Position numbers and translations under genes: made by a program
Notes under the pieces: model-generated
Database searches by the model: none
What the model saw: only the letters and a program-made list of their open reading frames with translations
What the model was told of the DNA's origin: nothing
Shown here: in pieces, positions 1 to 60,308 of the stretch
Position numbering within the stretch: position 1 is the first letter of the stretch
Layout of the letters: each line of letters begins with the position of its first letter
Source: an uncultured Phascolarctobacterium sp.
GTDB taxonomy: Bacteria > Bacillota > Negativicutes > Acidaminococcales > Acidaminococcaceae
Direction: 5' to 3'
Length of the DNA stretch: 60,308 bases
Assembly (NCBI GenBank): GCA_947629685.1
Contig: CANREP010000010.1
Coordinates: 1 to 60,308 of the forward strand

Positions 1-95
1 GCGTCATTTAGGCGCTGGCCTTTGTTATGCCCTTATAGGGCTATTGCGAACCACCCCTCTTAGGGGTGGGAGCGATTATATAATAAAGCACCGAT
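1..95 (+). mobile_element. Possible right end / omega-RNA-like tail of an IS200/IS605-family element
   Basis: The first 75 bases hold two compact hairpins: GCCCT-TAT-AGGGC (about 29-41) and CCACCCCT-CTT-AGGGGTGG (about 51-69), joined by a short linker and preceded by GGCGCTGGCC. Neither is followed by a U-run, so they do not look like intrinsic terminators. The arrangement resembles the structured 3' end of TnpB-type IS200/IS605 elements, where the right end doubles as guide-RNA scaffold. No transposase is visible because the window begins here. This is a pattern-based suggestion; a plain structured 5' leader of the downstream carrier gene is the alternative. Confidence 0.4.
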
Positions 96-120
96 ATGTT
101 TAGTGTAGGAGTTGATTGAT

Positions 121-1377
121 ATGATGTTGATTATTGGTGCTTTAATCGTTCTGGGAGTTATCTGGCTGCTCCTGAAACGTTATGAATCAAGAATGGTGCT
201 TATAGCAGCAGGTATTTTAATGTGTATTATTGCAGGCAAGCCCATGGCTTCGCTGGATGCTTTTGCCAAAAGCATGACCAATGCCGGGCTGATTACTTCT
301 GTATGTTCCTGCATGGGCTTTGCGCTGTGCATGAAATACACCGGCTGTGACAAGCATCTGGTTGTGATGATCGGTAAAGTATTGAAAAAGATGGGCTTCC
401 TGCTCATTCCCGGCGCCACGCTGGCTACTTTCATCATCAATATCGCTATTCCCAGTGCTGCGGGCTGCAGTGCTGCCGTTGGCGTTATCTTTATCCCGAT
501 TATGATGGCTGCAGGTATCCATCCCGCGATGGCTGCCGCTGCCGTAAAGTCCGGCACTTATGGCAGTATGCTGAATCCTGGTCTCGTACATAACGGCGTT
601 ATCGCAAAATTGGCCGGCGTACAGGTAACTGATGTTATCGCTCATCATATGCTGGCTACCGTGGTAGGCGTTCTTGTAGCTGCTGTTACGCTGACCGTTA
701 TCGCCGTACTTTTGAAAGAAAACAAGGGTTATGAGCCTGAAAGCGGCATTATTAACGAGGAAGATTTCAAAATCAATCCGCTGTATGCGCTGATGCCCCT
801 GCTGCCGGTCATCATCCTGCTGCTGGGCAGCACAGGCATGGTCAGCATTTTAAAGATGGGCGTGCCGCAGGCTATGGTCATCGGTGCGATCGTCAGCCTG
901 GCTGTTACCCGCAAAGACCCTGTCAAACTGACTAAATCTTTCTTCGACGGTATGGGCGACGCTTATGCCAATATCATCGGTATCATTATTTCCGTAGGCG
1001 TATTCGTTGCCGGTCTTAATTCTTTGGGACTGATTAAGGCGTTGATTAACTGGATGCTGAATTCTACCGGCATCGTTAAGATTGCCGCTACTTTCGGACC
1101 GTTCCTGCTGGCGCTGATTTCCGGCAGCGGCGATGCGGCAACCGTAGCGTTTAATGAGGCTGTAACGCCGCACGCAGTTGACTTTGGCCTCAATACTATG
1201 AGCATGGGCTCCATGGCTGCGCTGGGCGGTACGCTGGGACGCACGATTTCTCCGATTGCCGGCGCTACTATCATCTGCGCGGGTATTGCCGGTGTAGACC
1301 CCATGGAAGTATGCAAACGTAATGCGCTTGGTATCGTGCTGGCGCTGCTGGCAGGTATGATGCTGCTGTTGTTCTGA
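121..1377 (+). CDS. dcuC: DcuC-family anaerobic C4-dicarboxylate carrier
   Basis: A 418-residue polytopic membrane protein of the DcuC family, which exchanges or exports C4-dicarboxylates such as succinate and fumarate across the inner membrane in anaerobes. About ten hydrophobic segments are visible, with conserved Gly/Pro/Asn-rich stretches around residues 100-165 (IPSAAGCSAAVG, YGSMLNPGLVHN) and 330-400 (SGSGDAA, GRTISPIAGA). The ATG at 121 is preferred because TAGGAG sits 9 bases upstream; an in-frame TTG at 112 overlaps that site. A TATAAT lies at 79-84 without a clear -35. Its own terminator follows, so it is probably monocistronic. The substrate is not provable from sequence; related uptake permeases are possible. 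Confidence 0.8.
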   Translation: MMLIIGALIVLGVIWLLLKRYESRMVLIAAGILMCIIAGKPMASLDAFAKSMTNAGLITSVCSCMGFALCMKYTGCDKHLVVMIGKVLKKMGFLLIPGATLATFIINIAIPSAAGCSAAVGVIFIPIMMAAGIHPAMAAAAVKSGTYGSMLNPGLVHNGVIAKLAGVQVTDVIAHHMLATVVGVLVAAVTLTVIAVLLKENKGYEPESGIINEEDFKINPLYALMPLLPVIILLLGSTGMVSILKMGVPQAMVIGAIVSLAVTRKDPVKLTKSFFDGMGDAYANIIGIIISVGVFVAGLNSLGLIKALINWMLNSTGIVKIAATFGPFLLALISGSGDAATVAFNEAVTPHAVDFGLNTMSMGSMAALGGTLGRTISPIAGATIICAGIAGVDPMEVCKRNALGIVLALLAGMMLLLF

Positions 1378-1393
1378 GATTTTATTCGTTAAG

Positions 1394-1429
1394 GCTATCC
1401 AAGGTTTAAAGCTTTGGATAGCTTTTTTT
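1394..1429 (+). terminator. Intrinsic terminator after dcuC
   Basis: Arms GCTATCCAA (1394-1402) and TTGGATAGC (1414-1422) form a 9-bp stem followed by seven T. Confidence 0.9.
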
Positions 1430-1430
1430 A

Positions 1431-1459
1431 TTGGCGAATACTGCGGAACAGGGTATAAT
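1431..1459 (+). promoter_or_regulatory. Sigma-70-type promoter for the uracil-DNA glycosylase-like gene
   Basis: TTGGCG at 1431-1436, a 17-base spacer and TATAAT at 1454-1459. It begins right at the tail of the preceding terminator and lies 20 bases before the chosen start codon. Confidence 0.75.
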
Positions 1460-1478
1460 AAGGAAATGGAGGATTATT

Positions 1479-2171
1479 GTGGATATACGAAATTTTCTTA
1501 CTCAATTACAGCAATACAGCAGCCCGTTTGTTTTTAATCCATGGAGCGACTGGGACGCTTCCTGCGATATCGGGCCGCAGGCGCCGCTTATCCGCAGCGC
1601 TAACCTGCGCAGGTATCTGGAATTGCGCAGGCAGGCCAAATATCTTTTTATTGCCGAAGCTCTCGGTTATCAGGGAGGCCATTTCAGCGGCGTAGCTATT
1701 ACATCCGAGCGTATCCTGCTGGGTCATCATCCTGATATTAAGCCGGAGTGCGTACTGGGAGACTGGGACTACAGGCGTACCAGCAATCCGCAGAGCGCGC
1801 TGCTCAATAATACGCAGAAGCAGAAAGGCTTCAATGAGCCGACGGATACGGTAGTCTGGAATGCGTTGCAGGCTCATGGACTGGCTGCTTTTGACGTTAT
1901 TTTATGGAATATCTTTCCGTTTCATCCCTATAAAGAGGGTAAGCTGCTTTCTAACAGGACGCCTTCCGGCAGCGAGCTGGACGAAGGCATCCGTTATACG
2001 CAGATGCTGCTGGAATTAGTGTCGGGGATGCAGGTGGTGGCTATCGGTCAGAAAGCTGCCGGGACGCTGGCCAAGTACAGCGTAAACTGCAGTGCGGTAC
2101 CTCATCCGTCCATGGGCGGAGCTAACCGTTTTAAAGCAGCGGCGGCAGCGCTTTTTGCCAAAGAAGGGTAA
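1479..2171 (+). CDS. Uracil-DNA glycosylase superfamily protein
   Basis: A 230-residue protein with the look of the uracil-DNA glycosylase fold. An N-terminal motif (FIAEALGYQGGHFSGVAITS, about residues 48-67) corresponds to the motif-A loop, and a C-terminal VPHPSMGGANRF supplies the HPS-type motif-B loop that enters the DNA minor groove. Such enzymes excise uracil from DNA; some divergent members have no shown activity. The GTG at 1479 is chosen because GGAGG (1468-1472) precedes it at proper spacing; an upstream in-frame TTG at 1431 lies inside the promoter. Its stop overlaps the next start by one base, so it probably heads the operon with the ThrE/YjjP genes. Substrate specificity is inferred from the family only. 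Confidence 0.75.
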   Translation: MDIRNFLTQLQQYSSPFVFNPWSDWDASCDIGPQAPLIRSANLRRYLELRRQAKYLFIAEALGYQGGHFSGVAITSERILLGHHPDIKPECVLGDWDYRRTSNPQSALLNNTQKQKGFNEPTDTVVWNALQAHGLAAFDVILWNIFPFHPYKEGKLLSNRTPSGSELDEGIRYTQMLLELVSGMQVVAIGQKAAGTLAKYSVNCSAVPHPSMGGANRFKAAAAALFAKEG

Positions 2172-2962
2172 TGATTATGGGTCTGAATAATTTAAAGCGG
2201 GAAGAAACGCTCAATCTGGCAATGCTGATAGGCAAGGTGCTTTTAAAAAGCGGGGCGGAAACTTCCAGAGTGGAAGATACCATTACCAGGTTCTGTCAGG
2301 CGAATAACTGTCACGATGTCAATGTTTTTGTAACGCCGACGGTCATCATCCTGGGTGATGAGACGCCCAACGGTATGGGCTGCGTCTGCCGCATCCGTTA
2401 TCGCAGTACTAATCTGCAGCTTATCAGCGAGATGAACGATTTTTCTTATAATCTGAAAAACTGGCCGCTGGATTATGCGGCTACTATCGAATATCTGGAA
2501 GGCAAACTGAAAGCGCTGCCGCCGTACAGCAGCAGGCTGGTATGTCTTGCTTCCGGCCTCAGTTCCGGCTGTTTTTCTGTTATGCTGGGCGGCAACAGTC
2601 ACGATTTTGTGGCGGCCTTTATTACCGGCTATCTGGCGATGCTGCTGTTAAAGAAACTGGGCGGTTATCGCCCCAGCGCTTTTTGGGAAAATGCGCTGGC
2701 AGGCGCTGCTATCGGTATCGTGGCTATTTTATGCTGTGCGGCGAGCGTGCAGTGTACTATGGAAAAGATTATTGTAGGCGCGTTGATGCCTTTTTTGCCC
2801 GGGGTGGCCTTTACCAACGGGTTGCGCGATTATATGGCCGGCGACCTTATTTCCGGTAATTCGCGTATTGCCGAGGCGCTGCTTTTTGCCACATCTATTG
2901 CCATCGGTCTGGCGTTTAGCCTGCAGGCATGGCATATCTGGGGGTGGGATTTATGGAAGTAA
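2171..2962 (+). CDS. ThrE/YjjP-type exporter subunit (DUF1212, larger component)
   Basis: A 263-residue membrane protein of the threonine/serine exporter family. The N-terminal part (about 1-120) is soluble and contains KSGAETSRVEDT, the hallmark of DUF1212 (ThrE N-terminal half). About five hydrophobic helices follow (residues 120-260). In many bacteria ThrE is split in two, as in E. coli YjjP/YjjB, which exports succinate. The next gene is the matching small subunit. The start codon shares a base with the previous stop, and the end overlaps the next gene by 10 bases, suggesting translational coupling. The cargo (threonine/serine or dicarboxylate) cannot be told from sequence. Confidence 0.85.
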   Translation: MIMGLNNLKREETLNLAMLIGKVLLKSGAETSRVEDTITRFCQANNCHDVNVFVTPTVIILGDETPNGMGCVCRIRYRSTNLQLISEMNDFSYNLKNWPLDYAATIEYLEGKLKALPPYSSRLVCLASGLSSGCFSVMLGGNSHDFVAAFITGYLAMLLLKKLGGYRPSAFWENALAGAAIGIVAILCCAASVQCTMEKIIVGALMPFLPGVAFTNGLRDYMAGDLISGNSRIAEALLFATSIAIGLAFSLQAWHIWGWDLWK

Positions 2963-3438
2963 ATGTTCTGTCCGCCTTCGTCTTTGCATTTTTTGCTACG
3001 GCAGCCTTCGGCGTGCTGTTTCAGGCGCCGAAAAAAACGCTGATCAGCAGCGGCGTTATCGGCGCTGTCGGCTGGGTGCTCTTTGTGCTTTTGCGTCATC
3101 AGCTGGGTTATAATTCCTTTCATGCCAACTTTTTTGCCGCTGTCGTTATTGCTTTGGGCAGCGAGCTGTCGGCGCGTCTGTTCCGGCAGCCGGCGACGGT
3201 GTTTGTCATTCCCGGCATTATTCCGTTGGTACCGGGGCTGGGCATGTATCAGGGTATGACGCAGATTATCGAAAAAAATTATGAGCTGGGTACGGCGACG
3301 CTGCTGACAGCCTGCACGGACTCGGCGGCTATCGCCCTGGGTATGATGGTGATGACCAGTGTGTTCAGAGTGCTCAAAATTAGTAAGGAACGTAAGCAGC
3401 GTTTGCAGCGGCTGAAAAATACCGCCAGGAATAACTGA
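2953..3438 (+). CDS. ThrE_2/YjjB-type exporter subunit (small component)
   Basis: A 161-residue, highly hydrophobic protein with about five membrane helices, matching the ThrE_2 (DUF3815/YjjB) half of a split threonine/serine or succinate exporter. The conserved loop FVIPGIIPLVPGLGMYQGM lies near residues 84-102. The ATG at 2953 is preferred: a GGGGTGGGA-type ribosome site precedes it and the length fits the family; an upstream ATG at 2929 would add eight residues. It overlaps the preceding gene, as expected for two subunits of one transporter. mntP follows 18 bases later and may be in the same transcript. Confidence 0.85.
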   Translation: MEVNVLSAFVFAFFATAAFGVLFQAPKKTLISSGVIGAVGWVLFVLLRHQLGYNSFHANFFAAVVIALGSELSARLFRQPATVFVIPGIIPLVPGLGMYQGMTQIIEKNYELGTATLLTACTDSAAIALGMMVMTSVFRVLKISKERKQRLQRLKNTARNN

Positions 3439-3456
3439 TTTTTGAGGGGAGAAAAT

Positions 3457-4023
3457 ATGGGAATTATTGAATTGCTGCTTTTATCAGTAAGCCTGGCCAT
3501 GGATGCCTTTGCGGTATCCGTCTGCGGCAGCATGGTGCTGGCTCCTGCTGACAGATGCGGCGGCGCGCTGCGCTTCGGTCTGTGGTTCGGCGTTTTTCAG
3601 GCGCTGATGCCGCTTTTAGGTTACGCAGGCGCGTTGTCGTTTCGTGACTATATTATGGATTATGACCATTGGGTGGCCTTTATCCTGCTGGCTTATTTAG
3701 GCAGCAACATGATCAGAGAAGCGTCTGATTCCTGCAGCATCAAAAAAAGCTACACTACCAAGGAAATGCTGGTGCTGGCAGTGGCGACCAGTATCGACGC
3801 GCTGGCAGTGGGCATCAGTCTGGCGTTTTTGGATACCAATATCTGGCTGGCTGTGGCTATGATCGGGATTGTGACATTTATTATTTCCGCTTTCGGCGGA
3901 TTGGCCGGTTTCCGCCTGGGTGCAGCGGTAGGTAAAAAGGCCAATGTTTTTGGCGGCAGTGTGCTGCTGATAATCGGGGTAAAAATACTTCTGGAACACA
4001 CAGGTGTGCTGGGAGCTATATAA
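3457..4023 (+). CDS. mntP: Manganese efflux pump MntP
   Basis: A 188-residue inner-membrane protein, the usual MntP (YebN) length, which expels excess Mn2+. Two internally related halves are visible, each with an Asp-containing helix start: MDAFAVSVCG near residue 14 and SIDALAVGIS near residue 107. These acidic residues are needed for export in characterised members. GAGGGGA sits six bases before the ATG. The promoter is not obvious and it may be read from the upstream ThrE/YjjPB operon. No Mn2+ riboswitch precedes this gene, in contrast to the antiporter gene at 15150-16076. Confidence 0.9.
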   Translation: MGIIELLLLSVSLAMDAFAVSVCGSMVLAPADRCGGALRFGLWFGVFQALMPLLGYAGALSFRDYIMDYDHWVAFILLAYLGSNMIREASDSCSIKKSYTTKEMLVLAVATSIDALAVGISLAFLDTNIWLAVAMIGIVTFIISAFGGLAGFRLGAAVGKKANVFGGSVLLIIGVKILLEHTGVLGAI

Positions 4024-4052
4024 TGTTAGAATTTCAGAAAGGCGTGAATTAG

Positions 4053-5180
4053 ATGAAAGAGCTTAATAAAACAAGGATGCTGGCAGAGTTCAAGGAAATA
4101 GTGGCTCTGCCTTGTCATACGCTGCAGGAAAGGCCTGTACTGGAGCTGCTGCAGAGCAAGCTGGCCGCTATGGGCTTTGAAATGCAGGAAGATGATGCCG
4201 GCAAGCAGCTGGGCGGCAACTGCGGCAATCTGTGGGCGTTTCTGCCTGGCAACAAGGAAGGCGCAACCTCAGTCCTTTTCTCTGCTCATATGGACGGCGT
4301 GGAGCCTTGCGGCGGTACTACCGTAGTGCAGAAAGACGGAATTTTATACAGCGACGGGACTACTATTTTGGGCGGAGATGATAAATCCGGCGTGGTAGCT
4401 ATTTTGGAAGGCGTGCGGATGCTGCTGGAAGAAAATGCTGAGCATGGCGATATACAGCTGCTGTTTACCATTGCGGAAGAAGGCGGCGTCAACGGTTCCC
4501 GCTGTATGGATAAATCTCTGCTGAAAGCAGAAGTTGGTTATGCATTGGACAGCGAAGGTGCGCCTGGCGAAATCGTAGTAGGTGCGCCCGGACAATATAA
4601 ATACACTATCAGTATTCATGGCAAAAAGGCTCATGGCGGACTGGAGCCGGAAAAAGGTATTAACTCCGTGATGATTGCCGCTAAAGCTTTAGCTGACGTA
4701 AAACGCTATGGACGTATTGATGAGGAAACTACCTGTAATATCGGCATTATTAACGGCGGTACGGCAACCAATATCGTACCTGACCTGGTAGTTATCCAGG
4801 GTGATGCCCGCAGCCGCAACAACGAGAAGCTGAACGCCATTAAAGATGAAATCGTCAATACCATCTGCACCAGCGCTGAAAAGTATGGCGCTAAAGCCGA
4901 AGCAGAAGTGGAAAATAAATACAGCTCTTTCCTGGTGGAAGAAGACAGCAAGGTGGTAGAACTGGCTAAAGACGCCTGCGCAGCCTGCGGCTTTAAAGCT
5001 GACGTTACTTTGACAGGCGGCGGCAGCGATGCCAACTTTATCAACGCTTACGGAGTACCCTGCGTTATCCTCGGTACCGGCATGAGCAATGTGCATACCG
5101 TAGAGGAATTCCTCAAAGAAGAAGACTTATATAATTCTGCTTATCTTGTATATGAAATTTTAAAAGCTGCTGCTAAATAA
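4053..5180 (+). CDS. M20-family metallopeptidase, peptidase T-like
   Basis: A 375-residue cytoplasmic di-zinc peptidase of the M20 family, closest in layout to the PepT-like proteins that trim short peptides. Metal and catalytic motifs appear in order: SAHMDGV (His/Asp, about residue 77), GGDDKSG (bridging Asp, about 109), AEEGG (catalytic and metal Glu, about 140), LDSE near 167, and a C-terminal GGGSDANF plus a late His in NVHTVEEF. The dimerisation/lid domain occupies the middle (about 180-290). It stands 29 bases after mntP and ends at a strong bidirectional terminator. The exact peptide substrate is not predictable. Confidence 0.85.
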   Translation: MKELNKTRMLAEFKEIVALPCHTLQERPVLELLQSKLAAMGFEMQEDDAGKQLGGNCGNLWAFLPGNKEGATSVLFSAHMDGVEPCGGTTVVQKDGILYSDGTTILGGDDKSGVVAILEGVRMLLEENAEHGDIQLLFTIAEEGGVNGSRCMDKSLLKAEVGYALDSEGAPGEIVVGAPGQYKYTISIHGKKAHGGLEPEKGINSVMIAAKALADVKRYGRIDEETTCNIGIINGGTATNIVPDLVVIQGDARSRNNEKLNAIKDEIVNTICTSAEKYGAKAEAEVENKYSSFLVEEDSKVVELAKDACAACGFKADVTLTGGGSDANFINAYGVPCVILGTGMSNVHTVEEFLKEEDLYNSAYLVYEILKAAAK

Positions 5181-5191
5181 GCAGAAAAAAT

Positions 5192-5226
5192 AAAACCGCT
5201 GAAATATTTTTCAGCGGTTTTTTGTC
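5192..5226. terminator. Bidirectional terminator between the M20 peptidase and ppx genes
   Basis: Arms AAAACCGCTGAAA (5192-5204) and TTTCAGCGGTTTT (5209-5221) with T-runs on both strands serve the two convergent genes. Confidence 0.9.
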
Positions 5227-5235
5227 TGTTGGCAG

Positions 5236-6756
5236 TTATTTTTCCAGATTGATGCTCAAATCACAGTTGAAGGTTTTCTTAAACCAGGCAAGATGTGTTT
5301 TAATCTGATGCATTTCGATACTGGGCAGCTCGTCGGCAAAAATGCTCAGGACAGGCCCGGATGCTGTAATATGCGGCCGGATGCTGTGAATCTTATTGGT
5401 TTGCGAATAGTCGAGGCTTTCGGCCAGCGCCAGCAGCAGGGCCAGCTTGTTGATAGCTTTCCAGTTTTCTTCACTGAGCATTTCCTTGTACAGCCGGTCG
5501 CGGAAATAATTTTTGGAAACGCCGTTATGCCAGCCGGCAATAGCGGAGGCCATAATCTGTTCTTTATGGGTGAGACCGAAGATTTGGGCGTTCTGGATCA
5601 TGTAAGCGCTGTGACGGGCATGACTGTAGAAGTTGATAGTGATGCCTATATCATGCAGCAGCGTCGCTGTTTCCAGCAGTTTGCGGCTGCTTTTGTTCAA
5701 CCCGTGCAGCTGGGGCCAGTTATCGAACATGTTCAGCGCAAGTTCGGTGATATGGCGGCTGTGGGCGGTGTTGTCCGTGTACATGTGCAGGATATTGTCG
5801 CAGCTGCGCTTTAAGATATTATCGGCAATAAGCGGGATGTTATTTGCTTTGGAATAATAATCAAAAAACAGGCCTTCACGCAGACCGCAGCCGGAGGTGA
5901 TGAGCTTTTTACAGCCGGTGGCGTCCAGCAGGCAGTTAATGATGCTGCTGCCAGCCAGGATGATGTCGGAACGCTCGCTGCTGAGCCCGGAAATCTTTTT
6001 GCGCTGTTCCAGGTTGGTAGTACGCAGCTTGTTGAAATAGCTGCGGAATGTCTGCAGAGAAAAAGCGTAGTTGTGAATTTTGGTAGCAGGATATTTTTTG
6101 CTGCGCTGAATAATCTTGGCCACCGTGCGCGCAGTGCCGCCGACGCCGATGAGCGGCAGTCCCTGCTGCTTGAGCCACGGATACTGAGACAGACGGCTCA
6201 TAATGAAGAAGCTGACGTCGCTGTAGACATTGGGCGGCATCTCGTTGCGGGTGTTGAACATACCAGTGGTATTGACGGCGCCGAAGGGCATGGAAACGGA
6301 ATCCAGTATCTGCCTGTTTTTAAACAGGATCAGTTCCGTACTGCCGCCGCCCAGGTCGAAGATAATACCGTCTTTGACATCCAGGGTGTTGATAACGCCA
6401 AGATAGCTGATATAGGCTTCGGTATTGCCGGAGATGATATGCAGCTGGATACCGGTCTCTGCGGCTACTTTTTCAACCAGTTCGCTGCCGTTGGCGGCGT
6501 TGCGGATAGCTGCCGTCGCTACGGCGATGATTTTGTCGGCCCGGTAGATATTGCACATATAAGCAAAGCTTTTCAGGGTTTCAACGGTGGAAGTAAAAGC
6601 TTCTTCGGTCAGCAGGTTTTTGGCGTCCACCTTCTGACTAAGGCGTAAAGCCTCTTTCTGATTATATACCATGTTGTAGGAGCCGTTTTTATAAATATGG
6701 CTGATAACAAGGCGCGCCGAGTTAGAGCCGATATCGATTATAGCTATTCTTTGCAT
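5236..6756 (-). CDS. ppx: Exopolyphosphatase, Ppx/GppA family with C-terminal HD domain
   Basis: A 506-residue cytoplasmic enzyme that removes terminal phosphate from polyphosphate (or pppGpp in GppA-type members). The actin-like ATPase fold is intact: DIGSNS at residue 8, ATAAIRNA around 84, SGNTEAY with the catalytic Glu around 111, and DLGGGSTE around 135. The C-terminal half holds an HD-domain signature (LLHDIG, about residue 366). AGAGGTGA precedes the ATG. It is divergent from a second, degenerate paralogue coupled to ppk1, so polyphosphate breakdown and synthesis genes face away from a shared 190-bp control region. Confidence 0.9.
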   Translation of the reverse strand: MQRIAIIDIGSNSARLVISHIYKNGSYNMVYNQKEALRLSQKVDAKNLLTEEAFTSTVETLKSFAYMCNIYRADKIIAVATAAIRNAANGSELVEKVAAETGIQLHIISGNTEAYISYLGVINTLDVKDGIIFDLGGGSTELILFKNRQILDSVSMPFGAVNTTGMFNTRNEMPPNVYSDVSFFIMSRLSQYPWLKQQGLPLIGVGGTARTVAKIIQRSKKYPATKIHNYAFSLQTFRSYFNKLRTTNLEQRKKISGLSSERSDIILAGSSIINCLLDATGCKKLITSGCGLREGLFFDYYSKANNIPLIADNILKRSCDNILHMYTDNTAHSRHITELALNMFDNWPQLHGLNKSSRKLLETATLLHDIGITINFYSHARHSAYMIQNAQIFGLTHKEQIMASAIAGWHNGVSKNYFRDRLYKEMLSEENWKAINKLALLLALAESLDYSQTNKIHSIRPHITASGPVLSIFADELPSIEMHQIKTHLAWFKKTFNCDLSINLEK

Positions 6757-6818
6757 TTTTTCTCACCTCTGCAGAATCAACTTGCAATACATACTTAATA
6801 TATTACCCGCAAAAAGCA

Positions 6819-6912
6819 AAAATCCTGCGCCTTGCTGTGTAAAATTATCGTTAATGTAAAATCTATGTATAATTGCGGCCTAAAGCGCAGGAATTTATGC
6901 TGTATACAGCGA
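6819..6912 (+). promoter_or_regulatory. Divergent ppx/ppk control region with promoter and inverted repeats
   Basis: TTATCG (6845-6850), 17 bases and TATAAT (6868-6873) form a promoter for the ppk1 operon. It is bracketed by a perfect 8-bp inverted repeat, TCCTGCGC at 6823-6830 and GCGCAGGA at 6885-6892. A 12-bp palindrome, GCTGTATACAGC, lies at 6899-6910 in the leader. The repeats could be operator sites; no binding protein is identified here. Confidence 0.55.
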
Positions 6913-6946
6913 ATTTTTACTGTATGTAATTAAGGAGGAATAGTGG

Positions 6947-8497
6947 ATGAAACGAAAATCATATACTACTTTTGCCGCCATTCATCTTGGTTCTGAAATG
7001 ATCAGTATGCAAATTACCGAATACCGCGGTATAGACAGATATAAAGTTGTGGAATGCTGCAACAGGAGGATACGTCTGGGAGAGGAAACCTTTAAAAATA
7101 ATATTATTCCTTTCTCTATGGTAAATGAAATCTGCGAGATACTCTACGGCTTTAAATGCCTGATGGAAGAATACGGCGTGGAAGAATACAAGCTGCAGGA
7201 TACTACGGCTGTGCGCGAGGCGCGCAATCAGATCTTCCTGCTGGATCAGATTTACAGCAAGACGGGACTCGTGGTCGATGTGGTCGATATGCCCCAGGAA
7301 ATCTACACCAAATTTGCTGCTATCAGGAATACGCTGAAAGAAGCCAAAATCACCAGTGAGCGTGAAGGTATGCTGATGATGGATATTTCTTCCGGCGGCT
7401 TGGGAGTAACGCTGGTACAGGACGAACAAATCAGGTATCAGGAAAATTTTCATATAGGTATTATCAGAATCAAAGAGAGCTTTGAGCGCAATAAACGTGA
7501 AAGCCTGCATTTTAACCGGGCGCTGACAGAGTTTCTGTCCAGCACTATTGGACCTGTAAGAAACGAGCTGCAGCAGGATCATGTGCGTTATCTGGTACTG
7601 TCCGGCACGGAGACGGAGCTGCTGCTGCGGATGATGCATCTTGATGTACAGCAGAAAATCCACCGCATCAAGGCTGACGATTTCCATCAGTTTTTCAAGC
7701 AGATGCGTAAGCTGAACCTGCCGCAGCTGATAAAATTCTATGGCATCAAGGAAAGCGTGGCCGAATTGGTGCTGCCGACGGTGCTGCTGTATGAACAGCT
7801 GCTGAACCTGGTGCCGGCAGAGGAAATCATTATTACTGCCGACAGATTTATCGACGGTATGCAGCTTTTGCATATCGGCGGCAAGACTAATGCGGAATTC
7901 CGCAAAAATCAGGAACAGGAGCTCATCAGTCTGTTTCACTGCATCGGCAGGCATTACGCTTACGACCGCAAGCATGTGGAGCAGGTGGAAAGACTGTCGT
8001 TGATTATTTTTGATAAATTGGCGAAAAACTACGGTATGGGTGAGCATGAACGGCTGCTTTTACGCGGAGCTGCCATTTTGCACGATATAGGCAAATACAT
8101 CTGTATGCGCAGCCATTCCCTGTATTCTTATCAGTTAATTATGGCTACGGATATCCTGGGCTTCAGCGACTATGATAAGGAGATTATCGCGCTGGCTGCC
8201 TACTATCATGCGAATAAATTGTACGCGCCGGAAAATAAGAAGGCGCCGTTAGTCAAGAAAGATATGGTAGCGGTCGTAGCCAAGATTGCGGCTATACTCA
8301 GGATTGCCGATGCGATGGACCGCAGCTATCTGCAGAAGATTAAGGGCTGCAGCGTAGTTGTCAAAGATAATATCATGCAGGTATTTGCTGTCTGCAGTGT
8401 GGATATGGCTTTGGAAGAATGGACCTTTGCCGCCAAAGCCGACTTTTTTGAAGAGGTTTACGGATTGAAAGCTTTATTGGAGCGGGTGGAAGAATGA
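6947..8497 (+). CDS. Degenerate Ppx/GppA-like protein with HD domain
   Basis: A 516-residue relative of exopolyphosphatase with altered nucleotide/phosphate loops. The usual DxGSNS loop reads HLGSEM (about residue 13), losing the Asp. The usual GGGSTE loop reads ISSGGLG (about 147), losing the Ser-Thr-Glu. TTAVREARN and a Glu in the MPQEIY segment are retained. The C-terminal HD signature ILHDIGK (about residue 381) is intact. AAGGAGGA precedes the ATG. Its stop overlaps the Ppk1 start, so the two are translationally coupled. It may be a weak phosphatase, a polyphosphate or (p)ppGpp sensor, or a Ppk1 regulator; the role is inference. Confidence 0.7.
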   Translation: MKRKSYTTFAAIHLGSEMISMQITEYRGIDRYKVVECCNRRIRLGEETFKNNIIPFSMVNEICEILYGFKCLMEEYGVEEYKLQDTTAVREARNQIFLLDQIYSKTGLVVDVVDMPQEIYTKFAAIRNTLKEAKITSEREGMLMMDISSGGLGVTLVQDEQIRYQENFHIGIIRIKESFERNKRESLHFNRALTEFLSSTIGPVRNELQQDHVRYLVLSGTETELLLRMMHLDVQQKIHRIKADDFHQFFKQMRKLNLPQLIKFYGIKESVAELVLPTVLLYEQLLNLVPAEEIIITADRFIDGMQLLHIGGKTNAEFRKNQEQELISLFHCIGRHYAYDRKHVEQVERLSLIIFDKLAKNYGMGEHERLLLRGAAILHDIGKYICMRSHSLYSYQLIMATDILGFSDYDKEIIALAAYYHANKLYAPENKKAPLVKKDMVAVVAKIAAILRIADAMDRSYLQKIKGCSVVVKDNIMQVFAVCSVDMALEEWTFAAKADFFEEVYGLKALLERVEE

Positions 8498-10599
8498 TGG
8501 AAAAATTAGAATTAAATAAACCGGAATATTTTTATAACAGAGAGCTCAGCTGGCTGAAATTTAATCTGCGCGTTCTTAAAGAAGCTACGGTGGAAGACAG
8601 GCCGCTGTTGGAACGATTGAAATTTATCGCTATCACGGCTTCTAACCTGGATGAATTCTTCATGGTGCGCGTGGCAGGCTTATGGAGCAGCTACGATAAC
8701 GGCATCGAAAAGCGCGATGCTTCCGGCCTTTCGGTCAAAGAACAGCTGGATGCCATTTCTGAATCTGCCCATGAACAGGTTAGAACAATGTACAAATACC
8801 TGCAGGCACTGGTGACGGAGATGGACGGCGTAGGGCTGCATTTCCGTCAGATGGACGAGCTCAGTGAAGAGGGCCGGAACTGGGTGGAAGAATATTATCG
8901 GGAACTTGTCTATCCCGTACTGACGCCTATGGCTATCGACGCGTCGAGACCCTTCCCATTCCTGGCCAATAAAACGCTGAATCTGGCAGTGGAATTGGTC
9001 AATAATGAAGGCGAGCACAGCATGGGCCTGGTGCAGGTTCCTTCCGTGCTGAACAGGATTATCGAGGTACCGACGGATGACAGACGTACCTTTGTATTCT
9101 TGGAAGACATTATTGCAGCTCATTGCGACGACCTGTTCAACGGCTGCACGATTTTAGACTTAGTGCCGTTTAGAATCATCCGTGACTCCGATCTTGACGT
9201 CGAGGAAGACGACATCGACGATTTGCTGCAGGAGGTAGAAAAATCCCTGCGTAAGCGTAAACGCGGCGCGCCGGTACGCCTGGAGCTTTTTAAGACTAAT
9301 AATACACGGATCAAGAAATTCCTGGAAGAAAATCTTGATGTTACCGATATGGAAGTGTATGAAGTAAACGGAGCCCTTGATCCGACCTGCTTCTTTAAAT
9401 TCACTTCCCTGCCCGGCATGTGGCCGTGGCTGTATGAGCCATTCGTACCCCAGCGGCCCTTGGAGCTGCCGGACGACAGCGATTTGTTTGAAGCTATCAG
9501 CAAAAAAGATATTCTGCTGCACCATCCCTATGAGAGCTTTGACCCGGTTGTCAAACTGGTTAACGATGCGGCTGATGATCCGAAAGTACTGGCTATCAAG
9601 CAGACTTTGTACCGTGTCAGCGGTAACTCTCCCATTGTTGCGGCTCTGGCGCGCGCCGCTGAAAACGGCAAGCAGGTAACAGTACTTGTCGAGCTGAAAG
9701 CTCGTTTTGACGAAGAAAACAATATTATCTGGGCCAGAAAGCTGGAGCAGGCAGGCTGTCATGTAATCTATGGCCTGGTAGGACTTAAGACCCACGCTAA
9801 AATCATCCTTATTGTGCGTAAGGAAGCCAACGGTATTAAACGTTATCTGCATCTTGGCACTGGTAACTATAACGATAATACCGCTAAACTGTATACCGAT
9901 CTGGGCCTGATGACCTCCAACGACCAGTTCGGCAGCGACGCTTCTGCTTTCTTTAATCTGCTGTCAGGGTATTCCGAGCCGCCTGTCTGGAATAAGCTGG
10001 TCATGGCGCCGCTGGGCCTGCGAGAAAAGATTTATGCTTTGATTGATAACGAGATAGCTATGGCGCGTGATGGTAAAGGCGGACACATCATCGCCAAGAT
10101 GAATTCTCTCATCGACCAGCCGGTTATCCAGAAGCTGTACGAGGCTTCTGCCAACGGCGTGCAGATTGAGCTGATCGTGCGCGGTATCTGCGGCCTGAAA
10201 ACTGGTATCGAAGGCATCAGCGATAATATCACGGTACGCAGCATCGTAGGGCGTCAGCTGGAGCACAGCCGCATTTTCTGGTTTGCCAACGGCGGCAACG
10301 AGCAGCTGTATCTTTCCAGTGCCGACTGGATGCCGCGTAATCTCAACGACCGTGTGGAGCTGTTCTTCCCGGTGGAAACCGAGGAACATATCAAACGCAT
10401 CAAAGGCATCCTTGACTTGTATCTGCGTGACAATGTGGGCGCGCATATGATGCAGTCCAACGGCGCTTACCGCAGGGTGCGCAATAAAGCAGAAGTTGTC
10501 AGCGCTCAAAGTACTTTATATGAAATGGCGCAGCTGGCGGCTACGGCGGATAAGATTCCTATGGAAGCAAGGCTGCAGCCCATGTATAGCCGCAGATAA
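8494..10599 (+). CDS. ppk1: Polyphosphate kinase 1
   Basis: A 701-residue enzyme that reversibly moves the gamma-phosphate of ATP onto polyphosphate. The N-terminal domain starts with the typical YFNRELSWL-like segment (here YFYNRELSWLKFN). The phospholipase-D-like catalytic domains carry the autophosphorylated His in YLHLGTGNYND (about residue 452) and the second conserved His in LEHSRIFWFANGG (about 590). Length matches the family. ATG at 8494 overlaps the upstream TGA; a second ATG three bases later is equally possible. It works opposite to the divergent ppx and, with the pst operon at 28-32 kb, points to phosphate storage as a strong theme. Confidence 0.95.
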   Translation: MMEKLELNKPEYFYNRELSWLKFNLRVLKEATVEDRPLLERLKFIAITASNLDEFFMVRVAGLWSSYDNGIEKRDASGLSVKEQLDAISESAHEQVRTMYKYLQALVTEMDGVGLHFRQMDELSEEGRNWVEEYYRELVYPVLTPMAIDASRPFPFLANKTLNLAVELVNNEGEHSMGLVQVPSVLNRIIEVPTDDRRTFVFLEDIIAAHCDDLFNGCTILDLVPFRIIRDSDLDVEEDDIDDLLQEVEKSLRKRKRGAPVRLELFKTNNTRIKKFLEENLDVTDMEVYEVNGALDPTCFFKFTSLPGMWPWLYEPFVPQRPLELPDDSDLFEAISKKDILLHHPYESFDPVVKLVNDAADDPKVLAIKQTLYRVSGNSPIVAALARAAENGKQVTVLVELKARFDEENNIIWARKLEQAGCHVIYGLVGLKTHAKIILIVRKEANGIKRYLHLGTGNYNDNTAKLYTDLGLMTSNDQFGSDASAFFNLLSGYSEPPVWNKLVMAPLGLREKIYALIDNEIAMARDGKGGHIIAKMNSLIDQPVIQKLYEASANGVQIELIVRGICGLKTGIEGISDNITVRSIVGRQLEHSRIFWFANGGNEQLYLSSADWMPRNLNDRVELFFPVETEEHIKRIKGILDLYLRDNVGAHMMQSNGAYRRVRNKAEVVSAQSTLYEMAQLAATADKIPMEARLQPMYSRR

Positions 10600-10606
10600 A
10601 TATATA

Positions 10607-10635
10607 TTGCTCTTCCGAGCTGAAATTGATATAAT
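10607..10635 (+). promoter_or_regulatory. Extended -10 promoter for the small ORF and tRNA-Arg
   Basis: TTGCTC (10607-10612), 17 bases and TATAAT (10630-10635) with an upstream TG giving TGATATAAT. It is the only clear promoter before the small gene and the tRNA. Confidence 0.75.
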
Positions 10636-10662
10636 ATATAAAGTGGTTTTAGGAGGGGTTTT

Positions 10663-10968
10663 ATGAGTAAATTTGCGGTTACCCTAAATTATCATTGTAA
10701 TTACGGTTACGTGGAATATGACGAAGCAAGTAAGACGGCAGCAGTTGTCCTGTCTGTGGCGGAAGCTAAAGAAAAGGTAGAAAAGTTTTTGGCTGAGCCG
10801 CTTACTTTGGATGTGCCGGAAGGCGAAACTATCCGTAATTTTGTTACCAAGACGTTAGATCCTTTAGCCAGCTTGGAGAATTTTAAAGTATGTATGACCC
10901 GTTTGTGGATGCATACTGATGTGCGTGTCGAATGGAGTATGCCTCCGGGAATGGCTGAAAAATTATAG
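10663..10968 (+). CDS. Small conserved-looking protein of unknown function
   Basis: I do not recognise this 101-residue protein. It has no signal peptide or membrane helix, is mildly acidic, and begins with a beta-like segment (KFAVTLNYHCNYGYVEYDE) followed by a helix rich in Ala/Lys/Glu (AEAKEKVEKFLAEP). Two Cys and three Trp/His near the C-terminus (VCMTRLWMHTDVRVEW) could be structural. TAGGAGGGG precedes the ATG at ideal spacing and a good promoter lies upstream, so it is very probably real. It ends nine bases before tRNA-Arg with no terminator between, so both are probably on one transcript. Confidence 0.8.
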   Translation: MSKFAVTLNYHCNYGYVEYDEASKTAAVVLSVAEAKEKVEKFLAEPLTLDVPEGETIRNFVTKTLDPLASLENFKVCMTRLWMHTDVRVEWSMPPGMAEKL

Positions 10969-10977
10969 TTATATTTT

Positions 10978-11054
10978 GTTTCTGTAGCTCAGTAGGATAG
11001 AGCAACCGCCTCCTAAGCGGTAGGTCGGCAGTTCGAATCTGCCCAGGAACACCA
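10978..11054 (+). tRNA. tRNA-Arg (anticodon CCU)
   Basis: A full cloverleaf with encoded CCA. The acceptor arms are GTTTCTG (10978-10984) and CAGGAAC (11044-11050), with discriminator A and CCA at 11052-11054. The anticodon stem ACCGC/GCGGT encloses the loop CTCCTAA, giving CCT at 11012-11014 (reads AGG). The T-arm has GTTCGAATC. It is probably processed from a transcript that also encodes the upstream small protein. Confidence 0.95.
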
Positions 11055-11062
11055 GTAAATAT

Positions 11063-11094
11063 GCCCGTTGTCAAAAATGACAACGGGCTTTTTG
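11063..11094 (+). terminator. Terminator after tRNA-Arg
   Basis: Arms GCCCGTTGTCA (11063-11073) and TGACAACGGGC (11078-11088) followed by five T. The right arm and tail are repeated exactly at 15086-15116. Confidence 0.9.
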
Positions 11095-11108
11095 TTATAG
11101 GAAAAAAT
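11078..11108 (+). repeat. Left copy of a perfect 31-bp direct repeat
   Basis: Starts TGACAACGGGC and ends TATAGGAAAAAAT; identical to 15086-15116, 4008 bp away. With the preceding arm GCCCGTTGTC the match extends to 46 bp with five mismatches in the hairpin loop. It overlaps the tRNA-Arg terminator and may mark the boundary of an inserted cassette. Confidence 0.85.
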
Positions 11109-11240
11109 GCTGGAATGATAAAAAAGTAGGTATAAGAAAATTTGCAGGAAGATAGATTGAGTGTCAGTTGCTCTAACAAGAATCAGTACTGTAGGATAAA
11201 TAAAATATATAAGATATTGCCTAATACAGAATTTTTATAT

Positions 11241-11286
11241 AAAAAGCTTAAACTTCACAAATAATCTTATGAAGTTTAAGCTTTTT
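11241..11286. terminator. Bidirectional terminator after the PLP-enzyme gene
   Basis: A perfect 17-bp stem, AAAAAGCTTAAACTTCA (11241-11257) with TGAAGTTTAAGCTTTTT (11270-11286), ends the minus-strand transporter/enzyme operon. Confidence 0.9.
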
Positions 11287-11306
11287 CTTTATGAACTATT
11301 AAATTA

Positions 11307-12569
11307 TCAAAGATTTGCTAATTCCTGAGTAACTTTCAAATATGTTTCAACTTCCTCCAGATTATGGCAATGTAACGGAGAAACTCGAACAATACCTTTA
11401 AGACCAAAAGAATGTAACATTCTTTCAGAATAAAGACTAGTGTCAACACGGTCAAATACTACGATGCCACGCTTTACATATTCTGCAGTTGCCTGAGTAG
11501 GTGTCATATTATCGAAGCCTATTGCTAAGATAAGGTCGCGTCTTGTAAGGTCAGGATTGTCATTATAGACTGTTACACCCTTAATATGACGCAAACCAGG
11601 GACATTATCAGTACCTTCAAGCATATGGTAAAGCAGTGCGCGTTCTTGAAGTTCCAGCTTGGTCATACCTTCGACAAATTGCTCTCTGCGGGAACCGTTT
11701 TTATTGTCAGCAAAACTGCAAACATAATCTAAAATTGAAGAAACCATAGCATATTGCGCCGGAGCATCAGAGCCAAGTCCCCAATAATTTTCTGGTTTTT
11801 TGGTCAGGCGTGCGTGAGGTAGTACTGCAAGACGGTCTGAGAGCCATGCAACACCGAAGCCGCGGACACCAAAAAATTTATAAGGTGCAAAATTTACCCC
11901 GTCAATATCAAGGTCAGAGAAATCCATAACTGCGTGAGGCGCGTGTTGAACAGCATCAACAGTAATAAAAATATCAGGTTTAATGCTTCTGGCTTTTTTT
12001 ACTATTGCTGGAATATCCATAATAGCGCCGGAAATATTAGAAGCGTACATTACATTAAGTAAGCAGGTATTTTCGTCAATGAGACTGCAGATTTCATCTA
12101 CTTCACAACCGCCTGTCAACATATCTGATTTAGCGACACGCAGTTCTTTACCGGTTCTTTCAGCAAAGGTTTCAGAAGAATCGTAAGAAGAAGGGTGTTC
12201 CAGTACAGTAGTAACTACATTGGAACCAGGAACATTGTTTACAACAGCTTCAACCATAGCAAACATTAATTGCGAAGCTGTTAATCCAGTAGCAATGCTT
12301 CCGCCTTTAACATTGAAAATGACACGAATATCATCTTCGGCTTTGTAAACAAGGTTTTTTAAATATACTGCCAAATCATGTTTTCTGCCATCGCAATCAG
12401 GAATCATATCAAGTTCATGAAAACAGTCAGCTGCTGCTTTTAATCGCAGAGAACCGCCGGCGTTTTCAAAGAAAATCCTTGGCGTACCATCCGGGTTTTT
12501 ATCCAGAAGATAGAAAGAACTTCTTGCTTTAGCTAAATCTTCAGCATTTAAAAGTTTACCAAATTCCAT
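11307..12569 (-). CDS. Class V aminotransferase-fold PLP-dependent enzyme
   Basis: A 420-residue PLP enzyme of the class V (cysteine-desulfurase/isopenicillin-epimerase) fold. Visible features are the substrate/cofactor segment FENAGGSLR near residue 34, the Asp of VDAVQHAPHAV that contacts the pyridine nitrogen (about 204), and the Schiff-base Lys in FAPYKFFGVRG (about 232). The C-terminal RVSPLHCHNLEEVETYL motif is typical. The loop that carries the catalytic Cys in SufS/IscS is replaced by a Cys-free stretch, so desulfurase activity is unlikely. It follows the DAACS symporter by 39 bases on the same strand; together they may import and process an amino acid. AT-rich codon use unlike the flanking genes suggests transfer. 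Confidence 0.75.
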   Translation of the reverse strand: MEFGKLLNAEDLAKARSSFYLLDKNPDGTPRIFFENAGGSLRLKAAADCFHELDMIPDCDGRKHDLAVYLKNLVYKAEDDIRVIFNVKGGSIATGLTASQLMFAMVEAVVNNVPGSNVVTTVLEHPSSYDSSETFAERTGKELRVAKSDMLTGGCEVDEICSLIDENTCLLNVMYASNISGAIMDIPAIVKKARSIKPDIFITVDAVQHAPHAVMDFSDLDIDGVNFAPYKFFGVRGFGVAWLSDRLAVLPHARLTKKPENYWGLGSDAPAQYAMVSSILDYVCSFADNKNGSRREQFVEGMTKLELQERALLYHMLEGTDNVPGLRHIKGVTVYNDNPDLTRRDLILAIGFDNMTPTQATAEYVKRGIVVFDRVDTSLYSERMLHSFGLKGIVRVSPLHCHNLEEVETYLKVTQELANL

Positions 12570-12608
12570 TTTTAAAACCTCCGTTTTAAAATATTTGTTT
12601 TAATAATT

Positions 12609-13850
12609 TTATTCATTAGCTGTTTCTTCATCAACCATGGATGCATCCCAGATATGCTCGTTCTTAGCAACAAGCAAGGTACCCAGTACGTCGCCGGAAA
12701 CATTGACGGTAGTATGGCTCATGTCAATAAGTCTGTACATGCCTGTAATGGGGCCCATCATATCCATTGGCAGACCCATTAAGTTTAAGAAGATTGCACC
12801 TGTCACAATACCTCCGCCAGGAATACCGGGAGCTGCGATAGACATTATAGTAGAAATGGAGATTACCATTACAGTTTGGGCCATGGTTAAATCTAAACCA
12901 TAAATTTCTGCAACAAAGAAAGCAAGAATGGTTTTATAAAGGGCTGCGCCTGTTAAATTTATAGTAGCGCCTAATGGAATGGAAAAAGAAGCGATAGACA
13001 TAGGCACGTGCAGCTTATTGGTTACGCAGTCCAAAGAAATAGGAATAGTACCTGCGCTGGAGTTAGTTGCAATGGTGTTAATCCAAATGGGTACCATAGA
13101 CTTACACATTTTTACATAATCTATTTTAGTATAAAGATATGTTATGCCGCTCATGGTAAACCAAATAAGCAGGCAGCCAACGTAGTCAGTAACTACAAAT
13201 TTTGCTAACGCGCCAAAAAGCTGAGCGCCATAAACAGCAGTAGTGTTAGCCATAAGAGCGAATACGCCGATAGGGGAATATAACATTACTATATCCAGCA
13301 TTTTATAGATAATTTGAGCGCAGCTTTCGCAAATTTCTACTACTTTTTTGCCTTTTTCACCAATATATACAATAGAAAGCGCAAAAAGCACTGTGAAGAA
13401 AATCATTTGCATAATATCCTGTTTTGCCATAGCATTGATAATATTAGTTGGAACCATATTAAACAGGAATGCGGAAAAAGATATGGCTTTAAGATTTTTA
13501 GGATCATACGCTGACATACCGCTTATATCAAAGTTGGCTCCGGGATGGAAAATATTTACTACAAGGATACCAAGCAGACAGGCAACGATAGTCATAATTA
13601 TATACACAATAACTACTTTTGTGCCGATTCTCTTTAATTTCTGTACATCGCCGATAGCAGCAATACCGCTGGTAAGACTAAAGAAAATAACTGGGACGAT
13701 CAGCATTTTGATGAGGTTCATGAATAAATCGCCGGCCGGTTTAATCCAGATGGAAAAATCCTTGAAATTTAGGCCGATAATAATACCTAAAATAAAACCA
13801 ATAGCTACACGGTAAGGTAAGTATTTTTTAGCGAACAATAGATTTGTCAT
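12609..13850 (-). CDS. Dicarboxylate/amino acid:cation symporter (DAACS family)
   Basis: A 413-residue inner-membrane symporter of the GltP/GltT/DctA family, which takes up glutamate, aspartate, serine or C4-dicarboxylates with Na+ or H+. The signature TNSSAGTIPIS (hairpin HP1 region) and the AAPGIPGGG motif (HP2 region) are present, along with eight or so membrane helices. The ATG at 13850 follows GGAGGGG (13856-13862); a longer reading upstream lacks a ribosome site. It is transcribed divergently from an RpiR regulator and precedes the class V PLP enzyme. Markedly AT-rich relative to neighbours outside the cassette. Confidence 0.9.
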   Translation of the reverse strand: MTNLLFAKKYLPYRVAIGFILGIIIGLNFKDFSIWIKPAGDLFMNLIKMLIVPVIFFSLTSGIAAIGDVQKLKRIGTKVVIVYIIMTIVACLLGILVVNIFHPGANFDISGMSAYDPKNLKAISFSAFLFNMVPTNIINAMAKQDIMQMIFFTVLFALSIVYIGEKGKKVVEICESCAQIIYKMLDIVMLYSPIGVFALMANTTAVYGAQLFGALAKFVVTDYVGCLLIWFTMSGITYLYTKIDYVKMCKSMVPIWINTIATNSSAGTIPISLDCVTNKLHVPMSIASFSIPLGATINLTGAALYKTILAFFVAEIYGLDLTMAQTVMVISISTIMSIAAPGIPGGGIVTGAIFLNLMGLPMDMMGPITGMYRLIDMSHTTVNVSGDVLGTLLVAKNEHIWDASMVDEETANE

Positions 13851-13895
13851 AACAACCCCTCCTGGTAGTGCAGATATAATAATTTCTGCAAATTT

Positions 13896-14000
13896 TACAA
13901 CATTTTGATAATTCATAGTTGTATTAACAACATTATAAGGTAGCGCTATTTAAACGTCAATAAACATCTGCAACATTATTTTGTATACATGTTGTAAACG
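13896..14000. promoter_or_regulatory. Repeated CAACA/TGTTG motifs between symporter and RpiR genes (candidate operators)
   Basis: Three related sites lie in the divergent intergenic region: ACAACAT near 13897, the near-palindrome GTTGTATTAACAAC at 13918-13931, and CAACAT (13971-13976) facing ATGTTG (13989-13994). Such repeats are plausible binding sites for the adjacent RpiR-family protein. This is inference from location and symmetry. Confidence 0.5.
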
Positions 14001-14052
14001 CAAAGTTAAGTTGCAAAAGTTACAATTGATATTATAATAGAGGTATCAGAAG

Positions 14053-14919
14053 ATGAGAGGATGTCAAATAAGTATGGATTTTGCGGAACGCATTATTGAT
14101 AAAGAACTCACTAAGACCGAAAAAATTATTGCCGATTATATTCTGGACAATATAAATACAATAGGTTTCAAGTCATTAAAAGAAGTGGCTCTTGCCTGTG
14201 GAATAAGCGATACTTCGGTTATTCGATTTCTTCGAGAGCTTGGTTATAATGGCTATACAGACTTCAAAAAATCTTTAAACGAAAAACTGCTTGAACATTA
14301 CAATGCTCATCTGTCACCCGTACAAAAATTTAATCAAAGTAAGGCATATATTGATACAGACAGTGTGGCTAAACAAGTTTTGTATAATTCTGCAACGCAT
14401 TTGAGTAATGCAATGATGAATCTTGATGATAAATTACTTCAGGATATAGCAGATTGTTTGATAAAATCTAAAAATAAATATATTGCTGCTTTTCGTGGTA
14501 CTTCATGTTGTGCAGATTATTTTTGGAGAAAAGCTATTTATTTTCTTCCGGGACTAATCCTTTGCAATAAAGCAGAAAGTGAGACTATAGAAAAAATAGT
14601 GGACATTACTGAAGATGATTGTCTTATGCTTTTTTCTTTTCCTCGTTATTCAGATATCTGCAGCCTGATTTTAGAAATGGCTAAAAAGCGTAATGCGAAA
14701 ATAATTATCTTTACTGACCGCGTTACTTCTCCTTTGGCTACATATGCTGATTATCTTGTAACAGTGAATGTTACGGGTGTAAGTTTTACTAATTCTTATG
14801 TTGTGCCGTTGTGTTTTGCTGAAGCGTTGGCTGTTATTATCAGTAAAAAAGTTGAAAACATCACTGATGAAAGACTGAATCTTTTAGAAGAAAATATATA
14901 CAAATTCAATTTATACTAA
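14053..14919 (+). CDS. RpiR/MurR-family transcriptional regulator (HTH plus SIS domain)
   Basis: A 288-residue regulator. The N-terminal HTH_6 domain (about 10-85) has the typical LTKTEKIIADYILDN opening and recognition region SDTSVIRFLRELGYNGYTDFK. The SIS domain follows (about 125-260: YIAAFRGTSCCAD, LMLFSFPRYSD, AKIIIFTDR) and usually binds a phosphosugar or related effector. It most likely controls the divergent symporter/PLP-enzyme operon through the repeats in the shared intergenic region. The start is uncertain: ATG 14053 has a weak ribosome site, while ATG 14074 lies 13 bases after GAGAGG and gives a more typical N-terminus. AT-rich, like the rest of the cassette. Confidence 0.85.
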   Translation: MRGCQISMDFAERIIDKELTKTEKIIADYILDNINTIGFKSLKEVALACGISDTSVIRFLRELGYNGYTDFKKSLNEKLLEHYNAHLSPVQKFNQSKAYIDTDSVAKQVLYNSATHLSNAMMNLDDKLLQDIADCLIKSKNKYIAAFRGTSCCADYFWRKAIYFLPGLILCNKAESETIEKIVDITEDDCLMLFSFPRYSDICSLILEMAKKRNAKIIIFTDRVTSPLATYADYLVTVNVTGVSFTNSYVVPLCFAEALAVIISKKVENITDERLNLLEENIYKFNLY

Positions 14920-15065
14920 ATTATTGTGTTGAAACGATATAAATACAGATAAAAACAGTCAATAATAAAAAATACTAAGATAAGTAGTACTATATCCACT
15001 TATTTACTTTTGTTACATGTGAGTATAAACTATTAAATTACGCTGTCATAACTTTTGATACCGTG

Positions 15066-15101
15066 AAAAAGCCCGTTGTCATTTCTGACAACGGGCTTTT
15101 T
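15066..15101. terminator. Bidirectional terminator downstream of the antiporter gene
   Basis: Arms GCCCGTTGTCA (15071-15081) and TGACAACGGGC (15086-15096) are flanked by A- and T-runs. It serves the minus-strand antiporter gene and is nearly identical to the tRNA-Arg terminator 4 kb upstream. Confidence 0.85.
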
Positions 15102-15116
15102 GTTATAGGAAAAAAT
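15086..15116 (+). repeat. Right copy of the 31-bp direct repeat
   Basis: Identical over 31 bases to 11078-11108. The two copies enclose exactly the AT-rich cassette of PLP enzyme, symporter and RpiR regulator. Confidence 0.85.
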
Positions 15117-15149
15117 ACCGACAACAGCGTAAAATGATTTAATATTTGT

Positions 15150-16076
15150 TTACAGTATGTACCACAAATAAACACCATAGCAGCCAAGCATTAAAAGGGC
15201 GGCCCAACGTTCCAGTTTCCTGGTAAAGAGGACGCAGACTAAAAGCATGACGGCAGCGGCTATGGCAATCAGCATATCAAAGTTGAAGGCTGCAGCAAAA
15301 GGAATATCAATAATCAGCGCGGAAAGGCCTATGACAAACAGGATGTTGAAGATATTACTGCCGACGATGTTGCCGATGGCGATATCGGCGTTGCCTTTGC
15401 GGGCAGCTGCGACGGAGGTAAAAAGTTCCGGCAGCGAGGTTCCCAGCGCTACGATAGTAAGGCCGATGAAGCGCTGGCTGAGGCCGATATAGGCTGCGAT
15501 AGCAGTCGCCGCATTAACAGTTACATTACTGCCAAGAATGATTAAAGCCAGACCTGCTGCAGTCCAGACTAGGCAGTGGGACAGAGGATGACTGTATTCC
15601 TGTGCGCTTTCGTTGACCTTGTTCTTTTTTGCCATGTTGTACAGGTAGGCAAGATAGAGTACAAACAGTGCCAGCAGTATTATGCCGTCCATAAGAGTAA
15701 TAGTGCCGTCCAGCCCCTGATAACCTAACAGCGTAGTGATGGCAATCATAAAGGGTATTTCCAGGCGGATGGTAGAACGAGCTACTAAAAGCGGCGTGAT
15801 GGCCGCTGCCAGACCCAGGATGATCCAGATATTGAGAATGTTGCTGCCGACGATGTTGCCGATAGTGATATCTGCATTGCCTTTAAACGCTGCTGCCAAA
15901 CTTACGGCAGCTTCCGGCGCACTGGTGCCCATGGCGACGATAGTGAGGCCGATTACCAGCTGGGGGATGCCGAAGCGGGAGGCGATACCGGCTGCGCCCT
16001 CGACGAATTTGTCGGCGCCTTTGGCCAGCATAATAAAGCCTGATGCTAATAAGAATAACTGCAATAAAATTTCCAT
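15150..16076 (-). CDS. Calcium/sodium antiporter family protein (probable Ca2+ or Mn2+ exporter)
   Basis: A 308-residue membrane antiporter of the CaCA family (YrbG/CaxA-like). Two inverted alpha-repeats are visible, with MGTSAPEAAVS (about residue 51) and LGTSLPELFTS (about 192); the Glu residues bind cation. About ten helices are present. ATG 16076 follows CAGGAGGA (16081-16088); a longer reading upstream starts inside the leader. The leader contains a yybP-ykoY riboswitch and terminator, so expression is expected to rise with Mn2+. This suggests that it exports Mn2+ as well as or instead of Ca2+, although the family name reflects Ca2+/Na+ exchange. Confidence 0.85.
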   Translation of the reverse strand: MEILLQLFLLASGFIMLAKGADKFVEGAAGIASRFGIPQLVIGLTIVAMGTSAPEAAVSLAAAFKGNADITIGNIVGSNILNIWIILGLAAAITPLLVARSTIRLEIPFMIAITTLLGYQGLDGTITLMDGIILLALFVLYLAYLYNMAKKNKVNESAQEYSHPLSHCLVWTAAGLALIILGSNVTVNAATAIAAYIGLSQRFIGLTIVALGTSLPELFTSVAAARKGNADIAIGNIVGSNIFNILFVIGLSALIIDIPFAAAFNFDMLIAIAAAVMLLVCVLFTRKLERWAALLMLGCYGVYLWYIL

Positions 16077-16112
16077 AATATCCTCCTGTTTTCGTTGCAG
16101 CAGCGTCACAAA

Positions 16113-16157
16113 ATAAAAAACGAGACTTTTGCTGCAGTATTTTGCAACAAAGTCTCG
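16113..16157 (-). terminator. Riboswitch-controlled leader terminator
   Basis: On the minus strand, GCGAGACTTTGTTGC pairs with GCAGCAAAAGTCTCG and is followed by a T-run (16112-16120 region). The 5' arm re-uses the GCGAGACTTT end of the aptamer, so aptamer folding and terminator should exclude each other. Confidence 0.8.
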
Positions 16158-16252
16158 CTACTTACTTACAAAGCCGGATTTCCTGCGGGAAACCGTACTG
16201 ACGACAGTGTAAACATAAATCAAGATTTATGCCAGCTACTCCCTTATGGAAT
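16144..16252 (-). promoter_or_regulatory. yybP-ykoY (manganese) riboswitch aptamer
   Basis: Read on the minus strand, the leader contains in order the conserved yybP-ykoY elements: AAGGGAGTAGC (16235-16245), TGTCGTCAGTACGG (around 16195-16208), a CCGGCTTTGTAA segment and the closing GTAGCGAGACTTT. This class binds Mn2+ and controls Mn2+/Ca2+ exporters. A TTGACA-N17-TATGCT promoter (16282-16277 and 16259-16254) would start transcription right at the aptamer. Aptamer formation would free the downstream gene from the overlapping terminator, an ON switch. Confidence 0.85.
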
Positions 16253-16253
16253 A

Positions 16254-16282
16254 AGCATACTAAAATTAAAACTGCTTGTCAA
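16254..16282 (-). promoter_or_regulatory. Promoter of the riboswitch-antiporter transcript
   Basis: On the minus strand TTGACA (16282-16277), a 17-base spacer and TATGCT (16259-16254); the predicted start lies a few bases before the aptamer. Confidence 0.7.
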
Positions 16283-16483
16283 TGGATAAATGAAGACCTA
16301 AGTAAAATGTAATTAAAGTTTATACAGACATGCTGACAAGATTAGTTAATATTGAATTATGTAAAATAAATTACATATCTGGGGCAGTAATTGCAAAAAT
16401 AAAAAAAGTTTTCTTTATCACTTTACTTTAAATAAGTAAAGTGATAAAGTACTAAATAATCGAAATGTGATTGGGGGATCAGT
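16283..16483 (+). promoter_or_regulatory. Histidine-operon leader with a 16-bp inverted repeat
   Basis: AT-rich leader. CTTTATCACTTTACTT (16413-16428) and its exact complement AAGTAAAGTGATAAAG (16434-16449) are separated by five bases. There is no U-run after it and no T-box core sequence or His-rich leader peptide is seen, so it looks more like an operator or an mRNA-stabilising stem than an attenuator. A promoter could not be assigned with confidence. Confidence 0.6.
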
Positions 16484-17650
16484 ATGAACAGGCAGATATA
16501 TGAAATACCGTATGGAACTAAAGATATCCTGCCCGGTGAGATGAAGACCAGACGGGCGATAGAAAATAAAATTATAGATGTTTTCTGTAAATGGGGTTAT
16601 GACGAGGTAAAGACGCCCAGCTTTGAGTATGCAGATATTTTTAAAATTACGGATAAGGAAAGCGATTTCCGCTTTTTTGACCGCAATAATAATCTGCTGG
16701 CACTGAGAAATGATATGACTGCGCCTATTGCCAGAGTAGCGGCTAACAGGCTGCAGGATGACAATAAGGTTAAACGGCTGTGCTATCTGTCCAGCTTGTA
16801 TCGTTATGAAAATATCCAGGCCGGTAAACAATGCGAATTTGAGCAGGCCGGCGTGGAACTTTTCGGCGCCAGCGGTGCAGCGGCTGATGCGGAGGTAATA
16901 GTGCTGGCGGCAGAAAGCCTGAAGGCCGCCGGTATTAAAAACTTTGTCATCAGCCTGGGGCACATCGGCTTTATTGACGGATTGTGCCGCGAGGCAGGGT
17001 TGACTGCTGACCAGGTAAGAATGGTGAAAGAATGCCTGCGCCGACATGATGCGGTAGCGATGGAAGAAATTGCAGCTTCCATAGCAGATGCTGGCAGCAG
17101 CTTGCAGAATGTATTTGAGCGGCTGTTATTTCTGCAGGGCGGGCGTGAACTTTTAGACGAGCTGGCTGCTTTGCTGCAGGGTGAAGCCGTCAAAAAAGCT
17201 CTTGATGATTTAAGACAGATTTACAGCTTGATTGAAGCCTATGGCTATGGCAGTTATGTAAGCTTTGATTTGGGACTGAACAGATCGCTTGATTATTATA
17301 CGGGAATGCTGTTTGAAATCTACCTGCCGGAAATAGGTTTTTCTGTAGCAGGCGGAGGCCGTTATGACAGGATGATGGATAATTTTGGCCTTGACTGTCC
17401 GGCAACAGGCTTTGCTATGGGTATCGAGCGTATTATCCTGGCGCTGGAAAGACAGGGAGCACTGGATTACAGCAGACGCTGGGATGTATTCGTGGCCTGG
17501 GGCGAGGGAAATATCCTGCAGGCTATCGCCAAAGCAGACGCCCTGCGTAAAGAGGGGCGCAGCGTAAAGCTGGCAGTAAGCCCCATGACGTTGGAGCAGG
17601 CAGCTGCAGAGGTAAGCAGTAACTGCTGCAGCAGCCTGGTATATGTTTGA
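16484..17650 (+). CDS. hisZ: ATP phosphoribosyltransferase regulatory subunit HisZ
   Basis: A 388-residue paralogue of histidyl-tRNA synthetase that lacks aminoacylation but is required to activate and feedback-regulate the short form of HisG. Class II synthetase-like stretches are visible: YGTKDILPGE at the N-terminus, a motif-2-like YRYENIQAGKQCEFEQAGVELFG (around residue 105) and GGGRYD near 290. The following HisG is the short form, as HisZ-dependent systems require. It heads the nine-gene histidine operon. Confidence 0.9.
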   Translation: MNRQIYEIPYGTKDILPGEMKTRRAIENKIIDVFCKWGYDEVKTPSFEYADIFKITDKESDFRFFDRNNNLLALRNDMTAPIARVAANRLQDDNKVKRLCYLSSLYRYENIQAGKQCEFEQAGVELFGASGAAADAEVIVLAAESLKAAGIKNFVISLGHIGFIDGLCREAGLTADQVRMVKECLRRHDAVAMEEIAASIADAGSSLQNVFERLLFLQGGRELLDELAALLQGEAVKKALDDLRQIYSLIEAYGYGSYVSFDLGLNRSLDYYTGMLFEIYLPEIGFSVAGGGRYDRMMDNFGLDCPATGFAMGIERIILALERQGALDYSRRWDVFVAWGEGNILQAIAKADALRKEGRSVKLAVSPMTLEQAAAEVSSNCCSSLVYV

Positions 17651-17662
17651 GGAGGATGGAGC

Positions 17663-18307
17663 ATGGACGAATATATTACCATTGCCTTGCCGAAGGGCAA
17701 GCTGTTTGATAAAGCGGTGGATTTATTGGCTAAGGTCGGCTACACAGCAGAAAATCTGTCGGAAGATTCCCGCAAGCTGGTGATTGCCAACGAAGCGGCC
17801 AAAATAAAATTCATTATTGCCAAGACGGTCGATGTGCCTACCTATGTGGAATACGGTGCAGCCGACATTGGTATCATCGGGAAGGATGTCTTGGCAGAGG
17901 AAAACAAAGATATCGTAGAGCTGTTAGATTTAAAATTCGGTAAATGCCGACTGATGCTGGCGGTGCCGGAAGCAAAACGGCTGACGCGCCTGGAGGATTA
18001 TGCGCACCTGCGGGTTGCTACCAAATATCCCAACTGTGCAAAAAAATATTTCGATGAGCTGGGTATCCAGACGGAGATTATCAAGCTGAACGGTTCCATT
18101 GAGTTGGGACCGATTGTAGGGCTCAGTGAACTGATTGTAGATATTGTGGAAACCGGCACTACTTTAAGAGAGAATAATCTGACGGAGGTTGCTTCCATTT
18201 TTACGGCTACTTCCCGACTGATTGCCAATAAAGCCAGCTTCAGGCTGAAATTTGACAGGATTTCACGCCTGACGGAAGATTTAAGAAAAGTTTTGAAAGA
18301 AGGCTAA
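17663..18307 (+). CDS. hisG: ATP phosphoribosyltransferase, short form
   Basis: A 214-residue catalytic subunit for the first step of histidine synthesis (ATP plus PRPP to phosphoribosyl-ATP). It lacks the C-terminal ACT-like regulatory domain of long HisG, which is why HisZ is encoded just upstream. The periplasmic-binding-protein-like fold shows ALPKGKL near the N-terminus, GAADIGIIGKDVL around residue 69 and the PRPP loop region ELIVDIVETGTTLREN around 157. The 12-base gap to hisZ contains GAGGAGG-like sequence, so the two are co-expressed. Confidence 0.95.
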   Translation: MDEYITIALPKGKLFDKAVDLLAKVGYTAENLSEDSRKLVIANEAAKIKFIIAKTVDVPTYVEYGAADIGIIGKDVLAEENKDIVELLDLKFGKCRLMLAVPEAKRLTRLEDYAHLRVATKYPNCAKKYFDELGIQTEIIKLNGSIELGPIVGLSELIVDIVETGTTLRENNLTEVASIFTATSRLIANKASFRLKFDRISRLTEDLRKVLKEG

Positions 18308-18311
18308 GAAC

Positions 18312-19658
18312 ATGAATTTGATAGATGCAAGAAAGATGAATGCGGCCGAGATGGCGGCGTTAATGAAGAAAAAGGCTTTTGATGAATGTACCCTTTCACC
18401 GGGAGTGCAGGCCGGTGTTACCGAGATGTTCGGCGCACCGCTGACTGCGGCGCAGGTGGTAGAACGTATCGTAAACGATGTCAGAAGCGGCGGCGACGAA
18501 AAGCTGTTTTATTATACCAAATTGATTGATAAAGCTGAATTGAACGCAGCTAATATCAAGGTGACGGAGCAGGAATTTGCCGAAGCAGAAGCCGCGGTAA
18601 AGCCTGAAGTAATGGCGGCCATTAAGAAAGCTATCGCCAATGTGACCCGCTTCCATGAAGAACAGGTGCCTAAAACCTGGCTTACCAACAGGGATTACGG
18701 TTCCATGCTGGGACAGAAGGTTACGCCTCTTGATTCTGTAGGTATCTATGTACCGGGAGGCACGGCTGCCTATCCGTCTTCTGTAATTATGAATGCCTGC
18801 CCGGCTAAGGTGGCAGGGGTGAAAAAAATCGTGATGGCAGTACCGCCCGGAAAAGACGGCAGGGTTAATCCTTACGTGCTGGCTACGGCAAAGGCTATTG
18901 GGGTAACGGATATTTACAAGATGGGCGGCGCGCAGGCGGTAGCGGCGCTGGCTTTCGGAACGGAGACCGTACCTAAAGTAGAAAAAATCACCGGCCCCGG
19001 CAATATCTTTGTAACGCTGGCGAAAAAAGCTGTCTACGGACATTGCGATATCGATATGCTGGCAGGCCCCAGCGAGATTCTGATTGTGGCTGATGACAGT
19101 GCCAATCCACGCTATCTGGCTGCCGACCTTTTGAGCCAGGCAGAACATGACCCGCTGGCCAGCGCTATCCTGGTAACGGACAGTGAGCGGGTGGCCAACG
19201 CTACGTTGCAGGAGCTGGAAAAGCAGCTGGATGTGCTGCCGCGCAAGGGTATTGCCGCTGCAGCTTTAGAAGGACAGGGCAAAGTAATTTTGGCAGGCAG
19301 TATGGATACGGTTATTGAAATGGCCAATATGTCGGCACCGGAACATCTGGAAGTCATGACGAAGGCCCCCTTTGAACTGCTGCCTTTCATCCGTAACGCC
19401 GGAGCAGTTTTCCTGGGCGCATATTCGCCGGAGCCGCTGGGTGATTACTATGCAGGGCCTAACCACATCCTGCCTACGGGAGGCACGGCTAAATTCTATT
19501 CCGTGCTGAATGTAGAAACCTTTATGAAAAAAACAAGTATTATTGCTTATACAGGCAGCGCGCTGACCGCTGTAGCCGACGATATCATCGTCATGGCAGA
19601 AGCCGAGGGACTGCAGGCTCATGCTAACGCTGTCCGTAAACGTATGGAAAAGGAATGA
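18312..19658 (+). CDS. hisD: Histidinol dehydrogenase
   Basis: A 448-residue Zn2+/NAD+ enzyme that oxidises L-histidinol to histidine in the last two steps. Characteristic stretches are GIYVPGGTAAYPSSV (about residue 142), KMGGAQAVAALAFGT (about 203), KITGPGN, DMLAGPSEI (about 250), the catalytic LSQAEHDP around 273 and MSAPEHLE around 341. It begins four bases after hisG. Confidence 0.95.
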   Translation: MNLIDARKMNAAEMAALMKKKAFDECTLSPGVQAGVTEMFGAPLTAAQVVERIVNDVRSGGDEKLFYYTKLIDKAELNAANIKVTEQEFAEAEAAVKPEVMAAIKKAIANVTRFHEEQVPKTWLTNRDYGSMLGQKVTPLDSVGIYVPGGTAAYPSSVIMNACPAKVAGVKKIVMAVPPGKDGRVNPYVLATAKAIGVTDIYKMGGAQAVAALAFGTETVPKVEKITGPGNIFVTLAKKAVYGHCDIDMLAGPSEILIVADDSANPRYLAADLLSQAEHDPLASAILVTDSERVANATLQELEKQLDVLPRKGIAAAALEGQGKVILAGSMDTVIEMANMSAPEHLEVMTKAPFELLPFIRNAGAVFLGAYSPEPLGDYYAGPNHILPTGGTAKFYSVLNVETFMKKTSIIAYTGSALTAVADDIIVMAEAEGLQAHANAVRKRMEKE

Positions 19659-19663
19659 CAGTT

Positions 19664-20803
19664 ATGATAAATGCTAAGATCAGAGAAAGTATTGCCCGTC
19701 TGGAAACATATCATGTAGAAAATACGGATGCGGAAATAATCGTCAATGCCAATGAAAGCAATCTGCCGCTGCCGGAGGAAGTGCTCAGCGAGCTGGCAGG
19801 CAAAATGCCAAAATTTGCTTTTAACAGGTATCCGCAGATGCAGGCAGAAGATTTATGCGCGCAGCTGGCGGCAGCTTTTGGCTTGCAGGCGGAAAACGTC
19901 ATCATCGGTAATGGTTCCAGCGAGCTGCTGAGGATTGCCTGCCAGGTTTTTGGCGGCAGCGGCAAAAAAATCATGGTGCCGGTTCCCTCCTTTTCCATGT
20001 ATGGCGTGTATGTACAGTTATCAGACAGCGAGGTGTGTCCGTATTATCTTGATGATGAAGGCTATATAGACAAACAGGCGCTTTTACAGACAGCTGCCGA
20101 GGTAAAACCGGCGTTGCTCATCTTATGTAATCCCAATAATCCGACGGGCAATTATAATGCTTTGGCAGATATTACCGCTATTGCCGCTGCAGTGGAGTGC
20201 CCGGTAGTCATTGATGAGGCGTATATCGAGTTTGCCGGGCAGGCTTCCGTAACGGAAGTGCTCTCAGAATATGATAATATCATCTGCCTGCGGACTTTTT
20301 CCAAAGCTTACGGCCTGGCAGGTATGCGCTGCGGATACGGCCTGGGCGCGGCAGCGCTTATTAGCGCTATGAAAAAAGCCATGCTGCCCTACGGAGTCAA
20401 TGCCTATACCCTGATGACGGCAGCTGCCGTATATGCTCATAAGGACGTTTATGCTGAAAGAATCAATGATACTGTAGCGCAGCGTGAACAGTTGGCAGGC
20501 TGTCTGCGTGAGCTGGGTTTCAGGGTCTTTCCTTCGGCGGCTAATTTCGTTACTTTTTATGCGCAAGAAGCGATGGCGGTTAAGCTTGCTGCCCGCTATA
20601 AGACTGAATATGGCCGGGATTTAGGCGATGACAGGATGAACAGCGGTAAATTTATTTTTGTTAAGCTGCAAGAGGACGGTATCCTGGTGCGCGATTACAG
20701 TGAAAACAAAAATCTGCGCGGCTGCCTTCGTATCAGTATCGGGCTGCCGGCAGAAAATAAACGTATAGCTGCGGCGATTAAGAGATTGTGTGAGGATGTG
20801 TGA
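19664..20803 (+). CDS. hisC: Histidinol-phosphate aminotransferase
   Basis: A 379-residue fold-type I PLP aminotransferase converting imidazole-acetol phosphate to histidinol phosphate. Landmarks are ANESNLPLP at the N-terminus, CNPNNPTGN (about residue 155), IDEAYIEFA (about 183) and the Schiff-base Lys in RTFSKAYGLAGMRCGYG (about 209). ATG 19664 is chosen because AGGA (19651-19654) lies nine bases before it; the ATG at 19655 overlaps the hisD stop but has no room for a ribosome site. Confidence 0.95.
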   Translation: MINAKIRESIARLETYHVENTDAEIIVNANESNLPLPEEVLSELAGKMPKFAFNRYPQMQAEDLCAQLAAAFGLQAENVIIGNGSSELLRIACQVFGGSGKKIMVPVPSFSMYGVYVQLSDSEVCPYYLDDEGYIDKQALLQTAAEVKPALLILCNPNNPTGNYNALADITAIAAAVECPVVIDEAYIEFAGQASVTEVLSEYDNIICLRTFSKAYGLAGMRCGYGLGAAALISAMKKAMLPYGVNAYTLMTAAAVYAHKDVYAERINDTVAQREQLAGCLRELGFRVFPSAANFVTFYAQEAMAVKLAARYKTEYGRDLGDDRMNSGKFIFVKLQEDGILVRDYSENKNLRGCLRISIGLPAENKRIAAAIKRLCEDV

Positions 20804-20805
20804 AG

Positions 20806-21390
20806 ATGCGGTGTAGTAAGATTGTAAGAGAAACAGCGGAAACACAGATAACAGCGGAACTGGTACTGGACGGACAGGGCAGCAGCAAGATAGACACAGG
20901 CGTAGGCTTTCTGAATCATATGCTGACGCTTTTTGCCAAGCACAGTTTTTGTGACCTTGTCATGCAGGCTAAAGGCGATCTTGATGTGGACTGTCATCAT
21001 ACTGTAGAAGACTGCGGCATCGTACTGGGCAGGCTGCTTAGCGAGGCTGTGGGGGATAAGAGCGGTATGCACAGGTATGGCGAATGCTTTATCCCTATGG
21101 ATGAGGCGTTGGCGCAGGTCGTGCTGGACTTTTCCGGCAGGCCGTATCTGGCGCTGCAGGGAGAGATTCCGGCAGGCAAGCAGGGAAACTATGATACGGA
21201 AATGACGGAAGAATTTTTCCGGGCGGTTGCCAGCGAAGCTAAGATGACGCTGCATATAAGGATTTTATACGGAAAGAATACTCATCATATCATCGAGGCC
21301 GTGTTCAAGGCTTTTGCAAGGGCCGTTGCGCAGGCAGCAGCTTTAGACAGCAGGGTCAAAGGTGTGATGAGCAGCAAAGGTGTATTATGA
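20806..21390 (+). CDS. hisB: Imidazoleglycerol-phosphate dehydratase
   Basis: A 194-residue Mn2+-dependent dehydratase, the monofunctional length (no fused histidinol phosphatase). The two metal-binding signatures are present: FLNHMLTLFAKHS around residue 30-45 with DVDCHHTVEDCGIVLG around 64, and the second-half partner GKNTHHIIEAVFKAFARA around 160. ATG 20806 lies nine bases after GAGGA; a GTG at 20800 overlaps the hisC stop. A separate histidinol-phosphate phosphatase is not in this operon. Confidence 0.95.
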   Translation: MRCSKIVRETAETQITAELVLDGQGSSKIDTGVGFLNHMLTLFAKHSFCDLVMQAKGDLDVDCHHTVEDCGIVLGRLLSEAVGDKSGMHRYGECFIPMDEALAQVVLDFSGRPYLALQGEIPAGKQGNYDTEMTEEFFRAVASEAKMTLHIRILYGKNTHHIIEAVFKAFARAVAQAAALDSRVKGVMSSKGVL

Positions 21391-21998
21391 AAAACGAAAT
21401 CGTGATAATAGATTACGGTATGGGCAACCTGCACAGCGTCAGTAAGGCTGTCGAGGCAGTGGGAGCAGTGCCGGTAGTTACGGCGGATAAAGCCGTCATT
21501 GCCGCTGCCGAAAAAATCATTCTGCCGGGCGTAGGGGCTTTTGGCGACTGTATGAAGAATCTGCAGGCGACTGACCTGGTGCCGGAGCTGATCAGGCATA
21601 TTGAAAGCGGCAAGGGCTTTCTTGGTATTTGTCTCGGGATGCAGCTGCTGTTTGAAAGCAGCGAGGAAAGTCCGGGAGTCGCAGGACTGGGCATTTTTAA
21701 AGGCTGCGTGAAAAAGCTGCCGACACAGTATAAGATTCCCCATATGGGCTGGAACAAGCTGCGTTTAAAAACGGCCTCGCCTATTACTGACGCTGCAGAG
21801 GGCAGTTATGTTTATTTTGTGCACAGCTTTCATGCCGAGCCGGAAGACAGCGCGATTATTACCGCCGTATGCGACTATGGTACGGAAATAACTGCTGCTG
21901 TAGGACGCGATAATATTCAGGCGCTGCAGTTCCACCCGGAAAAGTCAGGCGAGGCGGGACTGAAAATGCTGCAAGCCTTTAAGGAGTGGAAGTTATGA
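21387..21998 (+). CDS. hisH: Imidazole glycerol phosphate synthase, glutaminase subunit
   Basis: A 203-residue class I glutamine amidotransferase that supplies ammonia to HisF. The nucleophilic Cys is in GICLGMQLLFE (about residue 82), and the His/Glu pair is in LQFHPEKSGE near the C-terminus. The oxyanion-strand PGVGAFGD is near residue 49. It overlaps hisB by four bases (ATGA) and hisA by four bases. Confidence 0.95.
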   Translation: MKNEIVIIDYGMGNLHSVSKAVEAVGAVPVVTADKAVIAAAEKIILPGVGAFGDCMKNLQATDLVPELIRHIESGKGFLGICLGMQLLFESSEESPGVAGLGIFKGCVKKLPTQYKIPHMGWNKLRLKTASPITDAAEGSYVYFVHSFHAEPEDSAIITAVCDYGTEITAAVGRDNIQALQFHPEKSGEAGLKMLQAFKEWKL

Positions 21999-22729
21999 GA
22001 ATTTATCCGGCAATAGATCTCAGAAACGGCAAATGCGTGCGGCTGACGGAAGGCTGCTTTGACAAAGAAACAGTATTTTCCGACAGCCCGGCGGCCATGG
22101 CTGCAAAATGGCAGAACGCAGGAGCGGAATTTCTGCATGTGGTCGATCTTGACGGAGCTTTAGCAGGCGTCAGCAGAAATATGGAAGCGATTAAAAGCAT
22201 CCTTGCTGCGGTCAAGATTCCCGTGCAGCTGGGCGGCGGCATCCGCAGTATGGAAAATATAGCAAACTGGCTGAACATCGGTATCAGCAGAGTAATATTG
22301 GGCAGCGCAGCGGTGCGCAATCCGCAGTTAGTCGCAGAGGCCTGTCAGTGCTATCCTGGCAGGATAGCCGTGGGAATTGATGCCAGAGACGGCTACGTAG
22401 CTGTGGACGGTTGGGAAAAAAGCAGCAATATGAAAGCCGTAGAACTGGCCCGTCAAATGGCTGCTTACGGCGTTGCTGCCATCATATTTACGGATATCAG
22501 CAGGGACGGTACCCTGGGCGGCGTTAATGTGGAAGCCACGGCAGAAATCGCGGCTTGCTCCGGCGTTCCTGTCATCGCTTCCGGCGGCGTTGCTTCGCTG
22601 GAAGATATCAGACGTCTGCTGCCGTATGCCAAGGCAGGCATCAGCGGCTGCATTGTGGGCAAAGCTATTTATACAGGCGCATTGAACTTAGAAGAAGCTA
22701 TCAGGCTGGCAGGTGAAGAAAAATGCTGA
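21995..22729 (+). CDS. hisA: ProFAR isomerase (phosphoribosylformimino-AICAR-P isomerase)
   Basis: A 244-residue (beta-alpha)8 barrel catalysing an Amadori rearrangement. The first catalytic Asp is in [14 protein letters not shown] and the second in [13 protein letters not shown] (about 167-179). Phosphate loops are QLGGGIRS and ASGGVAS. The start ATG 21995 follows AAGGAG (21981-21986). The gene is interleaved between hisH and hisF with overlaps at both ends. Confidence 0.95.
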
Positions 22730-23481
22730 CAAAGAGAATTATTCCCTGTCTTGATGTGGCAGGCAACAGGGTAGTCAAGGGAACTAATTTCGTAGAACTG
22801 CGCGATGCAGGCGACCCGGTAGAGCTGGCTGCCTTTTATGATGCTGCCGGTGCTGACGAGCTGGTTTTTCTTGATATCGGTGCGTCCGTAGAAAAAAGGA
22901 AAGCGCTGCTGGATGTTATCCGCCGTGTAGCCGGCAGGGTATTTATCCCGCTGACTGTCGGCGGCGGTATCAGAAGCGTGGATGATATCCGCGAAACGCT
23001 CAGGGCCGGGGCGGACAAAATATCAGTAAATTCGGCGGCAGTGCATAATCCGCAGCTGATTGCCGAAGGAGCACGTCAGTTTGGCAATCAGTGTATCGTA
23101 CTGGCCATTGACGCCAAAAAAACAGGCCCGGAAAAATGGGAAGTATATATTAACGGCGGCCGGGTGCCTACGGGGCTGGACGCTGTAGAATGGGCCAAAA
23201 GAGGGGTAGAGCTGGGGGCAGGAGAAATCTTGCTGACCAGCATGGATGCTGACGGGACGAATGACGGTTATGATATAGAGCTTACCGCCAAGATAAGCAA
23301 GGCTGTCAAAGTTCCTGTCATCGCTTCCGGCGGCGCTGGGCAGCTGCAGGATTTTTATGAGGTGCTGCGCGACGGCGCTGCTGATGCGGTACTGGCAGCA
23401 TCCGTATTTCATTACAGGAAATTTACCGTCAGACAGGTAAAAGAATATCTGCGTGATCAGGGTATTGAGGTGAGGTTATAA
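22723..23481 (+). CDS. hisF: Imidazole glycerol phosphate synthase, cyclase subunit
   Basis: A 252-residue (beta-alpha)8 barrel that, with HisH, makes imidazoleglycerol phosphate and AICAR. Catalytic Asp residues sit in [14 protein letters not shown] (Asp11) and [13 protein letters not shown] (about residue 130). Phosphate-binding loops TVGGGIRS and ASGGAG are visible. It overlaps hisA by seven bases and hisIE by one. Confidence 0.95.
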
Positions 23482-24140
23482 TGCAGGCAGATTTGACGAA
23501 AATTAAATTTGATGACAAAGGACTGGTGCCGGCAGTGGTACAGGATGCCGATACGGGCAAGGTACTTATGCTGGCCTATATGAACGCGGTGTCGCTGCAG
23601 CGCACAGTAGAAACAGGCTATACCTGGTTCTGGAGCCGCAGCCGTCAGGAGCTGTGGAATAAGGGTGCAACCAGCGGCAATGTACAGAAAGTAGTCGACA
23701 TAAAGTATGACTGCGACGGCGACAGCCTGCTGGTGCAGGTAAAACAGACCGGCGTTGCCTGCCATACAGGCGAGTACAGCTGTTTTCATAACATTCTCTG
23801 GCGGGAGAACAATCTGCCGGCTGTTGATGGGTTGACGACAGCTGCTATCTTAAGTGAACTGTATAAGGTTATTCAGGAAAAACGTGTGCATGGGGGCGAA
23901 AAATCCTATACGAAATATCTGTTTGTTTCCGGCCAGGATAAGATTCTCAAAAAGGTCGGCGAAGAAGCGGCAGAAACGATTATTGCTTCCAAGAATAACA
24001 GCAGCGGCGAAGTGGTATATGAAATGTCTGATTTGTGGTATCATTGCCTGGTACTGCTGGCTTATCACAATATTTCTCCGTCTGAGCTGCTGGCTGAGCT
24101 TAGCTCGCGCAGAAAAAAAGAAAATAACAGCAAATACTAA
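23481..24140 (+). CDS. hisIE: Fused PR-AMP cyclohydrolase / PR-ATP pyrophosphatase
   Basis: A 219-residue bifunctional protein for steps two and three of histidine synthesis. The HisI part (about 1-115) has [19 protein letters not shown] and the Zn/Mg-binding DCDGDSLLV with nearby Cys residues (CHTGEYSC). The HisE part (about 118-219) has the MazG-like all-helical signature [16 protein letters not shown] and [14 protein letters not shown]. It closes the operon directly before a strong terminator. Confidence 0.95.
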
Positions 24141-24144
24141 AATA

Positions 24145-24185
24145 AAAAAGATGCTTCGGAAATTTTTCCGAAGCATCTTTTTTTA
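24145..24185 (+). terminator. Terminator of the histidine operon
   Basis: AAGATGCTTCGGAAA pairs with TTTCCGAAGCATCTT and is followed by a T-run. Confidence 0.9.
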
Positions 24186-24244
24186 GCAGCAGAAAGAGCG
24201 CCGTATTATGCCTGAAACGTATATAAACGGATACAGGATAGGTA

Positions 24245-24274
24245 TTAGACATTTAATATGCAGCTTTTTATAAT
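24245..24274 (+). promoter_or_regulatory. Probable promoter of the exported-protein operon
   Basis: TTAGAC (24245-24250), 18 bases and TATAAT (24269-24274), about 65 bases before the lipoprotein start. Confidence 0.5.
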
Positions 24275-24339
24275 AAAAGCAGAATAAATAAACAATAATA
24301 TTTCTGACATAGTGCAGAACAATATAGGAAGTGACAACT

Positions 24340-24810
24340 ATGTTGAAATGGGTTGGAATGATATTACTGGCAGCGGCAGTTATGACTGCCGGCTGCGGCG
24401 CCGATGCGGCAAACGGCAGGCGGGTACAGCAAGCTGCTGCCGTTGCTGGGCGTGAGGGACGGCAAGTAATCCTTCAGTTTACTGACGGACAGGCTGTTTT
24501 ACGGTTGAATGACAGCAAGGCAGCGGATAATATGTATAATATGCTGCCGCTGCAGCTTAGCTTCCGTGATTTTAACCGCACGGAAAAAATTGCTTATCCG
24601 CCGCAGCCTGTTCATGCAGGACTGCGCCCGGAAGGACATCAGCCGGGTAGAGGCGATCTGTGTGTATATGCGCCGTGGGGCAATCTATGTATTTTTTACC
24701 GTGATTACTCAGAATCTGCTGATCTGTTTTATTTGGGTAGGGTTGAAAAAGGTATGGAACTGCTGGAAAAGCAGGAAAATGATTTTACTGTGACATTAAG
24801 CAGAAAATAA
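24340..24810 (+). CDS. Lipoprotein with cyclophilin-like domain
   Basis: A 156-residue protein with a lipoprotein signal (hydrophobic residues 5-18, lipobox TAGC at about 16-19), so it is expected to be membrane-anchored and periplasmic. The mature part matches the bacterial cyclophilin-like fold family: FTDGQAVLRLNDSKAADN, MLPLQLSFRDFNRTEKIAYPP and GDLCVYAPWGNLCIFYRDY. These small beta-barrels are not known to be active prolyl isomerases. ATG 24340 follows AGGAAG; an earlier GTG overlaps the ribosome site. It begins a three-gene cluster whose products all carry export signals. Confidence 0.8.
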   Translation: MLKWVGMILLAAAVMTAGCGADAANGRRVQQAAAVAGREGRQVILQFTDGQAVLRLNDSKAADNMYNMLPLQLSFRDFNRTEKIAYPPQPVHAGLRPEGHQPGRGDLCVYAPWGNLCIFYRDYSESADLFYLGRVEKGMELLEKQENDFTVTLSRK

Positions 24811-24834
24811 CAATAAACTGCAAGGAGGAAAAAG

Positions 24835-25668
24835 ATGCAGAAGAAAATTGCGGCTGTATTGGCAATATTGCTGTGTGCAGGAATAATAACCGGGAGGGAT
24901 TGTGTTATGGCGGCGGATAGGCTGGAAGTAAGTCAGAAAAGTATAGAGGCAGTGTATGGAAAAGAAAATCCGATACAGATAAAGCAGGAGCCGGAAATTT
25001 CTTCTATCATGCAGAAATTTATTTATGCAGATATAGGCAATCAGGTACGTTTCAATCAGGCGCAGCAGGAACTTTTGAAGCTGGCAGTATTAGTCAGCAG
25101 CAATACTACTGAAGATTTGGCAACTTATGCAGCAGGCGCTTTGCAATCAGGCGCAACAGATGCTGAAGTGCGGGAAACAATTTATCAGTGTACGCCTTAT
25201 GTTGGTTTCCCAAGGGTTAAAGAAGCACTGGAAAAAATGCACGCTGCTTTTGCAAGTAAAGGTATTGATGTACCGCTGGCAGAGAGCGGTACAGTAGATG
25301 ATAGCAATCGTTATGATAAAGGCCTGGCTGTGCAGGTCAGCATTTTTGGCGATGCGATTCATAAGATGAACAGCAGCGCGCCGGCAGAGCAGAAGCATAT
25401 CAATACTTATCTGTCTGCAAATTGTTTTGGCGATTATTATACTAGGCAGGTGCTTGATTTGCAGCAGCGGGAACTGATAACATTTATTGCCATTGCCAGC
25501 CTTGGTGGCTGTGAACCGCAGCTCAAAGCACATGCGGCAGCTAACATTGCCGTAGGCAACACCCGTCAGGATCTGCTGGATGCTATAACGGTGGCGCTGC
25601 CGTATATCGGTTATCCCCGTACTTTGAACGCTCTTGGCTGCATAAACGAGATAGTGCCGGCAAAATAG
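24835..25668 (+). CDS. Exported carboxymuconolactone decarboxylase-family protein
   Basis: A 277-residue protein with a typical signal peptide (MQKK followed by a hydrophobic stretch, likely cut after VMAA around residue 28). The rest is two tandem helical CMD/AhpD-like repeats (about 55-135 and 175-265), each with a GATDAEVRETIYQCTPYVG-like or NTRQDLLDAITVALPYIG-like segment followed by P-R. The CxxC pair of AhpD peroxidase reductases is absent, so thiol chemistry of that kind is unlikely. GAGGAAAAAG precedes the ATG. Function unknown; probably works with its cluster partners in the periplasm. Confidence 0.8.
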   Translation: MQKKIAAVLAILLCAGIITGRDCVMAADRLEVSQKSIEAVYGKENPIQIKQEPEISSIMQKFIYADIGNQVRFNQAQQELLKLAVLVSSNTTEDLATYAAGALQSGATDAEVRETIYQCTPYVGFPRVKEALEKMHAAFASKGIDVPLAESGTVDDSNRYDKGLAVQVSIFGDAIHKMNSSAPAEQKHINTYLSANCFGDYYTRQVLDLQQRELITFIAIASLGGCEPQLKAHAAANIAVGNTRQDLLDAITVALPYIGYPRTLNALGCINEIVPAK

Positions 25669-25685
25669 AGAAAGGAACCGTAAAA

Positions 25686-26198
25686 ATGAAGCTTTTAACC
25701 GTATTTGCCGCGGCGTTTTTATTGAATTTTGGCGTAATAAACGGCATAAATGCTGCTACGCCACAGGAGAAAGGAAGTCGGATGATGGCAACAGAAGAAT
25801 TTACCACGGTTTTTGCGCGTGGAGAAAAGAATGAAGCATACGCTGAATATTTCGTCGGACAAAGCTACCTGAATATGCTGTCGCTGGAACAGGTAATTAT
25901 CGGCAATGTGACTTTTGCGCCTGGCTGCCGCAACAACTGGCATATTCATCAAGCTGCTGAAGGCGGAGGACAGATACTTTTGGTAACCGGCGGACGCGGC
26001 TATTATCAGGAATGGGGTAAAGAGCCTCGAGAGCTGCACCCAGGTGATGTGGTGAATATCCCGGCAGGCGTAAAACATTGGCATGGCGCTGCCCCTGACA
26101 GCTGGTTTGCACATCTGGCAGTAGAAGTTCCTGGTGAAGCAACTTCTAACGAGTGGTGTGAGCCTGTCAGCGACGAGGAATATAGTAAATTAAAATAA
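25686..26198 (+). CDS. Exported cupin-domain protein
   Basis: A 170-residue protein with an N-terminal signal peptide (hydrophobic residues 4-20, likely cleaved after INAA). The single cupin beta-barrel shows motif 1, GCRNNWHIHQAAEGGGQILLV-like, with metal-ligand candidates His and a downstream Glu/Gln position, and motif 2, HPGDVVNIPAGVKHWHGA, with further His. It is likely a metal-binding small-molecule enzyme or binding protein. It follows the CMD gene by 17 bases and precedes a terminator. Related cupin/CMD proteins are usually cytoplasmic, so export of the whole set is notable. Confidence 0.8.
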   Translation: MKLLTVFAAAFLLNFGVINGINAATPQEKGSRMMATEEFTTVFARGEKNEAYAEYFVGQSYLNMLSLEQVIIGNVTFAPGCRNNWHIHQAAEGGGQILLVTGGRGYYQEWGKEPRELHPGDVVNIPAGVKHWHGAAPDSWFAHLAVEVPGEATSNEWCEPVSDEEYSKLK

Positions 26199-26241
26199 TG
26201 ACGTTTATTTACCAGGGCTGAGGACAGAGTAGCTAAAGAGA

Positions 26242-26284
26242 AAAGGACTATGAAGGATGTGGGTACATCTCATAGTCCTTTTTG
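26242..26284 (+). terminator. Terminator after the cupin gene
   Basis: AAAGGACTATGA and TCATAGTCCTTT form a 12-bp stem followed by T residues; it also has A residues upstream and can serve the convergent DUF1232 gene. Confidence 0.85.
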
Positions 26285-26289
26285 TTATG

Positions 26290-26706
26290 CTAATCAAGAT
26301 TTTTGACGGCGTCTTCACTGAAAATTTTTGCCAGACGCGCTTTAGCCTGCGCCTTTACTGCATCGTCCACGTATTGGCGCACCATATAAAGAGCGAACAC
26401 AATGGCGGCAGCGTCGTCGTTGTAACCTAAGATAGGCGTCAGGTCGGGAATAAAATCAAGCGGAGCGATAAGATAGCCGAGCGCTCCCATAATAACGGCC
26501 TTATTTTTAGCGGGAACTTCCGGCTTTTGCAGCACATACCAGAGCTGCAATGCGTTGTAGAGCACAGTAAGCCCTATATCACGTCCGTAATGCTGCAGCT
26601 TGAGCCAGAGATTATCTTTGCTGAATTTATCCTGGTATTTTAGTAAGGCTTTTTCATCTATTTTATTCTGGTCAAAATCTTTTTTGGAAGCAGTATCATT
26701 AGTCAT
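26290..26706 (-). CDS. DUF1232 (YkvA-type) membrane protein
   Basis: A 138-residue protein with the DUF1232 core: ALGYLIAPLDFIPDLTPILGYNDDAAAI (about residues 74-101), a short membrane-associated helix followed by the PLDFIPD loop. The N-terminal half is charged and probably cytosolic. The function of the family is unknown. A TATAAT-like box lies shortly upstream on the minus strand and GGCAGGTGAT precedes the ATG. Confidence 0.8.
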   Translation of the reverse strand: MTNDTASKKDFDQNKIDEKALLKYQDKFSKDNLWLKLQHYGRDIGLTVLYNALQLWYVLQKPEVPAKNKAVIMGALGYLIAPLDFIPDLTPILGYNDDAAAIVFALYMVRQYVDDAVKAQAKARLAKIFSEDAVKNLD

Positions 26707-26771
26707 GGTATCACCTGCCTTTATATAGTTATTATAAACTGTTTTGCCGTTCTTGTTTGTGATATTTAAGC

Positions 26772-26798
26772 AAAAAGGCAGCTGGAGTGCAGCTGCCT
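26772..26798 (-). terminator. Terminator after the YajQ gene
   Basis: On the minus strand AGGCAGCT and AGCTGCCT form an 8-bp stem followed by TTTTTG. Confidence 0.8.
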
Positions 26799-26819
26799 GT
26801 GAATAGATATATTTGTGCT

Positions 26820-27311
26820 TTAACGCATATTGATAAACTGCAGGTCTACGCCGAAGTCGCCGGCCTTAAGGGTTTGGATAACAGCCTGCAGGTCGTCTTT
26901 TTTGGCGCCGGATACGCGTACCTGGTCGTCCTGCATCTGAGCGGTTACCTTGAGCTTGGTAGCCTTGATGGCTGCTACGATGGCTTTCGCCTTGTCTTTA
27001 GGGATGCCCTGCTGGATTTCCAGCTGCTGACGAACAGTGTTTTTAGCGGCAGGCTCAACTTTGCCTGGTACCAGGCAGCGCAGAGAAATGCCGCGTTTAG
27101 CCATTTTTACGCGCAGCATATCTATAATTGTTTCCAGTTTATATTCGTCTTCAGCAGCAATTTTTACACCTTTTTCTTCCAGCTCGATGGATGCGTTGCT
27201 GCCGCGGAAATCATAACGCTGTTCGATTTCTTTCTTTACTTGGTTGACGGCGTTGTCCATTTCCTGCATATTAACCTGGGAAACAACGTCAAAGGAACTG
27301 TCTTTAGCCAT
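26820..27311 (-). CDS. yajQ: YajQ-family nucleotide-binding protein
   Basis: A 163-residue protein of the YajQ (UPF0234) family, two ferredoxin-like RRM-type domains. Conserved stretches are SSFDVVSQVNMQEMDNAVNQ at the N-terminus, the RYDFRGS loop (about 39) and the C-terminal VRVSGAKKDDLQAVIQTLK. Some members bind cyclic di-GMP and affect gene expression; others are described as tRNA/RNA binders. GGAGGTA precedes the ATG. It appears monocistronic with its own terminator. Confidence 0.9.
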   Translation of the reverse strand: MAKDSSFDVVSQVNMQEMDNAVNQVKKEIEQRYDFRGSNASIELEEKGVKIAAEDEYKLETIIDMLRVKMAKRGISLRCLVPGKVEPAAKNTVRQQLEIQQGIPKDKAKAIVAAIKATKLKVTAQMQDDQVRVSGAKKDDLQAVIQTLKAGDFGVDLQFINMR

Positions 27312-27356
27312 GAGTAATACCTCCGAATTTTATTATACGCTTATTTTATCATATCT

Positions 27357-27770
27357 TCAGTCGTTTGTGGAAGTGTGTTCCGGCGCAGGCTGCTGTTTTT
27401 GCCCGGTCATGTAATTATGTTCCTCGACCAGCTCCCTGATAAGCCGCAGTCCGCTCCAACCCATATTATGGGCGGTGAGCATGGCTTTAAGTTTGACCTG
27501 TTTTAAAGGGCTTTTGCGGACAGCGTTCAGCAGCTTATCCAGATTGGGGCGGTCAAAGCCGCATAAAAAGAGCATTTCTTCCGTACCTTTACTGCCGCTG
27601 TATACTTCGTCGGCAGGCGCTACCGTCTTGATGCCGGCAAGGTAGCCTACCGGCTGCAGCAGTTCCTGGCGGGTCACGGGGCGGCATTGGGCTTTCAGCA
27701 GCATACAGATCAGCTTGAGTGATTGCAGGCGCTCAGGCGTGAAGTTATAAGCAAGGATTATTTTATTCAT
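27357..27770 (-). CDS. DUF3783-family protein
   Basis: A 137-residue cytoplasmic protein that I assign to DUF3783 on the pattern FLCGFDRPNLDKLLNAVRKSPLKQVKLKAMLTAHN. It starts with a short beta strand (KIILAYNFTPERLQSLK) as in that family. Function unknown. The ATG at 27770 is chosen because GGAGG lies just upstream; the reading four codons longer lacks a ribosome site. It lies between phoU and yajQ, with a terminator separating it from phoU. Confidence 0.7.
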   Translation of the reverse strand: MNKIILAYNFTPERLQSLKLICMLLKAQCRPVTRQELLQPVGYLAGIKTVAPADEVYSGSKGTEEMLFLCGFDRPNLDKLLNAVRKSPLKQVKLKAMLTAHNMGWSGLRLIRELVEEHNYMTGQKQQPAPEHTSTND

Positions 27771-27815
27771 ATGTACCTCCATGATTATGGTAGTACTATT
27801 ATATCATCCGGGCAT

Positions 27816-27842
27816 AAAAAAATAACCTCCTGAGAGGTTATT
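27816..27842 (-). terminator. Terminator of the pst-phoU operon
   Basis: AATAACCTC (27821-27829) and GAGGTTATT (27834-27842) form the stem, with a T-run on the minus strand. Confidence 0.85.
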
Positions 27843-27847
27843 TTAGT

Positions 27848-28495
27848 TTAATTCTGCAGTTCGTTTTTAACGATGTAGATGACCCATTCGGCGATGTTGG
27901 TAGCATGATCGGCAATACGTTCAACGTATTTGGCAATCATGAGGTAATTTACATATTGTGGGACAAAATATGGCTTGTCCTGCATCAATGCGGTCAGATT
28001 GCCGCGCAGACTGTGGAAGTAGCTGTCTACCCTGCCGTCGGTGTCGATGACTTTCTGCGCCAGTTCCGCGTCGTTGCCGTGGATAGCGGTGATACTGTCG
28101 CTGACCATGGAGCGCATCAGCTTCATCATTGCCAGGAAGTCTTCCGGCATCGGCGCAGGCTTCAGCTCGGTAAGATTAAGAGTGTATTGAGAAATATCGC
28201 TGCAATGGTCGGCAATACGTTCTAAATCGCCAACAAGTTTCAGGATGGAAGCGATTTCACGCAGGTCGCTGGCTACAGGTGCCTGCAGCAGCAGCAGTTT
28301 GAAACAGTGTTTTTCGATAGCTAATTCTTTGTTATCAAAATAATCGTCGTTGGACATAATCTGTTGTGCCAGGGAAGCATCTTTGCCTTCCAGATTTTTT
28401 ATTACTTTATCCAAGGTTGTCAGGACATCGACGCCCATAGTATGTACGCTTTCAACTAAGCTGTTTAATTCGTTTACATAAAATACTCTGTTCAT
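27848..28495 (-). CDS. phoU: Phosphate signalling protein PhoU
   Basis: A 215-residue all-helical protein with two tandem PhoU repeats (about 15-100 and 118-205). Each has a metal-cluster motif: ASILKLVGDLERIADHCSDIS and NYLMIAKYVERIADHATNIAEW. PhoU links PstB activity to the PhoR sensor and limits phosphate uptake. It is last in the pstSCAB-phoU operon, 22 bases after pstB. No phoBR genes are in the window. Confidence 0.95.
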   Translation of the reverse strand: MNRVFYVNELNSLVESVHTMGVDVLTTLDKVIKNLEGKDASLAQQIMSNDDYFDNKELAIEKHCFKLLLLQAPVASDLREIASILKLVGDLERIADHCSDISQYTLNLTELKPAPMPEDFLAMMKLMRSMVSDSITAIHGNDAELAQKVIDTDGRVDSYFHSLRGNLTALMQDKPYFVPQYVNYLMIAKYVERIADHATNIAEWVIYIVKNELQN

Positions 28496-28517
28496 TTTTT
28501 CACCCGTTTAACAATTA

Positions 28518-29270
28518 TCAGCCGAAACGGCCGGTAATATACTCTTCTGTCTTAGGATTGTGCGGATTAGCAAATAATTCGCTGGTTTTGTCAAATTCAA
28601 TTAAATCGCCGAGCAGGAAAAAGCCTGTTTTGTCAGAGATGCGGGCTGCCTGCTGCATATTATGGGTCACGATAACGATGGTGTAGTCTTTTTTCAGTTC
28701 CAGGGCCAGGTCTTCAATTTTTAAAGTAGAGATGGGGTCAAGGGCGGAGGTAGGTTCGTCCATCAGCAGGACTTCCGGCTGTACTGCCAGCGCGCGGGCG
28801 ATGCAGAGACGCTGCTGCTGGCCGCCGGAAAAACCGAGAGCGCTTTTATTCAGGCGGTCTTTGGTTTCTTCCCAGATAGCCGCTTTGCGCAGAGATTCTT
28901 CTACTATTTCATCAAGCTTGGCTTTATTATGAATACCGTGGGTGCGCGGGCCGAAAGCGATATTGTCGTAAACGCTCATCGGAAAAGGATTAGGTTTTTG
29001 GAAAACCATGCCTACGCGTTTGCGCAGCAGGTTGACATCTTCAGTCTGGAAGATGTTTTCGCCGTTTAAAAGTACGTTGCCGGTAATGCGGCAGCCTTCT
29101 ACCAGGTCGTTCATGCGGTTCAGCGATTTGAGCAGGGTGGATTTGCCGCAGCCGGACGGGCCGATGAAAGCGGTGATTTCCTTTTCTTTGATATGCATAT
29201 TGATATTTTTTAAAGCATGAAAATCACTGTAATACAAATTGAGGTTTTCAATAGTAATTTTGTCTTGCAT
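28518..29270 (-). CDS. pstB: Phosphate ABC transporter ATP-binding protein
   Basis: A 250-residue ABC ATPase that drives high-affinity phosphate import. Walker [10 protein letters not shown] is at about residue 36, the signature FSGGQQQRL at about 149, and Walker [13 protein letters not shown] at about 167; the switch His is in VTHNM. It begins four bases after pstA ends. Confidence 0.97.
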
Positions 29271-29274
29271 ATTG

Positions 29275-30141
29275 TTAATTTCCCTTCATAAGTCTGCGTG
29301 CCAGATAGCCGGAAGCAGCGTTAATACAGATGACGATAACCACGAGGATGACTGCGGTTGCATAAGCCTGCTGCATAAAAAGTCCCTCGCTGGCCAGTAC
29401 ATACATATGCACGGCCAGAGTACGGCCGGAAGAAAACACATTGGCCGGCAGTGCAGCAACGGTACCAGAAGTATAAATCAGAGCGGCCGTTTCGCCGACA
29501 ATACGCCCGATACTTAAAATAATACCGGCTAAAATACCGGGAATGGCAGAGGGCAGTACGATAGCAAAAACTGTACGCAGCTTGCCTGCGCCCAGGCCGT
29601 AACTGCCTTCGCGGTAGCTGTCAGGAATAGCTTTCAGAGCTTCTTCCGTAGTACGCATAATCAGCGGCAGAACCATGATAGCTACCGTGCAGGAACCTGC
29701 CAGCAGCGAATAGCCCATTTTGAGGTAGGTGACAAAGAATAGCATACCGAAAAGACCATACACGATGGAGGGGATGCCGGACAACGTGTCGGCAGTAACG
29801 CGCACTACGTTGACAATCTTATTACCGCGTTTGGCGTATTCAACCAGGTAGATTGCGGCGAAAATTCCCAGAGGCGTAGCCATGGCGAGCGCCATAATGA
29901 CCATGATGACTGTATCTACCAGGGCGGGGAACAGAGAAACATTCGTGGTATTATATTCCAGCGCAAATAAAGCGGGCGTGATGTGGGGCAGGCCCTGCCA
30001 GAGAATGTAGAGCAGCAGGAAGGCCAGCGTCAGAAAGGTTGCGATAGCAGAGCCCCAGACGCAGAACAGCAGCAGGATAGCTGAGGGCTCCGTACCGTAG
30101 CTGTAGAGGGTTTTGCGCAGACGGGCGGAAAAATTATTCAT
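29275..30141 (-). CDS. pstA: Phosphate ABC transporter permease PstA
   Basis: A 288-residue inner-membrane permease with about six helices. The ABC-permease EAA-type loop reads [33 protein letters not shown]-like between helices 4 and 5 (about residues 170-205). It overlaps pstC by four bases (ATGA). It forms the channel with PstC. Confidence 0.95.
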
Positions 30142-30992
30142 TGCTGCACCACCCTTCCTTTAAGATAGGAGAATGTTAAATTGATAATAAGGATGAAGAT
30201 AAAGAGTACTACAGCCGTGGCGATAAGCGCGTCGCGGTGCAGGTCGGCTGCATAACCCATTTCGATGACGATATTGGTGGTCATGGTGCGGACGCCCTCC
30301 AGAAGTCCTTGGGGCATCCGTGCCTGGTTGCCGGCAACCATGATGACGGCCATGGTTTCGCCAATAGCACGGCCGATACCGAGGATGATGCCGGCCATGA
30401 TACCTGATTTGGCGGCAGGTACTATAGTGAAGAAGACGCTGCGGACATGACCGGCGCCAAGCGCCAGCGCGCCTTCGTAGTAACTGTTGGGTACAGCGCG
30501 CAACGCAGCTTCGGCTACGCTGATGATAGTGGGCAGGATCATCATGCCCAAAAGCAGGGAAGCGGTAAGCATACTGCTTCCCGTACCGCCCAGATTATCG
30601 CGGATGAAAGGCACCATGATGACCAGACCGAAGAAGCCGTAAATTACGGAAGGAATACCGGCCAGCAGTTCAACGGCCGGCTTGAGAAACCTGTAGAACA
30701 GGGGCGGGCAGAAACGGGCCATGAAGATGGCCGTAAAAAGCCCGATAGGTACGCCGGTTATGATAGCGCCGATAGTAACATAAATACTGCCTAAAATCAT
30801 GGGCAGGATGCCATAAATATCATTATTGGGCCGCCATTTTTCACCCAGCAGGAAATCTGTGACGCCTATCTTGCCGATGGTAGGCAGGCCGTTAGCGAAC
30901 AGGAAGACGCAGATCATGGCTACCAGGGCGACAGAAGCGCAGGCTGCTGCCAGGAAGACCCAATGCATTATTTTTTCTTTACCTTTATTCAT
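30138..30992 (-). CDS. pstC: Phosphate ABC transporter permease PstC
   Basis: A 284-residue inner-membrane permease with about six helices and the EAA-type loop EAALRAVPNSYYEGALALGAGHVR (about residues 162-185). The IPSVIYGFFGLV segment near residue 115 is typical. GTGAGG precedes the ATG. A 110-base spacer containing a hairpin separates it from pstS. Confidence 0.95.
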   Translation of the reverse strand: MNKGKEKIMHWVFLAAACASVALVAMICVFLFANGLPTIGKIGVTDFLLGEKWRPNNDIYGILPMILGSIYVTIGAIITGVPIGLFTAIFMARFCPPLFYRFLKPAVELLAGIPSVIYGFFGLVIMVPFIRDNLGGTGSSMLTASLLLGMMILPTIISVAEAALRAVPNSYYEGALALGAGHVRSVFFTIVPAAKSGIMAGIILGIGRAIGETMAVIMVAGNQARMPQGLLEGVRTMTTNIVIEMGYAADLHRDALIATAVVLFIFILIINLTFSYLKGRVVQQ

Positions 30993-31046
30993 AAAACCTC
31001 ACCAATGTACTGCAATGCAGAATATCAAATAAGGCTGCGTATAATT

Positions 31047-31072
31047 AAAGGCTACCTTTACAGGTAACCTTT
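31047..31072 (-). promoter_or_regulatory. Hairpin between pstS and pstC
   Basis: On the minus strand AAAGGTTACCT, loop GTAA and AGGTAGCCTTT form an 11-bp stem (one G-U) followed by TAATTAT. It may act as a partial terminator or a 3' stabiliser so that more PstS than membrane subunits is made. Confidence 0.6.
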
Positions 31073-31102
31073 AAAAGCAGCTATTCTGTTGAAATTAGGG
31101 GC

Positions 31103-31978
31103 TTAGAGTTTGCTCCATTCGGTGATTTTGCCCGTAAAGATATCGGCTACCTGGGTCTTGGTCAGGTTGTTGACTTTGCTGTCTTTATTGACGATAACTG
31201 CAATGCCGTCGGTAGCGATAACGGTGTTCTTAACGCCGGCGTCAAGCTCGCTCTTTTTCAGATCGCGGGAAGCCATACCGATGTCGCAGATGCCGCTGAT
31301 AGCAGATTTAACGCCGGTAGTAGAGTCGCTTTGCTGTACTTCGATATTTACGTCAGGGTTTACTTTCTTGTAGGCTTCTTTGAGTTTTTCCATTACGGGA
31401 GTTACGGAAGAAGAGCCGGCTACGACGATTTTGCCGCTTTGTTTGCTGCCCTGGTATGCAGCAGCTTTTTCGTCGCCGATATAACCGTTAGCGGAAACAA
31501 CCTGCTGGCCTTCTTTGGACATGATGAAAGCGATAAAGTCTTTGGCGGCCGGTTTCACTTCGCCTTTGGTAACGATGTTAAAGGGCCGAGCGATTTTATA
31601 AGAAGCATTCTTAATGTTAGCTGCGCTGGCTTCTGCGCCGTCAATTTTCAGCGCCTTAACGCTGTCGTTTAAAGAGCCTAAGGAAATGTAGCCGATAGCG
31701 TCTTTATTGCCTGCTACAGTAGTCATCATAACAGCGGTGCTGTTGGTGATGGACGCGTTTTCGGTGGTGGTATCGACTTTCTTGCCATCCTGGCCTTTCT
31801 TTTCGATACCGAACAGTTCGATGAAGGCGCCGCGGGTACCGCTGCCGTCTTCACGGGAAACAACTACGATTTTACCGCCTGCTGCAGGAGCGGCATCCTT
31901 TTTATCATTGCCGCAGCCCCATGCTCCGAATGCGCACATTGCCGCCAGACCTAAAGCTATAATTTTACCAGATTTCAT
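31103..31978 (-). CDS. pstS: Phosphate-binding lipoprotein PstS
   Basis: A 291-residue solute-binding protein with a lipoprotein signal (hydrophobic 6-19, lipobox ending GAWGC, Cys at about 22). Phosphate-contact motifs are SREDGSGTR (about 41-49) and VAGSSSVTP (about 186-194). The two lobes appear swapped relative to the E. coli order: the SREDGSGTRGAF lobe is first and the GSSSVTP lobe second, an arrangement that resembles a circularly permuted or half-fused form. The anchor suits a diderm with little free periplasmic protein. A Pho box lies directly upstream. Confidence 0.9.
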   Translation of the reverse strand: MKSGKIIALGLAAMCAFGAWGCGNDKKDAAPAAGGKIVVVSREDGSGTRGAFIELFGIEKKGQDGKKVDTTTENASITNSTAVMMTTVAGNKDAIGYISLGSLNDSVKALKIDGAEASAANIKNASYKIARPFNIVTKGEVKPAAKDFIAFIMSKEGQQVVSANGYIGDEKAAAYQGSKQSGKIVVAGSSSVTPVMEKLKEAYKKVNPDVNIEVQQSDSTTGVKSAISGICDIGMASRDLKKSELDAGVKNTVIATDGIAVIVNKDSKVNNLTKTQVADIFTGKITEWSKL

Positions 31979-32025
31979 TATTTTACAGACCTCCTTGAAG
32001 TTATCTCTTGCTTGAGTACAAACTT

Positions 32026-32079
32026 AGTATAGCCTGTCAATGTTAAGAAAATATTAGCTGAATGTTAAATCCAGTTAAA
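32026..32079 (-). promoter_or_regulatory. Pho-box promoter of the pst operon
   Basis: Read on the minus strand, four hexamers at 11-base spacing lie upstream of pstS: TTTAAC (32079-32074), TTAACA (32068-32063), CTAATA (32057-32052) and TTAACA (32046-32041). This matches the TTAACA-N5 direct-repeat box of Gram-positive PhoP. A -10 TATACT follows at 32031-32026 with no recognisable -35, as expected for an activator-dependent promoter. Phosphate starvation induction is inferred. Confidence 0.8.
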
Positions 32080-32091
32080 ATAATCTGTTTT

Positions 32092-32127
32092 TAAAATAAA
32101 AAGACGTCTGCTGTAAAGCAGACGTCT
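32092..32127 (-). terminator. Terminator after putP
   Basis: AGACGTCTGCT and AGCAGACGTCT form an 11-bp stem (32102-32127) followed on the minus strand by a T-rich tail. Confidence 0.9.
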
Positions 32128-32147
32128 GATAAAGTTTATAAAGAGTA

Positions 32148-33647
32148 TTATTCGCAATCTTCCAGATTGGCAAGATGCTTTTTGGCAACGTCAAAATCTT
32201 TGACGATTTCTGCGGGCGGTTCTTTGTCAGTAATGCTGAACAGGTAGATTGCCAGACAGGAAACAATGAAGCCGGGCAGAATCTCATAGATGCCGGTATA
32301 GGAAAAAAATTCTTTCCAAATCAGTACCGTGCTGCCGCCGAAGAAGACGCCGGCGATAGCGCCGCGCAGCGTCATACGCCGCCAGAACAGAGAAAACAGT
32401 ACAAGCGGTCCGAAAGAAGCGCCGAAACCGGCCCAGGCATAAGCTACCAGGTCAAGAATAAGATTGTTGGGGTTGGAAGCTATGGCCAGCGAGCAGGCTG
32501 AAACCAGGATAACAGCTACGCGGCTGACTACCAGCAGTTCTTTTGGGTTGGCGTTTTTACGCAGCAGCGCCTGATAAAAGTCGGTAGAAACAGCGGAAGC
32601 TGTAACCAGAAGCTGGCTGGAAGAAGTACTCATAATTGCGCCAAGAATAGCAGAGGTAATGATACCGGCCATAAAGGAAACAAAGAATTTATCATTCATA
32701 ACCATGAAGACGGTTTCTGTATTGACGCCCTGCAGACTGTCGCCAAGTACGACGCGGCCAACAAGACCTACGGTTACGGCAAAGAACAGGGAGAAGATTA
32801 CCCAGACCATGGCGATATTAGTAGCGCGGGGGATTTCTCTGGCAGAGCTGATGCCCATGAAGCGTACAAGGATATGCGGCTGGCCGAAATAGCCGAGACC
32901 CCAGGCCAGCAGGGATAAAATAGCCGTAAAGCTTAGTGTGACGCCTGTAGCGTCGGTGAAGAAGTTGAAATAGTTAGCGTTGAGATTATGCAGCGTTTCA
33001 TAAGCTGTTACAGGGCCGCCGGCGTAGATGATGCCGGTAACAGGCACGATGATGATGGCAAAGAACATCATAATGCCCTGTACAAAGTCGGTGCGGCAGA
33101 CTGCAATATAGCCGCCGGTAAAGGTATAGAAGATAACGATGCCGGCAGTAATCAGCAGCGATTCAAAATAAGGCACGCCGAGAACGGTATTAAACAGGCG
33201 CCCGCCGGCCACAAAGCCTGATGCGGTATAAATAAGGAAGAAAATAAAGATAAAGATAGCAGAAATAATCCGCAGTACCTTGCTCTTATCACGAAAACGG
33301 TTTTCAAAAAAGTCGGGCAGGGTAATGGAATCGTTGGCAATCTTGGTATAGACGCGCAGCCTTTTGGCTACGATGATCCAGTTTAAAAAAGTGCCCAACG
33401 CCAAACCTATAGCAATCCAAAAAGCGCTGACGCCGGCAACATAGGCGTAGCCGGGCAGACCCATCAGCATCCAGCCGCTCATGTCGGAAGCTTCGGCGCT
33501 CATAGCGGATACCCACGGGCCTACCTTACGTCCGCCCAGCACATAACTTTCCAGATCCTGCTCCTTGCGCATATGGTAGACGCCCATGCCGAACATCATT
33601 AAAAAATACAGGCCGAACGCACAGATCAGGCCCCAGTCTTGTTGCAT
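32148..33647 (-). CDS. putP: Sodium:proline symporter
   Basis: A 499-residue sodium:solute symporter family protein with about 12-13 helices. The PutP-type segment SAEASDMSGWMLMGLPGYAYVAG (around residues 50-72) carries the Na+/proline site Ser/Asp residues, and the GYFGQPHILVRFMGI stretch (about 255-270) is typical of proline carriers. ATG 33647 follows GGAGGGG; a longer reading by five codons overlaps that site. Single gene with its own promoter and terminator. Other SSS substrates cannot be fully excluded. Confidence 0.9.
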   Translation of the reverse strand: MQQDWGLICAFGLYFLMMFGMGVYHMRKEQDLESYVLGGRKVGPWVSAMSAEASDMSGWMLMGLPGYAYVAGVSAFWIAIGLALGTFLNWIIVAKRLRVYTKIANDSITLPDFFENRFRDKSKVLRIISAIFIFIFFLIYTASGFVAGGRLFNTVLGVPYFESLLITAGIVIFYTFTGGYIAVCRTDFVQGIMMFFAIIIVPVTGIIYAGGPVTAYETLHNLNANYFNFFTDATGVTLSFTAILSLLAWGLGYFGQPHILVRFMGISSAREIPRATNIAMVWVIFSLFFAVTVGLVGRVVLGDSLQGVNTETVFMVMNDKFFVSFMAGIITSAILGAIMSTSSSQLLVTASAVSTDFYQALLRKNANPKELLVVSRVAVILVSACSLAIASNPNNLILDLVAYAWAGFGASFGPLVLFSLFWRRMTLRGAIAGVFFGGSTVLIWKEFFSYTGIYEILPGFIVSCLAIYLFSITDKEPPAEIVKDFDVAKKHLANLEDCE

Positions 33648-33692
33648 AAGAAACCCCTCCAATAATAGCAGATAATACTATAATAATATTAT

Positions 33693-33722
33693 ATTATACA
33701 CAAAAAGCGCCGGATGTTACAA
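33693..33722 (-). promoter_or_regulatory. Promoter of putP
   Basis: On the minus strand TTGTAA (33722-33717), 18 bases and TATAAT (33698-33693). Confidence 0.6.
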
Positions 33723-33767
33723 GCATTACTGAAATAACCGCGGAAAATATAACAAATTATCCTTTTC

Positions 33768-33796
33768 TTGACTGGTTTTACCAGCTGTTATATAAT
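33768..33796 (+). promoter_or_regulatory. Promoter of the DUF1934-argS operon
   Basis: TTGACT (33768-33773), a 17-base spacer and TATAAT (33791-33796); about 145 bases of leader precede the first start codon, with no T-box seen. Confidence 0.75.
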
Positions 33797-33940
33797 ATTG
33801 AAGAATATAAAAGGTCTTTTTTATTGCTTTATGCATTAAATTGACAAAAATCTTTTGGGAGCTTGCTCCTTTTCGATCATAAGGTACTGAACGAAAAGAG
33901 GGCAGGCTCTAATCGTGTTTGCGGGGAAGTAAATATTCTT

Positions 33941-34363
33941 ATGAAATCTGTAAAAGTGTATATTGCCAGTGTCCTGAAAGACGGGCAGGAAGAACAGCAG
34001 ACAAAGCATGTCTATACCGGCAGCATGGCGGAAAAAAACGGCAAAAAATATGTTTTTTACGATGAGCCTGCTGGAACGGGGCTGGAGGGAACAAAGACTA
34101 CCCTGAAATGGGACGAAGAAAGAGTCGTCATCATCCGCAGCGGCAGTTTGGAACATAGGCAGGAATTCTATCAGGGCTATACTGACAGGAGTTCCTACAG
34201 GACGCCCTATCTTAATATACCGTTAGAGACTTTCACACGCTATCTGTATACGGAAAGCAGTGAAGGGTCCTGGCATATCGATATAGAATATACGCTGTCG
34301 CAGGACAGTATGCCTTATGGCGATATGAAGATTATAATAGACATCAAGGAGGAAGACGCATAG
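33941..34363 (+). CDS. DUF1934 (YwiB-type) beta-barrel protein
   Basis: A 140-residue protein of the DUF1934 family, a calycin-like barrel of unknown function. Its position directly before argS matches B. subtilis ywiB-argS. Typical stretches are HVYTGSMAEKNGKKYVFYDEP, TTLKWDEERVVIIRSG and YTLSQDSMPYGDMKIIIDIKE. ATG 33941 follows GGGGAAG at 11 bases; upstream in-frame starts lie in poorly supported sequence. Its stop shares a base with the argS GTG start. Confidence 0.8.
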   Translation: MKSVKVYIASVLKDGQEEQQTKHVYTGSMAEKNGKKYVFYDEPAGTGLEGTKTTLKWDEERVVIIRSGSLEHRQEFYQGYTDRSSYRTPYLNIPLETFTRYLYTESSEGSWHIDIEYTLSQDSMPYGDMKIIIDIKEEDA

Positions 34364-36027
34364 TGGATATCAAACAGGTGCTGGCAGAGGCTATTACGGC
34401 AGCTGCGCAGAAAGCCATTGCTCAGGGAGCTATAAAAGCGGGAGAACTGCCGGAGGTGCTTTTGGAGGTGCCGCCGCAAAAAGAGTTTGGCGATTTTGCC
34501 ACCAATTTTGCAATGCAGTCCGCACGCAGCCTGAAATGCAATCCGCGTATGATTGCGCAGGCAGTAACAGATAATCTGGAATGTGCCTATATTGAAAAAA
34601 CAGAAATTGCCGGACCTGGGTTTATAAATTTTTATTTAAAGCAGGACTGGATGTACGATATGCTGGCGCATATCATTGCCGCCGGTGAAAACTACGGCAA
34701 TCTGCAAAATGACTGCCAGGAGAAAATCCAGCTGGAATATGTGAGCGCCAACCCGACCGGTCCGCTGCATGTAGGACATGGACGCGGCGCCGCAGTAGGC
34801 AGCGCTTTGGCAAACCTGATGAAAGCTGCAGGCTATGACGTCACCCGCGAATATTATATCAACGATGCCGGCAATCAGATTAACAATCTGGCTGCTTCCG
34901 TTAACGCCCGTTATCTGGAAGAATTGGGGCAACAGGTAGAATTTCCTGAAAATGGTTATCATGGTTATGATATCGTGGAAACCGCCAAGAGAATAGTGCG
35001 TATTTACGGCGATAAGTTCCTCCATATGGATGAGGCGGAGAGACTGCAGCAGTTCCGCACTATTGCCTTGAAAGAAAAGCTGGCGGCTTTAAAAGAGGAC
35101 TTGGAAGCATTCAATGTTCATTTTGACGTTTGGTTCAGCGAGCAGAGCCTGCATGATGCTGATGCTATCAAAAAAGCCTGCGAGCTGCTCAGAGAACGCG
35201 GCTATATATATGAAAAAGACGGCGCGCTGTGGCTTAAAGCTACCGAGCACGGCGATGACAAAGACCGTGTTGTTATCCGTGATAACGGCATTCCTACCTA
35301 TTTTGCTGCTGATATCGCTTATCATCAGAATAAATTTGCCCGCGGTTTTGACCGTGTAATCAATCTGTGGGGCGCAGACCACCACGGCTATATTGCCAGG
35401 ATGAAAGCCGCCGTAGGCGCTTTAGGCTACCAACCGGAGCAGCTGGAAGTGCTGATCCTGCAGATGGTGAGCCTGTATCGTAACGGCGAACTGGTAAAAA
35501 TGTCCAAGCGTACCGGCCAGAGCGTTACTTTAAATGAGCTGATTGAAGAAGTAGGTACAGATGCTGCCCGTTTCTTCTTTGTAATGCGCTCTATCGACAG
35601 CCAGCTGGATTTTGACCTGACACTGGCTGCGGAAAAATCTAATGAAAATCCTGTTTACTATATCCAATATGCCCATGCGCGTATCTGCAGCATCATGCGT
35701 CAGCTGCAGGAAGCGGGCATCAAGGCTGTGCCTGCAGAGCAGTTGAAGCTAAACGTGCTGACAGAAGCAGGCGAACTGGAACTGATTAAGAAACTTGGCG
35801 AATATCCTGAGCTGATTGCTGCTGCGGCTAAAGAAAGAGCGGTACACCGCGTAGCGCATTATGTACATGAGCTGGCAGGGCTGTTCCATTCTTTCTACAA
35901 TCAATGCCGTATCCTGGGTGTTGACAGCGATGTGCAGCAATCGCGTATTGCGCTGGTTAAGGCAGTTGGCCATGTTATCAGACATGCTCTTGGTATTCTG
36001 GGTGTATCCGCACCTGAGAGAATGTAA
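34363..36027 (+). CDS. argS: Arginyl-tRNA synthetase
   Basis: A 554-residue class I synthetase. The HIGH-type motif is in NPTGPLHVGHGRGAAVG (about residue 126), KMSKR is in LVKMSKRTGQ (about 380), and the C-terminal helical anticodon-binding domain ends the protein. The N-terminal Add-1 domain includes the EVPPQKEFGDFATN segment. It starts with GTG after AAGGAGGAAG and overlaps the DUF1934 stop. The tRNA-Arg it would charge includes the CCU isoacceptor at 10978. Confidence 0.95.
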   Translation: MDIKQVLAEAITAAAQKAIAQGAIKAGELPEVLLEVPPQKEFGDFATNFAMQSARSLKCNPRMIAQAVTDNLECAYIEKTEIAGPGFINFYLKQDWMYDMLAHIIAAGENYGNLQNDCQEKIQLEYVSANPTGPLHVGHGRGAAVGSALANLMKAAGYDVTREYYINDAGNQINNLAASVNARYLEELGQQVEFPENGYHGYDIVETAKRIVRIYGDKFLHMDEAERLQQFRTIALKEKLAALKEDLEAFNVHFDVWFSEQSLHDADAIKKACELLRERGYIYEKDGALWLKATEHGDDKDRVVIRDNGIPTYFAADIAYHQNKFARGFDRVINLWGADHHGYIARMKAAVGALGYQPEQLEVLILQMVSLYRNGELVKMSKRTGQSVTLNELIEEVGTDAARFFFVMRSIDSQLDFDLTLAAEKSNENPVYYIQYAHARICSIMRQLQEAGIKAVPAEQLKLNVLTEAGELELIKKLGEYPELIAAAAKERAVHRVAHYVHELAGLFHSFYNQCRILGVDSDVQQSRIALVKAVGHVIRHALGILGVSAPERM

Positions 36028-36044
36028 TAATCATTTGATTCTGA

Positions 36045-37688
<1,644 letters not shown>

Positions 37689-37703
37689 AAGTAGTTTGAT
37701 GAC

Positions 37704-37740
37704 AAAGCAGGCTGCCCTGATGCAGTCTGCTTTTATTTTT
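37704..37740 (+). terminator. Terminator after pyrG
   Basis: AAAGCAGGCTGC (37704-37715) pairs with GCAGTCTGCTTT (37722-37733, one G-U) followed by a T-rich tail. Confidence 0.85.
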
Positions 37741-37766
37741 TCTGAATACTGAAGACGAGGCAGACA

Positions 37767-38699
37767 ATGCTGAAAAAATTTTTTGTAAGCGCCGTATTGC
37801 TCCTGGCCGTACTGAGCTTCGTAGTATCCTTATTAAAAGGCAATAACAATGATGAAGTGGTGACCGTACACGACAGAGTGGCGGTGATAGATATTGAAGG
37901 AACGATTATGAGCGGTTCGGCAGAAGATAACATCTTCGGACAGGCCTCCGGCGTTACCAGCGGCAGCATTATGAAGCAGATCAGAGAGGCTGCTGCTGAC
38001 GACAGCGTCAAAGCGCTTGTGCTGCGAATCAATTCCGGCGGAGGCAGCGCTACTGCAGCCGAAGAAATCGGCCGTGAGCTGCGCCGTTTCAAAGAAGAAA
38101 CCAAGAAGCCGGTAGTGGCCGCTATGGGCGATATGGGCGCATCTGCTGCTTACTGGATTGCAGCCTGCAGCAGCGATAAGATTTATGCCAACGCTACGAC
38201 GCTGACTGGCAGTATCGGCGTGTATATGCCCTATATGAATACGGAGGAACTGTTCAAAAAAATCGGTATTACCAGTGAGAAGATTAAAAGCGGTCCGTAT
38301 AAAGATATTTTGAGCAGCGACAGACCGATGACGGCAGAGGAAAAACTGATCCTGCAGAATATCGTCAATGAAATTTACGAGAATTTTATTGCTACTGTGG
38401 CTGCAGGCAGGCAGATGGATGCCGCTAAGGTCAGAGAACTGGCTGACGGCCGTGTTTATACTGGACTGCAGGCTAAGAATGTGGGCCTGGTAGATGAAAT
38501 AGGCAACTATTATGACGCACTGGCAGAAGCTGGTAAGCTGGCGGGCATCCAGGGGATACCGCCGGTTAAGGAAAAAACAAGGCCGCAGCCCTGGGAATTG
38601 TTTTTATCTGCTGAAATCGCCAACAGTATCAAGGGGCAGCTGCTGCAGCAGCTGACGGATGCTGCGCAGCAGGGAGCATCACCGAGAGCAGAGAGGTGA
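37767..38699 (+). CDS. sppA: Signal peptide peptidase SppA
   Basis: A 310-residue membrane-anchored protease of the short (Gram-positive type) SppA family that degrades leftover signal peptides. One N-terminal membrane helix (about 4-24) precedes the ClpP-like domain. The nucleophile is Ser126 in GDMGASAAYW and the general base Lys179 in SGPYKDI; their spacing (53) is close to that in B. subtilis SppA. Followed after six bases by a small membrane protein that may be in the same transcript. Confidence 0.92.
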   Translation: MLKKFFVSAVLLLAVLSFVVSLLKGNNNDEVVTVHDRVAVIDIEGTIMSGSAEDNIFGQASGVTSGSIMKQIREAAADDSVKALVLRINSGGGSATAAEEIGRELRRFKEETKKPVVAAMGDMGASAAYWIAACSSDKIYANATTLTGSIGVYMPYMNTEELFKKIGITSEKIKSGPYKDILSSDRPMTAEEKLILQNIVNEIYENFIATVAAGRQMDAAKVRELADGRVYTGLQAKNVGLVDEIGNYYDALAEAGKLAGIQGIPPVKEKTRPQPWELFLSAEIANSIKGQLLQQLTDAAQQGASPRAER

Positions 38700-38705
38700 T
38701 AGCTG

Positions 38706-39272
38706 ATGAGGAGAAAGACCTTCGATGTGCTTTTTGATACCAAGGCTGGCATGACGCTATTGGTTAAAAGGCCATGCTTATGGCGCAGCGGCTGGTATTT
38801 TACCATGAGCACCGGCTTTTTTGCCGGGGTGGTTACTAATGTCTGGCTGTTAGAACAGCCGCTGGAAGTACGCTTTGCCATCATTATCGCCAGCGTGATG
38901 ATTTTAGGTACGGCGTTGACGCTGTACGGTTTCTTGCTGCATGGCATCTTAGAAACCTTTGGGGCGGTTTCTGGCGATCCGAAAGGGCTGATTTGTCTTT
39001 TGGGCTATACGGCTTTGCCATTCCTGCTGCTGACGCCGGTATCCTTGCTGGCGGGAAAGCTGGGACTGGCCGGACTGGCGCTGCTGGCTGTCCTGATAGT
39101 CATAGGCTTCTGCTGGATGCTGTACCTTTTGATGCGGTCGCTGGAAGTGGTATATCTGATCGATTTTAAACGGTCGGCTGTTACGGTGCTGTTCAGCCTG
39201 TTGCTTTTGTATATCGTTTTCGTTTGGCCGCTGCAGATTGTGGGCAGCCTGGTAATGAGATTTTTAGCATAG
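38706..39272 (+). CDS. YIP1-like multi-pass membrane protein
   Basis: A 188-residue protein with about five membrane helices and a short charged N-terminus (RRKTFDVLFDTKAGMTLLVKRP). The layout and the LLGYTALPFLLLTPVSLL stretch suggest the YIP1/Yip1-domain family, whose bacterial role is unknown. It is probably co-transcribed with sppA. The assignment is based on helix pattern and a few residues only. Confidence 0.6.
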   Translation: MRRKTFDVLFDTKAGMTLLVKRPCLWRSGWYFTMSTGFFAGVVTNVWLLEQPLEVRFAIIIASVMILGTALTLYGFLLHGILETFGAVSGDPKGLICLLGYTALPFLLLTPVSLLAGKLGLAGLALLAVLIVIGFCWMLYLLMRSLEVVYLIDFKRSAVTVLFSLLLLYIVFVWPLQIVGSLVMRFLA

Positions 39273-39281
39273 TTTTTACAG

Positions 39282-39310
39282 TTGCGTAAATATGCTGAAA
39301 GTGTCATAAT
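39282..39310 (+). promoter_or_regulatory. Promoter of glpX
   Basis: TTGCGT (39282-39287), 17 bases and CATAAT (39305-39310). Confidence 0.65.
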
Positions 39311-39352
39311 AAAAAGAGATGTCTGAATTTTTCACAAGGAGTGATGTAAATA

Positions 39353-40315
39353 ATGAACAGAGAACTTTCCATGGAGTTTGTACGCGTTACTGAAGCAGCA
39401 GCTATCGCCTGCGGCCGCAGCGTAGGCAGAGGCGATAAGAACGGCGCTGACCAGCTGGCTGTAGATGCCATGCGTAAGATGTTTGATACTGTAAATATCA
39501 GTGGTACGGTGGTTATCGGCGAAGGCGAGATGGACGAAGCGCCGATGCTGTATATCGGCGAAGAAGTAGGCGCTGGCGGACCTGCCGTCGATATTGCAGT
39601 AGACCCTGTTGAAGGTACTAACCTGGTGGCTAAAGGACAGCCGGGCGCCATCGCAGTTATCGCTATCGCTCCCAGAGGCTGCCTGCTGCATGCGCCCGAT
39701 ATGTATATGGATAAGATTGCAGTAGGACCGCGTGCCAAAGGCTGCATCGATATCAATGCTCCTGTTAAGGAAAATCTGCAGCGCGTTGCCAGAGCACTGG
39801 ACCGTGAAGTTTCCGATCTGAATGTAGTTCTGTTGGATCGTGAACGTCATTACGGCATTATGGATGAAATCCGCAGCGCCGGCGCCCGTATCCAGCTGAT
39901 TACCGACGGTGACGTAAACCCCATTGTCAATGCAGGTATCGAAGGTACCGGCGTGCACATGTATATCGGCCGCGGCGGCGCTCCTGAAGGCGTGTTGGCA
40001 GCTGTAGCTATTAAATGCCTGGGCGGCGATATGCAGGCTAAACTGTGCCCGGAAGATGAAGCGCAGGCAAAACGTTGTCTCGAAATGGGCATTGCCGACT
40101 GCAACAAAGTCCTTACTTTGGATGACCTGGTAAAAGGCGACGACTGCATGTTTACTGCAACCGCCATTACCAACTGCAATATGCTTACCGGTCTGCGTTA
40201 TTTCGGCGGCGGTGTACGCACCCATACTATCTCTACCAGATATAAAACAGGTACTGTAAGATTTGTTGATGCTATCCACAGCTTTGACCGGAAAGATTTT
40301 GCAGTGAAACTGTAA
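39353..40315 (+). CDS. glpX: Class II fructose-1,6-bisphosphatase
   Basis: A 320-residue Mn2+-dependent gluconeogenic phosphatase. Metal-binding motifs are present in order: GEGEMDEAPML (about residue 57-67), VDPVEGTNLVAKG (about 83-95) and the later GRGGAPEGVLAA (about 203). A single gene with its own promoter and terminator. It would support hexose synthesis when growing on organic or amino acids, in line with the dicarboxylate and proline carriers here. Confidence 0.95.
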   Translation: MNRELSMEFVRVTEAAAIACGRSVGRGDKNGADQLAVDAMRKMFDTVNISGTVVIGEGEMDEAPMLYIGEEVGAGGPAVDIAVDPVEGTNLVAKGQPGAIAVIAIAPRGCLLHAPDMYMDKIAVGPRAKGCIDINAPVKENLQRVARALDREVSDLNVVLLDRERHYGIMDEIRSAGARIQLITDGDVNPIVNAGIEGTGVHMYIGRGGAPEGVLAAVAIKCLGGDMQAKLCPEDEAQAKRCLEMGIADCNKVLTLDDLVKGDDCMFTATAITNCNMLTGLRYFGGGVRTHTISTRYKTGTVRFVDAIHSFDRKDFAVKL

Positions 40316-40327
40316 AATTAAGGCGAC

Positions 40328-40362
40328 AAGGGTTTTAGCTTTCTGCTAAAACCCTTTTTTAG
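40328..40362 (+). terminator. Terminator after glpX
   Basis: AAGGGTTTTAGC (40328-40339) and GCTAAAACCCTT (40345-40356) form a 12-bp stem followed by a T-run. Confidence 0.9.
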
Positions 40363-40392
40363 ATATTAAGTGATGGAAGTCTGGATATCCTT

Positions 40393-43300
40393 ATGAAAAA
40401 TATTTTGACAGATAAGCTGTCCTTGCTCAAAGAGGTGCAGCAGGCTGCGGCTTATCGTAAACAACAGCAGGCGTGTATTTTAACCGGGTTGTCTGGCAGC
40501 AACAAGTCGGTCTTTTTGTCTGCCCTGGATAAGGCGTGCGGAGGCAGCGGCAGTCTGGCGCTGTTTGTAGCTACCCGTGAGGAAATGCGCGCGTATAGGC
40601 GGGAGCTGAACTATCTTTATCCTGACCTGCCCATGCAGGAACTATATCCTGTGGATCTGCCGCGGGTACAGGCAGACACCCAGAGCTTGGAACTGCAGGC
40701 TGGGCGCACAGCAGCGCTGCGGTTTTTAAAAGGCGAGGAAAAGGGCGTGGTGTTCATTACTGCTGAAGCATGGCAGCAGAAGCAGTTTTCCCCCATCAGT
40801 ATCGACGATCAGCAGATCTTATTGCAGACTGGCGAGACCTGTGAGCAGCAGGAGCTGGTAAAAAAACTGATAGAGTACGGTTATGAGCGTACAGACCAGG
40901 TTGATGCGCTGGGGCAGTTCTGCCTGCGCGGCGATATTATGGATATTTACCCTATCAACAGCAGCAGGCCCGTAAGGATTGAATGGTTTGACAACGAGAT
41001 AGACGCTGTACGCAGTTTTGAGCTGGAAACTCAGCGCAGCCTGCAGAGTTTCAGCGAAGTAAAGATAGTGCCGCTGAAAATCAGTGAGGCAGCTGACTGT
41101 ACGGCGTCGGTGTTTGACTACTGCGGTCAAGATACCCTTATTGTAATTGATGAGCCGGTAAAAATTTTCGCTATGCTGGAAAAACTGGATAAGGAAAACA
41201 AAAATTATGCAGCAGAGCTTTTTGACTGCGGCCAGCTGATGCGGCAGTGCGGTGAATATCCTGCTGTCCTGGTTTCCGCCCTGGCGCACAGTTATTTGAA
41301 GGAGCTGCCTTCGGTAAACATACCTGTACGAGGTGTTGCTCCTTATAATAAGAATATCGCCTTACTGCAGGAAGACCTGCGCAGCTGGCTGAAGGAAGGA
41401 ATTACGCCTGTGCTGATGCTCAGCAGCAGTATTAAAGCGCGCGGCTTTGCCGATAATCTCGGCAACTATGGCTTGAAAGCAGCTTATGCGGAAACTGCCT
41501 TGCAGCAAGGCTGCATCAATGTGATGTTTGGCGAGCTTGACCATGGTTTCCGTTTTTGGGACGAAGACTGGCTGCTGCTTACGGAAAGCGATATTTTCGG
41601 GATGCAGAAACGTAAGCGGCTGCACAGCAGGAATCAAGGCAAGCAGCTGGAGTATTTTTCCGACATCAAAGCCGGGGATTATGTTGTCCATAAGGTGCAT
41701 GGTATCGGACGTTATATCGGCGTAGAAAATGTCGCCGTAGACGGCGTGCACCGTGATTACCTGCTGCTGGCTTATGCCGGAGACGATAAACTGTATGTGC
41801 CGGTAGACCAGGTAGGTATGCTGCATAAATATGTGGGTAATGAAGGCGCAGTACCAAGACTTTCCAAGATGGGCGGCGCAGACTGGAAACGTACTACGGC
41901 TAAGGCCGCTAAGGCGATTACAGAACTGGCTGAGGAGCTTTTACGGCTGTATGCTCAGCGGCAAGTGATGCCGGGTCACGCTTTTGCGCCTGATACTCAG
42001 TGGCAGAAAGAATTTGAGGACAAGTTTCCCTATGAGGAAACGCCTGATCAGCTGCGGGCGATTAAAGAAATCAAGGCTGATATGGAAAAACCGCAGCCTA
42101 TGGAACGGCTGCTCTGCGGCGACGTAGGTTATGGTAAGACGGAAGTGGCTATCAGGGCAGCTTTTAAAGCCGTTATGGACGGTAAGCAGGTTGCAGTCAT
42201 GGTGCCGACTACCGTACTTGCCCAGCAGCATTATCTGACTTTTGCAGAACGTATGAACGGTTTTGGCGTCAATGTAGCCATGCTTAACCGTTTCTGTACA
42301 GCGAAGGAGCAGAAAGAGATTATTGCGCGTCTGGAAGAAGGACGTGTAGATATCCTGATCGGCACGCACCGTTTACTGCAGCAGGATATCGTTTTCCGGG
42401 ATTTGGGTCTGCTGATTATTGACGAGGAACAACGCTTCGGAGTTGCCCAAAAAGAAAAAATCAAGAAATGGCGTACCGGCATCGATGTGCTGACGCTGTC
42501 GGCAACGCCCATACCGCGTACTTTGCATATGGCGCTGGTTAGCAGCCGTGATATGAGCGTTATTGAATCCCCGCCGGAAGACAGGCTGCCGGTGGAAACC
42601 TTTGTGGCCGAATATAACGACGGGATGATTAAAGAAGCGCTGGAGCGCGAGCTGCGCCGCGGCGGGCGGATATATTATATTCATAACAGGGTCAGCGGGC
42701 TGGAGACGATAGCAGGCAAGCTGCGCAAACTTGTTCCCGGCATCAGCATCAAGATTGCTCACGGCCAGATGAATGAGGATGCATTGGAAGACGCCATGGT
42801 GGCTTTTTACGAAGGTACCTGCGATGTGCTGCTCTGTACTACTATTGTGGAGAACGGGCTGGATGTGCCGCTGGCTAATACGATCATTATCGACGGCGCG
42901 GAAAACTTCGGTCTGTCGCAGCTGTATCAGATGCGCGGCCGTGTAGGGCGCAGCAGCCGTCTGGCTTATGCGTATTTTGTTTATAAGCCTAATAAGGCGC
43001 TGAGCGAGGTAGCAGAAAAAAGACTGCAGGCCATCCGTGACTTTACCGAGCTGGGAGCGGGCTTTAAAATAGCTATGCGCGACTTGGAAATACGCGGAGC
43101 CGGCAACCTGCTGGGACCTCAGCAGCACGGACATATAACAGGTATAGGTTTTGCAGCGTACTGCGAGATGCTGGAGCAGACTATCAACCGGCTGAAAAAC
43201 GGTACGGCTCAGGCTGTTTACGAGCCGGAGCCGGTACTGGAGATAGAAGTGGAAGCATATATTCCTGACGGTTATATTGCTGACCCGCGTTATAAAATGG

Positions 43301-43677
43301 AACTGTACCGGCGTTTTGCAGAGATGCGTTATCATGAACGCGATGATTTATTGGACGAGATTATCGACCGTTTCGGCAATCCGCCGCCGGAGGTGGAAGC
43401 GCTGTGGCGCATTGCTTCTTTACGTGGACTGTGCCGTCTGATCAAGATCCGCGGTATCAGCGTGCGGCCAAGCGAACTGCGTATTACTTTCGGAGAACAT
43501 GCAGCGGTCGCTACCGAAGCTGTGCTTAACCTGCTGAAAGAATATAAAGGACGGATGACCTTTAAAAACGGCAAGGAGCCGCAGCTGATTTTTAAGACTA
43601 CGGGAACTTCCATTCAGCCGTTGGATTGGCTGGAAAAGCGTCTGCCGCAGCTGGTGGGAGCGGCAGAAAAACAGTAG
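40393..43677 (+). CDS. mfd: Transcription-repair coupling factor Mfd
   Basis: A 1094-residue ATP-dependent translocase that removes stalled RNA polymerase at DNA lesions and recruits UvrA. The N-terminal UvrB-homology part has a degenerate P-loop-like LTGLSGSNKS (about 28). The RNA-polymerase-interacting domain begins near residue 425 with DYVVHKVHGIGRYIG. The helicase core has Walker A GDVGYGKTE (about 576), the DEEQRFG motif (about 677), SATPIPRT and the QMRGRVGRS motif VI (about 850). The C-terminal UvrA-masking domain follows. It starts the conserved mfd-to-lysS block. Confidence 0.97.
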   Translation: MKNILTDKLSLLKEVQQAAAYRKQQQACILTGLSGSNKSVFLSALDKACGGSGSLALFVATREEMRAYRRELNYLYPDLPMQELYPVDLPRVQADTQSLELQAGRTAALRFLKGEEKGVVFITAEAWQQKQFSPISIDDQQILLQTGETCEQQELVKKLIEYGYERTDQVDALGQFCLRGDIMDIYPINSSRPVRIEWFDNEIDAVRSFELETQRSLQSFSEVKIVPLKISEAADCTASVFDYCGQDTLIVIDEPVKIFAMLEKLDKENKNYAAELFDCGQLMRQCGEYPAVLVSALAHSYLKELPSVNIPVRGVAPYNKNIALLQEDLRSWLKEGITPVLMLSSSIKARGFADNLGNYGLKAAYAETALQQGCINVMFGELDHGFRFWDEDWLLLTESDIFGMQKRKRLHSRNQGKQLEYFSDIKAGDYVVHKVHGIGRYIGVENVAVDGVHRDYLLLAYAGDDKLYVPVDQVGMLHKYVGNEGAVPRLSKMGGADWKRTTAKAAKAITELAEELLRLYAQRQVMPGHAFAPDTQWQKEFEDKFPYEETPDQLRAIKEIKADMEKPQPMERLLCGDVGYGKTEVAIRAAFKAVMDGKQVAVMVPTTVLAQQHYLTFAERMNGFGVNVAMLNRFCTAKEQKEIIARLEEGRVDILIGTHRLLQQDIVFRDLGLLIIDEEQRFGVAQKEKIKKWRTGIDVLTLSATPIPRTLHMALVSSRDMSVIESPPEDRLPVETFVAEYNDGMIKEALERELRRGGRIYYIHNRVSGLETIAGKLRKLVPGISIKIAHGQMNEDALEDAMVAFYEGTCDVLLCTTIVENGLDVPLANTIIIDGAENFGLSQLYQMRGRVGRSSRLAYAYFVYKPNKALSEVAEKRLQAIRDFTELGAGFKIAMRDLEIRGAGNLLGPQQHGHITGIGFAAYCEMLEQTINRLKNGTAQAVYEPEPVLEIEVEAYIPDGYIADPRYKMELYRRFAEMRYHERDDLLDEIIDRFGNPPPEVEALWRIASLRGLCRLIKIRGISVRPSELRITFGEHAAVATEAVLNLLKEYKGRMTFKNGKEPQLIFKTTGTSIQPLDWLEKRLPQLVGAAEKQ

Positions 43678-43738
43678 TCAGAATAAGAAAATTTTTTTAT
43701 AATTATAAGATAACAGATTATGCAGAAAGGAATTCATC

Positions 43739-45298
43739 ATGAGCAGCGATAAATTTTTACGGGGTGCGGCTATCCTGACGCTGGCCGGATTGACGGTCAA
43801 AGTAATAGGCTCATTCAACCGTATTCTGCTTTCCCGTCTGCTGGGAGGCGAGGGAATCGGCCTTTATCAGATGGCTTATCCTGTCTATCTGCTGCTGCTG
43901 GCTGTTTCGTCGGCAGGAATTCCTATCGCAATTTCCATCATTGTTGCAGAAAAAGTAGCCCGCAACGATTATTATAATGTGCGGCGTGTCTTTAAAATCT
44001 CGCTGGCACTGATGGCTGTTACCGGGCTTGTGTTTGCCGTCTCGCTATTTGTCGCTGCAGGGTGGCTGATTGAAAATAATATTATCAGTGACCCGCGGGC
44101 CTATTATGGACTGGTAGCGCTGACGCCGGCCGTGTTCTTTTCTACAATCCTGGCCTGTTTCCGGGGCTTTTTCCAAGGGCACCAGCTGATGACGCCGCCG
44201 GCGGTGTCGCAGATTCTTGAACAGCTGATCCGCGTGATGACCATGGTGCTTTTGGCTTACTGGCTGCTGCCTTACGGGTTGGAATACGCTGCTGCCGGGG
44301 CAGCTTTCGGCGCAGTGCCGGGCGGTATTACAGGCTTGATCGTACTGAGCTTTTTTTATTGCAAATACAAAAAACGTTGGCAGTCGGGACAGCTGCAGAC
44401 TGCAGCTGTGCAGGACAGCGCTGCCACTATCGTCAAAAGACTGGTGCTGCTGGCTTTGCCAGTGTCCTGCGCTAATATCATGGTGCCCATAAGCAGCAGT
44501 ATCGATATGCTGCTTGTACCCAACAGGCTGGTAGCCAGCGGTTTTGCTGTGGATGAGGCTACGACGCTGTTTGGTTATCTGGCCGGGATGGCGCAGCCAC
44601 TGCTGATGATGGCTACTATCCCGACCATGTCGCTGGCTGCCAGCCTGGTTCCTGCCATATCGGAAGCAAATATACTGCAGGATCGCAGCGGTATCGAGAA
44701 AAAGGCGTCTACTGCTATGAAACTGTGCTGTTTGCTGACCGTACCTGCGGCAGTGGGGATGAGCGTCTTGGCAGAGCCGATTTCACTGCTTTTATATGGA
44801 ACTTCTAAGGCCGCCACGGCCATTATGCATTCCGGGCCTGCCATCTGGTTTTTGGGTATGCACCAGATTACTACGGGTATGCTGCAGGGAATCGGCATTA
44901 TCAACGTACCGATGCTGAATATGCTGTGCGGTATCATTGCCAAGGTTGCCGCTGTCTGGCTGTTAACGGATGCGGCACATAATATTGCCGGCGCCGCCTG
45001 GGCGACCAATATCAACTTTGCTTTGGCTACGGCTTTGAATGTCTGGGTACTGCGTAAACATAAGATATACTTTTCCTGGCTGACGGTAGCGAAAATTATT
45101 GGGGCAGCGCTGCTGATGGGAGCGGCAGTGCATTATCTGCATCCGCTGCTGGCAGGTATACTGCCTGTAAAAGCGCTGGCTGCCATAGTATCCATTGGGG
45201 CTGCGGCGGTAATATATGTTTTGCTGCTGCCGCTGCTGGGGATTACTGATAAAGAGGAGCTGCGGGAGATGCCGCTGCTCAGAAAATTTTTCAAATAG
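43739..45298 (+). CDS. SpoVB/MurJ-like lipid-linked precursor flippase
   Basis: A 519-residue protein with about 14 membrane helices of the MOP superfamily (polysaccharide biosynthesis/SpoVB type). It opens with RGAAILTLAGLTVKVIGSFNRILLSRLLGGEGIGLYQ, typical of YabM/SpoVB proteins that flip lipid II or related undecaprenyl-linked sugars. Position between mfd and mazG matches B. subtilis yabM. A role in vegetative envelope synthesis is more likely here than in sporulation, because neighbouring sporulation genes are absent. Confidence 0.85.
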   Translation: MSSDKFLRGAAILTLAGLTVKVIGSFNRILLSRLLGGEGIGLYQMAYPVYLLLLAVSSAGIPIAISIIVAEKVARNDYYNVRRVFKISLALMAVTGLVFAVSLFVAAGWLIENNIISDPRAYYGLVALTPAVFFSTILACFRGFFQGHQLMTPPAVSQILEQLIRVMTMVLLAYWLLPYGLEYAAAGAAFGAVPGGITGLIVLSFFYCKYKKRWQSGQLQTAAVQDSAATIVKRLVLLALPVSCANIMVPISSSIDMLLVPNRLVASGFAVDEATTLFGYLAGMAQPLLMMATIPTMSLAASLVPAISEANILQDRSGIEKKASTAMKLCCLLTVPAAVGMSVLAEPISLLLYGTSKAATAIMHSGPAIWFLGMHQITTGMLQGIGIINVPMLNMLCGIIAKVAAVWLLTDAAHNIAGAAWATNINFALATALNVWVLRKHKIYFSWLTVAKIIGAALLMGAAVHYLHPLLAGILPVKALAAIVSIGAAAVIYVLLLPLLGITDKEELREMPLLRKFFK

Positions 45299-45317
45299 AG
45301 GAAAGAGGGCGCATACA

Positions 45318-46853
45318 ATGGGTAAAATAACGATAGTCGGTTTAGGGCCTGGCGCTGCCGGCAATTTGTCGCTGGAGACCATGGAACTTTTACAAAACAG
45401 TACAAACGTAATCCTGCGCACGGCAGTGCATCCTACGGTGACGGAACTGAAAAAGCGCGGCGTGCAGTTTACCTCCTGTGATAATTTTTATGAACAGGGC
45501 AAATCTTTTGAAGAAGTATATGATAAGATAACGGCGCATGTACTGCAGGCCGCTGAACAGGGCGACGTGGTCTACGCTGTGCCGGGCAGTCCGCTGGTTG
45601 CAGAGCGAACGGTCGTGCTGCTGCGCAGGCGCGGCAGAGGGCAGGGCGTGGAAGTATGTATCAAACCGGCTATGAGCTTTTTGGATTTGGCATATGTGGA
45701 GCTGGGTATCGACCCAATTGCCGGGCTGCGTATTATTGACGCGCAGGATTTTGGCGCAGTGGCGGAAGCTGGCAATTATCCGCTGATGATTACTCAGGTT
45801 TACAGCAAACTGGTTGCGTCCGATTTAAAATTGGGACTTATGGAAACGCTGGAAGATGATTATGAAATATACTTCCTGCGCAATCTGGGACTGCCGGACG
45901 AAGAGTGCCGCCGGATAAAGTTGTATGAGCTCGACAGGCAGCAGCACATTGACCACCTGACGAGCGTCTTCGTACCGCCGCTTTTGGCAGCGGAGGAAAA
46001 CATGCTGCCGCAGCAGGAGCAGGCGGAAAACGTCGTGATTGAAGAGCCGAGTTATGCTGATGTAGATATCCAGCCTTTGGTAGATGTGATGCGTATCTTG
46101 CGTGAGCCGGGCGGATGCCCTTGGGACAGGGAACAGACCCATACCAGTATCCGCAGCAATCTGATTGAAGAGGTATATGAATTCCTGGAAGCGGTGGATA
46201 ACGACGATGTTGCCGGTATGCGTGAGGAATTGGGAGACGTGCTGATGCAGGTTGTCTTCCATGCGCGGATGGCAGAAGAAGCAGGCCGATTTGACCTGCA
46301 GGAGGTTATCGACGAAGTAACGGATAAGCTTATCCGCCGGCATCCCCATGTTTTTGGCGACCTTGACGTAGCGGACAGCGACGAAGTGCTGAAAAACTGG
46401 GAACAGATCAAGAAAGAGGAAAAAACGGAGCGCACCCATGTTCTGGACGGGGTTGCTCAAGGACTGCCGGCATTGTTGCGCGCTTACAAGCTGCAGGGAA
46501 AAGCTGCCAAGGTAGGGTTTGACTGGGATAACAAAGAGGCCGTCTGGAATAAAGTGCTGGAGGAAACTGACGAACTGCTGGAAGCATTGCGTGCAGGCGA
46601 CAAGGAGGCGGCGGAAAGCGAATTAGGCGATTTGCTTTTTGCTGTAGTTAATTATGCGCGGCATAATAAAATTGAACCAGAAGCAGCTTTGAACGGAACG
46701 AATAACAGGTTTGCCTTTAGATTCAATTATGTAGAAGAACAGGTGAAAGCAAGCGGCCGCGGCTGGGAAGATTTTTCTCTTGCTGAACTGGATGGATTCT
46801 GGGCGGAAGCGAAAAAGCAGGAGCAGATTATCTTGCAGAAAAATAAAAAATAA
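45318..46853 (+). CDS. mazG: YabN-type MazG nucleotide pyrophosphohydrolase with N-terminal methylase-like domain
   Basis: A 511-residue two-part protein. The N-terminal half (about 1-230) is a tetrapyrrole-methylase-fold domain starting ITIVGLGPGAAGNLSLE, with GDVVYAVPGSPLVAE near 85. The C-terminal half is a tandem MazG NTP pyrophosphohydrolase with REPGGCPWDREQTH (about 262), EEVYEFLEAVDNDD and EELGDVLMQVVFHA, plus a second E-E-LGD set near 425-445. MazG removes pyrophosphate from aberrant or excess NTPs. ATG 45318 follows AGGAAAGAGGG. Gene order matches B. subtilis yabN. Confidence 0.93.
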   Translation: MGKITIVGLGPGAAGNLSLETMELLQNSTNVILRTAVHPTVTELKKRGVQFTSCDNFYEQGKSFEEVYDKITAHVLQAAEQGDVVYAVPGSPLVAERTVVLLRRRGRGQGVEVCIKPAMSFLDLAYVELGIDPIAGLRIIDAQDFGAVAEAGNYPLMITQVYSKLVASDLKLGLMETLEDDYEIYFLRNLGLPDEECRRIKLYELDRQQHIDHLTSVFVPPLLAAEENMLPQQEQAENVVIEEPSYADVDIQPLVDVMRILREPGGCPWDREQTHTSIRSNLIEEVYEFLEAVDNDDVAGMREELGDVLMQVVFHARMAEEAGRFDLQEVIDEVTDKLIRRHPHVFGDLDVADSDEVLKNWEQIKKEEKTERTHVLDGVAQGLPALLRAYKLQGKAAKVGFDWDNKEAVWNKVLEETDELLEALRAGDKEAAESELGDLLFAVVNYARHNKIEPEAALNGTNNRFAFRFNYVEEQVKASGRGWEDFSLAELDGFWAEAKKQEQIILQKNKK

Positions 46854-46895
46854 GCTGGATTTTTTCAACGACATTTGTTACAATAACACGGTAGA

Positions 46896-46924
46896 TTGAA
46901 GGAATAAAGGCTTGGACGTAGAAT
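46896..46924 (+). promoter_or_regulatory. Probable promoter of the HU gene
   Basis: TTGAAG (46896-46901), 17 bases and TAGAAT (46919-46924), leaving a leader of about 85 bases. Confidence 0.5.
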
Positions 46925-47013
46925 AATACCCATGAGCAGCGTCCTAAAGCATAGTAAGTTATGTAAATATTAACCATTATTTACTTAATTTAATAATCAA
47001 GGGGGATTTAACG

Positions 47014-47292
47014 ATGAACAAAACCGAATTAATTACTGCAGTAGCAGAAAAAACTGGCCTGACCAAAAAAGACGTTGAAAAGACTATCAATGCTTTTCTG
47101 GACACTGTAAAAGAAGAAGTTGCAGCTGACGGTAAAGTACAGCTGATCGGCTTCGGTACTTTTGAAGCTCGTGTTCGCAAAGAACGCATGGGCAAAAATC
47201 CGCGTACCGGTGAAGAAATTGTCATTGGCGCAGCTCAGGTTCCTGCTTTCAAAGCTGGTAAAGCTTTCAAAGACGTTGTTGCAAAGAAATAA
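47014..47292 (+). CDS. hup: HU family DNA-binding protein
   Basis: A 92-residue nucleoid protein with the complete HU/IHF fold: MNKTELITAVAEKTGLTKKD at the N-terminus, GFGTFEARVRKERMGKNPRTGEEI forming the DNA-bending arm, and the closing VPAFKAGKAFKDVV. AAGGGGGAT precedes the ATG. It is flanked by its own promoter and terminator, so it can be expressed strongly apart from mazG. Confidence 0.97.
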   Translation: MNKTELITAVAEKTGLTKKDVEKTINAFLDTVKEEVAADGKVQLIGFGTFEARVRKERMGKNPRTGEEIVIGAAQVPAFKAGKAFKDVVAKK

Positions 47293-47304
47293 TTTTTTTA
47301 CTGG

Positions 47305-47335
47305 ATGCCCGGCTTTTACAGCTGGGCATTTTTTA
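47305..47335 (+). terminator. Terminator after the HU gene
   Basis: ATGCCCGGC (47305-47313) and GCTGGGCAT (47321-47329, one G-U) followed by a T-run. Confidence 0.85.
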
Positions 47336-47385
47336 TCTGGGGCTGACAGGCTGGAGTCCGATGAAGCCGGAAAGGTGTGAGCAAG

Positions 47386-47709
47386 ATGGTAAGACGCAGG
47401 CAGCAGAAAAGTAAAAAACGCGTATTTAAGCTTATCTTATTGCTGGTTACAGTTATCTGTATCGGTATCTTGGCCCGGCAGGAATATCAGATCTACCAGA
47501 TCAGACAGGAAAAAGAAGCTACCAGACAGAGATTGGAACAGATTGAGCAGAACAATTCGGCGCTGGAAACAGAAAAGCAGAATCTGCATGATCCGGCTTA
47601 TATTGAAAAGCTTGCCCGTGAGGAATATAATATGGTCAAGCAAAATGAAATCCCTGTCTTTATCGTTGATAATGCCAAGGAGAAAGACAAGGAAAAAGAA
47701 AATAAATGA
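47386..47709 (+). CDS. divIC: Septum formation initiator, DivIC/FtsB-type
   Basis: A 107-residue bitopic membrane protein: a basic N-terminus, one membrane helix (about residues 15-32) and an extracytoplasmic coiled coil (RQEKEATRQRLEQIEQNNSA) ending in the DPAYIEKLAREEYNMVK motif typical of DivIC/FtsB. It is part of the divisome with FtsL-type partners. ATG 47386 has AAAGG at ten bases; a GTG nine bases earlier overlaps that site. Position between HU and the S1 gene matches B. subtilis divIC. Confidence 0.88.
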   Translation: MVRRRQQKSKKRVFKLILLLVTVICIGILARQEYQIYQIRQEKEATRQRLEQIEQNNSALETEKQNLHDPAYIEKLAREEYNMVKQNEIPVFIVDNAKEKDKEKENK

Positions 47710-47714
47710 TGGAT

Positions 47715-47746
47715 AAAACAGCTTAACTTGTTTAGGCTGTTTTTTG
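47715..47746 (+). terminator. Probable terminator after divIC
   Basis: AAAACAGC and GCTGTTTT form an imperfect stem with the inner TTAA/TTTA part, followed by a T-run. Confidence 0.65.
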
Positions 47747-47813
47747 TTTTGGGGCAGTTTTTGTATCTTAGGGCAGAAAGAGAAAATATCCTTGCGCTAT
47801 TTTGAACATTATG

Positions 47814-47843
47814 TTGACACTGTGTTTTTGCTAAGAGTATAAT
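47814..47843 (+). promoter_or_regulatory. Promoter of the S1-domain gene
   Basis: TTGACA (47814-47819), 18 bases and TATAAT (47838-47843). Confidence 0.8.
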
Positions 47844-47883
47844 AATCAAGTATAAAGATTTTTTAAGGGGAATTTTTTTCTCG

Positions 47884-48333
47884 ATGTCACTTGAAGTAGG
47901 TGCTATTTTAGAGGGTGAAGTTACAGGTATCACCAATTTTGGCGCGTTTGTGCAGCTGCCGGAAGGCAAAGTGGGCCTTATCCACATTTCCGAAGTGTCC
48001 AATGTCTATGTTAAAGATGTGCATGACTTTCTGAAAGAACATGACAAAGTAAAAGTAAAGGTTTTATCTATCGACGAACGCGGCAAAATCGGACTGTCTA
48101 TCAAGCAGCTTACTCCGCCGCCTGCCGCACCGCAGCCTAAACCGCAGCGTCCGCAGGCAGAAAACAGAGAACGCCGCGGAGGTATGCGTCAGCAGAGTGC
48201 GAGACCTGTGCCGACTCTTTCTTTTGAAGATAAATTGTCAAAATTCCTGAAAGACAGCGATGACCGTATGCTGGATTTAAAACGCAATACTGAATCAAAA
48301 CGCGGTGGCCGCGGTGCCAGACGCGAAAGATAA
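47884..48333 (+). CDS. S1 RNA-binding domain protein (YabR-like)
   Basis: A 149-residue protein with one N-terminal S1 domain (about 1-72: GAILEGEVTGITNFGAFVQL, GLIHISEVSNVYVKDVHDFL, VLSIDERGKIGLSIKQ) followed by a low-complexity Pro/Gln/Arg linker and a short basic tail rich in Arg/Gly. Comparable YabR-type proteins sit at this place in other Firmicutes; some related S1 proteins bind ribosomes or mRNA. The Arg/Gly tail suggests RNA contact. Confidence 0.85.
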   Translation: MSLEVGAILEGEVTGITNFGAFVQLPEGKVGLIHISEVSNVYVKDVHDFLKEHDKVKVKVLSIDERGKIGLSIKQLTPPPAAPQPKPQRPQAENRERRGGMRQQSARPVPTLSFEDKLSKFLKDSDDRMLDLKRNTESKRGGRGARRER

Positions 48334-48342
48334 TAGTGAAGA

Positions 48343-48373
48343 GGGGCGCTCTTATAGGGTGCCCTTTATTTTA
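48343..48373 (+). terminator. Possible weak terminator between the S1 gene and tilS
   Basis: GGGCGC (48344-48349) and GTGCCC (48359-48364) form a short stem with one G-U, followed by TTTATTTT. Confidence 0.5.
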
Positions 48374-48387
48374 CATAGGAGAGACCT

Positions 48388-49782
48388 ATGGAAGGGCAGC
48401 GTATTATAAATAAAGTTGAACAGGCACTGAAGAGGGTTTTGCCCGCCGGCAGTACCGTGGTGGCTGCTGTCAGCGGCGGCGCTGATTCCATGGCGCTGGC
48501 GGAAGGGTTATACCATTGTGCGCAGGAAGGACGCTGCCGGGTGCAGGTAATGCACGTAGAGCATGGGTTGCGCGGCGAGGAAGCGCTGCGGGATGCAGAG
48601 CTGGTGGAACGGTTCTGCAGGGGCAAAGGACTGCCGTTTACCTGTCACCATGTGGATGTGCGGGACTACAGCAGGCAGTACGGCATTTCGATAGAGAGCG
48701 CGGCCAGAAAACTGCGTTATCAGGCTTTGGAGCAGGAAGTACGTAGGGTTGGCGCAGCTTGGATAGTTACTGCCCATCACAGCGACGATCAGGCAGAAAC
48801 CATCCTTTTGAAACTGCTGCGTGGAGCCGGCGCTGCTGGGTTGAGCGGCATGTCGGTGCGTAATGGACGCGTACTGCGGCCTTTCCTGCAGCTGGAGAGA
48901 AAAGAGCTGGAGGCGTATTGCCGGCTGCGGCAGGTAAGCTACTGCCATGACAGCAGCAATGACGATGTGTATTATACCCGCAACAAGGTAAGATTGCAGC
49001 TTTTACCATATTTAGAGCAGCATTTTAATCCTGCGGTGAAAAAGGCCTTGGTACAGACGGCGCAGCTTTTGCAGGAAGACGAGGCTTTTTTGTCGTCAGT
49101 GGCAGAACGGGAATTTGCGGACAGGACTTCTTGGCGGCAGGATACGTTGCTGCTGGATACTCGTGACTGGATGCAGATGGCGACGTCTGTACGGACACGT
49201 CTGCTGCGCAGGGTATATTTTGCCGTTGGCGGGACAGAACTTGGCTACAGACATACCTTGGCGTTAGACAGGCTGTGCCTGAATAATAAGAGCGGACAGC
49301 GTCTGCAGCTGCCCCAGCGTCTGCAGGCCGTATATGCATACGGCAAACTGTTCCTTTCCGATCGGCCGACGGAAGAGCCGGGAACGACAATGCAGGAGAC
49401 AGTGCAGCTGCCGTTACAGGACGGCGCAGCTGCCGAAATACAGGGCTGCAGGCTGCTTGTGCGGCTGCGTTCTGAAAGGCCTGTACGGAAAGGTAATAAT
49501 ATAATCTATCCGGCAGCGCTGCTGGACGGGTGCCTGACTGTGCGCTGCAGGCAGAACGGCGACCGTTTTTATCCTTTCGGCGGCAGCGGCGGTAAAAAGC
49601 TGAAGGATTATTTTATTGACAGGAAGATTCCCCGGGAACAGCGTGACAGTAAACTGCTGGTATGCTGCGGAGACAGGATAATCGGTATTTTTGGTGTGGC
49701 AAACGCCGCCTGGGAGCCGGGAGAATATGATTTATGGCTGGATATAGTATTGACTGAAAAGGAGCAGAACAATGAACAATGA
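48388..49782 (+). CDS. tilS: tRNA(Ile)-lysidine synthase
   Basis: A 464-residue N-type ATP pyrophosphatase that converts C34 of the tRNA-Ile CAU anticodon to lysidine so that it reads AUA. The PP-loop reads AAVSGGADSMALAEGL (about residue 28). The conserved ARKLRYQALEQ and TAHHSDDQAETILLKLLRGAG segments (about 112-155) follow. The C-terminal domain, with GDRFYPFGGSGGKKLKDYFIDRKIPRE (about 391-417), is complete. Overlaps hpt by 11 bases. Confidence 0.95.
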   Translation: MEGQRIINKVEQALKRVLPAGSTVVAAVSGGADSMALAEGLYHCAQEGRCRVQVMHVEHGLRGEEALRDAELVERFCRGKGLPFTCHHVDVRDYSRQYGISIESAARKLRYQALEQEVRRVGAAWIVTAHHSDDQAETILLKLLRGAGAAGLSGMSVRNGRVLRPFLQLERKELEAYCRLRQVSYCHDSSNDDVYYTRNKVRLQLLPYLEQHFNPAVKKALVQTAQLLQEDEAFLSSVAEREFADRTSWRQDTLLLDTRDWMQMATSVRTRLLRRVYFAVGGTELGYRHTLALDRLCLNNKSGQRLQLPQRLQAVYAYGKLFLSDRPTEEPGTTMQETVQLPLQDGAAAEIQGCRLLVRLRSERPVRKGNNIIYPAALLDGCLTVRCRQNGDRFYPFGGSGGKKLKDYFIDRKIPREQRDSKLLVCCGDRIIGIFGVANAAWEPGEYDLWLDIVLTEKEQNNEQ

Positions 49783-50314
49783 TATTAAACAAATTTTACT
49801 TACAAAAGAGCAGATAGATGCGCGCGTCAGCGAGATGGGCAAGCAGATCAGCGAAGACTATAAGGACAAGGATATCGTGGTAATCATCCTGCTCAAAGGA
49901 GCTGCCTGGTTTGCTACCGATCTTACCAGAGCTATCGACATTCCGCTGCGGGTAGATTTTATGGTGGCATCTTCTTATGGCGACGGTACTTCTACCAGCG
50001 GCAGCGTCAAGGTAAGACTGGATATCAGCGAAAATATTACAGGCAAGCATGTGCTTTTGATTGACGATATTATCGACAGCGGCGTTACCTTTGCGGCTAT
50101 CAGCAATATGCTGAAAGTACAGAAACCGGCTTCTTTAAAGACTGTTGCTCTGTGTGACAAGTCCGAGCGCAGAATCAATGGGCTGGAGGCCGACTATGTA
50201 GGCTTCAAGATTCCTGATGAGTTTGTAGTAGGTTATGGCCTTGATTATGCCGGGGACTACCGTAATCTTCCTTATATCGGTATCCTGAAGTCCTCTGTTT
50301 ATGCGCGTATCTGA
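49772..50314 (+). CDS. hpt: Hypoxanthine phosphoribosyltransferase
   Basis: A 180-residue purine salvage enzyme. The PRPP-binding motif is VLLIDDIIDSGVTF (about residues 92-105), and IILLKGAAWFATDL near 32 holds the PPi loop. The tilS-hpt-ftsH order is conserved across Firmicutes. The start overlaps the tilS end, with AAAAGGAGC as ribosome site. Confidence 0.95.
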   Translation: MNNDIKQILLTKEQIDARVSEMGKQISEDYKDKDIVVIILLKGAAWFATDLTRAIDIPLRVDFMVASSYGDGTSTSGSVKVRLDISENITGKHVLLIDDIIDSGVTFAAISNMLKVQKPASLKTVALCDKSERRINGLEADYVGFKIPDEFVVGYGLDYAGDYRNLPYIGILKSSVYARI

Positions 50315-50324
50315 TAAATAAAAG

Positions 50325-50353
50325 TTGTTTAATCAAGTAGAGTATACTATAAT
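50325..50353 (+). promoter_or_regulatory. Promoter of ftsH
   Basis: TTGTTT (50325-50330), 17 bases and TATAAT (50348-50353). Confidence 0.65.
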
Positions 50354-50390
50354 AAAATAGTGTGAATTTTAGTAGAAGGAGGATGCGTAC

Positions 50391-52316
50391 TTGAATAAAT
50401 TTTTTAAGAACGTAACTTTTTATCTGCTGATTATTATCGTTATGATCTGGATGTTTGATTATTATTCCGGCGGTACTGAGAAAAAAGATGATATGAGCTA
50501 CACCAGCTTTTTACAGCATGTACAGCAGGATGATGTAAAACAGGTAACTATTGTTGATAATATTATCAGCGGTAAATTAAAGAACGGACAGGATTTTTCT
50601 ACTGTGGTGCCCGATGATGACACCCTGATTTCCAAACTGGAAGCCAAGAATGTGGAAATCAGAGCCGAGCTGCCACCGCAGCCGCCCTGGTGGACGGGAA
50701 TTTTAAGTTCGCTGCTGCCCATGCTTTTAATCGTGGGATTGTGGTTCCTGCTGATGAATCAGAGCAACGGAGGCGGCGGCCGGGTGATGAACTTCGGCAA
50801 GAGCCGTGCCCGTCGTTATGACGAAGATAAGGTTAAGGTTACTTTCAAGGATGTAGCAGGTGCTGACGAAGCTAAGCAGGAGCTGGAAGAGGTTGTAGAA
50901 TTTCTTAAGCATCCCCAGAAATACAATGAACTGGGCGCGAAAATCCCTAAGGGCGTATTGCTGTACGGACCTCCCGGTACGGGCAAGACTTTGCTGGCGA
51001 AAGCTGTTGCCGGTGAGGCTGGAGTGCCGTTTTTCAGTATTTCCGGCTCTGACTTTGTGGAAATGTTTGTCGGCGTAGGCGCTTCCCGTGTACGCGACCT
51101 GTTTGAGCAGGCGAAGAAGAGCGCTCCCTGTATAGTGTTTATCGATGAAATCGACGCTGTCGGCCGTCAGCGCGGCGCAGGACTTGGCGGCGGACATGAT
51201 GAACGTGAGCAGACTCTGAACCAGCTCTTAGTTGAAATGGATGGTTTCGGTGCTAACGAAGGCATCATCATGATTGCGGCAACCAACCGTCCCGATATCC
51301 TCGACCCGGCACTTTTGCGTCCGGGACGTTTTGACCGTCAGATCGTAGTAGACCGTCCCGACATCAAAGGCCGTCAGGAAATCCTGAAGGTGCATGTCAA
51401 AGGCAAACCTATCGGTCAGGATGTAGAGCTCAATGTTATTGCGCAGCGGACACCTGGCTTTACCGGCGCTGATTTAAGCAATCTGGTCAATGAAGCAGCG
51501 CTGATGACTGCCCGCAAAAACAAAAAGGTCATCAATATGCCGGAAATGGAAGAAGCTGCTGAACGTGTTATCATGGGGCCGGAACGTAAGAGCCGCGTCA
51601 TCAGCGATAAGGAAAAACGTCTTACCGCTTATCATGAAGGCGGCCATACCGTAGTTGGTATGCTGCTGGATAATACTGATCCCGTACATAAGGTAACAAT
51701 CATCCCGCGCGGTCGTGCAGGCGGTTATACCTTGAGCCTGCCTAAGGAAGACAGATATTATGCTACCCGCAGCGAGATGCTGGATGAACTGAAAGTGCTG
51801 CTGGGAGGACGCGTGGCAGAAGCGCTGGTCTTGAAAGAGATCTCCAGCGGCGCAAGCAACGATTTACAGCGTGCTACTACTTTGGCACGGCAGATGATCT
51901 GCGAATACGGGATGAGCGAAAATATCGGCCCGGTGACTTTCGGCCATCGTCAGGATCAGGTATTCCTTGGCCGGGATATTGCCCGTGATAAGGATTACAG
52001 CGAAGAAGTTGCAGCAGAGATTGACAAAGAAGTACGTTCTTTCATCGAAGACGCTTATACGGCAACTGAAAAGCTGTTATCTGAGAATATCGACAAGCTG
52101 CATGTCATTGCTGAAGCGCTTATTGAGCGCGAAACCCTGGAGGCTGAAGAAATCAGAGAACTGATTAAATACGGCCATATCCTTTCTGCGGAAGAGAAAG
52201 CAGAGCTGGGTATCAAGGAGCCTTCTAAAGAGGCTGTCGTACAGGAAAAAACTGCTGTGCAGGAAATTGCTGCCCAGGATACGGTCAGCGCTCCGGCAGA
52301 TGCCGCTGATAAATAA
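50391..52316 (+). CDS. ftsH: ATP-dependent zinc metalloprotease FtsH
   Basis: A 641-residue membrane AAA+ protease for quality control of membrane and regulatory proteins. Two N-terminal helices (about 4-24 and 104-123) flank an extracytoplasmic loop. Walker A GPPGTGKT is at about 195, Walker B IVFIDEID at about 250, the SRH arginines near 300-315, and the zinc site HEGGH at about 419 with the distal Asp in [10 protein letters not shown]. It starts with TTG: AGAAGGAGGA stands six bases upstream, and the nearby ATG at 50384 is out of frame and soon stopped. The C-terminal tail is an Ala/Val/Glu-rich low-complexity stretch. Confidence 0.97.
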
Positions 52317-52324
52317 AACTGGTA

Positions 52325-52356
52325 ACGCACCCCGAGAGGGGTGCGTTTATTTTTTC
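52325..52356 (+). terminator. Terminator after ftsH
   Basis: ACGCACCCC, loop GAGA and GGGGTGCGT, then a T-rich tail. Confidence 0.9.
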
Positions 52357-52412
52357 TTGACTTTTGGTTAACCGGGTGATAACCTTTGCTTATGATAATG
52401 GAGGGAATAGCT

Positions 52413-53411
52413 ATGCGCAAACGTATTTTGGAGCTTTTACGTGCCAGTGGGGCTGAACCGGTTTCGGGAGAGGAAATTTCCCGGCAGCTGGAAGTATCCA
52501 GGACGGCGATATGGAAGCATATCCAGACCTTGAAAAATGAAGGTTATGAAATAGAATCAGTACCAAAGAAAGGTTATATCCTGCGGGAAGCGCCGGATAA
52601 ACTCTTTCCCCAGGAGATAACTTCCCGGCTGAAAACAAAATGGCTGGGACACAGCATCTGTTATCAGGACAGTGTGGATTCCACTAATAACGTGGCCAAA
52701 GCCATCGCCAACGGCGGCTGCGAAAACGGACTGATGGTAGTCGCTGAAGAACAGTGCTCCGGTAAAGGCCGTCTGTCCCGCGGCTGGATTTCTCCTTATG
52801 CTAAAGGTATCTGGTTTTCCGTAGTGCTGAAGCCGCCGTTTTTGCCGCAGGAAGCGTCAAAATGCACTTTGCTGGCCGCTGTATCCGTAGTTAAGACCAT
52901 CAATAAACTGAAAGGCGTGCAGGCAGCTATCAAATGGCCTAATGACGTCCTGCTTAACGGCCGTAAGCTGGTGGGCATCCTGACCGAGATGAATGCAGAG
53001 TTTGGGCATATCAATTATGTGGTAATCGGTACGGGCGTCAATACTAACGGACAGAAAGAGGATTATCCTGAAGAGGTACGCGACCTGGCAGTATCGGTAG
53101 CGGACGTGGCTCAGGAACCGTTTACCAGGGTGGAACTGCTGGTAGATATCCTGAAGAATATGGAAGATTTGTATGAAGATGTGCTGGAGCACGGTTTTGC
53201 GCCGGTATTGGATGAATGGCGCAAATATTCCTGTACTTTGGGCCAGGAGGTAAAGGTTATCGCTCCCGATGAGACTTATTTCGGCAAGGCGCTGGATATT
53301 GATGAAGAAGGACTTTTAATAGTGCAGCGTGAGGATGGCCGTATTGATAAGGTGGTAGCCGGAGATGTATCTATCCGTCCGGCAGCGGCCAAAAACGGCG
53401 CTTATCAATAA
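52413..53411 (+). CDS. birA: Biotin--protein ligase with repressor domain
   Basis: A 332-residue bifunctional BirA. The N-terminal winged helix (about 1-65: GEEISRQLEVSRTAIWKHIQTLKNEGYEI) can bind a biotin operator. The ligase core has the DSTNN substrate loop (about 90), the biotinyl-AMP loop EEQCSGKGRLSRGW (about 117-130) and KWPNDVLLNGRKLVGIL (about 179). A C-terminal SH3-like domain follows. ATG 52413 has GGAGGGA upstream. It charges biotin carboxylases/decarboxylases; no biotin synthesis gene lies nearby. Confidence 0.94.
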   Translation: MRKRILELLRASGAEPVSGEEISRQLEVSRTAIWKHIQTLKNEGYEIESVPKKGYILREAPDKLFPQEITSRLKTKWLGHSICYQDSVDSTNNVAKAIANGGCENGLMVVAEEQCSGKGRLSRGWISPYAKGIWFSVVLKPPFLPQEASKCTLLAAVSVVKTINKLKGVQAAIKWPNDVLLNGRKLVGILTEMNAEFGHINYVVIGTGVNTNGQKEDYPEEVRDLAVSVADVAQEPFTRVELLVDILKNMEDLYEDVLEHGFAPVLDEWRKYSCTLGQEVKVIAPDETYFGKALDIDEEGLLIVQREDGRIDKVVAGDVSIRPAAAKNGAYQ

Positions 53412-53415
53412 ATTG

Positions 53416-53444
53416 TTGCAATATAGACCTGTTTTGCGTATAAT
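53416..53444 (+). promoter_or_regulatory. Promoter of coaX
   Basis: TTGCAA (53416-53421), 17 bases and TATAAT (53439-53444). Confidence 0.75.
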
Positions 53445-53501
53445 AGTAAAGGTTTTTTAGAAAAAATACGGAGCAGCTTTGCTGTCCAAGGAGGATCATA
53501 A

Positions 53502-54278
53502 ATGTTATTGGTAATAGATGTAGGCAATACCAATATTGTGGCAGGTGTATTCGAGAACAAGGAACTGAAGATGCATTGGCGTTTTTCTACCGACCGTTCC
53601 AAGACTGCCGATGAATATGGTATTTTGCTGCGCAGTATGTTTGATTACAGCGATGTGCCTATGCACGAAGTAACATCTATCATTATGTCCAGCGTAGTGC
53701 CGCCGGTACTTATCCCGTTGTGCCATATGTGTGAAAGATATTTCGGCATCAAGCCGATGGTTGTAGGCCCCGGCATCAAGAACGGCATCATGTTGCGTTA
53801 TGATAATCCCAAGGAAGTCGGCGCTGACCGCATTGTCAATGCAGTGGCTGCGTTTGACAAATACAGCAGGCTGAACCGTCCCATGATCATCGTTGATTTT
53901 GGTACAGCGACTACTTTCTGCGCCCTGTTGCCTAACGGCGAATATCTGGGCGGCGCTATTGCTCCCGGTATCGGTATTTCTACCGAGGCGCTGTTCCAGC
54001 GGACGGCTAAACTGCCGCGTATCGAGCTGATTAAACCTAAGACGGTTATCTGCCGCAATACGGTCAATTCCATGCAGGCAGGCGTTCTGTACGGCTTTGT
54101 AGGACAGATGGAAGGCATCATCAGCCATATGAAGACCGAGCTGGGCGGCGACGCTTATGTTATCGCTACCGGCGGTTTTGCCAACACTATGGCGGCAGAA
54201 TCCCACGCTATTGATGTAGTAGAACCTTTCCTTACGCTGGACGGTCTGCGTATCCTGTACGAAAAGAATGCAAAATAA
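53502..54278 (+). CDS. coaX: Type III pantothenate kinase
   Basis: A 258-residue enzyme for the first step of coenzyme A synthesis. It has the ASKHA fold with the phosphate loop DVGNTNIVAGVF at the N-terminus, GADRIVNAVAA (about 108) and VDFGTATTFCALLPNGEYLGGAIAPGI (about 130-155). This type is insensitive to CoA feedback and uses a monovalent cation. CAAGGAGGAT precedes the ATG. The ftsH-birA-coaX neighbourhood is common in Firmicutes. Confidence 0.95.
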   Translation: MLLVIDVGNTNIVAGVFENKELKMHWRFSTDRSKTADEYGILLRSMFDYSDVPMHEVTSIIMSSVVPPVLIPLCHMCERYFGIKPMVVGPGIKNGIMLRYDNPKEVGADRIVNAVAAFDKYSRLNRPMIIVDFGTATTFCALLPNGEYLGGAIAPGIGISTEALFQRTAKLPRIELIKPKTVICRNTVNSMQAGVLYGFVGQMEGIISHMKTELGGDAYVIATGGFANTMAAESHAIDVVEPFLTLDGLRILYEKNAK

Positions 54279-54289
54279 ATTGACACTGT

Positions 54290-54318
54290 CAGCCCGCTTC
54301 GGCGGGCTGTATTTGTCT
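54290..54318 (+). terminator. Terminator after coaX
   Basis: CAGCCCGC, tetraloop TTCG, GCGGGCTG (54290-54309) with a short T-rich tail. Confidence 0.8.
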
Positions 54319-54332
54319 GTGAAAGGGAAATA

Positions 54333-55331
54333 ATGAAATTAGGCAATGTAGATATCGATGTGCCGGTAGCGTTGGCGCCGATGGCGGGGATAACGGATCT
54401 GCCGTTCAGGTTGATCTGCCGCAGGCTGGGCTGCGGCTATACCGTGTCGGAAATGATCAGCGCCAAGGGACTGTTGTATAATAATTCCAAAACCAAAGAA
54501 ATGCTCAAAATCGACAGTGGCGAAAGGCCTACCGCCATTCAGCTGTTTGGCAGCGTGCCGGCAGAACTGGCAGAAGCAGCCATGATAGTCGCAGACAGCG
54601 GAGCAGACATGATAGATTTAAATATGGGCTGCCCCGTACCGAAGATAGTCAATAACGGCGAGGGGTCGGCGCTGATGAAGCAGCCGCGCCTGGCCTATGA
54701 GATACTGGCAGCGATGGTAAAGGCGGTCAAAATTCCAGTAACGGTAAAATTCCGTGCCGGCTGGGACGACGAGCACCGTAACGCTGTGGAGGTAGCAAAA
54801 GCTGCCGAAGCTGCCGGTGTAGCCGCTGTTGCAGTGCATGGCAGAACCAGGCAGCAGTTTTATGAAGGTAGGGCTGATTGGCAGATTATCGCACAGGTCA
54901 AAAATTCTGTTAAGATCCCGGTCTTTGGCAACGGCGATATTTTTTCTGCAGCTGACGGGCTGCGGATGCTGGCAGAAACTGGGTGCGACGGACTGATGGT
55001 GGGCAGGGGGGCGGACGGCAATCCCTGGATTTTCCGGCAGCTGCGCGCAGCGCTGCAGCAGCAGCCTTACAGCGGGCAAGTGCCGTTGCAGGAAAAGCTT
55101 GATTTAGCAGCAGAACATCTGCGGATGCTGATTGAATTGAAAGGCGAATATATTTCCGTCAAAGAAATGCGCCGCCATATTTCTGCTTATCTGAAAGGGA
55201 TGCCGTATGCGGCCGAATACCGCAGCCGTTTCCATAAGATGGATACTTACGGTCAGTTCATGGAGTTATTAGAAGAATATCGCAGCTGTGCAGAAAAATA
55301 TTATGCTGCTGAAAAACATTTTTGCGGGTAA
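54333..55331 (+). CDS. dusB: tRNA-dihydrouridine synthase, DusB-type
   Basis: A 332-residue FMN-dependent reductase of uridines in tRNA. The TIM barrel opens with ALAPMAGITDLPFR. The catalytic Cys is in DLNMGCPVPKIVNNGEGSALM (about residue 98). The Lys/His site AVHGRTRQQFYEGRADW is at about 166. The FMN-phosphate loops are GNGDIFS and GLMVGRGADGNPWIF. The C-terminal helical domain is present. Position before lysS matches B. subtilis dusB (yacF). Confidence 0.95.
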   Translation: MKLGNVDIDVPVALAPMAGITDLPFRLICRRLGCGYTVSEMISAKGLLYNNSKTKEMLKIDSGERPTAIQLFGSVPAELAEAAMIVADSGADMIDLNMGCPVPKIVNNGEGSALMKQPRLAYEILAAMVKAVKIPVTVKFRAGWDDEHRNAVEVAKAAEAAGVAAVAVHGRTRQQFYEGRADWQIIAQVKNSVKIPVFGNGDIFSAADGLRMLAETGCDGLMVGRGADGNPWIFRQLRAALQQQPYSGQVPLQEKLDLAAEHLRMLIELKGEYISVKEMRRHISAYLKGMPYAAEYRSRFHKMDTYGQFMELLEEYRSCAEKYYAAEKHFCG

Positions 55332-55333
55332 AG

Positions 55334-55362
55334 TTGTGCAAATACTGTAATTATGATAAAAT
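55334..55362 (+). promoter_or_regulatory. Probable promoter of the two-gene unit upstream of greA
   Basis: TTGTGC (55334-55339), 17 bases and TAAAAT (55357-55362), about 40 bases before the first start. Confidence 0.55.
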
Positions 55363-55400
55363 AACAATTTGTAAAAGAAGCGATTTTGGGAGTATTTGGC

Positions 55401-56333
55401 ATGAATTCAGCAAAACATTCCAGACACGTTGTCAGCGTCAGCCTGGGGTCATCCGAAAGAGACGCCAGGGCAGTAATGTCTTTGGGCGATACGGAGATAA
55501 CCATTGAAAGATGCGGTACGGACGGCGATCTGGAAAAAGCCAGGAAGCTATTGGAATATTGGGACGATAAGGCGGACGCCATAGGTCTGGGCGGTACTGA
55601 TTTGTACGTTTATGCAGGCGGACGCCGTTATACCTTTAGGGAATCCGCCGCGCTGATTGCCAATGTCAGACATACTCCCGTGCTGGACGGCAGCGGGCTG
55701 AAAAATTCGCTGGAACGCCGTCTGATTAAGAAACTGGCAGCCGACGGTACTGTGGCAATCAAAGACAGCCGTGTGCTGCTGGTATGCGGTGTCGACCGTT
55801 TCGGTATGGCAGAAGCGCTGCAGGAAGAAGGCGCCAAAGTTACTTTTGGCGACCTGATTTTCGGCCTGAATGTCAATAAACCGCTGCATTCTCTGAAGGC
55901 GCTTAGCTTTTGGGCAGCGCTTTTAGCGCCTGTCATTACCAGACTGCCGGTGAGCTGGTTTTATCCTATGGGCAGCGAGCAGAAAAAGCGGACTGTGCGT
56001 CATGCCGAATATTTTCTTGATAACGATATTATTGCCGGTGATTTTCATTATATCCGTAAATTTATGCCGGAAAGGCTGCCGGATAAGGTTATTATCACTA
56101 ATACAGTTACGGCAGCGGACCGTGAAATGCTGCGCCGGGCAGGGATAAGGATGTTGATTACTACCACGCCGCGGCTGGAAGGACGCAGCTTCGGCACCAA
56201 TGTCATGGAAGCGATGCTGGTTGCTTTAAAAGGCGGCAAAAAGCCCTTAAGCGCCGCTGAATATATACAGCTGTTGGAAGATTATAAGATTGAATCGTCT
56301 GTGGAGTACCTGAGTACGAAGGAGCAGCAATAA
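55401..56333 (+). CDS. Unrecognised conserved-looking protein paired with an acyl-ACP-reductase-like gene
   Basis: I cannot place this 310-residue protein in a family with confidence. It has no signal peptide. A Rossmann-like centre is suggested by SRVLLVCGVDRFGMAEALQEEGAKVTFGDLIFG (about 130-160), with a hydrophobic patch following (FWAALLAPVITRLPVSWFYPMG). The N-terminal part has LGSSERD and a Gly-rich IGLGGTDLYVYAGGRRY segment. The C-terminus has TTTPRLEGRSFGTNVMEAMLVALKGGKKPL. ATG 55401 follows GGGAGT at seven bases. It ends three bases before the next gene, so the two almost certainly act together. A dehydrogenase-like or substrate-handling role is possible but unproven. Confidence 0.75.
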   Translation: MNSAKHSRHVVSVSLGSSERDARAVMSLGDTEITIERCGTDGDLEKARKLLEYWDDKADAIGLGGTDLYVYAGGRRYTFRESAALIANVRHTPVLDGSGLKNSLERRLIKKLAADGTVAIKDSRVLLVCGVDRFGMAEALQEEGAKVTFGDLIFGLNVNKPLHSLKALSFWAALLAPVITRLPVSWFYPMGSEQKKRTVRHAEYFLDNDIIAGDFHYIRKFMPERLPDKVIITNTVTAADREMLRRAGIRMLITTTPRLEGRSFGTNVMEAMLVALKGGKKPLSAAEYIQLLEDYKIESSVEYLSTKEQQ

Positions 56334-56336
56334 CTG

Positions 56337-57419
56337 ATGGAAAAATTTGCATTTATCATACATCCCTTGTCCATTAAGGATATGGGACATGTTTCGCCGA
56401 TTCTGAAGTATATTCCAGACGGCGTGCTGGAAGCTTGCCTGAAAATGAAAAAACCTTTTAAGGTTTCTCATATCACGGGTATCCAGAGTCCTTATGCCGA
56501 AGCTGAAGGCTGGTTTGTCGGCTGTCCGCTTACGGCGCGGCAGATGGTAGAACTGCCTGAGGAATTCGTCATGGACAGGATTATTGAATCCGGCAAGATA
56601 GCGCAGGAACTGGGCGCTAAGATTGTCGGTTTGGGCGCTTTTACTTCCGTAGTCGGAGATGCCGGTATCACCGTGGCCAAGCATCTTGATATAGCGGTTA
56701 CTTCCGGCAACAGCTATACTGTCGCTACGGCTATCCAGGGGACGAAGGCCGCTGTCAAGCTGATGGGCAAAAAATTGGCCGACTGCCGTGCCGTAGTTGT
56801 CGGCGCCAGCGGATCTATCGGTTCTGCCGGCGTAAGATTACTGGCCGGCGAGGTGAAACATATCACACTGGTGGCAAGACATCTGGCGCCTTTGGAAGAA
56901 ATTGCCGACGAGCTGATTAAAAAAGAACAGTGCGATGTCGTGGTAACGGATAATATCCATGAAGCGCTGCGGGAGGCAGATATAGTCATCACCGTGACCA
57001 GCGCTCTGGACTTTATCATCGAGCCGGAAGACTTAAAGCCCGGTGCAGTCGTCTGCGATGTGGCAAGGCCTCGTAATGTCTCCCGGGAAGTTTCCGCTAA
57101 GCGCAAGGATGTCTTGGTCATTGAAGGCGGCGTTATCGATGTGCCGGGCAATGTCGATTTTCATTTTAATTTCGGCTTCCCGCCGCATACTTCCTACGCC
57201 TGCATGGCAGAGACCATGATTCTGGCTTTAGAAGGCAAATATGAAGATTTTACTTTGGGCAGGCAGCTTGATCTGGCAAAAATCAGGCTGATCAGCGACC
57301 TGGCAGTTAAACATGGCTTTTCGTTATCCGGGTTCAGAAATTTTGAGCGTGCTGTTACCGAAGAAGAGATTAGCAGTATCAAGAATCTGGCTCAGCAGGA
57401 ATTAAAGATACATGGATAA
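56337..57419 (+). CDS. Acyl-ACP-reductase-like oxidoreductase
   Basis: A 360-residue protein whose layout resembles cyanobacterial long-chain acyl-ACP reductase (AAR). The N-terminal part starts FAFIIHPLSIKDM, then IVGLGAFTSVVGDAG (about 97-111) and TSGNSYTVATAI (about 122-133). A Rossmann fold has VVVGASGSIGSAGVRLL (about 153-169) for NAD(P)H. The C-terminal YACMAETMILALEG has Cys289 where AAR has its acyl-thioester Cys, followed by DFTLGRQ and LAVKHGFSLSGFRNF. Family knowledge suggests reduction of a fatty acyl thioester to an aldehyde. No aldehyde deformylating oxygenase is nearby, as expected in an anaerobe; an aldehyde for ether lipids is one idea. Confidence 0.7.
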   Translation: MEKFAFIIHPLSIKDMGHVSPILKYIPDGVLEACLKMKKPFKVSHITGIQSPYAEAEGWFVGCPLTARQMVELPEEFVMDRIIESGKIAQELGAKIVGLGAFTSVVGDAGITVAKHLDIAVTSGNSYTVATAIQGTKAAVKLMGKKLADCRAVVVGASGSIGSAGVRLLAGEVKHITLVARHLAPLEEIADELIKKEQCDVVVTDNIHEALREADIVITVTSALDFIIEPEDLKPGAVVCDVARPRNVSREVSAKRKDVLVIEGGVIDVPGNVDFHFNFGFPPHTSYACMAETMILALEGKYEDFTLGRQLDLAKIRLISDLAVKHGFSLSGFRNFERAVTEEEISSIKNLAQQELKIHG

Positions 57420-57440
57420 TGCTGGCTAAGGATAAAGTGT

Positions 57441-57494
57441 GCTATAATTTAAAAGCAGAGTATATCAGTCCGGCTATCTTGTTCCCGGACTTTT
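57441..57494 (+). promoter_or_regulatory. greA promoter and leader hairpin
   Basis: An extended -10 TGCTATAAT (TATAAT at 57443-57448) starts a leader of about 85 bases. In it AGTCCGG (57467-57473) and CCGGACT (57485-57491) form a 7-bp stem followed by TTTTATATAT, resembling a weak terminator ahead of greA. Confidence 0.55.
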
Positions 57495-57536
57495 ATATAT
57501 AAAGTAATGCAGAATAAATCATAAAGGAGCAGTAAC

Positions 57537-58013
57537 ATGGCTAATAAAGAAACTATTTTGACAGCTGAAGGCCTGAAAAAATTAGAGGAAGAATTAGATA
57601 ATCTCCGCACCGTCCGCCGCCAGGAAGTGGCAGAACGTTTAAAAGTAGCTATTTCTTATGGCGATATCAGCGAAAACTCTGAATATGACGATGCCAAGAG
57701 CGAGCAGGCTTTTATTGAAGGCCGTATCCTTGAACTGGAGCAGATGATCAATACAGCAATCATTATTGACGACACTGCCAGCAAGAAGAAAGACGTTGTT
57801 TCCTTGGGCTCTACCGTAGTGGTAAAGGATCTGGAAACCGGCGACGAAGATACTTATACCATTGTCGGCACTACAGAGGCTGATCCTTTTAAAAACCGCA
57901 TTTCCAACGAATCACCGGTAGGAGCGGCTATTCTCGGCCATAAAGTGAATACTATCGTACAGGTAAATACTCCTGCCGGCGAGCTTTCCTATAAGATTAT
58001 CGAAATAAAATAA
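57537..58013 (+). CDS. greA: Transcription elongation factor GreA
   Basis: A 158-residue secondary-channel factor that rescues backtracked RNA polymerase by stimulating transcript cleavage. The N-terminal coiled coil (about 8-75) carries the acidic tip in GDISENSEYDDAKSEQAF. The C-terminal FKBP-like domain ends SPVGAAILGHKVNTIVQVNTPAGELSYKI. AAAGGAGC precedes the ATG. lysS follows after 15 bases. Confidence 0.96.
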   Translation: MANKETILTAEGLKKLEEELDNLRTVRRQEVAERLKVAISYGDISENSEYDDAKSEQAFIEGRILELEQMINTAIIIDDTASKKKDVVSLGSTVVVKDLETGDEDTYTIVGTTEADPFKNRISNESPVGAAILGHKVNTIVQVNTPAGELSYKIIEIK

Positions 58014-58016
58014 TAA

Positions 58017-59549
<1,533 letters not shown>

Positions 59550-59563
59550 AAGCAAAGAACAAT

Positions 59564-59598
59564 AAAAGACCCAAGAGTTTATCTCTTGGGTCTTTTGC
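59564..59598. terminator. Bidirectional terminator after lysS
   Basis: AAAAGACCCAAGAG (59564-59577) and CTCTTGGGTCTTTT (59583-59596) form a 14-bp stem with T-rich tails in both directions. Confidence 0.9.
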
Positions 59599-59611
59599 TT
59601 TAATAAAGTTG

Positions 59612-59950
59612 TCAGGTGTTTTTAGCTACGATTGCGCCTACAGCAGCGCCGATGATGAAGCCGGTAACAGCATTGCCGTTATCATCTTTGTCGTGGTCGT
59701 CTCTGTCATGCGGCGGAGGAGGAGCGTCGTGGCGTCTGTCGTCACGGTCACGGCGAGGCTCTTCCTTAGGAGGCTTAGGAGGATCTTTTTTCTCAGGACG
59801 CCTGTCATGGCGTTCTTCCTGACGCGGCGGAGGCGCCGGAGCATCGTTTTTGGCTTTGGCGGCCGCGATGCTGGTCAGAGGAAGAGAAAAGATGAAAGTA
59901 GCAAGTACCAGGGCAATAGTTTTCTGGGTCAGAACATTCCATGTCTTCAT
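59612..59950 (-). CDS. Small exported Pro/Asp/Arg-rich polyampholyte protein
   Basis: A 112-residue protein I do not recognise. It has a clear signal peptide (hydrophobic about 9-28, likely cut after SIAAA). The middle (about 35-88) is low complexity, alternating Pro runs with Arg/Asp/His/Lys clusters (DRRPEKKDPPKPPKEEPRRD, HDRDDHDKDDNGN). The C-terminus is a Gly/Ala-zipper-like segment (AVTGFIIGAAVGAIVA) that could insert in or associate with a membrane. GGGAAGTG precedes the ATG at 59950. Composition alone suggests an envelope-associated, possibly cation- or polyanion-binding peptide; the role is unknown. Confidence 0.7.
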   Translation of the reverse strand: MKTWNVLTQKTIALVLATFIFSLPLTSIAAAKAKNDAPAPPPRQEERHDRRPEKKDPPKPPKEEPRRDRDDRRHDAPPPPHDRDDHDKDDNGNAVTGFIIGAAVGAIVAKNT

Positions 59951-60241
59951 ATAAATCACTTCCCATCTCTTAATATGTTTATATTATTATAATACTATAA
60001 ATTTATGTTTTTTTGTTGACAAAATGAGCAGAACACAAAGAAAAATATGAAAATTTTAAGAGCAGGTATAGAAGCTGATGGTGAAAAATGATTTTTGGGG
60101 TAATTATCAATTTAAAAATAGAAAATACCAAAATTTTTTAATGTAGGATAAGTGAAGTATTTATCAGATTTTGTAAAACAACCAATCCGGGAGTATCAGA
60201 AAGAAAAACGAAAAAAGTTTAAAAAAGTTACAAAAAAGGTG
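59951..60241. other. AT-rich intergenic region upstream of the rRNA promoter
   Basis: No credible coding region is seen. The left side holds AT-rich promoter-like sequence for the minus-strand gene. The right side (about 60200-60240) has A-tracts (AAAAAAGTT, ACAAAAAAGG) directly upstream of the strong promoter and could act as an UP element. Confidence 0.6.
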
Positions 60242-60308
60242 TTGACAGAAGAAGTGGAGGGTGGTATTATATACAAGTCGCTGAGATACAGCGAGAACCT
60301 TGAAAACT
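60242..60308 (+). promoter_or_regulatory. Strong rRNA-operon-type promoter and leader start
   Basis: TTGACA (60242-60247), a 17-base spacer and TATTAT (60265-60270) preceded by A-tracts. The leader has a short hairpin CGCTG-AGATA-CAGCG (60279-60293) and ends AACCTTGAAAACT, a sequence commonly found just before 16S rRNA in Firmicutes. The rRNA genes themselves lie outside the window. Confidence 0.75.

Follow-up and report, generated by a model that had tools for sequence, protein, structure and literature searches.

A predicted acyl-thioester reductase, a putative Cys-less companion of similar predicted fold and an unlinked class III aminotransferase in a Phascolarctobacterium genome

We analysed a stretch of 60,308 nucleotides (the window) from an uncultured Phascolarctobacterium sp. 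and found that it carries an adjacent gene pair encoding two proteins, here called P1 and P2. Our best explanation, which as a whole we think probable, is that P2 reduces an acyl thioester, that a class III aminotransferase (TA) aminates the resulting aldehyde and that P1 is a Cys-less companion. We are confident that P2 is an acyl-thioester reductase, and we consider it likely that P2 is coupled to TA towards an amine. In this pathway Cys289 of P2 would take the acyl group from acyl-ACP (or acyl-CoA), NAD(P)H at the GASGSIG loop of P2 would reduce the acyl-enzyme with release of the aldehyde, and TA, which is encoded elsewhere in the same genome, would aminate it. P1 would be a distant Cys-less relative with the fold of acyl-ACP reductase (AAR), most likely binding a ligand or regulating alongside P2 and having a separate task as well. 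Our data show the predicted folds, the residues, the synteny and the co-occurrence of P2 with TA; we infer from them the reaction and its direction, how long the acyl chain is and all that we say on the role of P1.

PtTamH, a characterised relative with the same two domains, converts ACP-bound C12 to the C12 aldehyde and then to the C12 amine with NADH and L-Glu (PMC9594044). Transaminase activity has been measured for fusions from Thermincola and Thermaerobacter, in which the Cys and the loop were also mapped (PMC10829540), and in PigE thioester reduction precedes transamination (PMC8341465). The pairing of reductase and transaminase had been described in a small number of natural-product clusters (those of prodigiosin, tambjamine and koreenceine). 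In our data the two functions occur together as a conserved chromosomal combination in about half of the sampled phylum, gut commensals included. If the explanation is true, many anaerobes make an undescribed aliphatic amine. More tentatively, an HTH protein (P0), P1 and P2 together with the unlinked TA might constitute a widespread acyl-to-amine system of anaerobic Bacillota, in which P1 would found a new family of Cys-less AAR-fold sensors or regulators; natural-product pathways would then have recruited their PigE, TamH and KecF enzymes from such a module.

P1 is an ORF of 310 aa (55401..56333, + strand). Its ATG is at 55401, preceded by a TTG in the same frame at 55386. P2, the predicted AAR-fold acyl-thioester reductase, is an ORF of 360 aa (56337..57419, + strand). 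A reading of the sequence alone had described a two-gene unit with three-base spacing. Both ORFs are present on the + strand, and the P1 stop TAA (56331-56333) is followed by CTG and then by the ATG of P2, which gives a gap of exactly 3 bp. A scan for promoters and terminators gave no clear excess over shuffled sequence. The pair is flanked upstream by a gene at 54333..55331 (+ strand) and downstream by one at 57537..58013 (+ strand), which we take from family knowledge to be dusB-like and greA-like, respectively; both are the same neighbours across the phylum. Among 61 relatives, a sample that includes the window genome, and 299 genomes of the phylum, the usual order was dusB-[P0]-P1-P2-greA-lysS. 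P0 is a protein of 180 aa that adjoins P1 in 36 of 54 loci inspected and is missing in the genus of the window, whose genome (G000) has Phascolarctobacterium (Negativicutes) as its nearest named relatives. A fusion of P0 with P1 was considered and rejected, the long P1 frames being upstream read-through with no P0 match.

The sequence-only reading had taken P2 for a homologue of AAR with a Cys at the catalytic place, and we found all of the motifs that it had quoted. These are GAFTSVVG from residue 100 (GAFTS, residues 100-104, 56634..56648, + strand, in alignment A2), the dinucleotide loop GASGSIG (residues 156-162, 56802..56822, + strand; GATGDIG in AAR), YACMAET, which contains Cys289, and LAVKHGF. 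The codon of Cys289 lies at 57201..57203 (+ strand), and the residue aligns with the catalytic Cys294 of AAR. Chance does not account for the resemblance. P2 matched the NCBIfam PigE model NF053554 over residues 3-355 with 218.5 bits (1.8e-64; PigE cut-off 850 bits), and the NCBIfam AAR model TIGR04058 with 107.9 bits (6.6e-31), far short of the curated equivalog cut-off of 449.7 bits. A sequence search of the PDB found the AAR chain 6jzq at 4.5e-22, with Cys289 over Cys294, and the profile of A2 matched PigE 4ppm at 1.3e-47. The AF2 model of P2 (pLDDT 89) had AAR 6jzq as its best structural match (Z 36.5, 323 residues), followed by the AAR-like domain of carmabin synthetase 9E4S (Z 35.4), while the next unrelated fold was at Z 14.8. 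P2 is an AAR-fold, Cys-dependent-looking reductase that by sequence is nearer to the PigE thioester-reductase domain than to AAR. The fold, the Cys and the loop of the AAR assignment stood, but P2 falls far below the AAR cut-off and is closer to the PigE-type domain. In the P2 tree the window protein groups among syntenic P2s; the long deep branches that lead to AAR, PigE and the Cys-less proteins are not joined reliably.

In Pfam, P2 matched only the Shikimate_DH Rossmann domain (PF01488, 4.8e-15). Assignment as a shikimate or quinate dehydrogenase was rejected because the match is to the Rossmann domain only: shikimate dehydrogenase models scored P2 at about 20 bits, whereas their cut-offs are about 200-300, and no curated AroE/quinate dehydrogenase model matched P2 at its cut-off.

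All 21 P2 homologues of A2 have Cys289 and a GxxGSIG-type loop. At the P2 position, canonical P2s retain these two features, but both have been lost from the proteins of L097, L107, L125, L131 and L136, which suggests that these Cys-less syntenic relatives retain a non-catalytic role. Further P2-position neighbours (L045, L057, L110 and L126 among them) are more degenerate or lack a clear alignment. Two of these, L057:6884-7921 and L045:7069-7890, look like highly degenerate relatives of P2, and no other clear P2 was found in their genomes. Three genomes (G091, G254, G363) keep TA although their syntenic P2 has lost the Cys and the loop, which counts against our best explanation. Some genomes with a Cys-less syntenic P2, such as G096 and G294, appear to carry a separate TA-P2 fusion as well.

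P1 had been called unrecognised, and by sequence this is correct: searches of Pfam and NCBIfam, and of the PDB by phmmer and with a profile, gave no significant match. Its predicted structure, however, resembles AAR. The AF2 model of P1 is confident (pLDDT 91) and has AAR 6jzq as its top structural match (Z 14.3, 249 aligned residues, rmsd 4.5 A), with the next unrelated family at Z 10.1; Foldseek also puts AAR at the top (5e-6, TM 0.47). In 30 diverse P1 sequences (alignment A1) we counted 47 invariant columns. D132 and R133 of the motif VDRFG (residues 131-135, 55791..55805, + strand) are invariant in these 30 sequences, and we infer, from motif order placed by eye, that VDRFG may stand where P2 has GASGSIG. 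Asn267 (codon 56199..56201, + strand), within the invariant RSFGTNxxEA of A1, is probably at the place of Cys289 of P2, a placement that comes from motif order and not from residue-level superposition. P1 is predicted to have an AAR-like fold, probably with neither the catalytic Cys nor the glycine loop at the expected places. Comparison of profiles (hhalign) between P1 and P2 or AAR gave a probability below 1%, even with 84 and 61 sequences, and because this lends no support to homology, common descent of P1 and P2 is plausible and not shown. The model is the first structural clue for a strongly conserved, unassigned family.

The two genes are neighbours in most loci inspected. P1 was found in 41 and P2 in 39 of the 61 relatives, and in the phylum sample, where P2 was counted at E up to 1e-30, P1 was present in 224 and P2 in 187 of 299 genomes. 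Both occur in 184, and the pair is conserved. The suggestion that P1 is a likely obligate partner of P2 needs qualifying: 40 of the 224 P1 genomes lack P2, and therefore P1 is not simply an obligate partner. The same count favours a different view of P1, as an independent housekeeping enzyme beside which P2 stays merely through an old operon. P1 also stands without a neighbouring P2 in Thermus, in a Chloroflexota-type MAG (Promineifilum) and in some Clostridia, its strong conservation would suit such an enzyme, and a Thermus/Deinococcus family annotated as quinate 5-dehydrogenase, uncharacterised in PMC9425974, may be the P1 family. Against this, every one of the 136 genomes with a canonical P2 has P1, the genes adjoin at most loci, and the closest fold to P1 is that of its neighbour. 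We regard an independent P1 as possible, though on balance doubtful, and prefer a Cys-less companion of P2.

The aminotransferase of the window genome lies on another contig than P1-P2 (C9:3588-4829) and matches PF00202 at 1.2e-107 and PigE at 1.4e-125. Our search query was the transaminase found fused or adjacent to relatives of P2, and the high-scoring class was counted. Among the 61 relatives TA and P1-P2 gave counts of 38/3/1/19 (p=1e-11), and at genus level 25/0/0/8 (p=7e-8); apart from the genus-level count, the P2-TA co-occurrence p-values ignore phylogeny. When we kept the 48 relatives with a completeness of 90% or more, P1 and TA occurred together in 33, both were missing from 14 and one had TA only. 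A standalone TA was present in 115 of 136 genomes with canonical P2 and in 6 of 112 without P2 in the phylum sample, and when fusions were counted on both sides the figures were 156 of 187 and 6 of 112. The remaining 21 of the 136 canonical-P2 genomes have no TA at the cut-off used, and this counts against our best explanation.

Physical linkage was also observed. TA adjoins P2 in L168 and in Anaerovirgula (L080), and TA-P2 fusions of about 870-910 aa, transaminase first, were found in L073, L074, L122/L173, L174, L175 and L176, an arrangement also known from tambjamine and koreenceine enzymes. For most of the other fusions counted, the evidence is a match in two pieces together with a frame of about 850-1080 aa. 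In some P1 genomes that lack an adjacent P2, a P2 relative is fused to TA (L073, L074) or beside it (L080). Of 20 complete genomes, 3 had TA no more than 10 kb from P2, against an expectation of 0.14; two of the three are one genus. In most genomes they are far apart, which again counts against coupling of the two. On contig C9 of the window genome (L148:2203-4832), the gene after TA encodes an SRPBCC protein (polyketide cyclase/lipid transport) of 144 aa, and HtpX comes next; this order was seen in most TA loci inspected, and the TA-SRPBCC pair recurs at most loci of this TA class. In L169, L170 and L172, a stretch of about 12 kb holds TA, three small genes that we presume from family knowledge to be DUF2229/BcrA-like, P0, P1 and P2, with dusB too in L169 and L170. 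An 844-aa fusion in the PigE order, reductase then transaminase, was found at L177:2081-4615 in G200, whose genome carries a canonical P2 and a TA besides.

The aldehyde made by P2 could alternatively feed lipid or ether-lipid metabolism (plasmalogen, long-chain alcohol), with TA a mere fellow traveller. AAR proper yields C16/C18 fatty aldehydes, and the three DUF2229/BcrA-like genes of L169, L170 and L172 are directly upstream of dusB-P0-P1-P2. Relatives from Thermus have an AAR-like protein that runs on into a PlsY-type acyltransferase, as in Thermus parvatiensis (L079:4974-6518, - strand), where the frame changes for the C-terminal part; the Cys is retained in the AAR-like pieces of L076 and L077. 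A supply of aldehyde for plasmalogens had been proposed as a possibility from the sequence alone, but the distribution of PlsA-like genes does not follow that of the pair: for PF09989 in frames of at least 900 aa, which is only a proxy for PlsA, the counts with P1 in 61 genomes were 28/13/14/6 (Fisher p=1.0). Anaerobes make plasmalogens by direct reduction of diacyl lipids via PlsA/PlsR (PMC9702350). It is TA that tracks P2 instead, and TA adjoins or is fused to P2 in several lineages. We therefore consider a role in lipid supply unlikely and favour amination of the aldehyde. Least probable of all is the catabolic direction, in which TA would deaminate an amine and P2 oxidise the aldehyde to a thioester, since TA, although it scores 494.7 bits against the putrescine aminotransferase model PRK11522 and 420.6 against PigE and has a putrescine aminotransferase as its best PDB match, stays under the putrescine aminotransferase cut-off of 612, and the characterised TA-reductase fusions PtTamH and PigE run towards the amine.

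Among known systems, cyanobacterial AAR (6JZQ, TIGR04058) shares with P2 the fold, the Cys and the loop, but P2 is distant from it in the tree. As the sequence-only reading had said, there is no aldehyde-deformylating oxygenase (ADO): PF11266 had no match in the whole genome of P2, while the Synechococcus elongatus control was positive. The AAR/ADO alkane pathway was rejected on this ground. The AAR-like domain of carmabin synthetase has the same fold as P2; it is part of an assembly-line protein and its sequence matches P2 weakly (about 1e-9). By sequence, P2 is matched best by PigE of prodigiosin synthesis, a reductase domain with a class III transaminase; the match spans almost all of P2, the Cys is the same, and the transaminase half of PigE is related to TA. 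In contrast to PigE, P2 is a separate reductase-only protein in a housekeeping gene order, where no pigment cluster was seen. The transaminase-AAR fusions PtTamH, KecF, TmFusion, TsFusion and TfFusion differ in that the window genome has P2 and TA as separate unlinked genes outside a natural-product context. They combine the same two activities that are predicted for P2 and TA, and they share their domain order with the fusions of L073 and L122/L173.
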